This document shows positions 1 to 64,000 of a stretch of DNA of 64,000 nt, in pieces. The notes beneath the pieces are model-generated. The model saw nothing but the letters and a program-made list of their open reading frames with translations, ran no database searches and was not told the origin of the DNA. The translations under genes were made by a program, and so were the position numbers. Positions within the stretch are counted from its first letter, which is position 1; each line of letters begins with the position of its first letter. This stretch comes from Branchiostoma floridae (lineage: Eukaryota; Chordata; Leptocardii; Amphioxiformes; Branchiostomatidae): assembly GCF_000003815.2 (NCBI RefSeq), contig NC_049980.1, forward strand, positions 17,261,100 through 17,325,099, written 5' to 3'.

Positions 1-152
1 TGTCTAGCATGTGTCTAGTGGATTGTCTTGGTTACATAAAAGGTTAAAGATGATAAATCAGTTTGCCCATGTGTTGTCTTATGGATGTATAGAGGAGTAT
101 ATCAATTGACATCTATTGGGACATGAGAAAAACAGAAAAAGACAAATGCTAC

Positions 153-3100
153 CTTCCCGAGTCTGAAGAGTCCCTTGACATTGTCTGGATGGATGGCTAA
201 CACTGCCTCACATGACTTCTTGGCAGTGTCATAGTTCTTTGCCTATTGTTGAAAATATTGCAATACAGGAGAATAAACAGTACACCTACTATGCAATTCA
301 AGAGTTTTTTGTGGAAACCTTATCTGTTAAGATGATGAAACTAAAGACTTGTAACAACACAAGAACATGACAAGCTCTTACCTTCAATTGAGCAGCAGCC
401 ATATTGTTGTAACTCTTGAGTCTGATGTCATCCATCTGTTTTACTATCTCACTGTCTGGCTACAAAATACAATGTCAAGTTTACAGGAAAATTGAAGTGA
501 GGAAAGTGCACTGATATTTAATTCCATCAACCTAGTCTCAAGGCAGGTTGACACAATTACAGACAACTATTGCTTCACGTAACTTCTCATCCCATATCCA
601 AATGGTTCCAAAGACAACATTTTGTATATATCTAGCTCTACAATCAACACTGCCACAATGTTTTAGCACAAAGTGTATCAACAAGAAATACCTCAGGTTT
701 TTCCTTGGATGGTGATTCAAGTATCTTAACAGCCCTGCAAAAACAGATAAAAATTTCCTGCAGTCTGAATATACATACATGTATTATGTGAAATCTATGA
801 TATAGTCTAGCTGAGACTTACGAAATTGACTAAAACCCTCAGTCCCAGCCCTCCTGCGGGTTGGATCACACTCCGGCCTTCGGCCATCAGGAAATCCTTC
901 CCGCGGTTGGGCTGGAACCTCGGGTGATATGGAATACACCGTGTTGTATTCTATATATATATATATTGGTGATCTGAGACTGACCAAGATTGCATAAAGC
1001 TTATTGTGTATCGCAGGACATACTTTTATGCCAGGCTTAAAAATGCAGAGTGGAACTAACTTACTGTTCGTAACAGTGGCAAGCAAGCATGAAGTCATTG
1101 CGGCTGTACCACCAGTTGCCTCGTTCTCTCTTCCTGTTCCTGAGGAAAAGACAAATATTCATACAGAGATAAATAATACAGCCAGCATGTCTTACCAAAA
1201 CAACATGTACAACATAAGATATTCATAAATCATAAAGGAACATAAAGTTAACTTCTTTTCATATCATCAATTGAGTTATAAAAGTTATACTTCATACTAA
1301 CGTTACTAATTGATTCAAGTTATAGAATCCCATATGAATTGGTGTTGTAAAATCCAAGCTGTTCCCAAATAATTATTGGTATTTTGTTTACCCAAGTGTG
1401 CGCTTGTCCTCTGCACTCATAGTGAAGAATTCTGGCTTGTCTTGTGCATTCAGTAACTGCAGCTCATATGTGATTGTGGCATTTTCTGGAATGTCTGGTT
1501 CTCTGTAAACAAAGAGGGGAACATTATAATATGGCATCTATGTTATAAATACAAATCTNNNNNNNNNNNNNNNNNNNNNNNNNNNNNNNNNNNNNNNNNN
1601 NNNNNNNNNNNNNNNNNNNNNNNNNNNNNNNNNNNNNNNNNNNNNNNNNNNNNNNNNNTTGATTTCTCTTGTTTTTTGGTCTTACAGTGTTTTAAATATT
1701 GACAATCAAATAAGACATTTTGTCAATGCTGGAAACCAGAGCATCAATACACTTAATACGCATGAAATGTTCCTGGAAAAATGTCCAACAATACAGAAAG
1801 TTCTCAAAATTATATAGAATTTAGCATTCAGCAATATCTTTAAAAAAAAATCTCAATAGCAACATAATCTTATAAAATGTAAAATGCAAGTATGGTACAA
1901 TAAATACATGTGTAGAGTCCATTCCGAGACACCATGAGGGTTTTTAGACAATAATTGTAATAAGTTGGAATTATTTTGAATAAAAGAATATCTAAGCCCC
2001 AACAGTTATAATTTTTTCAAAAAAATTAATATGGAAGTTTGAATCTATTTGAATTCCTTTGAATACTTTGGAAACATTTTGAAAGAGATCACACAAAAAT
2101 CTCTTCATTTACAATGATTTTCAAATATCTGCAGGATTCTTTCACTTTTAGAAATATTCACAAAAAATGGTAAACCTTGCCAAATGGTAGAATTAATTTA
2201 TTGCCCCATAAAAGTTAGCCCCTTTTGTCTGCCTGGTATATTTTTAGATTTCACTGATAGGCACTGGTGGGTCCTTTGTGGTAGGCCTTTGACATGACAC
2301 CTAATCATACTTTGCAAGGATGTGTGAATTGCTTTCTTCCTAGCCCACTGACCCAATATTACAAAAAATGGTAGAAAATGGTAAATAATGGCAAAATGCT
2401 GTTACCATTGTTTACAAACTGTTAGAAGTATTCTGTTCCACATCATGAATATTTCAAAGGTTTGAGACCGGGGAAAATATTTAGAAAGTTAAAATAGCAT
2501 TAGAAATATTTCAAAAGTATAAAATCTCCTGGATATATAATTGAAAACAATTGAAACCATTTGTAAATGATGACAATGGCAACCCTCGCGGTGACTTGGA
2601 ATCGACTCTACTGTTGTTTTCTTTTTGTAATTGTGGATTGCCTAAGTGCTACACAATGGTGAATGATATTATCTTACCTTCCGGTTGAGCCATATGCATA
2701 TAGGGCATCTACAATTACTTCACACGTCTCTCCCATACCCATAAGGGAAACACAGAGGTCCCAGGCTGCAAAACAGGGAGAAAAGCAGGGTGGTCAGGGC
2801 TTACATTATACAGTGGAAGCCAGTTAATTGCACATCGGATTAACGCACACTTCTGTTAACTGCACGGAATCCCCAAGTCCCAAACCGATACGGTCCAGCT
2901 TGATAACTTCGCATTATTGCACCAGCCGGATAATTGCACGAAACTCACTGGCAAATACACTCAAGCACACAAGCACTTCCAGCTGGAACTCAACACTAAC
3001 CTTGGACGACATCTCCCTCCTGCAGTCCAAAAGTGATCTCATCATGTTGATCGACAGTTGTCCCATCCTCTAACCTCCCTCTGCTCCAGATGGTGACATC

Positions 3101-4121
3101 CTGACCTGGGCGTGGCCTGGTACTCTCATCTCCACCCTTCACTATTACCTATGGTACAGGTGAACTGAGTTAGAAGGAAACCATGGTAAAAATCATCATG
3201 CATCTTTCAGTGGTACCATTGTTTGTTTGTATAGATGTATGAGAAGCTTCTAGATACAGCACTCGAATGTGTTTCTTGAAACAGCTCGCATTTCATTCAC
3301 ATTTAATAGTTGGCAGCCAAAACCTCTGTTCCGTAAGACTGGGTCTAAAATACTTCTCATATCAATAGGCTACCACTTACAGCTAAATTTGCACATATCT
3401 GGAAATGGGCACCAGATATCTAATAAATATAATGTGTGTGCAAACACAATTATTTTAAGCACAATGTGAAAGAAGTGCAATGACTACAATAGAAACTGCA
3501 ACCTTTCTTTCAATTCTTTCCACACTCTGGAATCAACAGGTGGCACAACTTCTCAACTTGCTGCTATGATAGTCAATCCAAATAACTCTTCAACCAAACT
3601 ACATGTATGTCCTTCATAACGAAAATATCTAATGTAACGTTACAAGGTCACAACTTTAACGTTACCTTTTTCTTTAATTTTCCGTTTCCCAAAATGTCCA
3701 GCCATTCAGGATCAGACTCCTCCTCTGCCTCTTTCATGTCTTCTGTTGCTTCTTTCGCATATCCTTCTCCTTCTTCCACCTTACCAATACCCCCGCCATC
3801 ATCGGTAGAGGAGGAGCTACCGTTCAGTTTAAGGTTTTGTGAAACATCGCCTTTGCCCTCTTCCACCTTCCCAATTCTATTGACGCCTTCAAAAGAACTC
3901 TCCGTGCTAAAGGCGTTTTGTATGTTTTCTTCATATCCTCCAATTTTAGTGTCTTCATTAACAAGATCTTGCACCCTTTCTTCTTCCATGGGGCCGTTTG
4001 TAAGGTCTGTACAACCCAGAGTGTCTGGGTGTTTATTTTCTCCAGTCACGTCCTCACGTGTTCCATCATCCATTTTGGGCACGTCGCACAGGTCGGTGTC
4101 GTAAAGTGGCACCGGAAACAC
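153..4121 (-). CDS. FKBP8: FKBP8-like peptidyl-prolyl isomerase with TPR domain (3' end off window)
   Basis: Eight exons on the minus strand, transcript order: 4121-3666, 3148-3001, 2765-2678, 1502-1392, 1139-1065, 734-692, 459-382, 242-153. All have GT/AG borders and phases that join into 363 codons. Exon 1 is acidic and ends in [14 protein letters not shown], very like the vertebrate FKBP8 linker. Exons 2-4 form the FKBP domain, with DVVQAWDL, AYGSTG and a final ITYELQLL strand. Exons 5-8 form the TPR helices ([33 protein letters not shown]). In vertebrates FKBP8 is a tail-anchored mitochondrial/ER protein that binds BCL2 and HSP90; the last TPR helix and the membrane anchor would lie left of position 1. 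Translation may start at 4121 or at the in-frame ATG at 4073. The pocket Trp and Tyr of canonical FKBPs are present here, whereas human FKBP8 has Leu at the Trp position. The family call is firm; catalytic activity is inferred. Confidence 0.93.
840..968. repeat. GC-rich palindromic block followed by TA microsatellite
   Basis: Lies in the FKBP8 intron between exons 5 and 6. A GC-rich stretch (about 842-935) stands out from AT-rich surroundings and holds an imperfect inverted repeat (CCAGCCC near 846, GGGCTGG near 908) and a short CGGCCTTCGGCC hairpin. A TA run follows at about 954-966. It reads like a fragment of a dispersed repeat, but no ends can be defined. Confidence 0.4.
1559..1658. other. 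Assembly gap (100 N)
   Basis: Exactly 100 N, the usual placeholder for a gap of unknown size. It falls in the FKBP8 intron between exons 3 and 4, so no coding sequence appears to be missing. Confidence 0.99.
1912..2611. mobile_element. 700-bp non-autonomous DNA transposon with about 31-bp inverted ends
   Basis: The left end begins GTAGAGTCCATTCC and the reverse complement of the right end begins GTAGAGTCGATTCC. The ends match at about 26 of 31 positions. A TGT trinucleotide flanks both sides (1909-1911 and 2612-2614) and may be a 3-bp target duplication. The inside is AT-rich with no open frame of note. It sits in the FKBP8 intron between exons 3 and 4. The superfamily is not assigned. Confidence 0.7.
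2811..2955 (+). repeat. Dispersed repeat with pogo/Tigger-like end (copy 1)
   Basis: Begins CAGTGGAAGCCAGTTAATTG directly after a TA. The same sequence recurs in inverted orientation at 16660-16830, sharing stretches such as GATAACTTCGCATTATTGCACC. The CAGTxGAA...TTAA start after TA resembles the ends of pogo/Tigger-type Tc1-mariner elements. This copy diverges after about 2955 and lacks a recognisable right end. It lies in the FKBP8 intron between exons 2 and 3. Confidence 0.65.
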
Positions 4122-4519
4122 TCCAGATTCTCACACACCTACCAGAACTGAGTCTTGGGAATGTGTAGCACCACTTGATTGTAGATAAGATGGAGAGTAC
4201 GAGAGATTTAGAGATGGATTTGGAGACAAAAATCAAGCCCGGAAGTCTTGTCGTCGGATCGAAGGCTGAAGTAGAGTAAAGGTCGAAAGACCGGTTCATT
4301 CTAAATTGGGGGAGGGACAATAGAGACTGAGACTGAAATTTTCAGATAAATATTGCAGAGTAGAGTGTAAAGATGGATGTAACATACATATTTAATTATA
4401 AAACAAGTATTTTAAGAAGCATTTGGTCTGATACTCGATGCAAATTATACTACAAATTTTTCGTCCCTAGGATGAAGAAGGACTGGTCCAATCCCGTCAG
4501 TCACAGCAAAGTTGTCAAC
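4122..4519. promoter_or_regulatory. Divergent FKBP8 / TXNDC5 promoter interval
   Basis: Only 398 bp separate the FKBP8 start codon (minus strand) from the TXNDC5 start codon (plus strand), so both promoters and 5' UTRs must lie here. No TATA box is obvious at a suitable distance on either strand. The short frames running through this interval do not look like protein. The role is inferred from gene layout. Confidence 0.6.
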
Positions 4520-7500
4520 ATGGCGGGTCTGTGGTGCAAATTTGCGCTCCGTGCAGTTGTCGTCTTCTCTCTCGTGCTTTCCCTCGTCCTGGGACAGAGT
4601 CTGGACGACGAGTACAAACATCTCTACGACAGGCACATGTTCGAGGAGGCTATAGAGGCTGCGCCGCATTTCATCATGTTTTTCGCGCCATGGTGAGTGT
4701 TTGAATGTTGGAGGCGGGTTTCAAGGGGAGTGGCAGATTATTAGGGGGGATATAAAACTAGATGTGCCGTTATAAAATCTGTAATCTTCCCAGACCCTAC
4801 AGTTATCAAGTTTATCTTCTTTAAAATGAGTTACGAAGACCCTATTTCATGTTTATCATTTTATCGGTTAAATCTAACACCGGGACATAAAGACCACTGG
4901 CTTTGAAGCAAGCAATAGGTAAGCGCCACGTAGCAAAACAGATCGATTATTCATACAAACTTCTGATCACTTCCGGCTAGACTAACGTTCATGGACAAGG
5001 TTTGACAACTGAATTTTAAGTGATTTCTACGGGGAAAGTTTAATCAAGAAAGTAATGTCCCTGGCCTAGAAACCTCCTTGTAAGAAATTGAAGTTGTGTC
5101 GAATGCCACGTGTCGACATTGTCTCGTGCTTTTGTGTTGAGTATAAATAAATCGATCAATTTTGCACTGTTTGCAGATGGAGTGACAACACGGTGTTAGC
5201 CCTAAGGGGATGCATATGAAACTTCATTCATTTTTCTTTTGATGATTGAAAATATTTGAAATACTCAGGACTGTCTTGTTTAAGAAATAAATCTCCTGGT
5301 ATGGCAGATCAATATCACTAAGGTTTGGTGGGAGTTTTGTGGAACATAAAGTTCTTTACCAATTTAATCAACTGGTTCTATGCATCCTCCTACGCAGGGA
5401 CATCCAGACAGGTAGTTTGGCTGTTGGATGTCCCTGCTTAGGAGGATGGTTCTATGAATAGGCCACCATTTTCATTCAGGAAAATTTTACCATTAAACTA
5501 CAATGGAGCAGTTCAACAACTTTCCTTTGTACTAGTAGTAAGTTGGCCTAAATTTGTGTACATTTGCATTGCAGTAAATTTTTTCATAAATGTAAGACTT
5601 ATGTACGTACATAAAAACTGAAATTTTGATAATTTTCAACAAACAGGTGTAGATAATTTACAGTGTTCGTGTTTATTTTTCAACTTTAAAACTTGGTATT
5701 CGGTATGTCATGTAAGCGCTTATATTGACCCAAAATTCTTTTTTTCTAAATTTGTTTCGCCCTGCCGCTCCATGTTTTTTTACAAACCAAGAACCTACAA
5801 ATTAAATTGATGTGGCCTAATTATCTTTTTGTTGACAGGTGTGGCCACTGTAAGAGGGTAATGCCTGTCTTTGATGAGCTGGCAGACAAGTACAACTTAC
5901 AGCAGTCTCCGAGACCTCCCCTCTACCTGGCAAAAGTATGTCCATTACAGTCATGGCTGTAACAACATAGAGAAATTAATTTAAGTAAATCACTCTGTTA
6001 TCGTCTTTTTACTCTGGAAACCATTGCATGTTTTTTATCATGTTAAATCAAGTGTATTATCTTTCCACAGGACAGGGTGTCTTTTTGGTATTTTTAGCAT
6101 ACTTGATATTCTGTCGAAGGTATCATGTTACACAGGACGATAGATTAGTGAATAAATCAATAAGCACATAGAAATTTATACAAGGGAAAATTCATAGAAA
6201 ATGCACTACAGAAAGAATGACTTTCACCTATTTCAAACTGTAAAAGATTCTTCACATACATTGCATTACAGTAAGAGAGATGACAAATCTTGAGGATTTA
6301 TTTTGCATGCAGCCTAATGACTAGCCAACTGGACCCTTTCAGCAGTACAGTCAAATATTGGCTACTGCTCGAGTCCATGATCATGTTATTTCTAAAGTAC
6401 CAGGGCTCGAAATACTGGGTGCATATGAACCCTGGTGCACCCAAAATTGGAGCTGTGCACCCAATTTTTTTTCTGTGTGTGCACTGTTGCACCCAAATAT
6501 TTTTTTGTAGGTTTCATATGTAAAGATATCAAAGTATACTAGTATACACCATATTCTTAACATCTTAGTGTTAGAAAGATAATAGAATGCCTGTCATAGT
6601 ACTTGTTTACAAATTTGAAGTTTGAATTCGGGTTTGTTAAAATTAGCTGACATTCTACTTTATTTTATGTGGTGCACCCACATTTTTTGCATCCGTGCAC
6701 CTAATCCCAAAAATGAATTTTGAGCCCTCAGTACTAGTACCCAGAAGATGCTGAGCTTTGTTTATTTGCAGGTGGACTGTACATCAGAAATTGCCTTATG
6801 TGATGAGCATGGAGCCACAGGATACCCAACGTGAGACATTCATATTGACATTTTCAATGATATTATCACAATTATATAGGTATAAATCCCTAAAACAAAT
6901 AATGTAAAATGAATTGTGAAAATTGTGATAATAAGAATTGAGTGACTGTACAATTGTCCAGATACTGTGATGGACTTAGAAGATAAGGCTGGTCATGGGT
7001 CATTAGTGCTACACATTGGACTAACATAGTTGATATGGATCATGTTTACATCTATTCTGCTAGCTTAGTCATACTTGCCTTTTGTATTTTTATTCCTTTA
7101 TGCAAATTGTAACTTACATGTTCATGTGTACATGAGAGTTGTACTAAGAATCAATGGTACCTATGTAATGTTTTCTTCCAGCTTCAAGATGTACAGGCCT
7201 GGCCAGGAAGTAGATCGGTACAAAGGCGAGAGGACAGCCAAGGCATTTGAGGATTACTTTACACAAATGACATCAGAAGTTGCAAAGGTATTTTTCCATC
7301 CCTCTGGGTTTTTAAACAATCTATTTTTCCTAGATCATGCTTTGTCTAGATCATCATATGTCCACTAAGTTCATTCTCTAGTCGTTAACAATTATCTTCT
7401 TTTTGTCCATACCAGCCTGTGCCACCTGAACCAAAACATGGTCTGTACAGTTTGGAAGCCGCTAACTTTCAGGACCATGTTGCAAAAGGTCTTCACTTTA

Positions 7501-9704
7501 TCAAGTTCTATGCTCCTTGGTGTGGACACTGCAAAAGGCTGGCTCCAACATGGGAGGAGCTAGCTACAACATTCGAACACGAGGAACATCTCACAATTGC
7601 CAAGGTATTATCTTCTTACTTCATCACTGGATTTGTACCTAATAATTTAGCATATTGTTTAATATCCATGTTATATTTTCTTTTCTCATAATAATGAATG
7701 AAGACTTTTATTGTACAGTTTTGCCCAACCGAGCTAAGTACAGGTCACAACAAGTCAAGATATATACATATAAAAGTATCACAAATCTAGTCTATAATAA
7801 CACAGCACTATTTTTATGCTACAGGTTGACTGTACCCAGGACTATGATGTGAAGGGATACCCAACTATTTTACTCTTCAGGGATGGGGATAAGGTAAGTT
7901 TTTTGTTGGTTGCCCATGTAATGAGGGTTGGGTGGGATTTCAGCTAGACTATGTCTCCAAAATTCTTAAGCCATAAAATTTATGGTGTAAAGACATTGTC
8001 TTAAGATATTAACTTTTAATTAAGTTAATGCCACCTTTCCCTGTTATTTGTATGTTCAAAGTCAATATTAGTAATCTATTTTTAGCTGGAGAGGTACAGT
8101 GGAGGACGAAGCCATGCTGAACTGAAAACCTATGTGTCGTCCAAGTTGGAAGAGTCCAATTTGTTTTGGGAAAAGGAGGCACTGAAGCCGAAGGAGACAG
8201 TAAAGATCCAGAAAAGTGGGGAAGGACCTAAGGAGCCAAAGGGAGAAATGCCTGCTGAACCAGAGGTAAGGTTACTGGTACATGTGTTCAGAATTCTGGA
8301 ATATCTTTGATGTGCTAATTGTTTTACAAGGCCAGGAAAGGCATTGTTTTGAAATGTTCCAAAAGCTTTGTATATACATGTATGTAGAGGGACATCAATT
8401 AAAGCCATCTTTATGCTTGAAGCCTTCCTTTGCATCTTCATTACTATGCTATTCTGGTAAACATTCCCTTGTCTATGGAAACAAGCTGCTTAAAGTTAAT
8501 ATTGTTAAAATGTTTCAGGATTTGTGTTGCTTTAATAGACTTAATGACTGTTTCTAGTTCCTTTTGGTGATGTGTCAAACATTGTTTATTTACAATATAA
8601 AGACATCCTTGAATAGATTGATGAGTTTGTTATGTTCAAAAATATTCTGGTTCCTGCTTGAAATGCCCTGTCTGCCAACCCACAACATTGTTGTTTCATC
8701 AGCCACATTAGCAGTCAAGAACAATTCTTTCTTTTTTTTTCAGAGCAAAGTACAGGCCTTAGATTCTGACACATTCCAAACAGAGATCAGCAAAGGGATC
8801 ACTTTTGTTAAGTTCTATGCACCATGGTGAGTGTGGACTAAATCAATTTGGTACTCAACTCATGTTGTTGTTAGCTGTGTATTTAACGACATAAATAAAG
8901 ATAGTAATTTGAAGCAGTGGATTGCTTTAACCTTGCAGTGTTCACTTTTAGGTGTGGTCACTGCAAGCGGCTGGCCCCCACATGGGATGCCCTGTCACAC
9001 AAGTTTCCTGACCAGCCTCACGTGAAGATTGCTAAAGTAGACTGTACCATGGCAGAGAACAAGGAACTCTGTCAGGACCAGAAGGTGGGCTGTCAGATAT
9101 TCTTAGGAAGTGTCAGAATTTAAAAAAACAAACAAATGTTCTTGCTACACTGGTCTAGGCTTCTATAAATCTAGTTTGATTTTAGAGGAAATGTGTCAAT
9201 GACAACCTCTCCATGAGAATTCAGTCATTGCACTTCTTCTATCCCTCACCATAGATACGAGGGTACCCTACACTCATTCTGTTTCGAGGAGGCAAGGCAG
9301 AACAATACAAAGGGCCCAGGGACCTCACAGAACTACATGCATTTGTCCGGAGGACCTTACGTGATGAACTATAAGAGTGGATTGTCACACACACTTGCTT
9401 TTCCAGGTTTTTATGTCTGGTTGTTTTTTCAGGGTGTAATGTGTTGAAGGTTTCCCTGCTCTTCTACTTATAATGTGGTGGTCATCAATGGAGGTGATGG
9501 CAATGACTTCTCTATAACATTAACATGAAAATGTAAGGCTTAAGTTCTTATACTTGTTCCGTATCTGTTTGTTTGTTGTAGGTGACAGGCTACCCCACAC
9601 TGATTCTCTTTAAGAATGGAGGGAGGATAGCAGACTACAATGGTGCCAGGACTCTGGAGTCTCTACATTCCTATGTTGTTGAAAAGACACACGATGAGCT
9701 TTGA
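4520..9704 (+). CDS. TXNDC5: TXNDC5-like ER protein disulfide isomerase, three thioredoxin domains (copy a)
   Basis: Exons: 4520-4692, 5839-5935, 6772-6830, 7182-7287, 7416-7604, 7825-7893, 8086-8265, 8744-8826, 8952-9084, then either 9255-9374 or 9582-9704. Phases match throughout, giving 402 or 403 residues. The start is the ATG of MAGLWCKF, which opens a hydrophobic signal peptide (about residues 1-25); an upstream in-frame ATG at 4373 is less suitable. Three thioredoxin domains each carry APWCGHCK, with CGHC near residues 59, 181 and 320. The protein ends in an ER-retrieval signal, RDEL or HDEL depending on the last exon. TXNDC5 (ERp46) introduces disulfides into nascent ER proteins, accepting electrons onto peroxiredoxin 4. 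Exon 6 reads [14 protein letters not shown], six residues shorter than the same exon in the tandem copy, which removes part of a helix and a cysteine of domain 2. A head-to-tail paralogue follows at 11140. Confidence 0.95.
5375..5456. mobile_element. 66-bp palindromic hAT-like MITE with 8-bp target duplication
   Basis: A 66-bp hairpin (5383-5448) has 24-bp arms with a single mismatch, starting CATCCTCCTA and ending TAGGAGGATG, around an 18-bp loop. It is flanked by perfect 8-bp direct repeats GTTCTATG at 5375-5382 and 5449-5456. An 8-bp duplication and ends beginning CA fit the hAT superfamily. It lies in intron 1 of TXNDC5a. Confidence 0.82.
6396..6734. mobile_element. About 330-bp inverted-repeat element with GTGCACCCAA repeats
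   Basis: The left end reads CAGGGCTCGAAAT and the right end reads as its near inverse (ATTTTGAGCCCTC). The flanks are AGTAC on both sides (6396-6400 and 6730-6734), a possible 5-bp duplication. The inside has several copies of GTGCACCCAA in both halves. It lies in intron 2 of TXNDC5a. The ends are supported by sequence; the superfamily is unknown. Confidence 0.55.
9255..9374 (+). CDS. TXNDC5: TXNDC5a alternative terminal exon 10A, ends RDEL
   Basis: Preceded by a good acceptor (CCATAG) and read in phase 0 from exon 9. It encodes 39 residues starting [14 protein letters not shown], with the cis-proline of the thioredoxin fold (GYPT), and ends RTLRDEL followed by TAA. It therefore completes domain 3 and supplies a KDEL-type retrieval signal. 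There is no AATAAA between this stop and exon 10B, so choice between the two exons is more likely by splicing than by early polyadenylation. Confidence 0.85.
   Translation: MRGYPTLILFRGGKAEQYKGPRDLTELHAFVRRTLRDEL
9582..9704 (+). CDS. TXNDC5: TXNDC5a alternative terminal exon 10B, ends HDEL
   Basis: Preceded by TTGTAG and read in phase 0 from exon 9, the same phase as exon 10A. It encodes 40 residues starting [14 protein letters not shown], with the same cis-proline motif, and ends EKTHDEL followed by TGA. It is clearly a duplicate of exon 10A with diverged sequence. Either exon, but not both in series, can follow exon 9, because exon 10A carries a stop. Confidence 0.85.
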   Translation: MTGYPTLILFKNGGRIADYNGARTLESLHSYVVEKTHDEL

Positions 9705-11055
9705 TGCCAACTGGAGATAGAGACAGGGATAGTTTTAAGCAGGGATAGTTTTAAGCCTTACTTACCTACATTTTTTTCTTTTGTTTGGACCACTTTTTTG
9801 GCTTCTATAACTTTTTGTCACTTGAAGTTTACCCTTTGTTTGAAATAACTTACTACATATCTAGTAATAATTATATTATTGTTAAGTTCAAGAGAACAGC
9901 AATGGAAAAAGTTGGCTTGTTATTAAAGGTCCTTCTCAAGTCATTTCACATGGAAAGGTATGAGCATGTTTTCCTTCAATCAAAATTAAGTTTTTTACAA
10001 GTTAATTGTCAGTTGATGAAAGGCATAATGTAAGTTATCATGAAATGACAAAAGTGCTTCTTTTTGGCATCAATGCAAAACCACCCACACAGCAGTGAGT
10101 CTGTATTTCATTTATAATACAAGGGATATATTGAGCTTTTGTCAGAGAGCAATTGGAATTATGGTTGGCCAGAAAGAAACACTGTCTTTTCCAAGTTGTA
10201 ACTGGAGCTGCCTGGGTAGTTGTTCCTTCCCATTTTACCTTCTATGCAAGGCATATGATATTTCATTTACCTATAGTAATGCAAGAAAGCAGTCGATCAT
10301 TAAATTTTCATGGAATGAGATTTAGTGTCAATGAGATTGTGCAATAAGACAGATATAAGAAATGATTTGAAGAGTATTAGTTATTAATTGATACCTTTTA
10401 TATTTATTCTATTCTGGAAGCACATCAGTTAATACTTAGTACATACCCAAGGCTTGGTCTCACCTATTTTTGGATATGCATCAGAATCTATCATATCACT
10501 TTTCACCCTTCACTGTTTTGTTTCAGACATACATTGAATGTAGAATTTCTCACATAAAATGTCTAGGTTGTAGTTATTACATTTTGCAAAATGGTAATTC
10601 GTAAATCCCTTTTGTAACTTGTGTAAAGAAAATTATTAAAAAAAGCAAAGATTGTGACGTCCATTGTTGTCTTATTTGTGATTACATTAAAGTTTTTAAA
10701 CAAATTATAAGTTTTCTCTTCTACCTCTCTGAAAGTACCTCTTATGGACTGGGACAAGTGGAATGTTAATAGAATATTCTAAACGTATGAAAGTTTGAAA
10801 CTAATGAGTACAATGTAGAGGCGCTTTCCACCTTAAGCAGGCTGTATGAAAATGACCTACCTGGTCTACTTTTCATTTGTATCATTGGTCACAGTGGCAC
10901 TACAGGGATAGTCATCAAAGGATTCCAAAGTTGATGGGAACTTTTAATGATGAAATATTCAACAAACAAATATTGTAAGGTTATCAGCTCACATGTGGAC
11001 TCCTTTCATTGGTTGTCTTGATCAAAATGATTAAATCTTAATGGAGATGGTGCTG
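9705..11055. other. TXNDC5a 3' UTR and spacer to tandem copy
   Basis: AT-rich sequence without a credible coding exon. An ATTAAA at 9922-9927, about 220 bp past the HDEL stop, could serve as a polyadenylation signal; this is weak. The frames of 60-80 codons here have no recognisable protein features. Confidence 0.5.
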
Positions 11056-11061
11056 TATAAA
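11056..11061 (+). promoter_or_regulatory. TATA box of TXNDC5b (candidate)
   Basis: TATAAA lies 79 bp before the start codon, which would place transcription start about 50 bp upstream of the ATG. It indicates that the tandem copy has its own promoter and is not read only through from TXNDC5a. Confidence 0.45.
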
Positions 11062-11139
11062 CAGTCCATGTGAGTAGAACAGCACACTAGTACTTCTGAT
11101 CAAGGAGGTTATCTCTATAACCTTGCTCTGACAAAAAAT

Positions 11140-14100
11140 ATGGACCATTGCAAGACTGCGTGCATCATTCTTCTTGCTGTCATCTGCGTGGTCACAGTTG
11201 CTACACAGGGTCAGGAACTACTGTACAGACACCTCCTCCCTCGTCCATGGTACTACAGGCACAACTTTGAGGAAGCAGTGCAGATGATTCCACACTTTAT
11301 CATGTTTTTCACACCAGGGTGAGTATAATGTACAGTCATGTTGTGTTAGCTGTTAAATGTACCTCCCATGGTAGTGCATGACCAATGTGTAGTGTAGTGA
11401 ATTTTGCCGTTTTTGACAAGCTGGTACTTACTCTAATTAATCAAATATTTCATTGGCCTTTTCCCCTTTTCTATAACCTCTACAGTGTCTAGCTAGATGT
11501 TTCTCGGTCATTCACTTTCCCCATCCTGGCCTACAGGGACATGTCCTTACAGGGAAAGTGCATGTAGGAAATGACCTGACACTGCTAGCTAGCACTGGAC
11601 ATACAGGTCAACACCTTGTATGATAGTAACAAAATATAGAGGGGTAAAAGACCCCACCCTACATACAATTGTGCTGTAATATCAAATTAATGCATTCTTC
11701 AGTGGCAAATGCTGATGACTTTCCCTAAGCAAAATAAGTTTCATGGCAAAGCTGTTTGTTTTCAGTCTGGAAAGTTTTTCCATTCTTGCTTAAAGCCAAT
11801 AGACTGATTTTCATGAGTTGGACCTGCAATTTGCTACTCCAAATCACCTTACAGATGTGAACAGTGTAAAGCCATGATGCCAAACTTTGATGAGGTTGCA
11901 GACAAGTACAACACAATGAAAACACCTCAAGTTATCCTGGCTAAGGTAACATTATGTGTTAGGTCAATAAAAAAAAACAGATCACATATTATACAATGTA
12001 AGCTTCATGAAGTTATTGTGCTGGTTAAAAACATGAAACAAGAACAGTGAAATTGAAACAATAGTTTTTCATGTATTGTTTTGGTTTGTATGAATGCTAA
12101 CTTGTTTAATGCTAACTTACATGTTTGGAATTTTTTATTTGGTAGCAGTAGAAATTTGTGATGTTCCTCTTAGTAGTTAAAGACAAGTATTGCTCAAAAT
12201 AAATGTAATTTATGTTCTTTATTTTAGGTGGACTGTAGTGCAGAAGTTGTCATATGTGAGAAGCAGGGAATCCGTGTATTTCCAACGTATGTATGTAACC
12301 ATTTACCAAGTAGTCAATATTACAGTTAGCATGTCAAAACATATTTTGTTTTATTGTGAAAATGGATGCTTACAATGAAAGACATATAGTTCATCAAGGT
12401 TAACAAGAGGTTCATATGACTTTGTGTTGTGTTACCTGTGCTTAAACATATGATGCTCCTTAATGGTGGTACACACATTTGTAGTGTGTATCTGTATCTG
12501 CAATCCAGTATAACTGCCTTTTAGCATAACACACCAGCATTGCAGGCACAGTGCAGAAGCAGCCTACTGAGTTACTCTGAATGACCTGTACCTAACCTTT
12601 GCACATGTAACTGTATGCGTTGTTTAGAGCTACATGTATCTAATGAGAATGCCTCTGAAATACTCGACTGCCTTGAGTTCCACTCACTTCTAGGAAAATA
12701 CATACATTGTTATTAAAGCAAATAATGTTTTGTTCTCTGTAATAGCTTCAAAATGTACCGGCATGGAGCAGACAATCACCGCTACAATGGAGAGAGAACT
12801 GTAGAAGCGTTTAAGAGCTACATCTCCAGCATGGTGCCTCCTGTGGTATAATTCATTATAATTCATTAAAGTTTCTCTTAACATTGCAATTTAAATGCAA
12901 TGTCTACAACTGAAACTTCATAATGTTTGTACTGAGAAATTTAATGTACTTGCAGATTTCAAGAATTTAATATTGAAAACATAGTACATTTTATATGTTT
13001 TGCGTGATCATACATGTTAATATACATTCCAAGAAGAAAACTACACCCGAAGTGAAGGGAACTGTATATAGACTGGCATCATCAAACTTCACTCGGCACA
13101 TCCAAGGGGGCCTTCACTTTGTCAAGTTCTTTGCACCATGGTGTGGACACTGCAAGAAGCTTGCGCCAGCTTGGGTTAAGCTGGCTCTCTCATTTAGTAA
13201 TGAAAAACACCTAACCATTGCAGAGGTAAAAGATTTATCATAGTATCCTTTAGAATGTTGAACATTTCATGAAGTCGTGAATTTACTCATCTGCTGCACT
13301 TTTAAATTTGTTGTTTTTAAGATTGAACATGATAACAGAGAATGGTAGTTCTCAACTATGCAAATTCTTGAGTTCACATTAACAAAAAAGTTTCCAAGTA
13401 AGGAAGGAGATAGCATGGATGTTTTACATTATTAACAAGTTACTATCATTGTCTTTCCCCATAGGTTGACTGTGTAGAGTATGATGTGCTGTGCAAGAAG
13501 TATGATGTGGACAAATTCCCGACTCTTATGATGTTCAGAGATGGAAAGGAAGTAAGTATGGTGTACATAATGCTCAACAAGGACATACCTAATAAGCAAT
13601 TGTAAAAATCTGTGCTTCTGTAGCATACTCAAATTACTGAGCTGAGGGAAACAAAGATCCTGTTCATATTGCCTTACCATACCCACGTGTTCATAATCAG
13701 CCAGTTTCTATCTGTTCTATGTGGTAGTGAAAGGCTCCCTTTGAAATCAGTGGAATAACTGAAGGGACTACCTACAGACTCAGAAGTAATGTGCCAAATA
13801 TGATTTCGAATAACTGTCTAGGTTGACCGGCATCTGGGGGAACAAGGCCTTGAAGACTTGGAAAGTTATTTATCTGAGAAACTGGAAGAAACCATCAGCT
13901 ATTGGGAGAGGACTGGGCTGGATCCAGGAAACCCAGCAAAGGGAAAATCTAAAGTAGAGGTATTTAACCACTGATATTGATATTAGCCCGCCTCAGCAAA
14001 GACTGATATGTGGCGAGGAGGATGGTTGGATTGATATTAGCACATCATGATACTTTTCTGTTTTTGTTCAGTCTAAACAAATTGATAGACAGGTTCAGGT

Positions 14101-15106
14101 TAATCACAAAATTATTGTCAGTTTTTTAAGTTTTTCATGGTGGGGCAAAGATAAATCACATTCCATTTGAATCATGTTGATAGCCATTCATTGGAAGTAT
14201 CAAGGATTGGAAATTTCAACAGTGAACAAGTTATAAACGTATGTACATGTTAGTATTGGTTACAGTTGAATCAAGCTGATACATGCGGCATTAATATGAT
14301 AACATGTAAACATTTACCAGTGGTAAACATATGCTCTGTGTTCCTCTCTAGAGTAAGGTGCTGATCCTGACCAAAGACAATTTCCACTCTGTGATAAGGA
14401 AGGGGATGACCTTTGTTCAGTTCTACGCTCCTTGGTGAGTGAAGTGGAGTAAATTGTATGATATCAGTATGCATGGTTTGCCAAGCAGGCAGACTTGAAA
14501 CTGGTAACTAAAAGATATCTAATATATCCTGTTGAACCACCTGGCATACCAAATATTCTATTTGAGACCATGGTTAGGTAATTAGGACTGACAATCATTG
14601 ATAGTTAAGTGATGGTTGGCAGGATTATATTACATGTCATAAAACATTCCATACAGGTGTGACCACTGTAAGACGCTGCTCCCTGCATGGGATGCTTTGT
14701 CCTTCAAGTTCCCAAAGCGTCCTCATATTCAGATTGCCAAGATGGACTGTACAGCACATGGGAACAACAAGATTTGTCAGGACCAGAAGGTTGGTAGGGA
14801 TTAAGTTACACTGTGATGATTCTAGTGACCAATGAATTTATCATGGTAGTGATAAGAAAGTCTGTTGGTTAGTTTATACATGAAGTTCAAATTTATTTAC
14901 TACATGTAGTAGTGAATCTACACACCTATCAGGAAATGAGAAGCCCCATTTTGCTTGTTCTCCAGATAACAGACTACCCTACGCTCATCCTGTTTAAGAG
15001 TGGGAGGCACATAGGGGAGTTTGGTGGGGACGAGAATTTTGAGTGGACAGTGGACTCCATGCACAACTTTGTAGCCACAAGTCTACATGTTCATGATGAC
15101 TTATAA
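11140..15106 (+). CDS. TXNDC5: TXNDC5-like protein, tandem copy b with altered active sites
   Basis: Exons: 11140-11318, 11855-11945, 12228-12286, 12746-12845, 13034-13225, 13465-13551, 13822-13959, 14352-14434, 14657-14789, 14966-15106, giving 400 residues. Intron positions and phases are the same as in TXNDC5a (exons 3, 8 and 9 have identical lengths: 59, 83 and 133 bp), so the pair arose by whole-gene tandem duplication. A signal peptide covers about residues 1-24. The active-site motifs are PGCEQC (about residues 59-64, replacing PWCGHC), PWCGHC (about 178-183) and PWCDHC (about 309-314). Losing the Trp and the Gly-His pair in domain 1, and Gly in domain 3, should change redox potential and speed; only domain 2 is canonical. 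The C-terminus is HVHDDL, a departure from KDEL/HDEL that may retrieve poorly. Expression is not shown by sequence, but all splice sites and frames are intact. Confidence 0.93.
12485..12538 (+). repeat. Dispersed repeat (copy 1), also at 51079-51134
   Basis: The stretch containing GTATCTGTATCTG and, further on, AACACACCAGC recurs in the same orientation at 51079-51134, with about 80 percent match over 55 bp. It sits in TXNDC5b intron 3. It is probably the end of an interspersed element whose remaining body is not recognisable. Confidence 0.5.
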
Positions 15107-16246
15107 TGCATAGATCAGTGGTACGGTAATCAATGATGACACCATCAGTTCTAAAGCTGTTGTCATTTTGTTTCATTTTTTATCATTATCATAACAAAGA
15201 ATATTGTTAAAACTGTAGGCTAGATTGGACAATACATGTAGTATATACATATAAAGCAACAAGAATGTTATACTGTAAAACATTACAGCAACAAACAGCC
15301 ACATAGCTGACTACTGTTTCAATCCAATCTGTATATTAACTTTTCTTAGGAACAGTACAACAGCTCACCTTTGGCACACAGGACAACTTTACAGTTAAAA
15401 TAAATGTATGATATGATTACAGTAAAACCAGCCCTGTAGATACTTAAAAAACATCATAGTGATCTATCATTTTTGTACAGCATACATTCAGATACGCAAG
15501 ACTAATTTATAAGGCAAAGAGCAAGGCAGTTGATTTCCATTGTTGGCAAAAGTGGCAACTTTTCATTAGTCACTATTGAATTCTTTCATGTCAATGTAAG
15601 CTGTATCAACATTCACTATCTACAACTTCCACGGCATACTTTATTCAGTTAATTGGACCTTGGGCAGAGACATGAGGAGCACATCTAAATAAGGCAAGGA
15701 TGTACTGTTCCATATTCTGCCCTTAATATAATTTCTTTGATTTTTTTGTTATTGAATGTAGAATTGAAAAATACAAATAAGCACACTTATTCATAGAACT
15801 TCATACTGAAATAAGCAGAACAATTACATAACAGTGAAAAGTAAGAAGAGTTTTCCTCTCAATACATTAAACCCTTACAAAAATACCAATTTATGTACGT
15901 TGTATTTCTCCTGTAGTTTTTTCACAATGACATAAACTAGTATGTACATGTATGTAATGTTTGGAAAATTAAAACACAATCAAAAGCCTTTGAAAACAAT
16001 GTGCACAGTATTGCTGCCTATATAGCTATTCTGGGATGATCTGAATGACTGTAGATATGATGGCTAATTCCACACAGGTCAACATTGTCCCTTCAACAAT
16101 TTAAAATACCTTAAGAGCCTTATAGAGGTAGAAAAACAAGAGCACTTTGGGATTTAATACACATCAAAATCACAGTCACCATTGCACACCAACACGATGC
16201 CAATGAATATCTTGCTCATCAAGACTTCATAATATTGTGCTTGGTG
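15107..16246. other. Convergent 3' UTR region of TXNDC5b and PGPEP1
   Basis: 1.1 kb between two facing stop codons. AATAAA at 15399-15404 is well placed for TXNDC5b (about 290 bp past its stop). TTTATT at 15640-15645 (AATAAA on the minus strand) is about 600 bp past the PGPEP1 stop. No coding exon is visible. If longer 3' UTRs are used, the two transcripts would overlap. Confidence 0.5.
15399..15404 (+). terminator. Polyadenylation signal of TXNDC5b (candidate)
   Basis: Canonical AATAAA hexamer 293 bp downstream of the TXNDC5b stop codon, the first such hexamer on this strand after the stop. Confidence 0.45.
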
Positions 16247-19200
16247 TCAACAGTGATTTTGCAAAGAGAGGCCAGCTGTTCCCTCCTCTTTTTTCTCCTT
16301 GAGGAATTTCAGCATGGTTAAGATGATTTCCCTTAGAGCTGAGCCAAGCACTTGTGCAGAGAAAGGCTTGTCGAGAGGTGGAACATGTATGAAGGCTGCA
16401 TTCCTCGAACCACAGTGTAAGGAAGTGTAGTAGGAAAAGTCACACAGGTACCTGGGAAAGACAACCATGCATTAGCAATTACATGCAGAAAAGATTATAA
16501 TTCATGCCTTTTCAATAAATATTTTGCACCACATCACTGAGAAAAAAATACGCATCTGAGCTATTTAGGTCAGATTCTCCCAAATAATGGTTTATGCTTG
16601 AAAAAATTGCACCATGTTGACCTAGCATAAGCTTTCCTTAAAATAATCAAGTTCTAATACAGAAAAAGCCGCTTAATTGCACAGCCTATTTGCCAGTAAA
16701 TTTCTTGCAATTATCCGACTGGTGCAATAATGCGAAGTTATCTAGCTGGACTAAACCCGTTGGGGATTTTAAGATTCTGTGCAGTTACCAGAAGTGTGCA
16801 TTAATCTGTTGTGCAATTAACTGGCTTCTANNNNNNNNNNNNNNNNNNNNNNNNNNNNNNNNNNNNNNNNNNNNNNNNNNNNNNNNNNNNNNNNNNNNNN
16901 NNNNNNNNNNNNNNNNNNNNNNNNNNNNNNNNNNNNNNNNNNNNNNNNNNNNNNNNNNNNNNNNNNNNNNNNNNNNNNNNNNNNNNNNNNNNNNNNNNNN
17001 NNNNNNNNNNNNNNNNNNNNNNNNNNNNNNNNNNNNNNNNNNNNNNNNNNNNNNNNNNNNNNNNNNNNNNNNNNNNNNNNNNNNNNNNNNNNNNNNNNNN
17101 NNNNNNNNNNNNNNNNNNNNNNNNNNNNNNNNNNNNNNNNNNNNNNNNNNNNNNNNNNNNNNNNNNNNNNNNNNNNNNNNNNNNNNNNNNNNNNNNNNNN
17201 NNNNNNNNNNNNNNNNNNNNNNNNNNNNNNNNNNNNNNNNNNNNNNNNNNNNNNNNNNNNNNNNNNNNNNNNNNNNNNNNNNNNNNNNNNNNNNNNNNNN
17301 NNNNNNNNNNNNNNNNNNNNNNNNNNNNNNNNNNNNNNNNNNNNNNNNNNNNNNNNNNNNNNNNNNNNNNNNNNNNNNNNNNNNNNNNNNNNNNNNNNNN
17401 NNNNNNNNNNNNNNNNNNNNNNNNNNNNNNNNNNNNNNNNNNNNACAGGCAGCTCTTCAACTCGGAGGTCCACATCCTCTCCTAGGCCAAGCTTTGCCAT
17501 TTCCTAGAAAAACAGAAGAGCATGTTGATACTGCTAGATTTTACAATTATTTAGGATGCTTTAATAACTGTTAACCAGTATAAAGTTAAAGGCATACTAC
17601 GGGATTTTTGAACAAAACAAAAAGTAGCTTTTCCTACTTTTTCTTATCATTGTTAGTTCAATCAACCCTATAGCATTGCATACCAATGTTCAGGGAGAGA
17701 TGCTGCGACATCAATGCACCACATAAGCATGATGTATAAAAATTGTGATCTTCCAAGAAACAGATGGGCACAGGCTGGTTACTGCCTCTGTGTGTTGTTG
17801 TTTCTTGCTTATCAGCCTGGCTTCCCAGTGGGGGGCCAGTTGACAGTTCCTCTGAGTACAGTAGACTAGCTTTCTGTACAAGGTTTCTTGCAGTTTTGAA
17901 GGGAATATGACCTCAGCTTGATGGTATCCTACAAAATAGACTAATAAGTTCATGATTATATGCTATTTTAGAATGATTAGATCAAGGAGATTTTGTTAGC
18001 TCCTTGATTAGATATAGGTGTTTCCAAAGAAGATCTCAATTGTGCTCTTTATCTGCAGTCTGCCATGCATGTGCTAACTGAATACACCACCCCGGGGGAC
18101 CTACTGGTGGCAAGCAAGACCCGGAGGGTCTAACTTGGGGGGACACAAGGTTACAGGGTGCCTAGAGCGAAATGTTTGTAGGCTAATCCTTTACGTTGCA
18201 AACGTGAAATAATGACACAAAAGTGTCATAAAGTGACAAAAAGTAGTAGTAAAGCTGATATTTCTTAATTCTAGAATATTTCAAATTTGAGCGCAAAAAA
18301 CTGCGTAGTATGCCTTTAAAGCATGACATTGCTTGCAGATTTAATCATCACCAGTCCTGTACTTTACAAAACTTGCCACTTTCTTCCTTAAACACAGCAT
18401 GCGATCCCATGTAGAACGGGATACCACTATATCAGTTAGAGTACTGTTTGGTGGCAATACCGTGAACTTTCATTTAGCTGCAACCAAAAAGTGGCAGAAG
18501 CTTGGCGTTACAATTGTAGTTTTCAACAAAGAGGCTCAAGTTTTATAGACTTCTGTTGTCTCAGCAACAGGTGGTTGCAAACTGGTTACTATACTCGTGT
18601 GTTTGAAAAAAAGCTCATTTCTTAACCGCTGATTTGCTGACAGCTGATTGCCAAAACTGACATTTAAGAGCGGTAGGCAGAAAAGCAATGTACCTTTCCT
18701 CTATTACATACATACATACATGTCCTTTATTTTAACTAGATGGCCCAGTCGGCCAAAGCCACTATTCCCAGAGGTCAAGTACGAGGGGGCAGGTGGTCAC
18801 GGGAAATACATTGTAAACAAACAAATACTTTACATTTGACTAATCATCCAAAAAAACAAACAAAATCACAGTCCTAGTCCAAATCAGTCATCATTCACCA
18901 AAGTTGTCATGCTGTTTCTAAAAGCCCTGAAACCAACCGTGACCTCCTTACTCCATTTCTTCTAACTCTAGGCACCACAAGTTTGTATGTTGATGATTGC
19001 CTGGTGGTCCTGTTAGTATTGTCTCGACAAGATATAAACAGTTCTCTCATATATAATGGTAACATGTTATTCGTAGACTTATAAAAAATATCAGGAGCTT
19101 AAATGTGTTTTGTGTATTGTTACCACATCTTTCCATCCAAGAGACGTGTGCTACAGGTGAAGGTGGTCTAGGCCGCAGACCCAGGACAAGTTTCCCTACC

Positions 19201-19623
19201 CTATTCTGCATTCTTTGCAGTCCCTGAATTTGTACTGCACTGGCTCCATCCCACACTATTGTGAAAATATATCAAACTGACCATACCTGAACGGACACCC
19301 AGCTGGCATTGACTTCATGATCTCCAAAAGGTCCAAAACCTGAAGGAAGACAAAAACAATCACTGCAAAAGAATGGGTGATTTGGGACATTTCAACCTTT
19401 GGCGGTTTGTGCAAAACTTGTTGAACTCACCACCTGGACAACTTTATCGTAAAACAACGAAGGACAGGTAATAACGACGTTAAAATAAATCACTTTAAGT
19501 TTTAGACTGAAACACTGACAGGTGCAGGTCTTGGAGAGGCTAGGATTAGGAAATATTTCTGTCTACGAGGAGAAAAACATATTTAACGTTAACGTTACCT
19601 GTTACGAAGACTATAGGCAGCAT
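16247..19623 (-). CDS. PGPEP1: Pyroglutamyl-peptidase I (middle exons in assembly gap)
   Basis: Recognised exons, transcript order: 19623-19599 (MLPIVFVT), 19339-19287 (GFGPFGDHEVNASWVSVQ), 17503-17445 (EMAKLGLGEDVDLRV, cut by the gap) and 16451-16247 (YLCDFSYYTSLHCGS to the stop). Phases of the first three join exactly. The enzyme, a C15 cysteine peptidase of the cytosol, removes N-terminal pyroglutamate from peptides such as TRH. The GFGPFG substrate-pocket motif and the catalytic His (in AFIHVPP) are visible. The catalytic Glu and Cys should lie in the missing segment, inside 16831-17444. Exon 1 has only 25 bp, matching the short first exon of vertebrate genes. The gene shares a 393-bp divergent interval with FAM169 and faces TXNDC5b tail-to-tail. 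The identity is secure; completeness cannot be judged. Confidence 0.93.
16660..16830 (-). repeat. Dispersed repeat with pogo/Tigger-like ends (copy 2), cut by gap
   Basis: Inverted copy of the 2811-2955 repeat in the last PGPEP1 intron. It starts after a TA with CAGAAAAAGCCGCTTAATTG and ends at the gap with AACTGGCTTCTA, the inverse of the other copy's left end. Both ends carry the TTAATTGCAC core, so the intact element is about 175-180 bp. The adjacent gap may reflect assembly trouble at this repeat. Confidence 0.6.
16831..17444. other. Assembly gap (614 N)
   Basis: The gap removes the central coding part of PGPEP1 and the right end of a repeat. Open frames reported across it are artefacts of the N run. 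Confidence 0.99.
17586..18319. mobile_element. 726-bp TTAA-flanked element (piggyBac or Kolobok type), non-autonomous
   Basis: The element body is 17590-18315. Both ends read AGGCATACTACG when taken inward, and both are flanked by TTAA (17586-17589 and 18316-18319). TTAA target duplication is the mark of piggyBac and Kolobok elements; ends starting AGG fit Kolobok better than the CCY start of piggyBac. No transposase is encoded. It lies in a PGPEP1 intron. Confidence 0.8.
18702..19258 (-). mobile_element. 3' fragment of a non-LTR retrotransposon (LINE)
   Basis: A minus-strand frame at 19256-19047 encodes IQGLQRMQNRVGKLVLGLRP followed by VSWMER, typical of the C-terminal end of LINE reverse transcriptases (an LQRxQNRxxR/K-type motif followed by LxWxxLxxR). 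The fragment ends at the low-coordinate side in a (TATG)n run (18702-18722), a simple-repeat tail like that of CR1/L2-type elements. It is truncated, has no complete ORF, and lies in a PGPEP1 intron. Confidence 0.62.
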
Positions 19624-20016
19624 TCTATGACTTTCTATCGTTGGCAGTTTGCAGATAAAACCGATTCCTGTTGTGGTCTTTTAGCAACAACTATCTTCAC
19701 CTGTTGTCCACCCCTCAGCTGATTTAGGAACCCGGAAATGTATCCTCACAACTCTCGCAATGTCTCGCGCATTTATCCCGTGCGAATTTTGCTGTTCTGT
19801 CTTGCGCTTATCCTCCCTCCAAGTCAGGCCAAAGCTACGCCGAGGTTCATAAAAAATTCCCTAACACTATATACTTGCAGTTTTTCTGCTTTAGGAAATA
19901 ATTTATCTGTTATTTCAAAGCAAACTGAGGAAAAACGGAAATTATGAATGCTTTCCAGAGGGAGGAAATCGCAAGATAGACTCCCCCAAAATGCATGTTT
20001 GACAGAAGGCGTTGAC
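19624..20016. promoter_or_regulatory. Divergent PGPEP1 / FAM169 promoter interval
   Basis: 393 bp between two oppositely oriented start codons whose first exons are both exactly 25 bp. No TATA box is clear. The role is inferred from the head-to-head layout. Confidence 0.55.
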
Positions 20017-23000
20017 ATGGCGAAGGAAGGCAGTGTTCGAGGTATGTTTTGGTTTTACAAAACAAGGACAGAAATTTGCGACAAACTATGCCTCCACAAT
20101 AAGATGCTTCCAATTGAATGTTCATTATTTGCTTTGATGAAAATTGTCCGAAACTGGCCAAGATTTGTTGAAATCGTAGCATGTTATTCAACGGGGAGGG
20201 AAGGGGACTTTGAATGGAAATGGAAGGGGAAAGTTCATAGGAATGGCGCCATCCAGTTCCGTTTTAAGGAAACGTCACCAATAAATGATAAACATCCTAG
20301 TACTGCAGTAGTAATTCATTCATGGGGAAAATGGAAGGAAATGCAAGGAACATGTTTTATGATGATCATCATCCTGTCACCTATCAGGTGGCCGACTTCT
20401 CTACCAGGGGTCATTGACCTTTAAACAACCTGTCAGCCTTCTCACATTCACCTGTAGGGCATATAGCATTAAAACATGCCAGCAATGTCATGACTGTCAA
20501 CCTTATGTGCCATTGGTCCGTTGTGACTTAGGGACCATCCACTTGATATCAAACAGGGTGCTTGTTATATTATATTATATCATAAATTTTTCAATTGATG
20601 TTTTTGTGAACAGATGAGAGGGGGTTATCATAATCAATGTTATTGTTCCAAGCTCTGTAGACAACACACCCACTTTTAGTACATAATGTGTTTAGTTTTC
20701 TTTACTTACATTTTCTTCCAAATAAAATAAATACCAATTGCCTTTGTTTTTGTTCATTAACTAAAGTAATTTTTCTAAAATTGCTGATGAATAATAATCA
20801 GGTCTTGACTAAGGAACTGTTGAGAGAAAACTGTTCTCTGTATGCAAGAAAAAGTTAAAATCTTTCTCAAAAGAAATGGCAAGTGGTCTCCACTTGGTTA
20901 CTACTTATGATAAATGAATTTTCATTAATCATAGTGGTATGACTTGTCTGTGCTATTGGAAAACAAGGACAAGTCTGATGGTAACTTAGACACTTGAAAT
21001 GTTGGACAACTTGCACACTCTGAGCTGAAAGAATTTTAGAAGGCTTGCAGAATCAGAGGGTAATGCGCCAAATAGACTGTTGTAATATTACACCTTGGAG
21101 ATTTCTGGCCCTGCACAAGATAAACAGCAGCAAATAGACCTTGCAGGATTGTCTACTGCCTCAGTTTCTCAGTTATAATTATCAACTCCTCAAAGCAGAT
21201 TATTATTGCAAAATATTTAACCTTAATTTATTCAAATTGTCTATCAGAAGATTAGCTGCCAATAATGCATGTTTGAGAGAAATTAGCTAGTACAGTAGTA
21301 GCATTAACCTCCCTCATGCAGACATACACATGTCTGACCCAGTTTTGTGTAAAGGCTCATTATGTATGTAGGTCATGTACATACAGGACACACTTTGTGT
21401 ACAGTAATCTCAACATACAATCTGCAGACAGTCTAGCACACTGCATGCTGTGCAGGGGTGCGCCGATGTAAGCACTTCCATCTGTAGTCAAAATCCTGAA
21501 GACTTTCAGTTATTTTCAAAACAATTGGATCTAGGAATCATGGTTGTTCAGAATGGAGGGACTGCAGGTAATGTAGCTAATTTCTTATGTTATTTTCTAA
21601 CACAGCTCATTGTTTTCCACTTGTCAATTTACAAAGAATTGAGAATTAAGAATTACTCCTCTTCTTGTTAATGTTTGCATTAATCAAGGAAAATACATTT
21701 TGGTCAGAAACAGAAGTCCTGAGTGTATTCCAAGCTAAACAAGGAAGGGTCAGGGAAGATAGTATTTCCAAGAGGAATTTAACATGACTTAAGACTGTTT
21801 ATGGACCATCAGGCCATCCATTGTTCTGTTTGTTTTACTTGTTTTGGTAATATGTTTGTTTTCCAGTGGGACTTGCATTTTTGAAAAATTCATTGACCAA
21901 ATTTTCATTGTTAAATTGTGCACAGCAGTTTGATAGAAGGTAATCTGAGCCCAAACTATGTCAACATGCTGTACACTGAATGTACAATGGGGTCAATAAC
22001 CTAAAATACTGTACACTGAATGTAGGTCATGTTTGTTCTCAATTTCTTGGTACTCAGACTGAACTTTCAAAAACAGGTCATTGGAAAGTAAAAAAGTGCA
22101 AAGTAGAAAACAGACTTGGAGAGGCATGTTGTGGCAGTTTCTGGTTGCAATCCACCTATTCTGTTATAGATTTATGTTGTTGATTCTTGCATGACTTAGT
22201 TAGATATAGGTTAGCCATTGAATTTTATGTAAAGTAAAATTGTTCTTTCACATATTAATTTTAACTTAATTTTGATATATTGAGATTGCAGACAATGCAA
22301 ATATGCTATTGAGTAGAATTATGTTTGTGTATCTGTCTATACGAGACTGCTAAAACTAGAACAACCATTTATGTTTTTTCCCCAGGTCTGTTTCCAGTTG
22401 ATATCCTTACATCGACCACCATCCCTGAGAAGGGGGAGGCAGCAGACTTCATCTCAACTCTGAGCTACAATGGGAAGGAGGCAGAAATCCTGCAGTGCAG
22501 CAAATGTAGTGGGCAGGTATTAGTAACTGTCATTTCATAATAGAACACTCACTACAATTAGGGCTCCAATAATTTCATTCAAACATCAGGCAAGGATTGT
22601 CAGTCAATCAGTAGATTCAGATGACATTTAAACAATTTCTGTCCCTAATGCTGAAAGACATTCAAGTCAAACTGTTTCCACTGTCCTTGGTAGTGAACGA
22701 CATTCTAGATCCACAGTTAACCATGTTCCTTTTAACCTTACCTGATTGACTGCTGTCCCTGTCCTTGGTGCTGAATGACATTCTAGACCTACTGGTGCCT
22801 TGGTCCTTGGTACTGAATAGCATTCTAGATTGACTGTTCCCATTGTCCCAGGTGCTGAATTACAATGTAGAGTTACTATTGACTCTGTCCCTGGTGCTGA
22901 ATGACATCCTGGAGCTACTGTTGACTCCGTCCCTGGTGCTGAATGACATCCTAGAGCTACTATTGACCCTGTCCTGGCGCTGAATGACATCATAGTGCTA

Positions 23001-26000
23001 CTATTAACCCTGTCCATGGTGCTGAGTGACATTCTAAAGCTACTATTGACTCTGTCCCTGGTGCTGAATGTCATTCTAGATCTAATGCTGCCCTGCCGCT
23101 GGTTCTAAATGTCATTCTAGATCTACTGTGCCCTTCTCCTGGTGCTTTATGACATGTTAGACCCACTGTTACCTCTATGCCTGATAACATACTGCACAAA
23201 ATAACGCACTAGAGCTATGATTACCCCTATACAATGGGGTCCTAGATCTACTGTTACCCTGTCCATGGATCTGAATTGCATTCTAAATTAACTGTTGCAC
23301 CTGTCCATGGTGCTAAATGATGTTATTTGTCTCTGGTGCTGAATGAGGTAATATGTAGGCAATATCATTGTACTGTCAATTACATTCTATGCTATAGGTG
23401 ATTTTTTGTGTGTGCTAGGTTGCAGCCACTCGTGCTACAGTGAGTGTCCAGGCCATTTTCAGCAGTTTCAGTGACTACAGTGTGCCATCCTTGTACTGCG
23501 GAAAATGTCACTTTCCCTGTAAGTCACATATTTTGCAAAATAAGGCTAGTCCAGCTACTCCATGATCACAAGGTCAACAAGCTAAACAGAATTAAAAAAG
23601 ATAAAACAAATATATGACTTTCTGATAAAAAGGGGTAGAGGAAAGTGGAAATCTGCCAATTTGTTCACATATAGCAAAGCAACAGCTACATGTGTAGCTA
23701 TAAATATATTCATGGTATGACTGTTCCAATAAGTACAAACAACATATAGTATTAATACCTAATACCTGCTTGGACGCGCTCATGCTTCACATTATTTTTC
23801 AGGGCTATCAGGAGAAAGAACATGTCCTATGAGTATGTTTTTGATCATATTTGTGCTTAATTGACTGCAGCGAGTATTAACACACATCATGTGCATGTAT
23901 GTGGAATGGACTTCAGGTTCTTGTCTCTTCACTTACACTATCCAGTTTCTTGTCTATGTTTCTATCCCTGTTCTGACTAGCTTATATTTTCTCTTATTTC
24001 ACCCTGTTGTCATTTCACTTCAGGTGATAATGCACTTTTATCATTATTATAAAGTAATTAGCAGTGTCCTATCAGAAATGATATCTCTTAAGGCTATATA
24101 AAAGATGCTCTATTTTGATTGTAGCTTTTAGCCATTGACCATAATTCACCATCTATATCTGTATTTGTACCACCCCCAGTTGTAGGCTTGCATGTTGCTG
24201 ACGAGTGGTGGACAGTAGAAGAACTTCTCACATCGAGGGACTCAAGCAGACAGGGTTTTCATAAGGTATAGCAAATTTATACAGTTCTATAGGTAGTGAC
24301 AATTCATAACCTATGGATACAAATTTACTTTGCATTATGAGTCATGTATCTTGCTATGACATTTAGAACCACACTGGAGAGTATATTCACACTGTGCCAA
24401 ACTCCACTTTATGATGATCAGTTTTTATATACCTGTATTATCTCATAACAGGTTGAGACACTTGGGGAGCGCCTTGTTCTCTTTGTGCTGAACCGTATTG
24501 TGTACCGGTGCTGTGACATGGACAGCAACACAGACAGCCCATTCCTCACACACTCTGCTAAGGAGACAGCCAAATTGCTGTGGGTGGATGGAAAGGCAGT
24601 TGGCTTTTATACAGTCAAGCTAAAAGGTAGGCCTTACACCTGAACTTTGACTACACTTGGCCATATGAGTGAGTCCAAAGACATCAAATTACCTTATGCT
24701 ATCTTTGCCAATATGTCACATGATCACAAGGGATGGAATGATACGATGAATCCATATGCTTAGGCACAACACCCCTCAATAATCTCATGATGAGCCAATA
24801 GTTTGCGTTACTAGGAAATTAGCATTTATACAATGTCATATCAATGAAATCACAGTAGATGAATCCTCATCATTTTGTCTCTTTTTACAGGTACCTTATG
24901 TCATGCTTTCCTGAACAAAGTCTATGGGCTGAACTTGATTGACACCATCTTCATCAGGAAGTCATACCGTAACCGTGGCTACGGTTTGCAGCTGTTGGAG
25001 GACATACTAGAGAGTCACTCTGAGGGCAATGTTGGGTTCAGCTACCCCATGTCTGACTCCATGTATGCAGGTAATGATCTTATCTACCATAGTATGTTTC
25101 TAGGCTGTAGAAATGATTTGAGTAAGCCATGTTTTGCCATGACGTATATTGTATGTGTTGAACCTTTTACTTGTTTTGCCCTACGTATTATTGCTTTGCA
25201 GAAGTGGTGGCATGTGTTATAATTTTAGAATAAGTTGTCCTTGTTTTTTTGCATTCAAAAATGTTTTATCTAATGAAAGTAATCACCCTGTATTTGTTAT
25301 CTTTGCAGTGTGCTACAAGTACCTGCAGAGCCATGGGAGGACAGAGATTACCCGTGGGGAATGCCTGGCACCCTGGAGATGAGATGCAGAGGGCCAACAT
25401 CTGGCTACAGCTACATGGGGAGAGGAAAGCCATAGCCCAGGCAGTGGAGGCCAAAATCAGCCTCACAACTCCTGTACAGTGTTCCCTCATTACCATGCTT
25501 TCTATAATTCATGAATTTTTGTGTTTCTCTTTTCTAATTAATTGGCTGCTAACAAAGCCGAAAGATCAACATATTTCTTCTTCTTCTTCGTCCCGTAGCT
25601 CAGCTCAACATACAGTGCCATTATTTATTGTGCATAATGTATGTAGACAGAGAAGCCTTTGTAAGGAATGTGTCATTATGCAAATAAATGTAGAGCATTG
25701 ATCTTGATGTTACATTTAATGTTTCAAGGTGAATGGTGACATGGGCAGCAGTGAGGAGAACTCCATGGAAGTGGAGGAGTCTGCCGATGACTCAGTCTGT
25801 ACTCCATCAGAGGAAGAGGTCACTGAACCCGAACAACCTAAGGGAAGCCAGGAGGATGACATCATGATGCAGGAAGAAGTTGAGGACCAAGAAGAAGAAG
25901 ACAAAGTGGAGAAAGAGAAGGAGGAGGAAGTACCAGAGGCTACAGAGGATGAGATGGAAGAGGAAGAGATGGAGAGCCAAGTGGAGGAGGAGGAAGTCCA

Positions 26001-28146
26001 AGTGGTGGATGTTGAGGAAGAAGGGAAGGATGAAGAACACTCCAACAAAGTGCAGGTTGATACATAATGAATCTTAAGTTCAAACTAGACTGTAACATAA
26101 TGATTGTAGTTGCTGCTAACATTTTCCTTTTTTTGTGTGTATTCATATGGGGCAGACAGTATGCATCATCCAAGACACCAAATATTACTAGAGGTGTTGA
26201 AAGTAGATAGCAATTGCAGCCCATCATTATAGAACATTCATAGGTAAACAAATAAGATACTTGCATGTGAAAAATATTTATAGATGCTTTCAAAATGTTT
26301 CTTTACCAGGTGGAAGAAACTGCAGATGAAGAAGTAGAAGAGACTAATGAGGAGGAGGAGCAGATACCTGAGGAGGCAGAGGTAGAAGAGGAGAAGGTTG
26401 AAGAGGAGAAGGTTGAAGAGGAAAAGGTTGAAGAGGCTGTTATTGAAGAGGAAGAAGAGGAAGAGAAAAAACAGGAAGATGCTCCTGAGGCACTGGATGG
26501 GAATGTAGGTGTGATAGACACCCCAGGAGCTGAAGATGCTGCTGCTGTTGTTGAGAGCATAGATCATGCAGATGCTGCTGAAATTACAGAAAATGGAGGT
26601 AAGTGACAGACATGGCCTTCTTTTTACATTGTGAAACTTCCTCTTTGCCACAATCATGAAACTTAGCATTTCCTTTGGTTGCATTATTGTCCTTTAATGA
26701 ACCTTGTTTTTTTCTTAGATGAGGAAAAACAGGAAGATGCTGAAGCAGAACCTCTGCAAAAAGATGAAGAGGAACTCCATGACAATGAGCTGGAAACAGA
26801 AGCTACCCTTAAAGACAAAGATACAGCAGATAAGGCTGATGAAGATCCAGATTCAGGTTCCCCTGCAGAGGAAGCTGAACCTGAGAACGTTGTTGTTGAA
26901 GAGGGATGTGAAACTACAGGGTCACAAGTAGAAGATGCAAGTACTGCTGCTGTTACAACCCAACAGGACAATGCAGGGCAGGAAACAGAAGCTACTGAAG
27001 AGAGTACTGCAGCAGAGGACGCTGTTCCACATGGAGAGCCAGACGCACCACCAGCAGAAGTAGAGGAAGAGCCTGTACAGTACAATGACACTGCAGTGGA
27101 GGCTGAAGAAATGGAAGAGGAGAAGGCGGAAGAGAAGTTGTCACATGTACTATGTTTTTTTTTAATATATCATATTAAACAGAATATATTACAGTTGATG
27201 ACTCTTTGTAGAGGGTTTACTTGAAAGTGCAGCTATTCATATTCTCATCTGAACAGCTGTTAAAATCTGAACACGTTTAGTAATCAAAAGATGTAATACA
27301 ATATACATGACTTGTATACATGTCAATACCTTTTATAATATAACAGTTGTATCTGTGCTGAACAGAAACCTGAAACAGCAGCAGTAGAAGGAACTGAGAA
27401 GATAGACATGTCAGGAGAAGCCAGCACATCACAGGAAGGGACTCAAGGTTGGATAAAATCTTTCGTTATGTTGCATGTGTTGGATAATGCTCCATTTTGC
27501 ATTTTCTGCACATGACATCTGCTTACCCGATACAAGTACTTTTGTGGATTGAAACTAAAGATGTTGTTTCATGTCTGAGTAGTACAAGAACTTCCTACAG
27601 AACCACTGGCCTGTAAGGAGAATGAAGCATCAGGAAGTAAGGACCAGGACAGTGCAGACAGCTCTCAGGAGGATGTGGAGGAAGTCAAGCAGAAACGAGG
27701 TCGAGGAAGACCAAGGAAGAATGCAAGAGAGGCAAAGGCACCTCAAGAAACTGGTCAGTATCTTAATACGCATTGGGAACTGTGATTTCTTTTTGTGCTT
27801 TTGTTCACAATAGTTAGATTGATCCTGTCCATTTCATCATACATTTGTAAGTTACATTTCTGGGTAATATTAACAAAGACTGCTTGATGTTCTGAAATTT
27901 GTATTTCCAAAAGAAGAAAATGAGATGTTTGACAAGGAGAACACGACAGACGAGGAACTTTCTACTGGCAAGGACCAGGACACCGGAGAAAGTTCTCAAG
28001 ATGAGGAGACAGAGGAGCTGAAGAAACCTCAGAGAAGGACCCCTCGAGGGAAGGGCAGGAAGAGAAGGTCCAAGATGACAGAGGATGAGGAGAATGTGCC
28101 AAGCCCCAGGGTGTCCAAGAGAAGAAAGGTCGGTGCCTGTAATTAA
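20017..28146 (+). CDS. FAM169A: FAM169-type GNAT-like nuclear protein with acidic AT-hook tail
   Basis: Exons: 20017-20041, 22386-22516, 23419-23518, candidate microexon 23803-23832, 24180-24265, 24452-24626, 24891-25070, 25309-25473, 25729-26055, 26310-26598, 26719-27146, 27366-27447, 27583-27753, 27914-28146; about 800 codons. The N-terminal half (FPVDILT, VADEWWTVEELL, LGERLVLFVLNRIVYR, DTIFIRKSYRNRGYGLQLLE) matches vertebrate FAM169A/B, a family with a GNAT-like fold; RNRGYG fits the acetyl-CoA loop R/Q-x-x-G-x-G/A. The long tail is Glu-rich and ends with an AT-hook (KRGRGRPRKN), a second basic patch (RTPRGKGRKRRSK) and an NLS-like KRRKV. FAM169A (SLAP75) is described as lamin-associated; nuclear location is inferred. 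In exon 25309-25473 the reading frame breaks: VCYKYLQ is in one frame and NAWHPGDEMQRANIW in another, and two extra bases are needed for the downstream phases to fit. The terminal K|V join also has an alternative GT donor at 28127. Confidence 0.85.
22639..23348. repeat. Intronic minisatellite, about 41-42-bp unit, roughly 17 degenerate copies
   Basis: A unit containing TCCCTGGTGCTGAATGACAT followed by TCTAGAGCTACTGTTGAC repeats across about 700 bp of FAM169 intron 2. The central copies (22850-23090) are most alike and the outer ones are decayed. It explains a 135-codon minus-strand frame at 22667-23074, which is repetitive and not a gene. Confidence 0.85.
23803..23832 (+). CDS. FAM169A: Candidate 30-bp microexon of FAM169
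   Basis: Flanked by a good acceptor (ATTATTTTTCAG) and a GTATG donor, it enters and leaves in phase 1, exactly as needed between exons 23419-23518 and 24180-24265. It would add ten residues (WLSGERTCPM). With it, the distance from the YCGK region to VADEWW matches my recollection of vertebrate FAM169A; without it the region is ten residues short. Confidence 0.6.
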   Translation, partial: GYQEKEHVL

Positions 28147-28479
28147 GTTTTACTTGCATTTCCTTGCTTCAAAAGTTCTTATTTGTGGAAAACAAGTTTG
28201 TTTCATGGCGCAACTGTGTATTTAAAACAAAGTTTATGTATACAAGTATGCTTGTCCAGCATTACAACACACAATTTCTGTTTTTTCAGGTGTGATTATA
28301 GAAGATTTGTTTTTCTGGACTTCACACTGAGCCAAGAACTTCACACACACAAAGAATTCCAGGTGTTCAGTTTTTCAGTGTCAACTTCATTCCCACAAAT
28401 GAGCTCTTAAATAGTGCAACCTCAAACATGACTCTGGCCAGCAGGTACATGTTAGTTCTGGCACAATCCTGAATGTAAT

Positions 28480-28485
28480 AATAAA
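28480..28485 (+). terminator. Polyadenylation signal of FAM169 (candidate)
   Basis: AATAAA 334 bp past the FAM169 stop codon. Confidence 0.45.
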
Positions 28486-28962
28486 GGGAAATTAAACTAG
28501 CCTATTGTAAAAGTAATCATGTTTTTTTGTGTCAGCTTAAAGTTTGAGGACTGTAACATGACAAAAGATGATGCAACATGTAGTTGTCATGATATCCTTT
28601 GCTGGCAACGCATTTGCCATAACACAAAATATCTTCTGTGTTTATGTACCCAATTTTCAGAGATATTTCTTTTGGGAACAAATTACCAGTTAAGTGTACT
28701 GAGAAATGGCTGGCAAACGGATAGCTTACACCTTGCAGAGAAGATAAATATGAAGTGTTAATAATATTGTATTATGCGAATCAATGTATGACTCCCTATC
28801 ATTACTGGCAGTATTTCCTCACCTGGGATAAAAAGGTGTGTATACTAACCTCAGTAGGTAGCTATGTATATAGCAAAAAAAAAACATGATTATATTATGG
28901 TGAAACTAGCCTGTTACATATGTGCCAACATTGCAAGGTTTATGTCTTTAGCACAGATATTT

Positions 28963-29365
28963 AAGGCATTTCACCAGGCTAAATATTTGCTCATTTATGA
29001 ATTAAAAAAAGAATGGAGCCATAATGAATATTGATAGATGGACATGAAAGAATTAGAAAATATTTGTTTTCATCTAATTAAAAAATTATAATTTTCTAAT
29101 AACTACAGATCATTACATGATATCAATTAGCTCAAACGTTTAAGTTTGTAGCTTTTATCATTATGCACATGAAAAACCATTGCAGTGGTATGTACCAAAG
29201 TGCTGTATTTCCTCATGAAAAAAATAATATTAGGGGCAATAAAACTGGATGATGTCATCTTTTCATGCCCATCTATCACTTTTGGTTACAGCTCTTCTTT
29301 TTTTCATTCATAAATGAGAAAACAATAGAAGGTCAAAATGCCGATTTAGCCAGGTGAAATACCTT
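28963..29365. mobile_element. About 400-bp inverted-repeat element
   Basis: The left end is AAGGCATTTCACCAGGCTAA and the right end, reversed, is AAGGTATTTCACCTGGCTAA (18 of 20 match). No clear target duplication was found. It contains no coding potential. Confidence 0.55.
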
Positions 29366-31968
29366 CACATCAAATATCTGGCCGTCAATAAGGAATAATT
29401 GACCGGAAGATGTACGGACAATTCTTGTGAAGCTTCCAGGTAAGCTTGTAACTTGTAGTGTTTTGTTATACTTTGTTTTTGCCATTTTGGCATATTTTTA
29501 GCATGTCAGTGAATCAAAACAGAGGATCCTACTTATCATAAGTAGCTGGTATGATTTTAATTTTTCTAGCTTCTTTTGAAAGGGTCCAAATAGTTGGTTG
29601 TCTCTAGGCCATTAAGCTTAGTAACTTATATTAGGGAAAGTTTCCATGTTGTACCTGCAAAGTGCTATTGGCATGTAGGATGCATATTACATGCGTCATT
29701 AATACATGGAATCTGACCTATCATTACATTTATTTTCTCGTTATTTTTGACCAGGGAAGAGTTTATCAAATGGAAAAAGAATCCACAAATGAGCAAGTAT
29801 GTCATTACAAGTTTGTTTTTACCACCTTAAAACACTTCTAATCAGTCTTATCATTTTGTATTGTTTGCTTGTCTACTACTATATTTACTACATACCATTT
29901 ATATAACTTTTGCCTATTTATCATGTTCACAAATCTTCCAGTTGTATTTTTGCTAGCATTAGGTTGAAGTTTTGTATCAACTTTGATTGAATATTAAACA
30001 CCCAATAATCTTTAGAGGCTTTTGTTCTTTTTGTCAGAGTGAAAGCAAGATTGTGTGTTGCAGAGTGTTGTGTTATTAAAGAGATTTTTTTTTGGCCAAT
30101 AATTAACATCACTTTTTCTCCAATGCTATTATTACAGGAGGGCCTTTGTCTATTGATTACAATTACATTCAGATTGAGACCAGCATGTTTTAGATATTCA
30201 TATTACATGTCTTATTGTCTAGTACCCACACGATAGTACCCACAACTTCAGACTACAACAAAATGATAACAAGCAAAAAAGAAGCAGGACCTTGGAATTT
30301 GTACCATACATGTACATTTATTTTTACACCATCTTCCAAATCACTTCATAGGCCAGAATTATTTATCTGACTAACCCCTAAAAATTCTAGTAATTCTAAA
30401 TATGTCTTTATTACAGATATCGTGTAACAACAAAAGCATTTGTCTAGATGCCATAATGGAAATAAGGCCTTTCTAGTCCATAGTAATCAACCTTTTAATT
30501 TGTTTTCAGACAATTGTTGGCCATGTCTCAACACAAAGTTTACCAAGTTTTAAAAACCTGTCAGCTACTGTGTAATAATCTTATGCACATACTGATATCA
30601 CTGTATGACAAACCTAGCAGATAATACATTTGTATATGGTGGTACTGGTATATGACCTACTGACAGTGTCCATCTCACCAAGATGCCAAAGGCAAGTCTA
30701 ATCAAAATAATTTTTCACTCCCACTATACACATAATTAAAGATGCTGTACATGACGATACTGATGTAGCTTAATTTGCAGTGTATTGAAACTGCAGACAG
30801 CAAATGTAGACAACGGCCTTGGCGTTCCAGGCTGGTGCTGTCACCTGATACAGATAATATTCTTCCCAGATGTATTGTACCACACAAACAAAACCATTCC
30901 CACCTGTGTGAAAGTCCAATAGACTAGAACAAAGGAAAAGTGGTTGTCACAAATATAAGTGCACATCATTCAAATTCATGTTAGCTACCTTTATGTCAGT
31001 TGTAGATCCAATCTAAGCATTATGGATCTGACCTGGTGTGCTATATAGCACTTCTGAAGGGGAGAGAAGGCAGTGATTTATAAACTGTTTCCAAGGCAGG
31101 CTATCTTACAGGAAGTATTTCATGTATACTAACTTTACACTGTTTTTACATCTTGAAGTATAAAGTGGTGTGTTATCATACTGGTACGAGAGCTGGTATT
31201 AACAAAACATTTTGTACAGGTACTTCGTATCAAAGTCTTGTTCTTTTGAACATCTAGGTTTTGAGCATGCACTTGCCTTTATGCTTTACACATTTTAGTT
31301 TAAACACTGACTGATAGGATGATATTTGCACATTAAAAACATAAATGAAAGTACCCATGGTTCAATTGATCAAGTGGAATCTGGATATTCCAAATAAAGC
31401 AACACCCCCAAAAACCATCTCCATAAATCCCAATTCTTTTTAACACTTTCACTGGGCAATCACTTACACCACTGGAAACTTAAAAGGTACCATCCTTCAA
31501 GCTAAAATGTTTCTTCCTTTCTTTCCTGATACAAGTTAGGTTGCCGAATCACAAGATGAAAAATCAGGTATCTAATCAGTCTTTCATGTGATTGCCCTTG
31601 TGACAAGTCTTATCAATTGTCAAAGACTTATCTCTTCTTACATTTTAGAATGTATCTGTCAAGTTTTGTGTAATTATTGCTCTGGGATCATTCTTATCAG
31701 CCTCTTCCCTTTCACACAGTGAATATAAAATGGGCCACAGAATCCATTCCAGCCAAGTCCTTTAGGCTTTTGACACGTAACCTCACAGAATGATAGGATC
31801 CTGTGCTATCTACATGATCAAGGATTCCTTGAAGCTTTTTACCAGTACCATTCTGCCTTAACTGTAAAGTTTTGGTTATACCTGTAGGAGTTGGTATGGC
31901 TTCATACAATGTTTTCTCCATGTTAGAGTCTGCATGTTGAAATAGTTCACCTATGAGGTTGGATTGTC

Positions 31969-37093
<5,125 letters not shown>

Positions 37094-37926
37094 GGACGGC
37101 TGATGGCTACATATTCTCAGTGTTGCTGTGGACACAGAGGAAACGGCAACAGGTTATAGTAGACATTATATTGGTCATGTGTAACACATTATCTAGTAGC
37201 ACATGAATGGAAAAAACACCCCCAATGGTCAAGGAGTGTGAATTAAGGAAGGCAAAACAGACATATTCCAGTGTCTTTCATGATATTCCATGTCTCATGT
37301 TGTTACATTACTTACTTGCTCATGTGATACAGCCTACTGCAGATTAAGCAGAGATTTAGACATGAAACAATGAAAACATCCAAAGTGAAACACAATATGC
37401 ATGGTTTCCGTCAATACCTAAGGGCAAAAGGTTGTCATGTGACAGAAGCAGAAATAGGCACTGGTAATCTGACTAATGGGCAACTCATACTTTATTTCCC
37501 TGTAAGTGCCAAAATGTGAGCATAATAACTTATTCCACCTTGGACATCCAGTGTAGAACAGGTTTACTATCAATCTCAATATAGCACACCATGGTCAAAC
37601 AACACCAATGAAAAACAACTGAGTACTCAGTGTAGACAGACAAAAGACTCAAAGCTCAATGAACATACTCTAGACCAAACCAGACTCTTAACAACCAAGA
37701 CAGGGTCTGTAATTTAAAATGTCAAGGTCATATATGTGCCCTTGCAGCTCTGATCTCACTGTAAACACCTCAACTGACAACGGTCACTGAACTTGAAGCC
37801 TTACATATTGATGATATATCGGCTCACTACACTCAACACAACACACCAATTTTTAGGTGAACTTTGAATCTCCCAAAAGAGCTAGTAGTTATAAACATCT
37901 ACCAATCAGAAGGCTTGCAACTAGGA

Positions 37927-37974
37927 TTTACCAAGGAGGTTAACAAGGACGACCTTTTTAACCTCCTTGGTAAA
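37927..37974. repeat. Hairpin with 17-bp perfect arms
   Basis: TTTACCAAGGAGGTTAA pairs with TTAACCTCCTTGGTAAA around a 14-bp loop. The 9-mer ACCAATCAG occurs on both sides (37901-37909 and 37978-37986), which may be a target duplication, although the flanks are not symmetrical. It could be a MITE remnant. Confidence 0.55.
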
Positions 37975-38415
37975 CTGACCAATCAGGTGTTGTGTAGTAT
38001 TTGTGGCCTCATTTCTCACTTAGAAGCAATGTTTTCAGTCAGTTTTAACCAAAATTTTCTTCATATTTCTTAAGTAAAACACCAATGTCTTGATGTTCTT
38101 ATGCTGTTTGTCTTGTGACCAGAGCATAAAAACAAGGCCATCTGTTATAAAGGAATAACAGCTTTAGGCAGGGATACCAGGAATGGAAGATCCCCTGATG
38201 ACTGGTATTTCATCATCCCAGTACAAAAGTAGGTCAACCTTTCACAGTTTCAGCTCAGCACAATGTCCAGACAGGCATTTCATTAGCCTGGATGCCAGAT
38301 TGTTCCCATGGCCTACATAGGTAACTCATGGGCCAACATGACTTCCAAGGAAATTCTACAACAATAATCCAAGTTGAGATATCATAAAGCACATGATCCC
38401 TATTGCTTATTACAG

Positions 38416-38756
38416 NNNNNNNNNNNNNNNNNNNNNNNNNNNNNNNNNNNNNNNNNNNNNNNNNNNNNNNNNNNNNNNNNNNNNNNNNNNNNNNNNNNNN
38501 NNNNNNNNNNNNNNNNNNNNNNNNNNNNNNNNNNNNNNNNNNNNNNNNNNNNNNNNNNNNNNNNNNNNNNNNNNNNNNNNNNNNNNNNNNNNNNNNNNNN
38601 NNNNNNNNNNNNNNNNNNNNNNNNNNNNNNNNNNNNNNNNNNNNNNNNNNNNNNNNNNNNNNNNNNNNNNNNNNNNNNNNNNNNNNNNNNNNNNNNNNNN
38701 NNNNNNNNNNNNNNNNNNNNNNNNNNNNNNNNNNNNNNNNNNNNNNNNNNNNNNNN
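38416..38756. other. Assembly gap (341 N)
   Basis: Lies in the CLPX first intron. Long frames across it are artefacts. Confidence 0.99.
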
Positions 38757-39978
38757 AGAAAGGAATTTTACAGTGATAGAATTTCAATCTATCTCAACAG
38801 ATGCAATAACAATTCCTTGGACACAACCGGGTAGTTGTTTATCAACCACCAATAGATAAACTTAAGTCCCGATAACTAGCAAACAGTAACTGTGAAAGAG
38901 CAAATTAAGCCAGTCACAACAACACTACTAGTCCTAAGTAACTGGGGTAATTTTTGAGCTAAGTTTATGACTTTCACCCCACATCATGGGACATGTCTTC
39001 ACTAGCAGTTGGACCAGAAAATTTTACACATGAAATGCTTTACTAGTAGAGAGTTGAACAAAAATGTAAGGTTCAAAGTTCAGGTTGGGACAACAGGTGA
39101 ACCTTAAACCAAAACACCACACCTGTCCTGTGCACGTGAACAATGCGTGATCAAACACTAGGCCACAGGTCACCCTTAATAGTTAATTCAGACATGATGG
39201 GGTAAACTTAAGTGGAGGGTTGTGGATGGAAAGTGGTCAAATATAGATTTGTCAGCATCATACATGTAGCTTTTACTGGGACAAAGAATAATTGTTTTTA
39301 GATTCAAAAGGTTTCAAAATATATTGTCGGGAATTCCCGTGTTGGGAAAATACCAGCAAATTGCATATTTTTGCGGCCGATGATGGCTGCTGTGTAACAA
39401 TAGTTAACACAGCTGATAACATATGGCATGATGTTCAAGATCGTTATAAACAAACACCACTTACGCCTTGGGGCTAGATTTTCTGTGTGCTTCCTTCTAT
39501 TTTTCCACACGTATCACAAAAGGCTTACGCAATCAAGCTCCCGATATGGTTCGCTACAAAGAAAGGCTTCCCAAACAAAATACACATCCTGATATTTCCT
39601 CACCTGTTTTCTGTGGTCTGGCCACGCACAGAATCCGTCTTAACGGACGGTATGAAAACCTGAGTCCCCCTGGCATGTTGAAAGAAGCAGTCCTGTCCAA
39701 AAACGGGTCCACAGACCCGTAAAAACCAGGGAAAAGTCGTCGTCTTCTCGGAAGCTGGGGGAACAACACAAGAGCCAGGAAATCTTACTCCGAAGTTTAC
39801 AGCACCTACACGGGGGTTTCTTCTAGGTTGGTGGTGACTGGTGGGGCCTGGGTGTTACGTTAATAACCTCTCACCCGTTGCATCGGGTCAAACTTTGGGA
39901 ACACTCGGTGACGAAGCAGAAAATTCGTTACAAAACACAGAAGGTCAGGCGACAAGACGGCCAGCCATGTTTGCTTAC

Positions 39979-40057
39979 CTAAATTCTGCTTGAGGCATGC
40001 GCACTACGTACAATGGCGTAACTCTCAGCATTGTTGGAAGCGCCGCCATACGGTCAG
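39979..40057 (-). other. CLPX: Putative CLPX 5' exon (UTR or uORF); 5' end not defined
   Basis: A strong donor (TTTAG|gtaagc) ends a GC-richer stretch that begins with a possible ATG (MAALPTMLRVTPLYVVRMPQ). Spliced to the acceptor at 37126, this frame reaches a TAG a few bases before the MLLAV start, so it would be a uORF. The peptide itself looks like a mitochondrial presequence, and one missing base would put it in frame with CLPX. A palindromic GCATGCGCA (39995-40003) resembles an NRF-1 site. Confidence 0.4.
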
Positions 40058-40435
40058 ATTCATAATGCACGTAGGCATCAGATTTTTTAGCTGTGATACT
40101 GTAAAATACCGCTAGATGTCGCACATGCACGGACATTTGCTGGATGCACAAGCTACTATCACCGCTAGGTGTCGCTGCTGTAACGTCAACATCGATCAGC
40201 TGTGAGAGGAAATCTGTGGACTGCATGAGAGTGTATGTAGGTCTCGAAAGCAAAGGCCCATGATTGATGTAGCCAGCTTTCACCAGCATCAAGCTACAGA
40301 CAGTGCATTGCACTGATCCTGGTTTTGTTAGTTGCCTGTGAATGTAATATGAGACAGAATAACACCAATGTCCTTTAGTGTGAGATGTGGGTGTGGCCTT
40401 GTGTAAACATTTCATGATATCATTGGAGAGGAGGA
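40058..40435. promoter_or_regulatory. Divergent CLPX / ANO8 promoter interval with paired CTCF-like motifs
   Basis: CCGCTAGATGTCGC (40109-40122) and CCGCTAGGTGTCGC (40162-40175) repeat in the same orientation, 53 bp apart. They resemble the CTCF core (CCxCTAGRTGGC) except for T at one normally conserved G. They lie between the CLPX 5' exon and the ANO8 start codon. Confidence 0.45.
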
Positions 40436-43400
40436 ATGGAGAATCAAGGAGTGGGCAAGGCTAAGGCAGGTAGTGTGGGAGGGGTGGTCAAGACGGAGGC
40501 TCCCAGTGACAGCCCGGGAAGGAGGCTACACCGGCAAGTCATGCAGAAGCTAAACGAAGCCTGTGAGGGTTCTACAGGTCAGTGTAATTGTCATGTATTC
40601 AAAACAATCTGCTGATTAGATGTACATCAACTTAGATAGCTGATCATCTCCTGTCATTAGAGCTGAGATTTCATTATAATGTACCAGGTTTAGTACGAGC
40701 CAGTCTGGAGCTATTTGGATGGCATATCCTCATGTATTTAAGCCTTTTAGTTTTAGCAACAATAGTTGCTGCCACTGTTTTCAGGTAGATGTACATCAGG
40801 AGGAGACCATGCCTGTAGTAATTTACGTATAATCAAGCCAAAGAAAGGTAAAAGACCGAGGTCTCCATATCCCCTGATGATGGATCAGATACAGTGTGCT
40901 TCAATCTGAGCAAGCACAGCACAGATCTGACATAATAATAATAATGATTTCACGAAAGATGGAAGGCATTTCCGAATGGTTTAGAGGAAGGCAACCTGGA
41001 AACAGGGTCATATTCTATAATGACATGTCAAAATCAGTTACATTTTCAAGCAAACTATAGATATGCAGACACCTTCCTGTCAAACTTAATTAAACAGAAA
41101 TCAGGAGTGGCCTTGTATCTGATGCAGGGTGACTCATCTTCTATTCAATTTGGCAAGTACATGTATTCAAATAAATGGGATTGCACAGTGGAGGAAACAG
41201 ACTACTGTTGATTAAGTACTGCCTGAAGGATTTAGTAGCTAAATAAAGTAAGTTAGTCTACAGATCCTTCTGCCCTATGAATTCTGATTATTGATTTGCC
41301 ATTTGCTTGTTATTAAAGCTTTGTTCACAATTAAGTAGTTGACTTACCATGTAAAGCCACACACAGTCTCTACTGCAATCTAATCACCCTTTTACATTGG
41401 AGATAAACCTTTAATAATAATAATTTACAATATACAATTCAATGTTTTGTCAGAAAAACTTTACAAAGATGAAGTAACAAGCTTTTTTAACATGTTTAAT
41501 GACTGGAGACCTTTCTTGTAAAAGTGGACATAGACCCACAATTTTAATACTGAACAAGATTTCTATTTTTCATGTGCCAGACTCCTTGAGAACACTAACG
41601 TTATACTGTATATTGTCTCTTAAATTTTTCTTCTGCCAACATAAGGCCACACTGACTTGATTTTATGGATTTATGGATCCACTGGAGATCCACTGGAGAC
41701 CCCAAAATGCATGAGGGTGAAAAAAAAAATCTAGCCCCCCAAAACATGCTGCTAAACCATAGGACTAACCCATGTTTTTATTGCCATTCCTGTTTAAAGA
41801 GGGGAACAAGGGCGCTGTGGCCCTATGCCCTGACCATGTGTGGCCCTTACCCCGGTGAGCAGATCCTCTGGCAAGCATAAAATTCTGATCGACCAGGTAT
41901 GCTATTGGGTGACATGTGGCCACATTTGTTTAAGAACAGGCAAAAGTCAATGCACACGTGTGGATGTCATCCATGAAATGTCAGTATGGTCTAATCTGAA
42001 GAACAAAGAAAATGGGAAGATTAATTATTTTGCCAGGATCATCCGTACTTTGAAAATTATTTCTGCCTTGTGTTGTATGAGTGCACTACTCTGTTGGTAA
42101 CTATTGTTCTAGTGCACACCAGTGTATATCATAACCCCCATTTGCCCCCTTTCCACAAAAGTGCCCATATACTAATCTTCAAGTTGATTGGCCTTCCTCC
42201 CATCTGTTGGCCCCAAACCACTGTCAGATTGACATTCGATGGTGCAGATTGTGTTTCCAATCACATACCCTGGACTAGATCTCCAATACATTATCTTGTC
42301 ATGTGCCAGCATTGTATTACCATCAGCCTCAAATCAATACCTCAGGTCATACAAATGTTTTTCAAGCCAATGCTGCCACTTTGCACCACAAGGGATCAAC
42401 ATCTATGTACCATTTTCTGTTGCAAAGTGGACTTCAGGGAAATGTTTATTTATAATGGTCAACATGGATATTTTGTACAAGTGGCCTCAGTAAGATTAAT
42501 TTGAATATAGGATGGCACGTTTGTAATTTTGACCATCTGCCAAAATCTGAGTGCTTGGACCAAACAATGCACTGCATTTAAGCCCTGGACGTTTCTGACA
42601 ATATGAGAATGTTGGAGAATTTTTGGAGAATGTTCAATAAGAAGTTTTTTGGTACTGTTGACTGAAATGTCTTGTCAATAATAATATTAAGACATTTTTT
42701 GGCACTATGATATCCCTTGTGAAAACTGTACTAACTTCTTCATCTTCATGCCTACACTACCCTGAGCGTAATCATGTAAAATGGTGCACAAATAAGACTT
42801 TTTTTAAATTTCAAAGCAAGGATGATTAACAAGAATGCTAAGAATGATGGATGTTAATTGAAGAAAAGGATGTCATGTCCTCAGAACTAAACCAATGACC
42901 TTCAAGTAGTTCTACATGCAAGGTTTGTCTGTCAACTGCTCTACCAGTTGAGCTATTGCATCGATTCTTTGATATTCATATTTCTTATTTGCAAACAGTG
43001 AACAATTGTCTTGCTACGTGTTGTAAAACTTTAATATATGGATTGCATTTTCACTGTGCACCCTCCGACCTCCAAGTTATGAATTCTATAAATCCAGATG
43101 TCCCTGCATGCATAACTCTCCAGACGCAACACTATCAATTATTCAGCCATCCAGCAAGCCAAGCACGAAATTGCACTCTGTGGGTAGCCTAATCATAAAT
43201 TAGATAAGGGTGGATCTGATATTTTGATTGTAACAATTCAGATGCCATTGTGATCACAAGGTTATGTATGAATATGCAAAACATTACTGTAACATTTAAT
43301 ATTGCTGTTAATGCGAATAGTCAAATGGATAGTCTGCTACACATACATCAAGGTTTGCATACATATACTAAATAACATTGTTTTATTGGACCAGGTATGA

Positions 43401-46400
43401 ATTATGGAATAGAAAGATGGTTGTTATCACCAGGTGGTCCTGAAAAGATGGGTGGAAGAAGAGGCTGTCCCAGGGATATATAACTCAGGGATTCAGTATC
43501 CATGTTGCCATGTCTATAGGTCAATTACAATTTAGTGGCTTCAAGGGGCATTCCACTCCACACGGGAGTGTTATTTTCCGATAGATATCAATTTTAGGAA
43601 GTGATAACTGCATACTACTTCACATTATACGGTAAAGTACCCAGTTGCTCCACATGCCTCAAAAGCATTCAATGTTCTACTAAACTCCCCAAGTACCCTC
43701 TAATTGAATTAATCCTATGGCTGAATACAATGCAAAACTTTTAGGTAAGGTTACAAAACTAATTTCAGGTACGCTAAGAAATCTCGTCTTGTTCTTGTAT
43801 TCTTTGCTATCTTATGAGCAATTTGCCTTCTCGGTGTGCTTAGCGTACCTCATTTATTCCGAAAATATGTACGATAAACAAAGTGTCTATGCGTATAGGG
43901 AATGCATGGGTAGGGTCTGCATGGGTTTAGTGAGAGTCATTATTGTTTTATAAAACACACATCACGTAATTCATCCCAAGGTGAATTCCACAAAATTCGG
44001 CTTATTATGTATTCATTGACACATTATCTATTGGAAAACAATACTCCCTTCTGGAGTGGAATGCCCCTTTCAGGTTCTATTCAGGTTGTGACATAGACAT
44101 TAATGTAGGATAAGCACATTGTACAGCATGCCATTTAGGATACAGAGCCTGTGCCACCTTTCAGTTACATGTATATCAGCCTACCAGGTTCTGTAGACCA
44201 TCTCATATGTGACATCTGGGTTACAGTTATATTTTCTGACACCTCTATGTTCTGACACCCCTACATGTATGACATCTGCTTATGTTAGTGCAAAACCCTT
44301 AGTTAAACCATAATATAGGCATATTGGAACATAGAGAACATAGGGGTGTAATGGAACATAGGGGTGTTGAAACATAGGTATGTTGGAACAGAGGGGTGTT
44401 GGAGCAGAGGGGTGTTGGAACAGAGGGGTGTTGGAGCAGAGGGGTGTTGGAACAGAGGGGTGTCATAACATTGGGGACTGTCCCTATCAAATTTGGCATT
44501 TTACAAATTGATAACTTAGTACGTAGACAACTAATGAAGAGGTTAGAACATATTAATTGAAATTTGTCCTTCTACTATGTAAGTTTTATCTGTTTTCTAA
44601 TTTCAGGCCAAGCCATCGCCAGCAAGCTCCAGAGGACTGGCCACATGGTGCAGACCACCATGGAGTGGATGCGGACCATCCCCACACGAGATTGTGACAT
44701 CCTCATGACGTTTCCAGGCAGCACGGGGGACCACACTCTCATGTGGCTCCTGTCACGCCTGCGCTCTCGGATGCCGGCGCTCGGCGTACATGTTCGCTAC
44801 CTTCCTCATCTGAAGGTCTGGGGGTTCTACATGACGGCAACTTACGACAAGTAGGTTTGACAGGAGAACCACAGATCACTCACTTATACAAAATGCACCA
44901 CCTGTTGGAGTACCAAGCCCTCTCTTCAATATTACATTGTACCATTATCATTTTTGGTTGGATCTTACATTATTTAGCAACTTATGTTCCTTTTGATTTG
45001 ACTCACTGTACATGTGTGTTATACTTATAGAGTTTACTCAGTAGTGCCACTGTACCTACATTCCTTGATAGTTATGTTGTGATTACATTTTATTCATTTA
45101 ATCTCTATTCTTTTTATCATAAGCCAATATGGACTAGTTGATATTGTTGCAAGACACAATGATAATCTTTCACGCATCTATTAATTGATTTATTACTCAA
45201 TTATTAGTCTGTGGTAAACTTTTTTTCTTAGACTTAAAAAGTAAATGTTTTCCAGTTAAATCACAAAATTTTAAGGACAATTTTGATTTCAACCGAAATG
45301 TTCCCTTTAACTTCAGTTTATTGAGGTACGCAGAAGAGATGGGTCTGAAGAAAACAATGAAGCCAGAGTTTGGAGGAGGCAAGAAACACTTCCTGTATGA
45401 GGAGAAGGAGAGCTTTGACGGAGTGGAGGATGAGACCGCCTTCTTCTCATCTCAGGTTTGAGATTGACTTCTTGAAACAGCTTTGGAGATGCAGACTACC
45501 GATAAAGAAAGCTGTAGGAATTTCTGTAAAAAAGCTGTGCCTTTTTATAGTTCCTGGAACTCCCATCAGCATAAGTTATTCTGGAGCACATTTTGTTATT
45601 ATGACCTTTTTGATTTTTTTCCAAATTCACATTTCTCATCACTTGTCTCTGTAATAAGGATCTATCATGAAATAGTTTGCTTGATATATTGAGTATAGGG
45701 AAGTGATATTGAAGCTATCTTTGAGTGTTTTGTAAGCAAAAAGTATACACATACTAACTAAACTGATTAAAAGTGATACCAAACAGTTATAAAATCAGTC
45801 AATTGACTGATCATTAAGTCTTTCCTCCCATTAGGAGAGACAGTCTATAGTTAAGTACATGCTGGACAACTTGAGGGCTGTAGCAGGAGACAAGCTGAAG
45901 AAATATGTGTTCTTCGAGGGACAACCAATCAGTAAGTATCATCAAGATTTTGTCTCACACCTGTTTAGAGCCTCATCGTACCATAAGGGAAAACCAAGCA
46001 GTAATAAAGATTGAGAGTGGGAGTGAAGCTGTGTGCTGAAGCTGTTTGCATTACAGGCTCATGCCTTCTCTCCTGTCAGCCGATGATCAATTACCAATGA
46101 CCAGAAGTATCTGACCTCTGTGGCAGCAAATCCAATTTTGACAGTCCAAATTGCATTTGTGGCTACAGAGTTCATTCCATTCTGACCCTGGATCAAACAC
46201 CACTCAGCTGATCAGGTGTTAACTGTGGGGGGGGAAGGTGCCAAAGTCTGTTGAGGTCTCAGAACACAGTTTTTCGGGTATGGGGATTTACATGGTTAAG
46301 GACCCCAAAGTGAGGTGGTTCGACGACTCAAAACCTATAGTAGGGTGCAGATACAATTCACAAGAATTTAGTATGTTGAAGTTGAGGGTACAAGCTACAA

Positions 46401-49400
46401 AATATCTGAAGATGAGCATAGATTTGCCGGCTCGTTTTTCTATAACAGACACTTTGATTTGACCCCCAGCGGAGGTCATGGAACTGCAGGCGGCGAACAG
46501 GAAGTGCCGGTAACATATCAAGGCGCAAATTCCCGCCGGCCGAAAAAGCGACGTAATCCAACTTATACAGTATGAACGCCGATGTATTCCTCTACTATTC
46601 ACCACAGATTCCACCTCGCTGTCGTGCACGGAAGAATAAATACGGCCTTTGCAAGTACCGCGATGCACTATTTTAACCCGAACTACTTTTGGGGACGGGG
46701 GTCGCGGATAATTACTGTGTTATGAGACCTTGAACATGTTGGAACAGAGACCACTGATGTACGAGGGCGGTTCAAAAAGTAATGCCACTGGTTTTATAAC
46801 AGGCTCATGTTTTCATCGAATAAGTTGAAATTTGGCACAAATGTGCAAGACTATATCCTCTTGAGATTGAGATATCTCAATTTGTGGTTCAGATTTTTAT
46901 GAGCAACCGAGATGATTTTAAGATGACCACACCCTTAAAAGCTTGTCAGGAGATCAGTTCCTCTATATCTTACCATTTTAAAACTATTGTAGGAAGCTTA
47001 AATTTCACTTGTATAATAACAAATGTCTCTATAGATTACATGCCAAATTTCATGTTTCAACTCTCAATGGTTCATCTTTTACAGCTTCTAGAATGGAGCG
47101 AGTTGCTATATCACAGACAGTTTAATTAAAAGCCAAATACGTGATTTGTTGAATAAAGGTTTTTGTAGACTGCTTTTCCATTAGCCAAAAGATGCGAAAC
47201 TTATGAACTGTTTCAAGATCAAGAAGTGTGTTAAGTTTGATTTTTCTCAATTAATGAAAAAATTCGGTTATGGAAACTTTAAGCAGCCCACCCCTAACCT
47301 ACTGCTAATTACGACCCTGGCGACCTTACTTCACACCAGGAACGAAAAAATAATAAGTGATTGTATTTCAAAGATGAAAATAGGCATGTGGCTTATAGAG
47401 AAATGCAACTTGATACATGTGCAATTTTAGTTCCTTACAGTAGCTACAAGTGATTTAGAGACATTACCAATTGCACGTTAATTGACCCTCTAATTTCTTC
47501 CGACGGGATAACAAGGGTGTGGTCATCTTGAACTCAACTCAGTCACTCATAAAAATCTTAATAACACATTGACATATGTCAATCTCAAGAGGATATATTT
47601 TTGTACCTTTGTGCCAAATTGCAACTTATTCGATTAAAGCATGAGCCTGTTATAAAATCAGTGGCATTACTTTTTGAACCGCCCTCGTACATTGAGTTTC
47701 ACTCACACTCATGGAACTGGCATAAATGCATATGGCAAAAACTATTTCTTAAAAAAAAAAGGATCCAACTATTTTGTCTATGTATGATTTCTGATTGGTT
47801 TCTGAAATTTCTATGAGTTATAGGAATTTTTGACTGCAATCATCATCTGAGTTCAGTTGTCAGACAGAGCTCAGCAGTATAGCATAACAGAAGTTCTCTA
47901 TCTTAAGCAGTCTTTTGCCAATCTGGCAAGCTCCTTGTTAGATTGGCAAGCTCCTTGTTAGATTGTCTTTTTAACTGCAGTAAGCCCTCCCAAAATATTC
48001 TCATCCAAGCAAGAGCATTTTTACAAAGTTCTTAAATATACTTAGAGCATTGTCAGTCATTGAGTGCATTGGTGATCTCATTACTACCTAAGTCCTAAAA
48101 TCCAGAGCAAATGAATCTACAACAATAACATTGCATCACTGGACTTGTCTGTTCCTTCCAGTTCCTAAATGTCTGTCCAAAGGCATGATTAAGCAGATCC
48201 TGCCCCTCCACAGAAGTGAGGACCTGGAGAGGCTGAAGAAGACCTGGGTGCACGCCTTCTTCAAGCCACAACCATTAGGTTAGTCTAGCTCACCTCACCT
48301 CACACTGACCTTCCAACATCCTTCCAACATCAGAGCATACACAGTGATGTGTGTATATGTTGAGCCAACTTTATGCTTATTTATCATATTAACAATCGTG
48401 GATACAGATGGATAGTCTCTTAAGTTTCATGGGATTGTCATGCTCAGTGCCATGATGGTACTTAACAAACACATATTTGCAACATTTGTGTCTTTTATAG
48501 CTTTTGCTGTTAAGATACAGTTTGACTCTGCCCTGTCCACAGATCACATCCGTGATTACTTTGGAGTGAAGATTGCCATGTACTGTGCTTGGCTTGGGTA
48601 CTACACATGGGCCCTCGTCTTCCCAGCATTCTTCGGGCTTGTCATGTGGTTCTGGGCTGGCAGTGATGAGGTCAGGCATACTTTCTTTTCATTCCTGTTT
48701 GTTTATCAAGCAGGGAAAGTTAATTTGATTCTGAATTTTTGATTTGACAAAAATGTTTTTCTCATTAACAAATTGAAATGATGATATGATAATTGTGTGT
48801 CAAGCCATAAGGAAGAGTGTAGATGTGTCATCAATATCTTTTATAAAATTGAGAACAAATCATGACTAGAATGTGCTGTCTCTCCACAGAAGAGAGATGG
48901 GGTAGTGTTCCATGTGTTTGCCATGTTTAATGTGATCTGGGCCACCCTATACCTGGAGGGCTGGAAGAGAAAGTCTGCAGTCCACGCCTACACGTGGGGG
49001 ACTCTAGACATGCCATCCTCCTTACTACAGGAGCCACGCCCACTCTTCAAGGTATCTCCAAGTCATTTTAGAACTGGCTCGTTTCAGACGAAAATTAACA
49101 AAAAAAACACGTTATTCCCTACAGTAACATGCTCTGTTGCAGTGTATCATTCCTATTTCTCCTCTTCACTCTCCTCATGCCTGCCATTCTTTTATTTTAT
49201 ATACATTTTGTACAAGGAGGACGTTTCCAATCTTCTACTTTCCCTCTGGCTTTTGTTTTCATCACAGTTTTAACCCACTGTTTTATCATACATGTGTAGC
49301 AGTATCAATGTTGGATGTATGCATGCAGCCATTGTGATTGCCTGCTGTAGTGAGCTAGTTGTACTTCATGTTCTTTATACGTCTTTTCCTGTCTTGGCTT

Positions 49401-52400
49401 TCATCGTGACCTTCAAGGGAGATGTTGTCAAAGTAAGTTGGTTCATTAGCCATGAGTGCATGCTGCCAGCACACTGTACTAACTCTGTATGGGTACAAGA
49501 ACACTTGTCATATTGTGGGGTTGGCTTCACACTTAGTCTAAGAAAATCTGAAAATCTTTACAACAGTTTTAAAGTAGAGTCTCCCTTCATTGGCATGCTA
49601 TTGGTTTTAAAAAGTAATGTTAACTAAAGACAGCCTTTGCTGCTTGCTACATGGAAGTTGCAAAATCTCAGCACATTTTCTTTTACTTCCATGATTATTG
49701 ATTTCATGAAGACATCCAAACTGCTGGATGATATTTTGAAAAATGTCAATATTGTAATGTAATCCATGTTTGAATGTTTCACAGGGAAGCTTGACTGGCA
49801 GTGAGGTAACTGGCCGGCCTGAAATCACGTACCCCTCCTGGAAACGGAACCTGTTCTACTGCTTTGTGAGTGTCCCAGTGGTGGCCATGTGTCTCCTGGT
49901 GGTGTTCTGTAGCATGTTGGCCTGCTTTGAGCTGCAGGAAGTTGTGAACCAGGGTGACGATGTGTCAACAGTGACCAGGTTCATCCCAAAGATCCTGCTG
50001 TCTCTTGTTGTCATGGTAATGGATGAGGTCTACAAGAGGATAGCCATATGGCTCAATGACAAAGGTATGTCCAGTCAGAAAACAATAGTAACTGCTTAAG
50101 ACTCAGAGCATGTATCAATACTGAAACAAGATATGCTTACTATAACTAAGTGATATAGATAATATGCCTGTACTCATGTCCAACATTGCATTTTTTTAAA
50201 TATTTTATCATGATATTGTAGATTAGAAAATACAGAAAGTATAATTTGTCTTTGCCTTCCTATACTAACACAGTTCTGGATTAAAAACCATCATATGAAA
50301 GCGCATAGTTATACATATTTTAAATTTCAATGTCTATGTACGTACATATGACCAACATTGGTGTCAATATTATGATGTATAAAGCCACCAGAAAACATTT
50401 CATGATGTCGTAAGTTAACTTTCAGTTGATTTGTTGGAAGACCTGTTTACTTCACAATTGTTACCCATAACCTTGTGCCAAGTCTCTTTGAAGTAGTTTG
50501 TAGAGGGGTCAAATCTTAAGCCTCTGTTACATTTCAATCCAGCAAACATTGACATTAAAATATCAATGTCTTCATAACATTGTATTTATGTGTCATTATC
50601 ATTGTCTTGAATTAACATATTCTTGGACTTATTTTTTAATTATCACTGACCTGTCCTGTATCATATTGCGCAGAGAACTACCGATTACAGAGTACTTATG
50701 AGAATCATCTCATTATCAAGCTTGTCTTGGTAAGTCCATCTCACCTTACTAAACAAAACTCAGATATGTTTAAGATGGTATTGATAAAATGTATTTCCAG
50801 TATTCATAACTTACCACAGTCACTCATGTATGTCCCTGTGTATGTTTACGTAAATGTATCACTCAGGCTGCATGTTTTTTCTATAATGGTCAATTTACTT
50901 CTTTACATTTTCCTAGCAATGTTAAGTTAACGTCTCAATGCATATGTCTAACCAAGGTTTTCTGCTGTTGGATATTCAGTTCCAGTTTGTGAATTCTTTC
51001 CTGTCCCTGTTCTACATTGGTTTCTACTTACAAGATATGAACAGGTTGGAGGAGGTAAGATGACTAAAAAGTATCTGTGTCTGTATCTGTATCTATATAG
51101 CCGGTATAACTGCCCTTCAGCGTAACACACCAGCTTTGTAGATAATTCTTGTTACAGATGGAATTTTGTTCCATCTGTGAATTTTTTATGTGCATGGAAT
51201 TTGTAATACTAGTAAAACTAATGTCATGTCAGATTGAAATAAAAGCTTTGATGCCTTGTATCTCTTTTAACATTATGGCTAATATCATGCTTGTAGTACA
51301 AATATGAGTATGAAAGATTTATATGAGGCATGACCAAATTGATGCTTTATTCTGTTCCTATAGCAACTTGCTGCACTGCTGATCACCAGACAAGTGGTGG
51401 GGAACATTAAGGAGGCCCTGGTACCTTACCTGTGGGGGAAAGGAAGGCTTTTCAAGATGGCTCACTCCAAGATGAAGGAACGGGCTGGTGGAGAAGGTGG
51501 GCTTCTTTTGTGTTCTTGGGAGTTTTGACTGATTTGTTTGGACAAAAGCCATTTTGAACAGATCTTGGACCTGTGATTTGGCACTGTAATGTAAACAACA
51601 ACTAGTCAGTTAGCATGACAATATATTTTCTATTTCAATTTACAGCCTCTGAAAGCCCTGTTACCTTGAACGAGGGATCTACTGAAGAGGAGAATACTGA
51701 ATCATCAACATCAGACAAAGCAGACAGCCTGGAGGAGGATGAGGAGGAGACAGAGAATGGGACGGAGGAGACAGAAGAAGAGATTATTGATGAGTCTCCA
51801 GATGCAGTTAAGCATGGAAAGGGGTTTACTCAAGCAGAGGTGGAAAGCTGTATGCAGCCTTACATGGTAAATGTTGATATCGTGTCAAGAAGAATTAATT
51901 ATTGGATAGATTTGCAGAATTTACATTGTTTTATTTCATGATAATTTTGCCTGTTACTATGGTAGAATCTCATTTCAAGATATGCTTCCTAAATTTTATT
52001 TATGTTTTGTTGAATCTGTAGAAATGGAAACATGTTTCATTTATTTCGTACTTAGACTAGACTCACGTTGCAGCCTGCTGAAATATTGCTTGATTGCTGT
52101 TCTTTTACCAAATTTGGTTATGCACGGTCAGCACATCAGTATGTAAATCATTGTTGTTTCATGTTATATCAGAGTACATGTATTTTAAAAAATGCTGTAA
52201 AAAACGTACAACAATTACTCATGGAAAACTTTTTTTCAGGATACATTTGAAGACTACCTGGAGATGTTTATCCAGTTTGGCTATGTTGTGCTGTTCTCCC
52301 CGGCCTTCCCCTGTGCAGCCATGTGTGCTCTGATGAACAATGTCATTGAGATCAGGTCAGACGCCTTCAAACTCTGCACCAGTCAACGGCCGTTTGGGCA

Positions 52401-53927
52401 GCGGGTGGAGAACATTGGGATGTGGCAGGTGAAACACAACTTTAGACATATATAGCCTTTGTTTGGTTGGTGACACAAGTCAACTGCAAACCTAGTATGG
52501 CAGACACCTGTTATTGTGCACAATACAAAGCAATTGATAGCATCCACTATCTTCTGTCAGTGATTGATAAAAACTGAGGAATGGCAGTGGGTGTAAAATG
52601 GGTATCTAATTACCAAACCTAGCCAGTTATCAAGTCATTTTTGTATTGTGTATCTTATTACTCCGATGTATCTGTTATTGTGAGGTGTTTTTCTGTGTAT
52701 CTCCAGGATGTGATGGAGTTGATGGGGATGCTGGCTGTTATTGTGAACTGTGCTCTCCTGGTGATGTCAGGACAGATGCAGCACATGTTCCCTGGTCTCA
52801 CCACCACACAGCTCATCATCATGGCTGTGGTTGTGGAGGTGCAGTACCTGATTTTATCAAGATTTCCTGTAGTTTTCCTACAACTCACTCTTCTGCCATC
52901 AGCTTACATTACCTGGCTCACCTTTATGGAAATCTAGTCTCTACCAGACTAGCTATGCTGGCTATATAGAGAATAGTTAGCCAAGGGAGTTTGGTCACCA
53001 TAGGTTTCATTGGTGGTGGAAAGTTAACCTTAGTATGGACTGACTGTCCTGGCCAGTTATTCCCTTTTTTTGCCAAATTCTAGGATCCATAGCCCTGTAG
53101 CCTGGTGGAGGCTAATGGGAAGTAATGTTTCTTGTAAACTTGTTATTCACAAGATACTTAGATACCACACAAATTCTACTTCTGTAGAATGTGTAATTGT
53201 GCAATAGAGAAAGCAGCCTGTATCAGAGCGTACAGTTATTGGGCCTTTCCTTGGTGCTGATTATGTGGCTATTGTTATCATGAGTGTTCCAATGGGTGCA
53301 CTGTGGTCCATTGTGACATACTGTCTTTTTGTGGCAGACCATAATGATTTACTTTTGAATGAGATATCAATTATGTCTCCACTGTTCTCATTCGCAGTAG
53401 TAATACTGTCCTTCTCATGTTACCGATATCCAGCATGCAGTTATTGCCCTGAAGTTCATCATGAGCTACGCCATCCCAGACATCCCAGAATGGGTGGAGA
53501 AGGAGATGGCTAAGGTGGAATTTAAGAGAAGACAAGCGCACAAGGTGGGTTCTATGGTCTACAGGTCATAATGTAAACTAGAAATGTATTGAATCATTGC
53601 ATACATAAAGGGGGATATTATTTTCTATAAACTAGTGTTATTTGCCATTAGTGCCAACTTAAAGCATATGTTTGTCCCCTACGGCAGAAACTGGAATTCC
53701 TGAGACGGCAGAATTCTATCATCGCTGAAGACAAAGCAAGTCCAGACAAAAGTCAGGATAAGGAGAAAACAAAGACAAGCTCCAAGGGACAATCAACACA
53801 ATCTACAGAACAGAAGAAAGAACAGAAGGGGAAACAAGATAAATCAAAAGGCAGTGGGCAAAATGAGAAAAAAGAGAGTGGTGTGAGTATCAGTGCATTG
53901 CCAGAAAAGCAGCAGAAAGTAGATTAA
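40436..53927 (+). CDS. ANO8: Anoctamin-8-like (TMEM16H) membrane protein
   Basis: Sixteen exons: 40436-40577, 44607-44850, 45317-45455, 45835-45931, 48162-48278, 48543-48670, 48890-49051, 49785-50064, 50674-50729, 50980-51054, 51364-51496, 51646-51866, 52240-52428, 52707-52838, 53434-53544, 53688-53927; 821 residues with all phases matching. The N-terminal cytosolic domain ([33 protein letters not shown]) is followed by the anoctamin core ([70 protein letters not shown]). The last motif holds acidic residues at the TM7 position used for calcium in other anoctamins. Exon 12 is a Glu-rich loop, as in vertebrate ANO8, followed by QAEVESCM. The C-terminus is Lys/Gln-rich, with no CAAX box. Vertebrate ANO8 tethers ER to plasma membrane and supports calcium signalling; that role is inferred here. 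The protein is much shorter than human ANO8, mainly in the acidic loop and tail. A 15-bp candidate microexon lies in intron 7. Confidence 0.95.
42881..42961 (-). repeat. tRNA-derived SINE head or tRNA pseudogene
   Basis: The minus strand reads TAGCTCAACTGGTAGAGC, an excellent pol III A box and D arm. About 45 bases on, GGTTTAGTTCTG is a decayed B box/T arm. The acceptor stem does not pair, so this is not a working tRNA; it looks like the 5' part of a SINE. Confidence 0.6.
43540..44072. mobile_element. 525-bp MITE with about 43-bp inverted ends and TTCA duplication
   Basis: The element body is 43544-44068. Both ends begin AGGGGCATTCCACTCCA when read inward, and similarity continues through GGGAGT and TTTTCC to ATAGATA. 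Both flanks are TTCA (43540-43543 and 44069-44072). There is no transposase. It lies in ANO8 intron 1. Confidence 0.8.
44320..44463. repeat. Minisatellite, 16-bp unit
   Basis: AGGGGTGTTGGAACAG and close variants (GGAGCAG) repeat about seven times, with decayed copies upstream. It lies about 140 bp before ANO8 exon 2. Confidence 0.85.
46251..46733. mobile_element. 475-bp MITE with TTGA duplication
   Basis: The element body is 46255-46729. The ends are GGTCTCAGAACACAGT and, inverted, GGTCTCATAACACAGT (15 of 16). TTGA flanks both sides (46251-46254 and 46730-46733). It lies in ANO8 intron 4, only 30 bp from the next element. No transposase is encoded. Confidence 0.78.
46760..47689. mobile_element. 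926-bp mariner-like non-autonomous element with about 175-bp inverted repeats
   Basis: Both ends begin CGAGGGCGGTTCAAAAAGTA when read inward and are flanked by TA (46760-46761 and 47688-47689), the Tc1/mariner target. The inverted repeats extend to about 46935 and back from about 47512, ending at a shared CACACCCTT. The central 575 bp encodes no transposase. The long, well-preserved repeats suggest recent activity. It lies in ANO8 intron 4. Confidence 0.85.
49418..49432 (+). CDS. ANO8: Candidate 15-bp microexon of ANO8
   Basis: GGAGATGTTGTCAAA is bounded by an acceptor after a pyrimidine-rich tract (CTTCAAG) and a consensus GTAAGT donor. It is phase 0 on both sides and would insert GDVVK between EPRPLFK and GSLTGSEV. 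The protein without it matches my recollection of human ANO8 in length, so inclusion would be optional. Confidence 0.4.
51079..51134 (+). repeat. Dispersed repeat (copy 2), also at 12485-12538
   Basis: Same family and orientation as the copy in TXNDC5b intron 3. It lies in ANO8 intron 10, about 25 bp past the donor. Confidence 0.5.
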
Positions 53928-56900
53928 ACTATTTGTTGATGCAAATACGTCAGTACTATTTAACAGTACTATTTCTGATAATGAAATGTAGCATCATCCA
54001 GGTCCAAGTGAAGTGCTATCTGCAGGTCAAACTTGCATAGGTTAAGTAGAAGCTTTAGCTGTAGATATGCAACACAATCATGGAAATACCAAGTGTAGAT
54101 CAGGTCTGGCTGATTTGTTAATTGTGAGAAATGCAATATTATCACTCTTAAATATCCCCTGCTGTGGGCACAATTATGTGTGAAAATGTGACGTAGTTGT
54201 AGATGCATGCAGAATAGTGGCATAGCCTGAATGAAAATACAATTTGATGTGGCTTTCTAATGTAGGAGACTTTTTAAAGTATTGCAACAATGTACAATCA
54301 AGGCAATAATGGTAATGTTCAGTATTCTAAACTTTCTATACAGCTCACCTCAGATTATTTCTCCTTGCAAAATAAGAGTCAGCAAAACTGAGGGTTATAA
54401 ACTTATGCTTCTGCTATAAAAGAAAAATTGTATCATTCCCTAGCCCAAGTCAACAATGGTAAATTTTCCAAGAAATCAGAAAGCTATTTTTTTCTATGTA
54501 TACTTTGGCAATGTAGGTTTATAGAATTTGTTACATTGATCATAGGATACTTTTTCTACATTGAGTGTATAGTGTGGCTCATATAATCCATATGGGATTT
54601 GTTCTTTACAGATTTGTGGATAATCTTATGGGGCCATCATTGCAAAAAATATGAGTGTACAAACAATATAAATGGAAAGAAGTAAAGAGATTGCTCTGAA
54701 CAGTGAAATGCCTTTCATATTTTACAACTCTACAATACTTTTTTGTACTGATTGGTTCACAGCTGACCATTTACAGTTTGCATTCAGATGTTTTACCAAT
54801 CTATGTGTACATGTATGCCATCTCATGTGACGTTACACCCATACTTATGTCCATTTTTACCACCAATAAAAGTAGGTGAAATTCCCATAGTCATAGATAG
54901 TGTTGTATAAAACCAAACTTTGAGACAGTGAAGACAATAGCGGCTGACAAAACAAAACAGTTGAGTCTAGCAAAAAGAATGGTGAAAATATTTTATAGAT
55001 TTGCTATTTTGAAAATAGTTAGCAATTAGCATTTCTCACATAGTGACATGATGACATCTGCCACAAATGTTTCTTTGGAAAAAACAGCAAGATTGTTGAT
55101 GTATGAAAAGTTTTTGAATAAGGTAGTTTGATGTCACAGATTGTTCAAATGTTATTTTACAGTCAGCTGATGTATAGTGTGGTAACACTAACAGGAACAT
55201 TTCATCTTGCGATGTAATTGTGTAATATTTGACTGTAAGTTTTGTTTGTGCTTGGTACAAATATGCAAGAGCAGAAATTATTGCATAAACTAATTTGATA
55301 AGATGAAACTATTTGAGGAATGGAAATTACAGGTCTATACTCTAAACCTGCAGCAGTCTTGTAATAAGAACAGGTACACAGACTCTCCTGTTACAGTGGT
55401 GTATTCACAACAGGATTGATGGCATAGATGGTCAGTTCTGGAGATTAGCCAATTTTGGGTTTTACTCATTTTCTTGTCCTTGCAGTCATTCCATCTGCCC
55501 ATTTATATCCATCTATTTGAGAGTTTGCTGCTAGTGGTTATGTGCTGATTCATCTTCAGTAGTTACGGGTATTTAGCTAAACACTAAACATTCACAAAAC
55601 AACTAGGAAAATCCTCTGATAAGATATAGCCTGTGCATAATTTCTTCCCCACTTTTTTCTATAAAAGTAAGAGGCAGTAGCTTGGGTATACAGAGTACAA
55701 TGCATTTTACAGAGAAATCACAAGGCTACATACATCACTGTCATACTTTTAACACCAAAACATTATTTTATGAGGAATCTGATTATGACTATCAAGGTAA
55801 CATCATTTACAAATGGAGATCAATACCATGACATGCATTTATACATTTCTGCTTATTGCTTTGTGCTTACACAACAAATTTGAATAAAAGTAGTTCAGGA
55901 CTGCTTAGCAGCATTACAATATTGTGTAAAGCAAACTATTGCATAGTGCAAATAACTCTTGGCATGGGCAAAATGAAGAAAGAAGTTTAAACTTGTTAAT
56001 ACCCAATATTCTCTATTTTGTGCTATGGTACACTATCTCTTAAATTTCCACATTCCTATGATTCTTGGATAAACTATACTTGCTTACATTTGATATTGAG
56101 GATATTTCTTGCACAGCACATCACAGCATTACACATAAGTGTGATAGTTTTTTTACGAACACTTGGTTTCATCTATGGTGCATGGTGCTTCTAAGATGTG
56201 TCACATGTGCTCATCATACTCTGTGCATAGTACAAGGCTACTGTGTCGTGGAAATGCCCTGATAACAAAATATCAATGAATAAAATAGTTGGTATAACTT
56301 GTTCTTATCATTAAAAAGGACCACATCTTCACCTCTATCACAACAATGGTATAATTGATAGTTTCTAAACTCTGCTTGTAATAAAGTACACAGAAGAGCT
56401 TATTTACGTTTGGCACTCTTTTTGGTATGACTTGGCGCCACTAGTCGAAGACTGGTTGCACTGAAAGAGTGGCTAATGAAACCCAAATTAATCGTATTTT
56501 GGGAGGGTCATCTCTTGTGATTCTGTCACAATACACCTGACATGTTGTAAATAACGACATCCGTATTGCACGAGGCTCGTATGTACAGTTTCTCCAGTCA
56601 TGGTTATACACAGAGGCAGACTTTATCCAAGGATAAAGGAGGATGTGATTTTTACACACGTCACCACAATGTGAAGTTCTATATATATATCTATATATAT
56701 GTTTATTTTATATTTATAGAATGGAAAGCATTACAGTCCTATTCTACTGTATAACTATTGTTGAGATAGTTGTGACATTGGTAAGGTTCTAAATTAGCTC
56801 TCACATTATTAGCATTAAGCCGCACAATATTGCTTTCAATATGGGATAAGCCGCACACAATATATTGTTCTTAGGACGTTATTCAGTTCTTGATTGGCTT

Positions 56901-57607
56901 GTGCTTGTAGACTAATAGTGAAGGCATGGGCCAAAAGAGAAGTTGTGTCTGATAATTTAGGGCTCATTCAAAATGCCATGTAATGCCATTTCTTGCATCG
57001 CGGAATTTCTGAGATTTTGAGATAGATTAAGATTAAGAGCAGTGTGTACAAATCCTTAGTGTCCGTTAGACCGACGAGTAACTCCTGAAACTCCAATTTT
57101 CTTCTTTTTTATAGTATATGGACAAAACGTTTGGGAGCATTTTTCTGTAGGCTGGCATGGCGCTTACATTCACACACTGACCCCTATATTTACATCATGT
57201 CAATCATCAGATCGAGCAGAAACTTGCAATTGCGACTCTTTTTTTTCATTTAGCAGCCTTATAATTTGCAGTGGTCAAATACGGACGATTGCATCACAGA
57301 TTTCTGAGTGATTGAGATATTATTCAGGGTCTCCGAGCGAACCACCACCAGGAGACTATGAAGGTATTCAAATGATGGATCCGTGTTGAAATGTGCGCCC
57401 TGATGTTGGCCATGATCATACCTGAATTTGGTACTCATTTTGAAGATAAGGATGTTTGAAATAACAAGGTTTTCCCAAAGCCATCCTATTCAGAGGTTGC
57501 AATTGCCAATGTTAGAAGTCTATGATATTGCTAAATATTGCATGTTTCTTGGAAAGGAGGTGACAATGTTGGTCGTCCTTCCTTGTCGAAATATTGTTGA
57601 ACTGGAG
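53928..57607. other. Convergent spacer between ANO8 and the glutamate receptor
   Basis: 3.7 kb of AT-rich sequence. AATAAA hexamers on the plus strand at 54865-54870 and 55883-55888 could end ANO8 transcripts. A short TA-rich microsatellite lies near 56680-56700. No exon or RNA gene is supported. Confidence 0.5.
54865..54870 (+). terminator. Polyadenylation signal of ANO8 (candidate)
   Basis: AATAAA about 940 bp past the ANO8 stop codon. Confidence 0.35.
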
Positions 57608-60600
57608 TCATTGTGATGTTGCACCCGTCACACCCTTTCCACTGTCGGTTCCACCATTTGGGGCCATCACTTCCAGGACAATCTCCTTCTTGGGACTACG
57701 TTCTTTTTCCTGCTCCTTTACGCAGACGCACTTGAAGTTTGCACTCTTCGGGTCCAGAACACAGCAGTGCATGCAGCCCATCTTCCTCGCGTCGCAAGGT
57801 TGCCCATCATGTCTCGGGTGAGAAGCACTCAGCGCCTTCCTACCCCGCCATACCTTCTTAAACTGGGCGTGGAAGATTTGAGGAAGAGACATCTGAAAAA
57901 TAATGATTTCCCAATGCTATTTTAGTTGAAAATTAGGTATGAGAAGATGACTTAAAATCTTGATATTACGTAGGTGCAAGTCTGAGTTATGAACAATTCC
58001 GGCACATGTCTATATAGAATGCATCGATTCTTCCCACCAATACTTCCAGTGTGCTATTTGTAGAGTGCTCGTCAACTTACTGACCAAAGTTTGATCAAAC
58101 CTTTTCCATACATTTTACATCTTCAAAAAAATATTGACCTTTTCATTGTGTCTTTTCTGGCCGAGAACACAAGCCACCCACTCCCCTACCAGGACGACCA
58201 GGCTAACGGCCATGCCGCCGTAGATGACATAGAAGACGCCCAGCATGTGTCCTACCACGATGGTGCCCTGAACCTCCTCCACCACGTTCTCATCAGGCTC
58301 ACAGCTGCCGTCATGATACCTACAAATATAAGGATTTTGGCCATCAAGCCCCAATCGCACAGTCGACAAGATTCGGCCGTAGCTGTTGATCCACAGAGGG
58401 TCGCCTAATTTAAAGGTTGCTGGAGATTCGAGTCTGTTCTTCAACTGCAAATCTACTCCATCACATTGTACAAGATTTCTAATAAACGAACTTCAGCCGA
58501 TCTCTAAAATCGAGGGATTATTGAAAGAACAGCAATTTTAGTACAGCCGAAAATGTCTTTGGTCGATCGTGTGACAGAGACACTGTGTGATTACATCAAG
58601 TAAACGCAGCAACGAGAAGAACTTGAACGACGAAATTGTTATCAAAGCAGCGGGCTAGGATGTAGATGGAAGTGACTATGGTATTGTCACTGGGTGCCTA
58701 CTTTTATTTGATCTTATCTCTACCGTTGATGATTACGTTGTCGTGACTGTTTCCTACTTACCATTTCTCTGTCAGAGCGTCTATGAATCCAGACTCTCTC
58801 AGTCGCAGGATGTTAACGGACAGCTGGTCCGTGTAGGGAGAACTTTTCTGCAGACCAAACCCGTACCCGATCTTTCCAAAGAGCCTGCCCACCGTCTTCA
58901 GGTCACATGGGGCCCGATTAGCGACGTAGTCCAATACAGCGCTGTCCCAGATGAACGCAAACTTTTCCTGATGAATTGGAAAAATATGGTTACAGGAAAA
59001 ATGAAAGTAGAGTAGTTGCCATGAAACCACGTAAAACAAAACAAAGCATATATCTTTCAGACTAGACCATACTTACTTTGACTGTTAATTACGTAACGAT
59101 TACAGCTCCTTAACAAAACTACCGGCAAACGAACGAATACACAGACAAACATAAGGGATATAATATTACCAGCCAGATTGCGTTGCGCAGAAAGAAATGC
59201 AAATGTATTAGAGAACTTCATCACAAAATGTCCTATGACAAACAAGGTATTTGTAATTGATCCATGTACTTGTACCTTCCGGGATTTTTCGATGCCTTCA
59301 GCCGAGGAGTCTAAATAGAGAGCGTTGGTAGCGATGAACTCAGCCATGGTCTGAAACGTCTTCACACTGGAAGAGCGGAAAAAGTCGGCCGGCTGAGAGT
59401 TGGACACAGTGCCGTAAGCCACATCTACCTGTAGCAGGGCATGTTAGAATAATGCTTATCAGTCAAACATGAAGAAAACACCATTTTACGTAGCTAGCGT
59501 TTATCCAACATCATCAACATATCATCTTAGTTTTGTAAAGCTTTGTACATTTAACATGTATTCAACAAGAAACCCAAGTTCACAGCCAATCAGAGGCGTT
59601 GTATTAAACCAGAGCTAGGATCCGATCATACGTGAAAGGAAACTGTAAAAATGTCCTCAATGGTAAATCAAATACTAAAATCTAAAGCATTGATATTGCA
59701 TTACATCGTAATTCTTCACACAAAGTCTTACATCACGGACATGTAAACGCACCCTAGGCCTTGCTACAAGACGTCAATAACATATTTGCTGTGCCTGGCA
59801 TACTGCTGCGCTTATAGTCTGGGAACCGATGTTACCATGCATTCACAGGGAAGGGAAATACGGTCCCTGATCACTGCAATCTCTGCCATATTTAGGATTT
59901 AAAACGCTTTTATTGAACTTCATCAGCCTTTGACGTCATAAGACATATACCTCCAAGGTCCGATAGCCTTACTTGACCTTACTTGACCTTACTTAACCTT
60001 GCTCTTGTTTTAGTGTGTGGTATAGTTTTTACCACTGACCACATAAAATCAAAGAGCGGTGCGGTAATCTTTAAACGTAGATGCACGGAAGGTTTTAACA
60101 GCACCTGTGAAAGGATTTTGATTGTTCTCACGAATGCGATGCCTTGGCGTCATCCCAAAAGTCAAGGCCCAGTGCAAAGATGCTAGCTTAAGAAGATACG
60201 GGGCGGGGATGAAGAAAGAACCGTATCTCCAAATGATATTGCCAAATGATTTATGACATTTAAAAATCAATGTTTGTTTCTGTTATTTCTTTCCATGCCG
60301 CCGTTGAATCTTTTTCAGAGCTAAAGTGAAAATATATAGCTCTCTGATTGACTTTACAATTGCCATCTATTATTGTTGAATGAAGGTGTATGGTGATTGT
60401 AATGTTACCTCTAACGTTACTACATATCTTGAGAGCTTATTTCAGGAAATAAAGTGGCTTGAATTTCGGTAAAAGATTCTAAATCATTTAAGGTTAGCAT
60501 ACCTGGTTGGCTAGAGCTTCGACTGAGTTGATGGGATGGTCCATCCGGCTGATGGTGAGGAAGGCCGCCAACTTGGCCGTGTAGGTCGCGATGATGATCA

Positions 60601-62250
60601 CCACCACAAACCACCACAGCGATGCGGTGATGCGGCCTGCAAGTTCACGAGAAGGGCATGGCGTGTGACCTTCACTTTTATGTCTGGCACCAACACCAAA
60701 TCAGTGAAATATAGCTAATTACTGCGTATGTTTCATGGACTGGTGCCCTCTTACAACTTCAAATCTGGTCGTAAATGGGGAGATTTAAGAGAGTAAAATA
60801 CAGTTCGCAGGAGTTATTACAATAGATAAGAGTGTTGAAGTTAAATTGTACCAGAGGGGGAGTGAGGGTATGTTTCCGGTCCTTGTTGGAAGAGTGAAGC
60901 AATGGAAAACCACACGGCGTTGGCCACTCCCATTGGGTTTGGCGGCTCTTGGCTGGCGATGGGTGGGAGCACCTGTCCCTTCCGGGCGGCCCTGGGCACA
61001 TGATAAATTACCGTCATGGGGCAAGCTCTCTGCTATAGAGTTGGCTCGTTACAAAACGAAAAGAAACTGGAAAACAGCCTATCCCAACTGATTCCCCTTA
61101 TTCTAGACATGGCTTCCCGTAAGTTTTTAAGACAACTTTCCGAACAAAAGCCTAACAGCAGCTGATACTCTTTAAGACCTCACTATCTTACCTTCCCCGA
61201 TGGTCATAAGGACTCAGTCTGTTGACCAGAGCCAGAAACAGGGCCACGGCAACAGTAGCCACGGCGATGTAGATCCACAGCCGGATCTCGAACGGTTCCA
61301 GGAACTTGAAGAGATCGTCGTCCCGTTTCTCCCTGCTCATGATGAAGGTCAGACCAAGGTCAAGGTACGGCTTGGTGAAGTCGATGTCCTTCTCCCGCTG
61401 GAAGCTGATGGTGAGGGAGGCTGCGGCGAGATCAGCTTTCTGATTGGTTTGGATACAAACAAAGACAAGTTAGAGCATGGTCAAGAATGTACAAAAACGG
61501 CATACATGTGATACCGCCCGTCGTAAGGTAGACTCTTGCTGTTAGAACACCAGAGGGAAGTCTTACTACCAGAACAAGAAGTTGAAGATCTCGTACCTTC
61601 GTTGAATATTTGTGAATTTTTGTAAAATAATTTGCGAGTTGTCAGTTAAACCACTTGTTTGATCCATTAATACTATGAGTTTCTCTGCTTTTCCTGACGG
61701 AATCTGAGCCCCTGTTAAGCCTGCCGCAACTTTGGACCAGAACCAAACCAGCTTTCCCGCCTGCAAGTCTCCAGTTACAACATTTTTCGTCTCATATCCT
61801 ACCCACTTGGACCAAGGCCAGCGAAAAATGCTCAAATGCTCATGAGCCAGTCAAACACACAAGCAAACGTTAAACAGATGAAAACAACGCCCCCATTATC
61901 ATACAATGCTCATCACCTTTTCTATCAGGTCTCTGATGACGCCATTGGCTCTGCCGGTAATAGGATCCTTCATGCCAAAGGTGTTATCCTCGACCACATA
62001 TATCTCGTAGCGGAAGCCTAGATCGTCGCCTAGCCGCTTCAACAAGTCAACACAAAATCCTGTAGTAGAAATGACATTTCAGTAAACATCTGTTCGTCGC
62101 AGGGTTCAGGAGCAAATAAAAAACAATACCTCATTTTTTAATGGAGGTATATAAAGAGGTCCATCTTGAAATATCTGTCACGAAACAGCTACTTGGGGGA
62201 ACGGGATTGGCGGGAAAACTTGTCTCATCACTTGGATACTGGCAGGGGTG

Positions 62251-62331
<81 letters not shown>

Positions 62332-63071
62332 AACACACCGTAGAATCTGTCGTTCCCGACCAGCTTGACTCCGTGCTCGTCCATGTCTTTCTCCATCACA
62401 AAGGGAGGCTCAAGAATTGTCACCACTTTCAGACTACGGTTGCGCAGGTCAGTGACGAAATCTTGAACAGTCTCGGCTCCGCTCATGAACGCCACGGTTG
62501 AGTTGAGCGGGAACTGCAGGTCCTTTTCGCTCCATGAACCGATCTGGTATGAAATAGATAGCTTTAATAATAGTTGCATCTGGTCATGTTTGATTTCTAT
62601 AAATGAGGTATAGCTCACATCGATGAAGGGTAGACATCCAGGTAATACGATACGCAAGTTGACAGTTACTCGAGCAACGGGATAGATATTTGAAACGGTC
62701 ACGTGTGAAGCATCCACTACCTTTAGTCAGTAGTCAGTAGAAGTACAGACGAAAGGGAGTGGATGCTACCTGAAAAAGTGCGACCGTTTCAAAAATCTAT
62801 CCAGTTGCTTAGAGTGGCTGTTACCTTGCGGATGTACAGCTCAGAACAAAAGTGTTTTCAAGGTGCGAACTAGTCTATTTTTTCAGTTTAGATATCTTCT
62901 CAATCAAGATTGGATGAAAACGAAAGAGAAAACTTGTGGCAAGACTAGACAAACAGCAGTTCTAACCTTTCTCCAACCATCTTCTCCGAGGTTAACGAAG
63001 TCGTAGAGGGCAATCGCCGGTTTTCCCTCTGGGCTGAAGCGAAGACGTTTCATTACTCCGTCTTTGTCAAC
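57608..63071 (-). CDS. Ionotropic glutamate receptor subunit (5' end off window), glycine-type pocket
   Basis: Exons, transcript order: 63071-62967, 62543-62339, 62059-61917, 61439-61192, 60991-60852, 60636-60503, 59428-59276, 58967-58762, 58319-58139, 57892-57608; phases join to 599 residues ending in a stop. It covers the end of the amino-terminal domain, S1 ([35 protein letters not shown]), M1, pore loop ([16 protein letters not shown]), M3 ([16 protein letters not shown]), S2 ([27 protein letters not shown]), M4 ([19 protein letters not shown]) and a 94-residue Cys-containing cytoplasmic exon. The Arg that holds the ligand alpha-carboxylate is kept (QREK). The S2 residues that hold glutamate's side chain (Ser-Thr in AMPA receptors) are Gln-Pro, and WD in FIWDSAVL matches GluN1 and GluD, so glycine or D-serine is the likelier ligand. 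The pore Q/R site is Gln, suggesting calcium permeability. M3 has TYTAKLAAF where SYTANLAAF is near-universal. The subfamily (epsilon, phi or other) is not settled. Confidence 0.93.
59969..60000 (-). promoter_or_regulatory. Three tandem nuclear-receptor half-sites (DR4 spacing)
   Basis: A 10-bp unit, ACTTGACCTT, repeats three times. On the minus strand this reads AGGTCA-AGTA-AGGTCA, direct repeats spaced by four, with a third AGGTTA. DR4 is the spacing bound by thyroid-hormone and LXR-type receptors. It lies in an intron of the glutamate receptor gene. Confidence 0.3.
62256..62328. repeat. TA dinucleotide microsatellite (about 36 repeats)
   Basis: A nearly pure TA tract starts about 10 bp inside the intron after the donor of the glutamate receptor exon 62543-62339. 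The exon side is intact. Confidence 0.97.
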
Positions 63072-63560
63072 CTACAAGAACAAAATACGTGATCATCGTC
63101 AGATCAAATGTTACAATCATTTTCTTCATGCTTTCGACATACCATGCTATCAATTATACTTTTAGATGCTATGGAGCTCCCCACTTAAGTTAATTTCATT
63201 ACCTTTGCCAGAATGGCTAAGGTTATGTTTTGGGCTTGTGAGTCTGTCTGTGTGTCTGTGTGTTAACAGCATAACTCAAGAAGTCTTCGATGGATCCCGA
63301 TAATATTTGGTAGGTGGGTAGGGGTCGGGAAAACGAAGGTCAAGTTCGATAATGGGCACCCTAGCGGCTTGCTAAGGTACTGCAGCAGAACCTCAATTTT
63401 TGATATCTCCTGTTCTGGACATGCTGTGATCATGATGTTTGAGTGGTAGATAGCCCTTGAGGCAGAGAGTAAGTGCTGTGAGTTTGGGCCCCCTAGCGGC
63501 TTTTTTGGAACTGCAGGCGCAGGTTTCCTTTCAAACTTTTGACGAGAATAACTCTACAAC

Positions 63561-64000
63561 GTGTTGACGGATCGTCATGATTTTTGGTATGTAGATAGAA
63601 TGAGTGATGACTTACATAATGGTATACTAATTATGCAAATCAACAGCTAATTTGCATAATTAATGAGGAAAATTTATAAATCCATTGCATTCCATGATAG
63701 GACTTTGAAACTTGTCACATATGTAGCTGGGAAGGAGAGAAATGTCGATAGATATCAATTATGCAAATGATGGCCTCATTTGCATAATTAATGAGAAATA
63801 TGAACATGTTGACGGATCATCATGTTTTTTGGTATGTAGGTAGCGTAAGTGAAGACCTACATAATGAGATACCAATTATGCAAATCAACAGCTAATTTGC
63901 ATAATTAATGAGGATATTTTATAACTCACTACATTCCATGATATGGCTTTAAACTTGTCACATATGTAGCTGAGAAAGAGAGAAATGTCAATACATATTA
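63561..64000. repeat. Tandem repeat, 245-bp unit, cut by window end
   Basis: The sequence from GTTGACGGATCGTCATGA at 63562 recurs at 63807. Both units include AATTATGCAAATCAACAGCT, then TAATTTGCATAATTAATGAG, then a CACATATGTAGCTG segment. A third partial copy of the palindromic ATGCAAAT/ATTTGCAT part lies inside the unit at about 63760-63795. It lies in a 5' intron of the glutamate receptor gene or in a repeat inserted there. Confidence 0.8.

Follow-up and report, generated by a model that had tools for sequence, protein, structure and literature searches.

A TXNDC5-type gene of amphioxus with two homologous terminal coding exons ending in RDEL and HDEL

A TXNDC5-type gene in the genome of the amphioxus Branchiostoma floridae, referred to here as gene a, is followed by two homologous terminal coding exons, A and B, that end in the retrieval signals RDEL and HDEL. 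Gene a probably gives rise to two TXNDC5-type oxidoreductases, each of full length, with both endings functional and used. Exon 9, the last exon common to both forms, would be joined either to A, by way of a near and weaker acceptor, or to B, by way of a far and stronger one. A functional difference between the two products would lie in client choice by the third thioredoxin domain, in affinity for the KDEL receptor, or in both.

The stretch of DNA analysed here (the window, 64,000 nucleotides) is C2:17261100-17325099 of a 513-Mb genome in 431 contigs. The nine exons common to both forms of gene a lie on the plus strand between 4520 and 9084 and comprise 363 codons (exons 1-5 at 4520-4692, 5839-5935, 6772-6830, 7182-7287 and 7416-7604; exons 6-9 at 7825-7893, 8086-8265, 8744-8826 and 8952-9084). 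All of the introns between them are bounded by gt and ag, the frame is open throughout, and exon 9 ends in phase 0 at CAGAAG/gt. The start codon is assumed to be the ATG at 4520, with another in-frame ATG found upstream, and the translation has a hydrophobic stretch just after its first residues. The Pfam thioredoxin profile matches three stretches, corresponding to three thioredoxin domains that each carry a CGHC motif. In a search of PDB sequences the B form, compared at full length, matched human TXNDC5 (8eky_M) over residues 29-403 with an E value of 3.7e-114, and this was the sole PDB sequence at E values up to 1e-60. The A form was compared by way of domain 3 only, and human TXNDC5 was the top PDB match for domain 3 both with A and with B. 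On sequence grounds, gene a is a TXNDC5-type (ERp46) gene, with three CGHC thioredoxin domains, a KDEL-type end, and TXNDC5 as its closest solved relative.

Relative to human TXNDC5 and to gene b, a tandem paralogue discussed below, exon 6 of gene a (7825-7893) is missing six residues in domain 2, a conserved cysteine among them. The shortening is in frame, and may represent a true deletion, allelic variation or a slip in the assembly. Elsewhere in the window, an imperfect intronic repeat at 22670-23104, with a unit like ctggtgctgaatgacatcctagagctactattgac, is open on the minus strand, and minus-strand frames at 33601-37153 resemble, by eye, portions of a mitochondrial protease subunit of the ClpX type.

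Terminal coding exon A occupies 9255-9374 on the plus strand and encodes 39 amino acids that end in RDEL before a TAA stop codon; terminal coding exon B occupies 9582-9704 on the same strand and encodes 40 amino acids that end in HDEL before a TGA stop codon. Each exon follows an ag acceptor in phase 0. The initial annotation had described the two as homologous exons that continue from exon 9 in phase 0, rebuild the second half of domain 3 and close with different KDEL-type signals, and the sequence bears this out, with boundaries that are exact to the base. The spliced models contain no internal stop codon, giving 402 amino acids for exon 9 joined to A and 403 for exon 9 joined to B, and the two exons are identical at 20 of 39 residues. 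In six-frame searches of the genome, which scored the best candidates only (5 with A as query and 4 with B), the exons were reciprocal best non-self matches among the matches listed, B being recovered with A at an E value of 1.7e-4 and A with B at 3.0e-4. The second non-self match listed for B was the last exon of gene b (E 0.0058). Exon A also shares 22 of its 39 residues with human TXNDC5, and is one residue shorter than both B and the human protein in the strand-turn region. Domain 3 scores 99.7 bits against the Pfam thioredoxin profile with A and 105.1 bits with B, and therefore neither ending spoils the domain profile; taken alone, A scores 21.1 bits and B 26.5 bits against a cut-off of 23.5. 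Thus, A and B adjoin one another, are homologous, share the same phase and encode the same segment of the protein, as do mutually exclusive homologous exons.

The further claim, that these are mutually exclusive last exons, is correct for translation, because the stop codon of A lies before B. The description of two last exons needs to be qualified, as the mRNA of A may run through B as 3' UTR. None of 14 types of poly(A) hexamer is present between the stop codon of A and the acceptor of B (9375-9581), although 54% of shuffles of that stretch likewise lack all 14. Downstream of B, several hexamers are present at 9705-11139, including ATTAAA at 9922, 10299, 10635 and 10686, and the hexamer scan places a probable 3' UTR, perhaps common to both forms, at 9705-10691 on the plus strand. 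With no 3' end of its own visible for A, a shared 3' end is the simplest reading, for which the lack of hexamers is weak evidence: the two forms may differ by a choice between two 3' splice sites, with B inside the 3' UTR of A, and both mRNAs may end at one poly(A) site beyond B.

The splice sites are suggestive of such a choice. The donor of exon 9, common to both endings (9085-9090, plus strand, AAG/GTGGGC), is weak, with a matrix score of 4.52; of 17 further donors in genes a and b, just one scores lower, the matching donor of gene b. With an acceptor matrix built from the 17 other acceptors of the two genes, a small set for which ranks are rough, the acceptor of A scores 5.56 (5 of the 17 are lower) and that of B scores 11.7 (13 of the 17 are lower), placing both within the range of the other acceptors. 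Among the 47 AG sites between 9105 and 9760, the acceptor of B ranks first and that of A sixth, the remaining sites that outscore A being three AGs in the intron (9433, 9186 and 9407) and a fourth inside B (9589). The intron from exon 9 to A is 170 nucleotides and that from exon 9 to B is 497 nucleotides. Competing sites often combine a weaker acceptor close by with a stronger one farther off, downstream of a poor donor, and the acceptors of A and B would both be used in RNA. Within the last intron, the segments 9123-9137 and 9563-9577 form inverted repeats, of a repetitive kind, that might pair the pyrimidine tract of B with intron sequence.

The divergence of the two exons points to a long history. 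NG86 estimates for A and B are a dS of 1.51 and a dN of 0.45. The corresponding values are 2.10 and 0.64 for A and exon C, the last exon of gene b, 1.37 and 0.44 for B and C, and 1.81 and 0.38 for exons 1-9 of gene a relative to gene b; all of these dS values are close to saturation. The ratio pN/pS is 0.52 for A and B (bootstrap 0.34-0.76; Fisher p 0.005), 0.61 for A and C (0.39-0.93; p 0.010), and 0.53 for B and C (0.31-0.92; p 0.004). Differences between A and B fall at 13, 14 and 22 of 39 sites at codon positions 1, 2 and 3, respectively, a pattern that, together with the Fisher p of 0.005 for synonymous versus nonsynonymous differences, indicates that their likeness has been held at the protein level and is not due to chance. 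Neutral drift was simulated with present-day B as the start, 20,000 runs being made per setting; where indels were included, they occurred at one tenth the rate of substitutions. At 0.45 substitutions per site, 0.4% of the runs without indels and 0.04% of those with indels still had an open frame and a [KRH]DEL ending (an open frame alone survived in 15% and 2%), and at 0.75 substitutions per site the figures were 0.025% and 0.005%. Because neutral drift over such distances so rarely leaves both the frame and a retrieval signal, A and B are, as judged from their sequences, old exons that selection kept through most of their history, recent loss aside.

Recent loss is the main alternative: only one of the two exons would be used today, the other having lost its role so recently that decay is yet to come. 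The exon in use would more likely be B, because its acceptor is the stronger, that of A being outscored by three intronic AGs. Drift of 0.1 substitutions per site leaves an open frame and a [KRH]DEL ending in 26% of runs without indels and in 10% with indels, so that recent loss of use of one exon would be invisible in sequence. However, A retains its frame, its acceptor, RDEL and the 22 residues in common with human TXNDC5, and pN/pS is below 1 for A-B, A-C and B-C alike. Single use of one exon is thus judged unlikely, but it is the most serious of the alternatives to two forms in use.

The origin of the two exons involves gene b, which begins 1.4 kb downstream of gene a and lies at 11140-15106 on the plus strand, with 10 exons encoding 400 amino acids. 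The active-site motifs of gene b are CEQC, CGHC and CDHC, the usual motif having gone from two of the three domains, and it has a single terminal exon, C (14966-15106, plus strand), that ends in HDDL. Lacking a classical retrieval signal, the product of gene b is perhaps a secreted or specialised form. In a four-sequence comparison with human TXNDC5 as the fourth sequence (39 columns, 5000 resamplings), A grouped with human TXNDC5 and B with C in 87% of resamplings by identity and in 85% by BLOSUM62. This weakly favours A as the original ending of TXNDC5, with B and the ending of gene b sharing a common descent. Such a grouping could have arisen either if the exon doubled before the gene did, with gene b keeping only the B type, or by an early move of an exon between the neighbouring genes.

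Relics of either exon were sought in the last intron of gene b (14790-14965), where none was found, A scoring 18 against a shuffle mean of 19.9 and B scoring 23 against one of 20.9. Beyond gene b, a match to A at 15760-15825 (score 40, reached by 5 of 2000 dinucleotide shuffles) was rejected as chance, being AT-rich, with a stop codon inside and without exon context. Between A and B, a further match to A at 9443-9538 (score 36, reached by 6 of 8000 shuffles, with identity at 39 of 96 bases) directly follows a good acceptor at 9433. This segment may represent a third copy of the last exon that has decayed, but as one of ten region-by-query comparisons it is not relied on here.

The proximity of gene b also raises the idea that one of the endings belongs to a different transcript, for instance a remnant of a third tandem gene that has lost its upstream exons, reached by read-through or trans-splicing only. 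A tandem paralogue 1.4 kb downstream and the weak grouping of B with its last exon would fit such a history. Yet B begins at precisely the same codon of the protein, and in the same phase, as A and C, lies 207 bases from A, and can be reached directly from exon 9, making a separate transcript very improbable. Least probable of all is an assembly error that set two exons side by side. The window does have N gaps elsewhere (1559-1658 and 16831-17444), but none separates exon 9 from B; the two exons disagree at 19 of 39 residues, which is too far for alleles; and each has one exact match among the genome matches listed.

If gene a does make two proteins, they would differ in the carboxy-terminal part of domain 3 and in the retrieval signal. 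By thioredoxin anatomy, we take the switched stretch to be the two final strands plus the final helix of the domain; its net charge is +3 in A and -1 in B. Both forms retain the CGHC motif of domain 3, its cis-proline loop (GYPT) and the conserved arginine of a Y-x-G-x-R turn, an arginine that is missing from C. We take this arginine to be Arg120 in PDI numbering. In PDI, movement of Arg120 modulates the second step of active-site oxidation, according to one study (PMC9598436).

The residue by which RDEL and HDEL differ is the one that determines affinity for the receptor. In a study of the vertebrate KDEL receptor, dissociation constants of 0.24 uM for HDEL, 1.94 uM for KDEL and 2.71 uM for RDEL are given, such that HDEL binds about 11-fold more tightly than RDEL (PMC8248988). 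A Pfam search of the amphioxus genome found two KDEL-receptor exon matches 2.2 kb apart (C13:163817-166527), and the genome apparently has one KDEL-receptor gene, with a predicted product very close to the chicken receptor. In an alignment with the chicken receptor from the PDB, D50, E117 and W120 are unchanged, E117 falling at a predicted exon end. The different affinities that had been proposed for the two endings are thus upheld for the tetrapeptides on the vertebrate receptor, and the amphioxus receptor keeps these three residues. The effect on location may be small, because KDEL, RDEL and HDEL reporters were all retrieved in cells in the same study, where all three had a similar effect on the distribution of the receptor and retention was poorer for HDEL than for KDEL or RDEL (PMC8248988).

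Taken together, the open frames, the completed domain, the pN/pS of 0.52, the drift result, acceptors within range and the conserved receptor residues support two forms in use. Against this stand the three intronic AGs that score above the acceptor of A, the score of A alone below the Pfam cut-off, the residue by which A is short, the retrieval of both RDEL and HDEL reporters in cells (PMC8248988), and the invisibility of recent loss. A more ambitious proposal, which we offer tentatively and consider rather doubtful, is that of an ancient, selected switch, in which the forms differ in their third catalytic domain and by roughly an order of magnitude in KDEL-receptor affinity, splicing tunes client choice together with the retrieval or leakage of one enzyme, and a decayed third copy may lie between the exons. 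If true, the gene would be a natural experiment on the purpose of the differences between KDEL, RDEL and HDEL, as one gene would place two signals behind an identical first 363 residues, and it would part the fixed half of domain 3 from a swappable half. Gene b, with its single last exon and HDDL end, would provide a built-in comparison.

Further cases were looked for in the same genome. Across 36 loci, with roughly 1.5 kb of forward strand scanned to either side of the match, a span that leaves most last exons of other genes outside, the only frames ending in [KHRQN][DE]EL were A and B. Six other thioredoxin-family loci were scanned over 5.8 to 7 kb of downstream sequence, and three of them had a terminal frame, with KDEL or RDEL and one ending each, the three showing no terminal frame being uninformative; one of the loci with such a frame had an extra frame ending in SEDL that, by eye, is unlike the first. 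No second gene with two such endings was seen in this small sample. Among the open-licence papers listed, as covered by titles and the starts of abstracts, no report was found of two KDEL-type endings in one TXNDC5 gene or another thioredoxin-fold PDI gene. Searches of open-licence papers found none joining TXNDC5 with amphioxus, none joining ER retention signal, KDEL and mutually exclusive exons, and none joining TXNDC5, exon, KDEL and invertebrate. These literature searches are also what bears on the remark of the initial annotation that no such arrangement was known in vertebrate TXNDC5.

Genes in which alternative last exons are homologous and supply different targeting signals are already known, and two KDEL-type ends in TXNDC5 are an arrangement for which no report was found. 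A close counterpart in protein architecture is human TXNDC5 (ERp46), the closest solved relative of both forms, which likewise has three thioredoxin domains, CGHC motifs and a KDEL-type end; unlike gene a, the human chain (8eky_M) has one ending, KDEL, and we know of no second homologous last exon in the human gene. In the case of crld-1 (CRELD) of C. elegans, exons 9a and 9b are alternative last exons of an ER protein termed a disulfide isomerase, one of which gives a KDEL end (PMC6245729). The crld-1 gene resembles gene a in having alternative last exons, an ER protein and one KDEL-type end, but its other form ends in transmembrane segments rather than a second KDEL-type signal, and no thioredoxin domain is switched. 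A close parallel in exon arrangement is KRAS, where exons 4A and 4B are homologous last coding exons, chosen exclusively, that change a C-terminal targeting signal, and where one of the two has been suggested to derive from a related gene, as described in a preprint (PMC9882654). Gene a would share with KRAS the exclusive choice between homologous last coding exons and the alteration of a C-terminal targeting signal. In KRAS the choice concerns the membrane targeting of a GTPase, whereas in gene a it would concern half of a catalytic domain together with the signal for retrieval to the ER, and the gene that likely served as donor adjoins.
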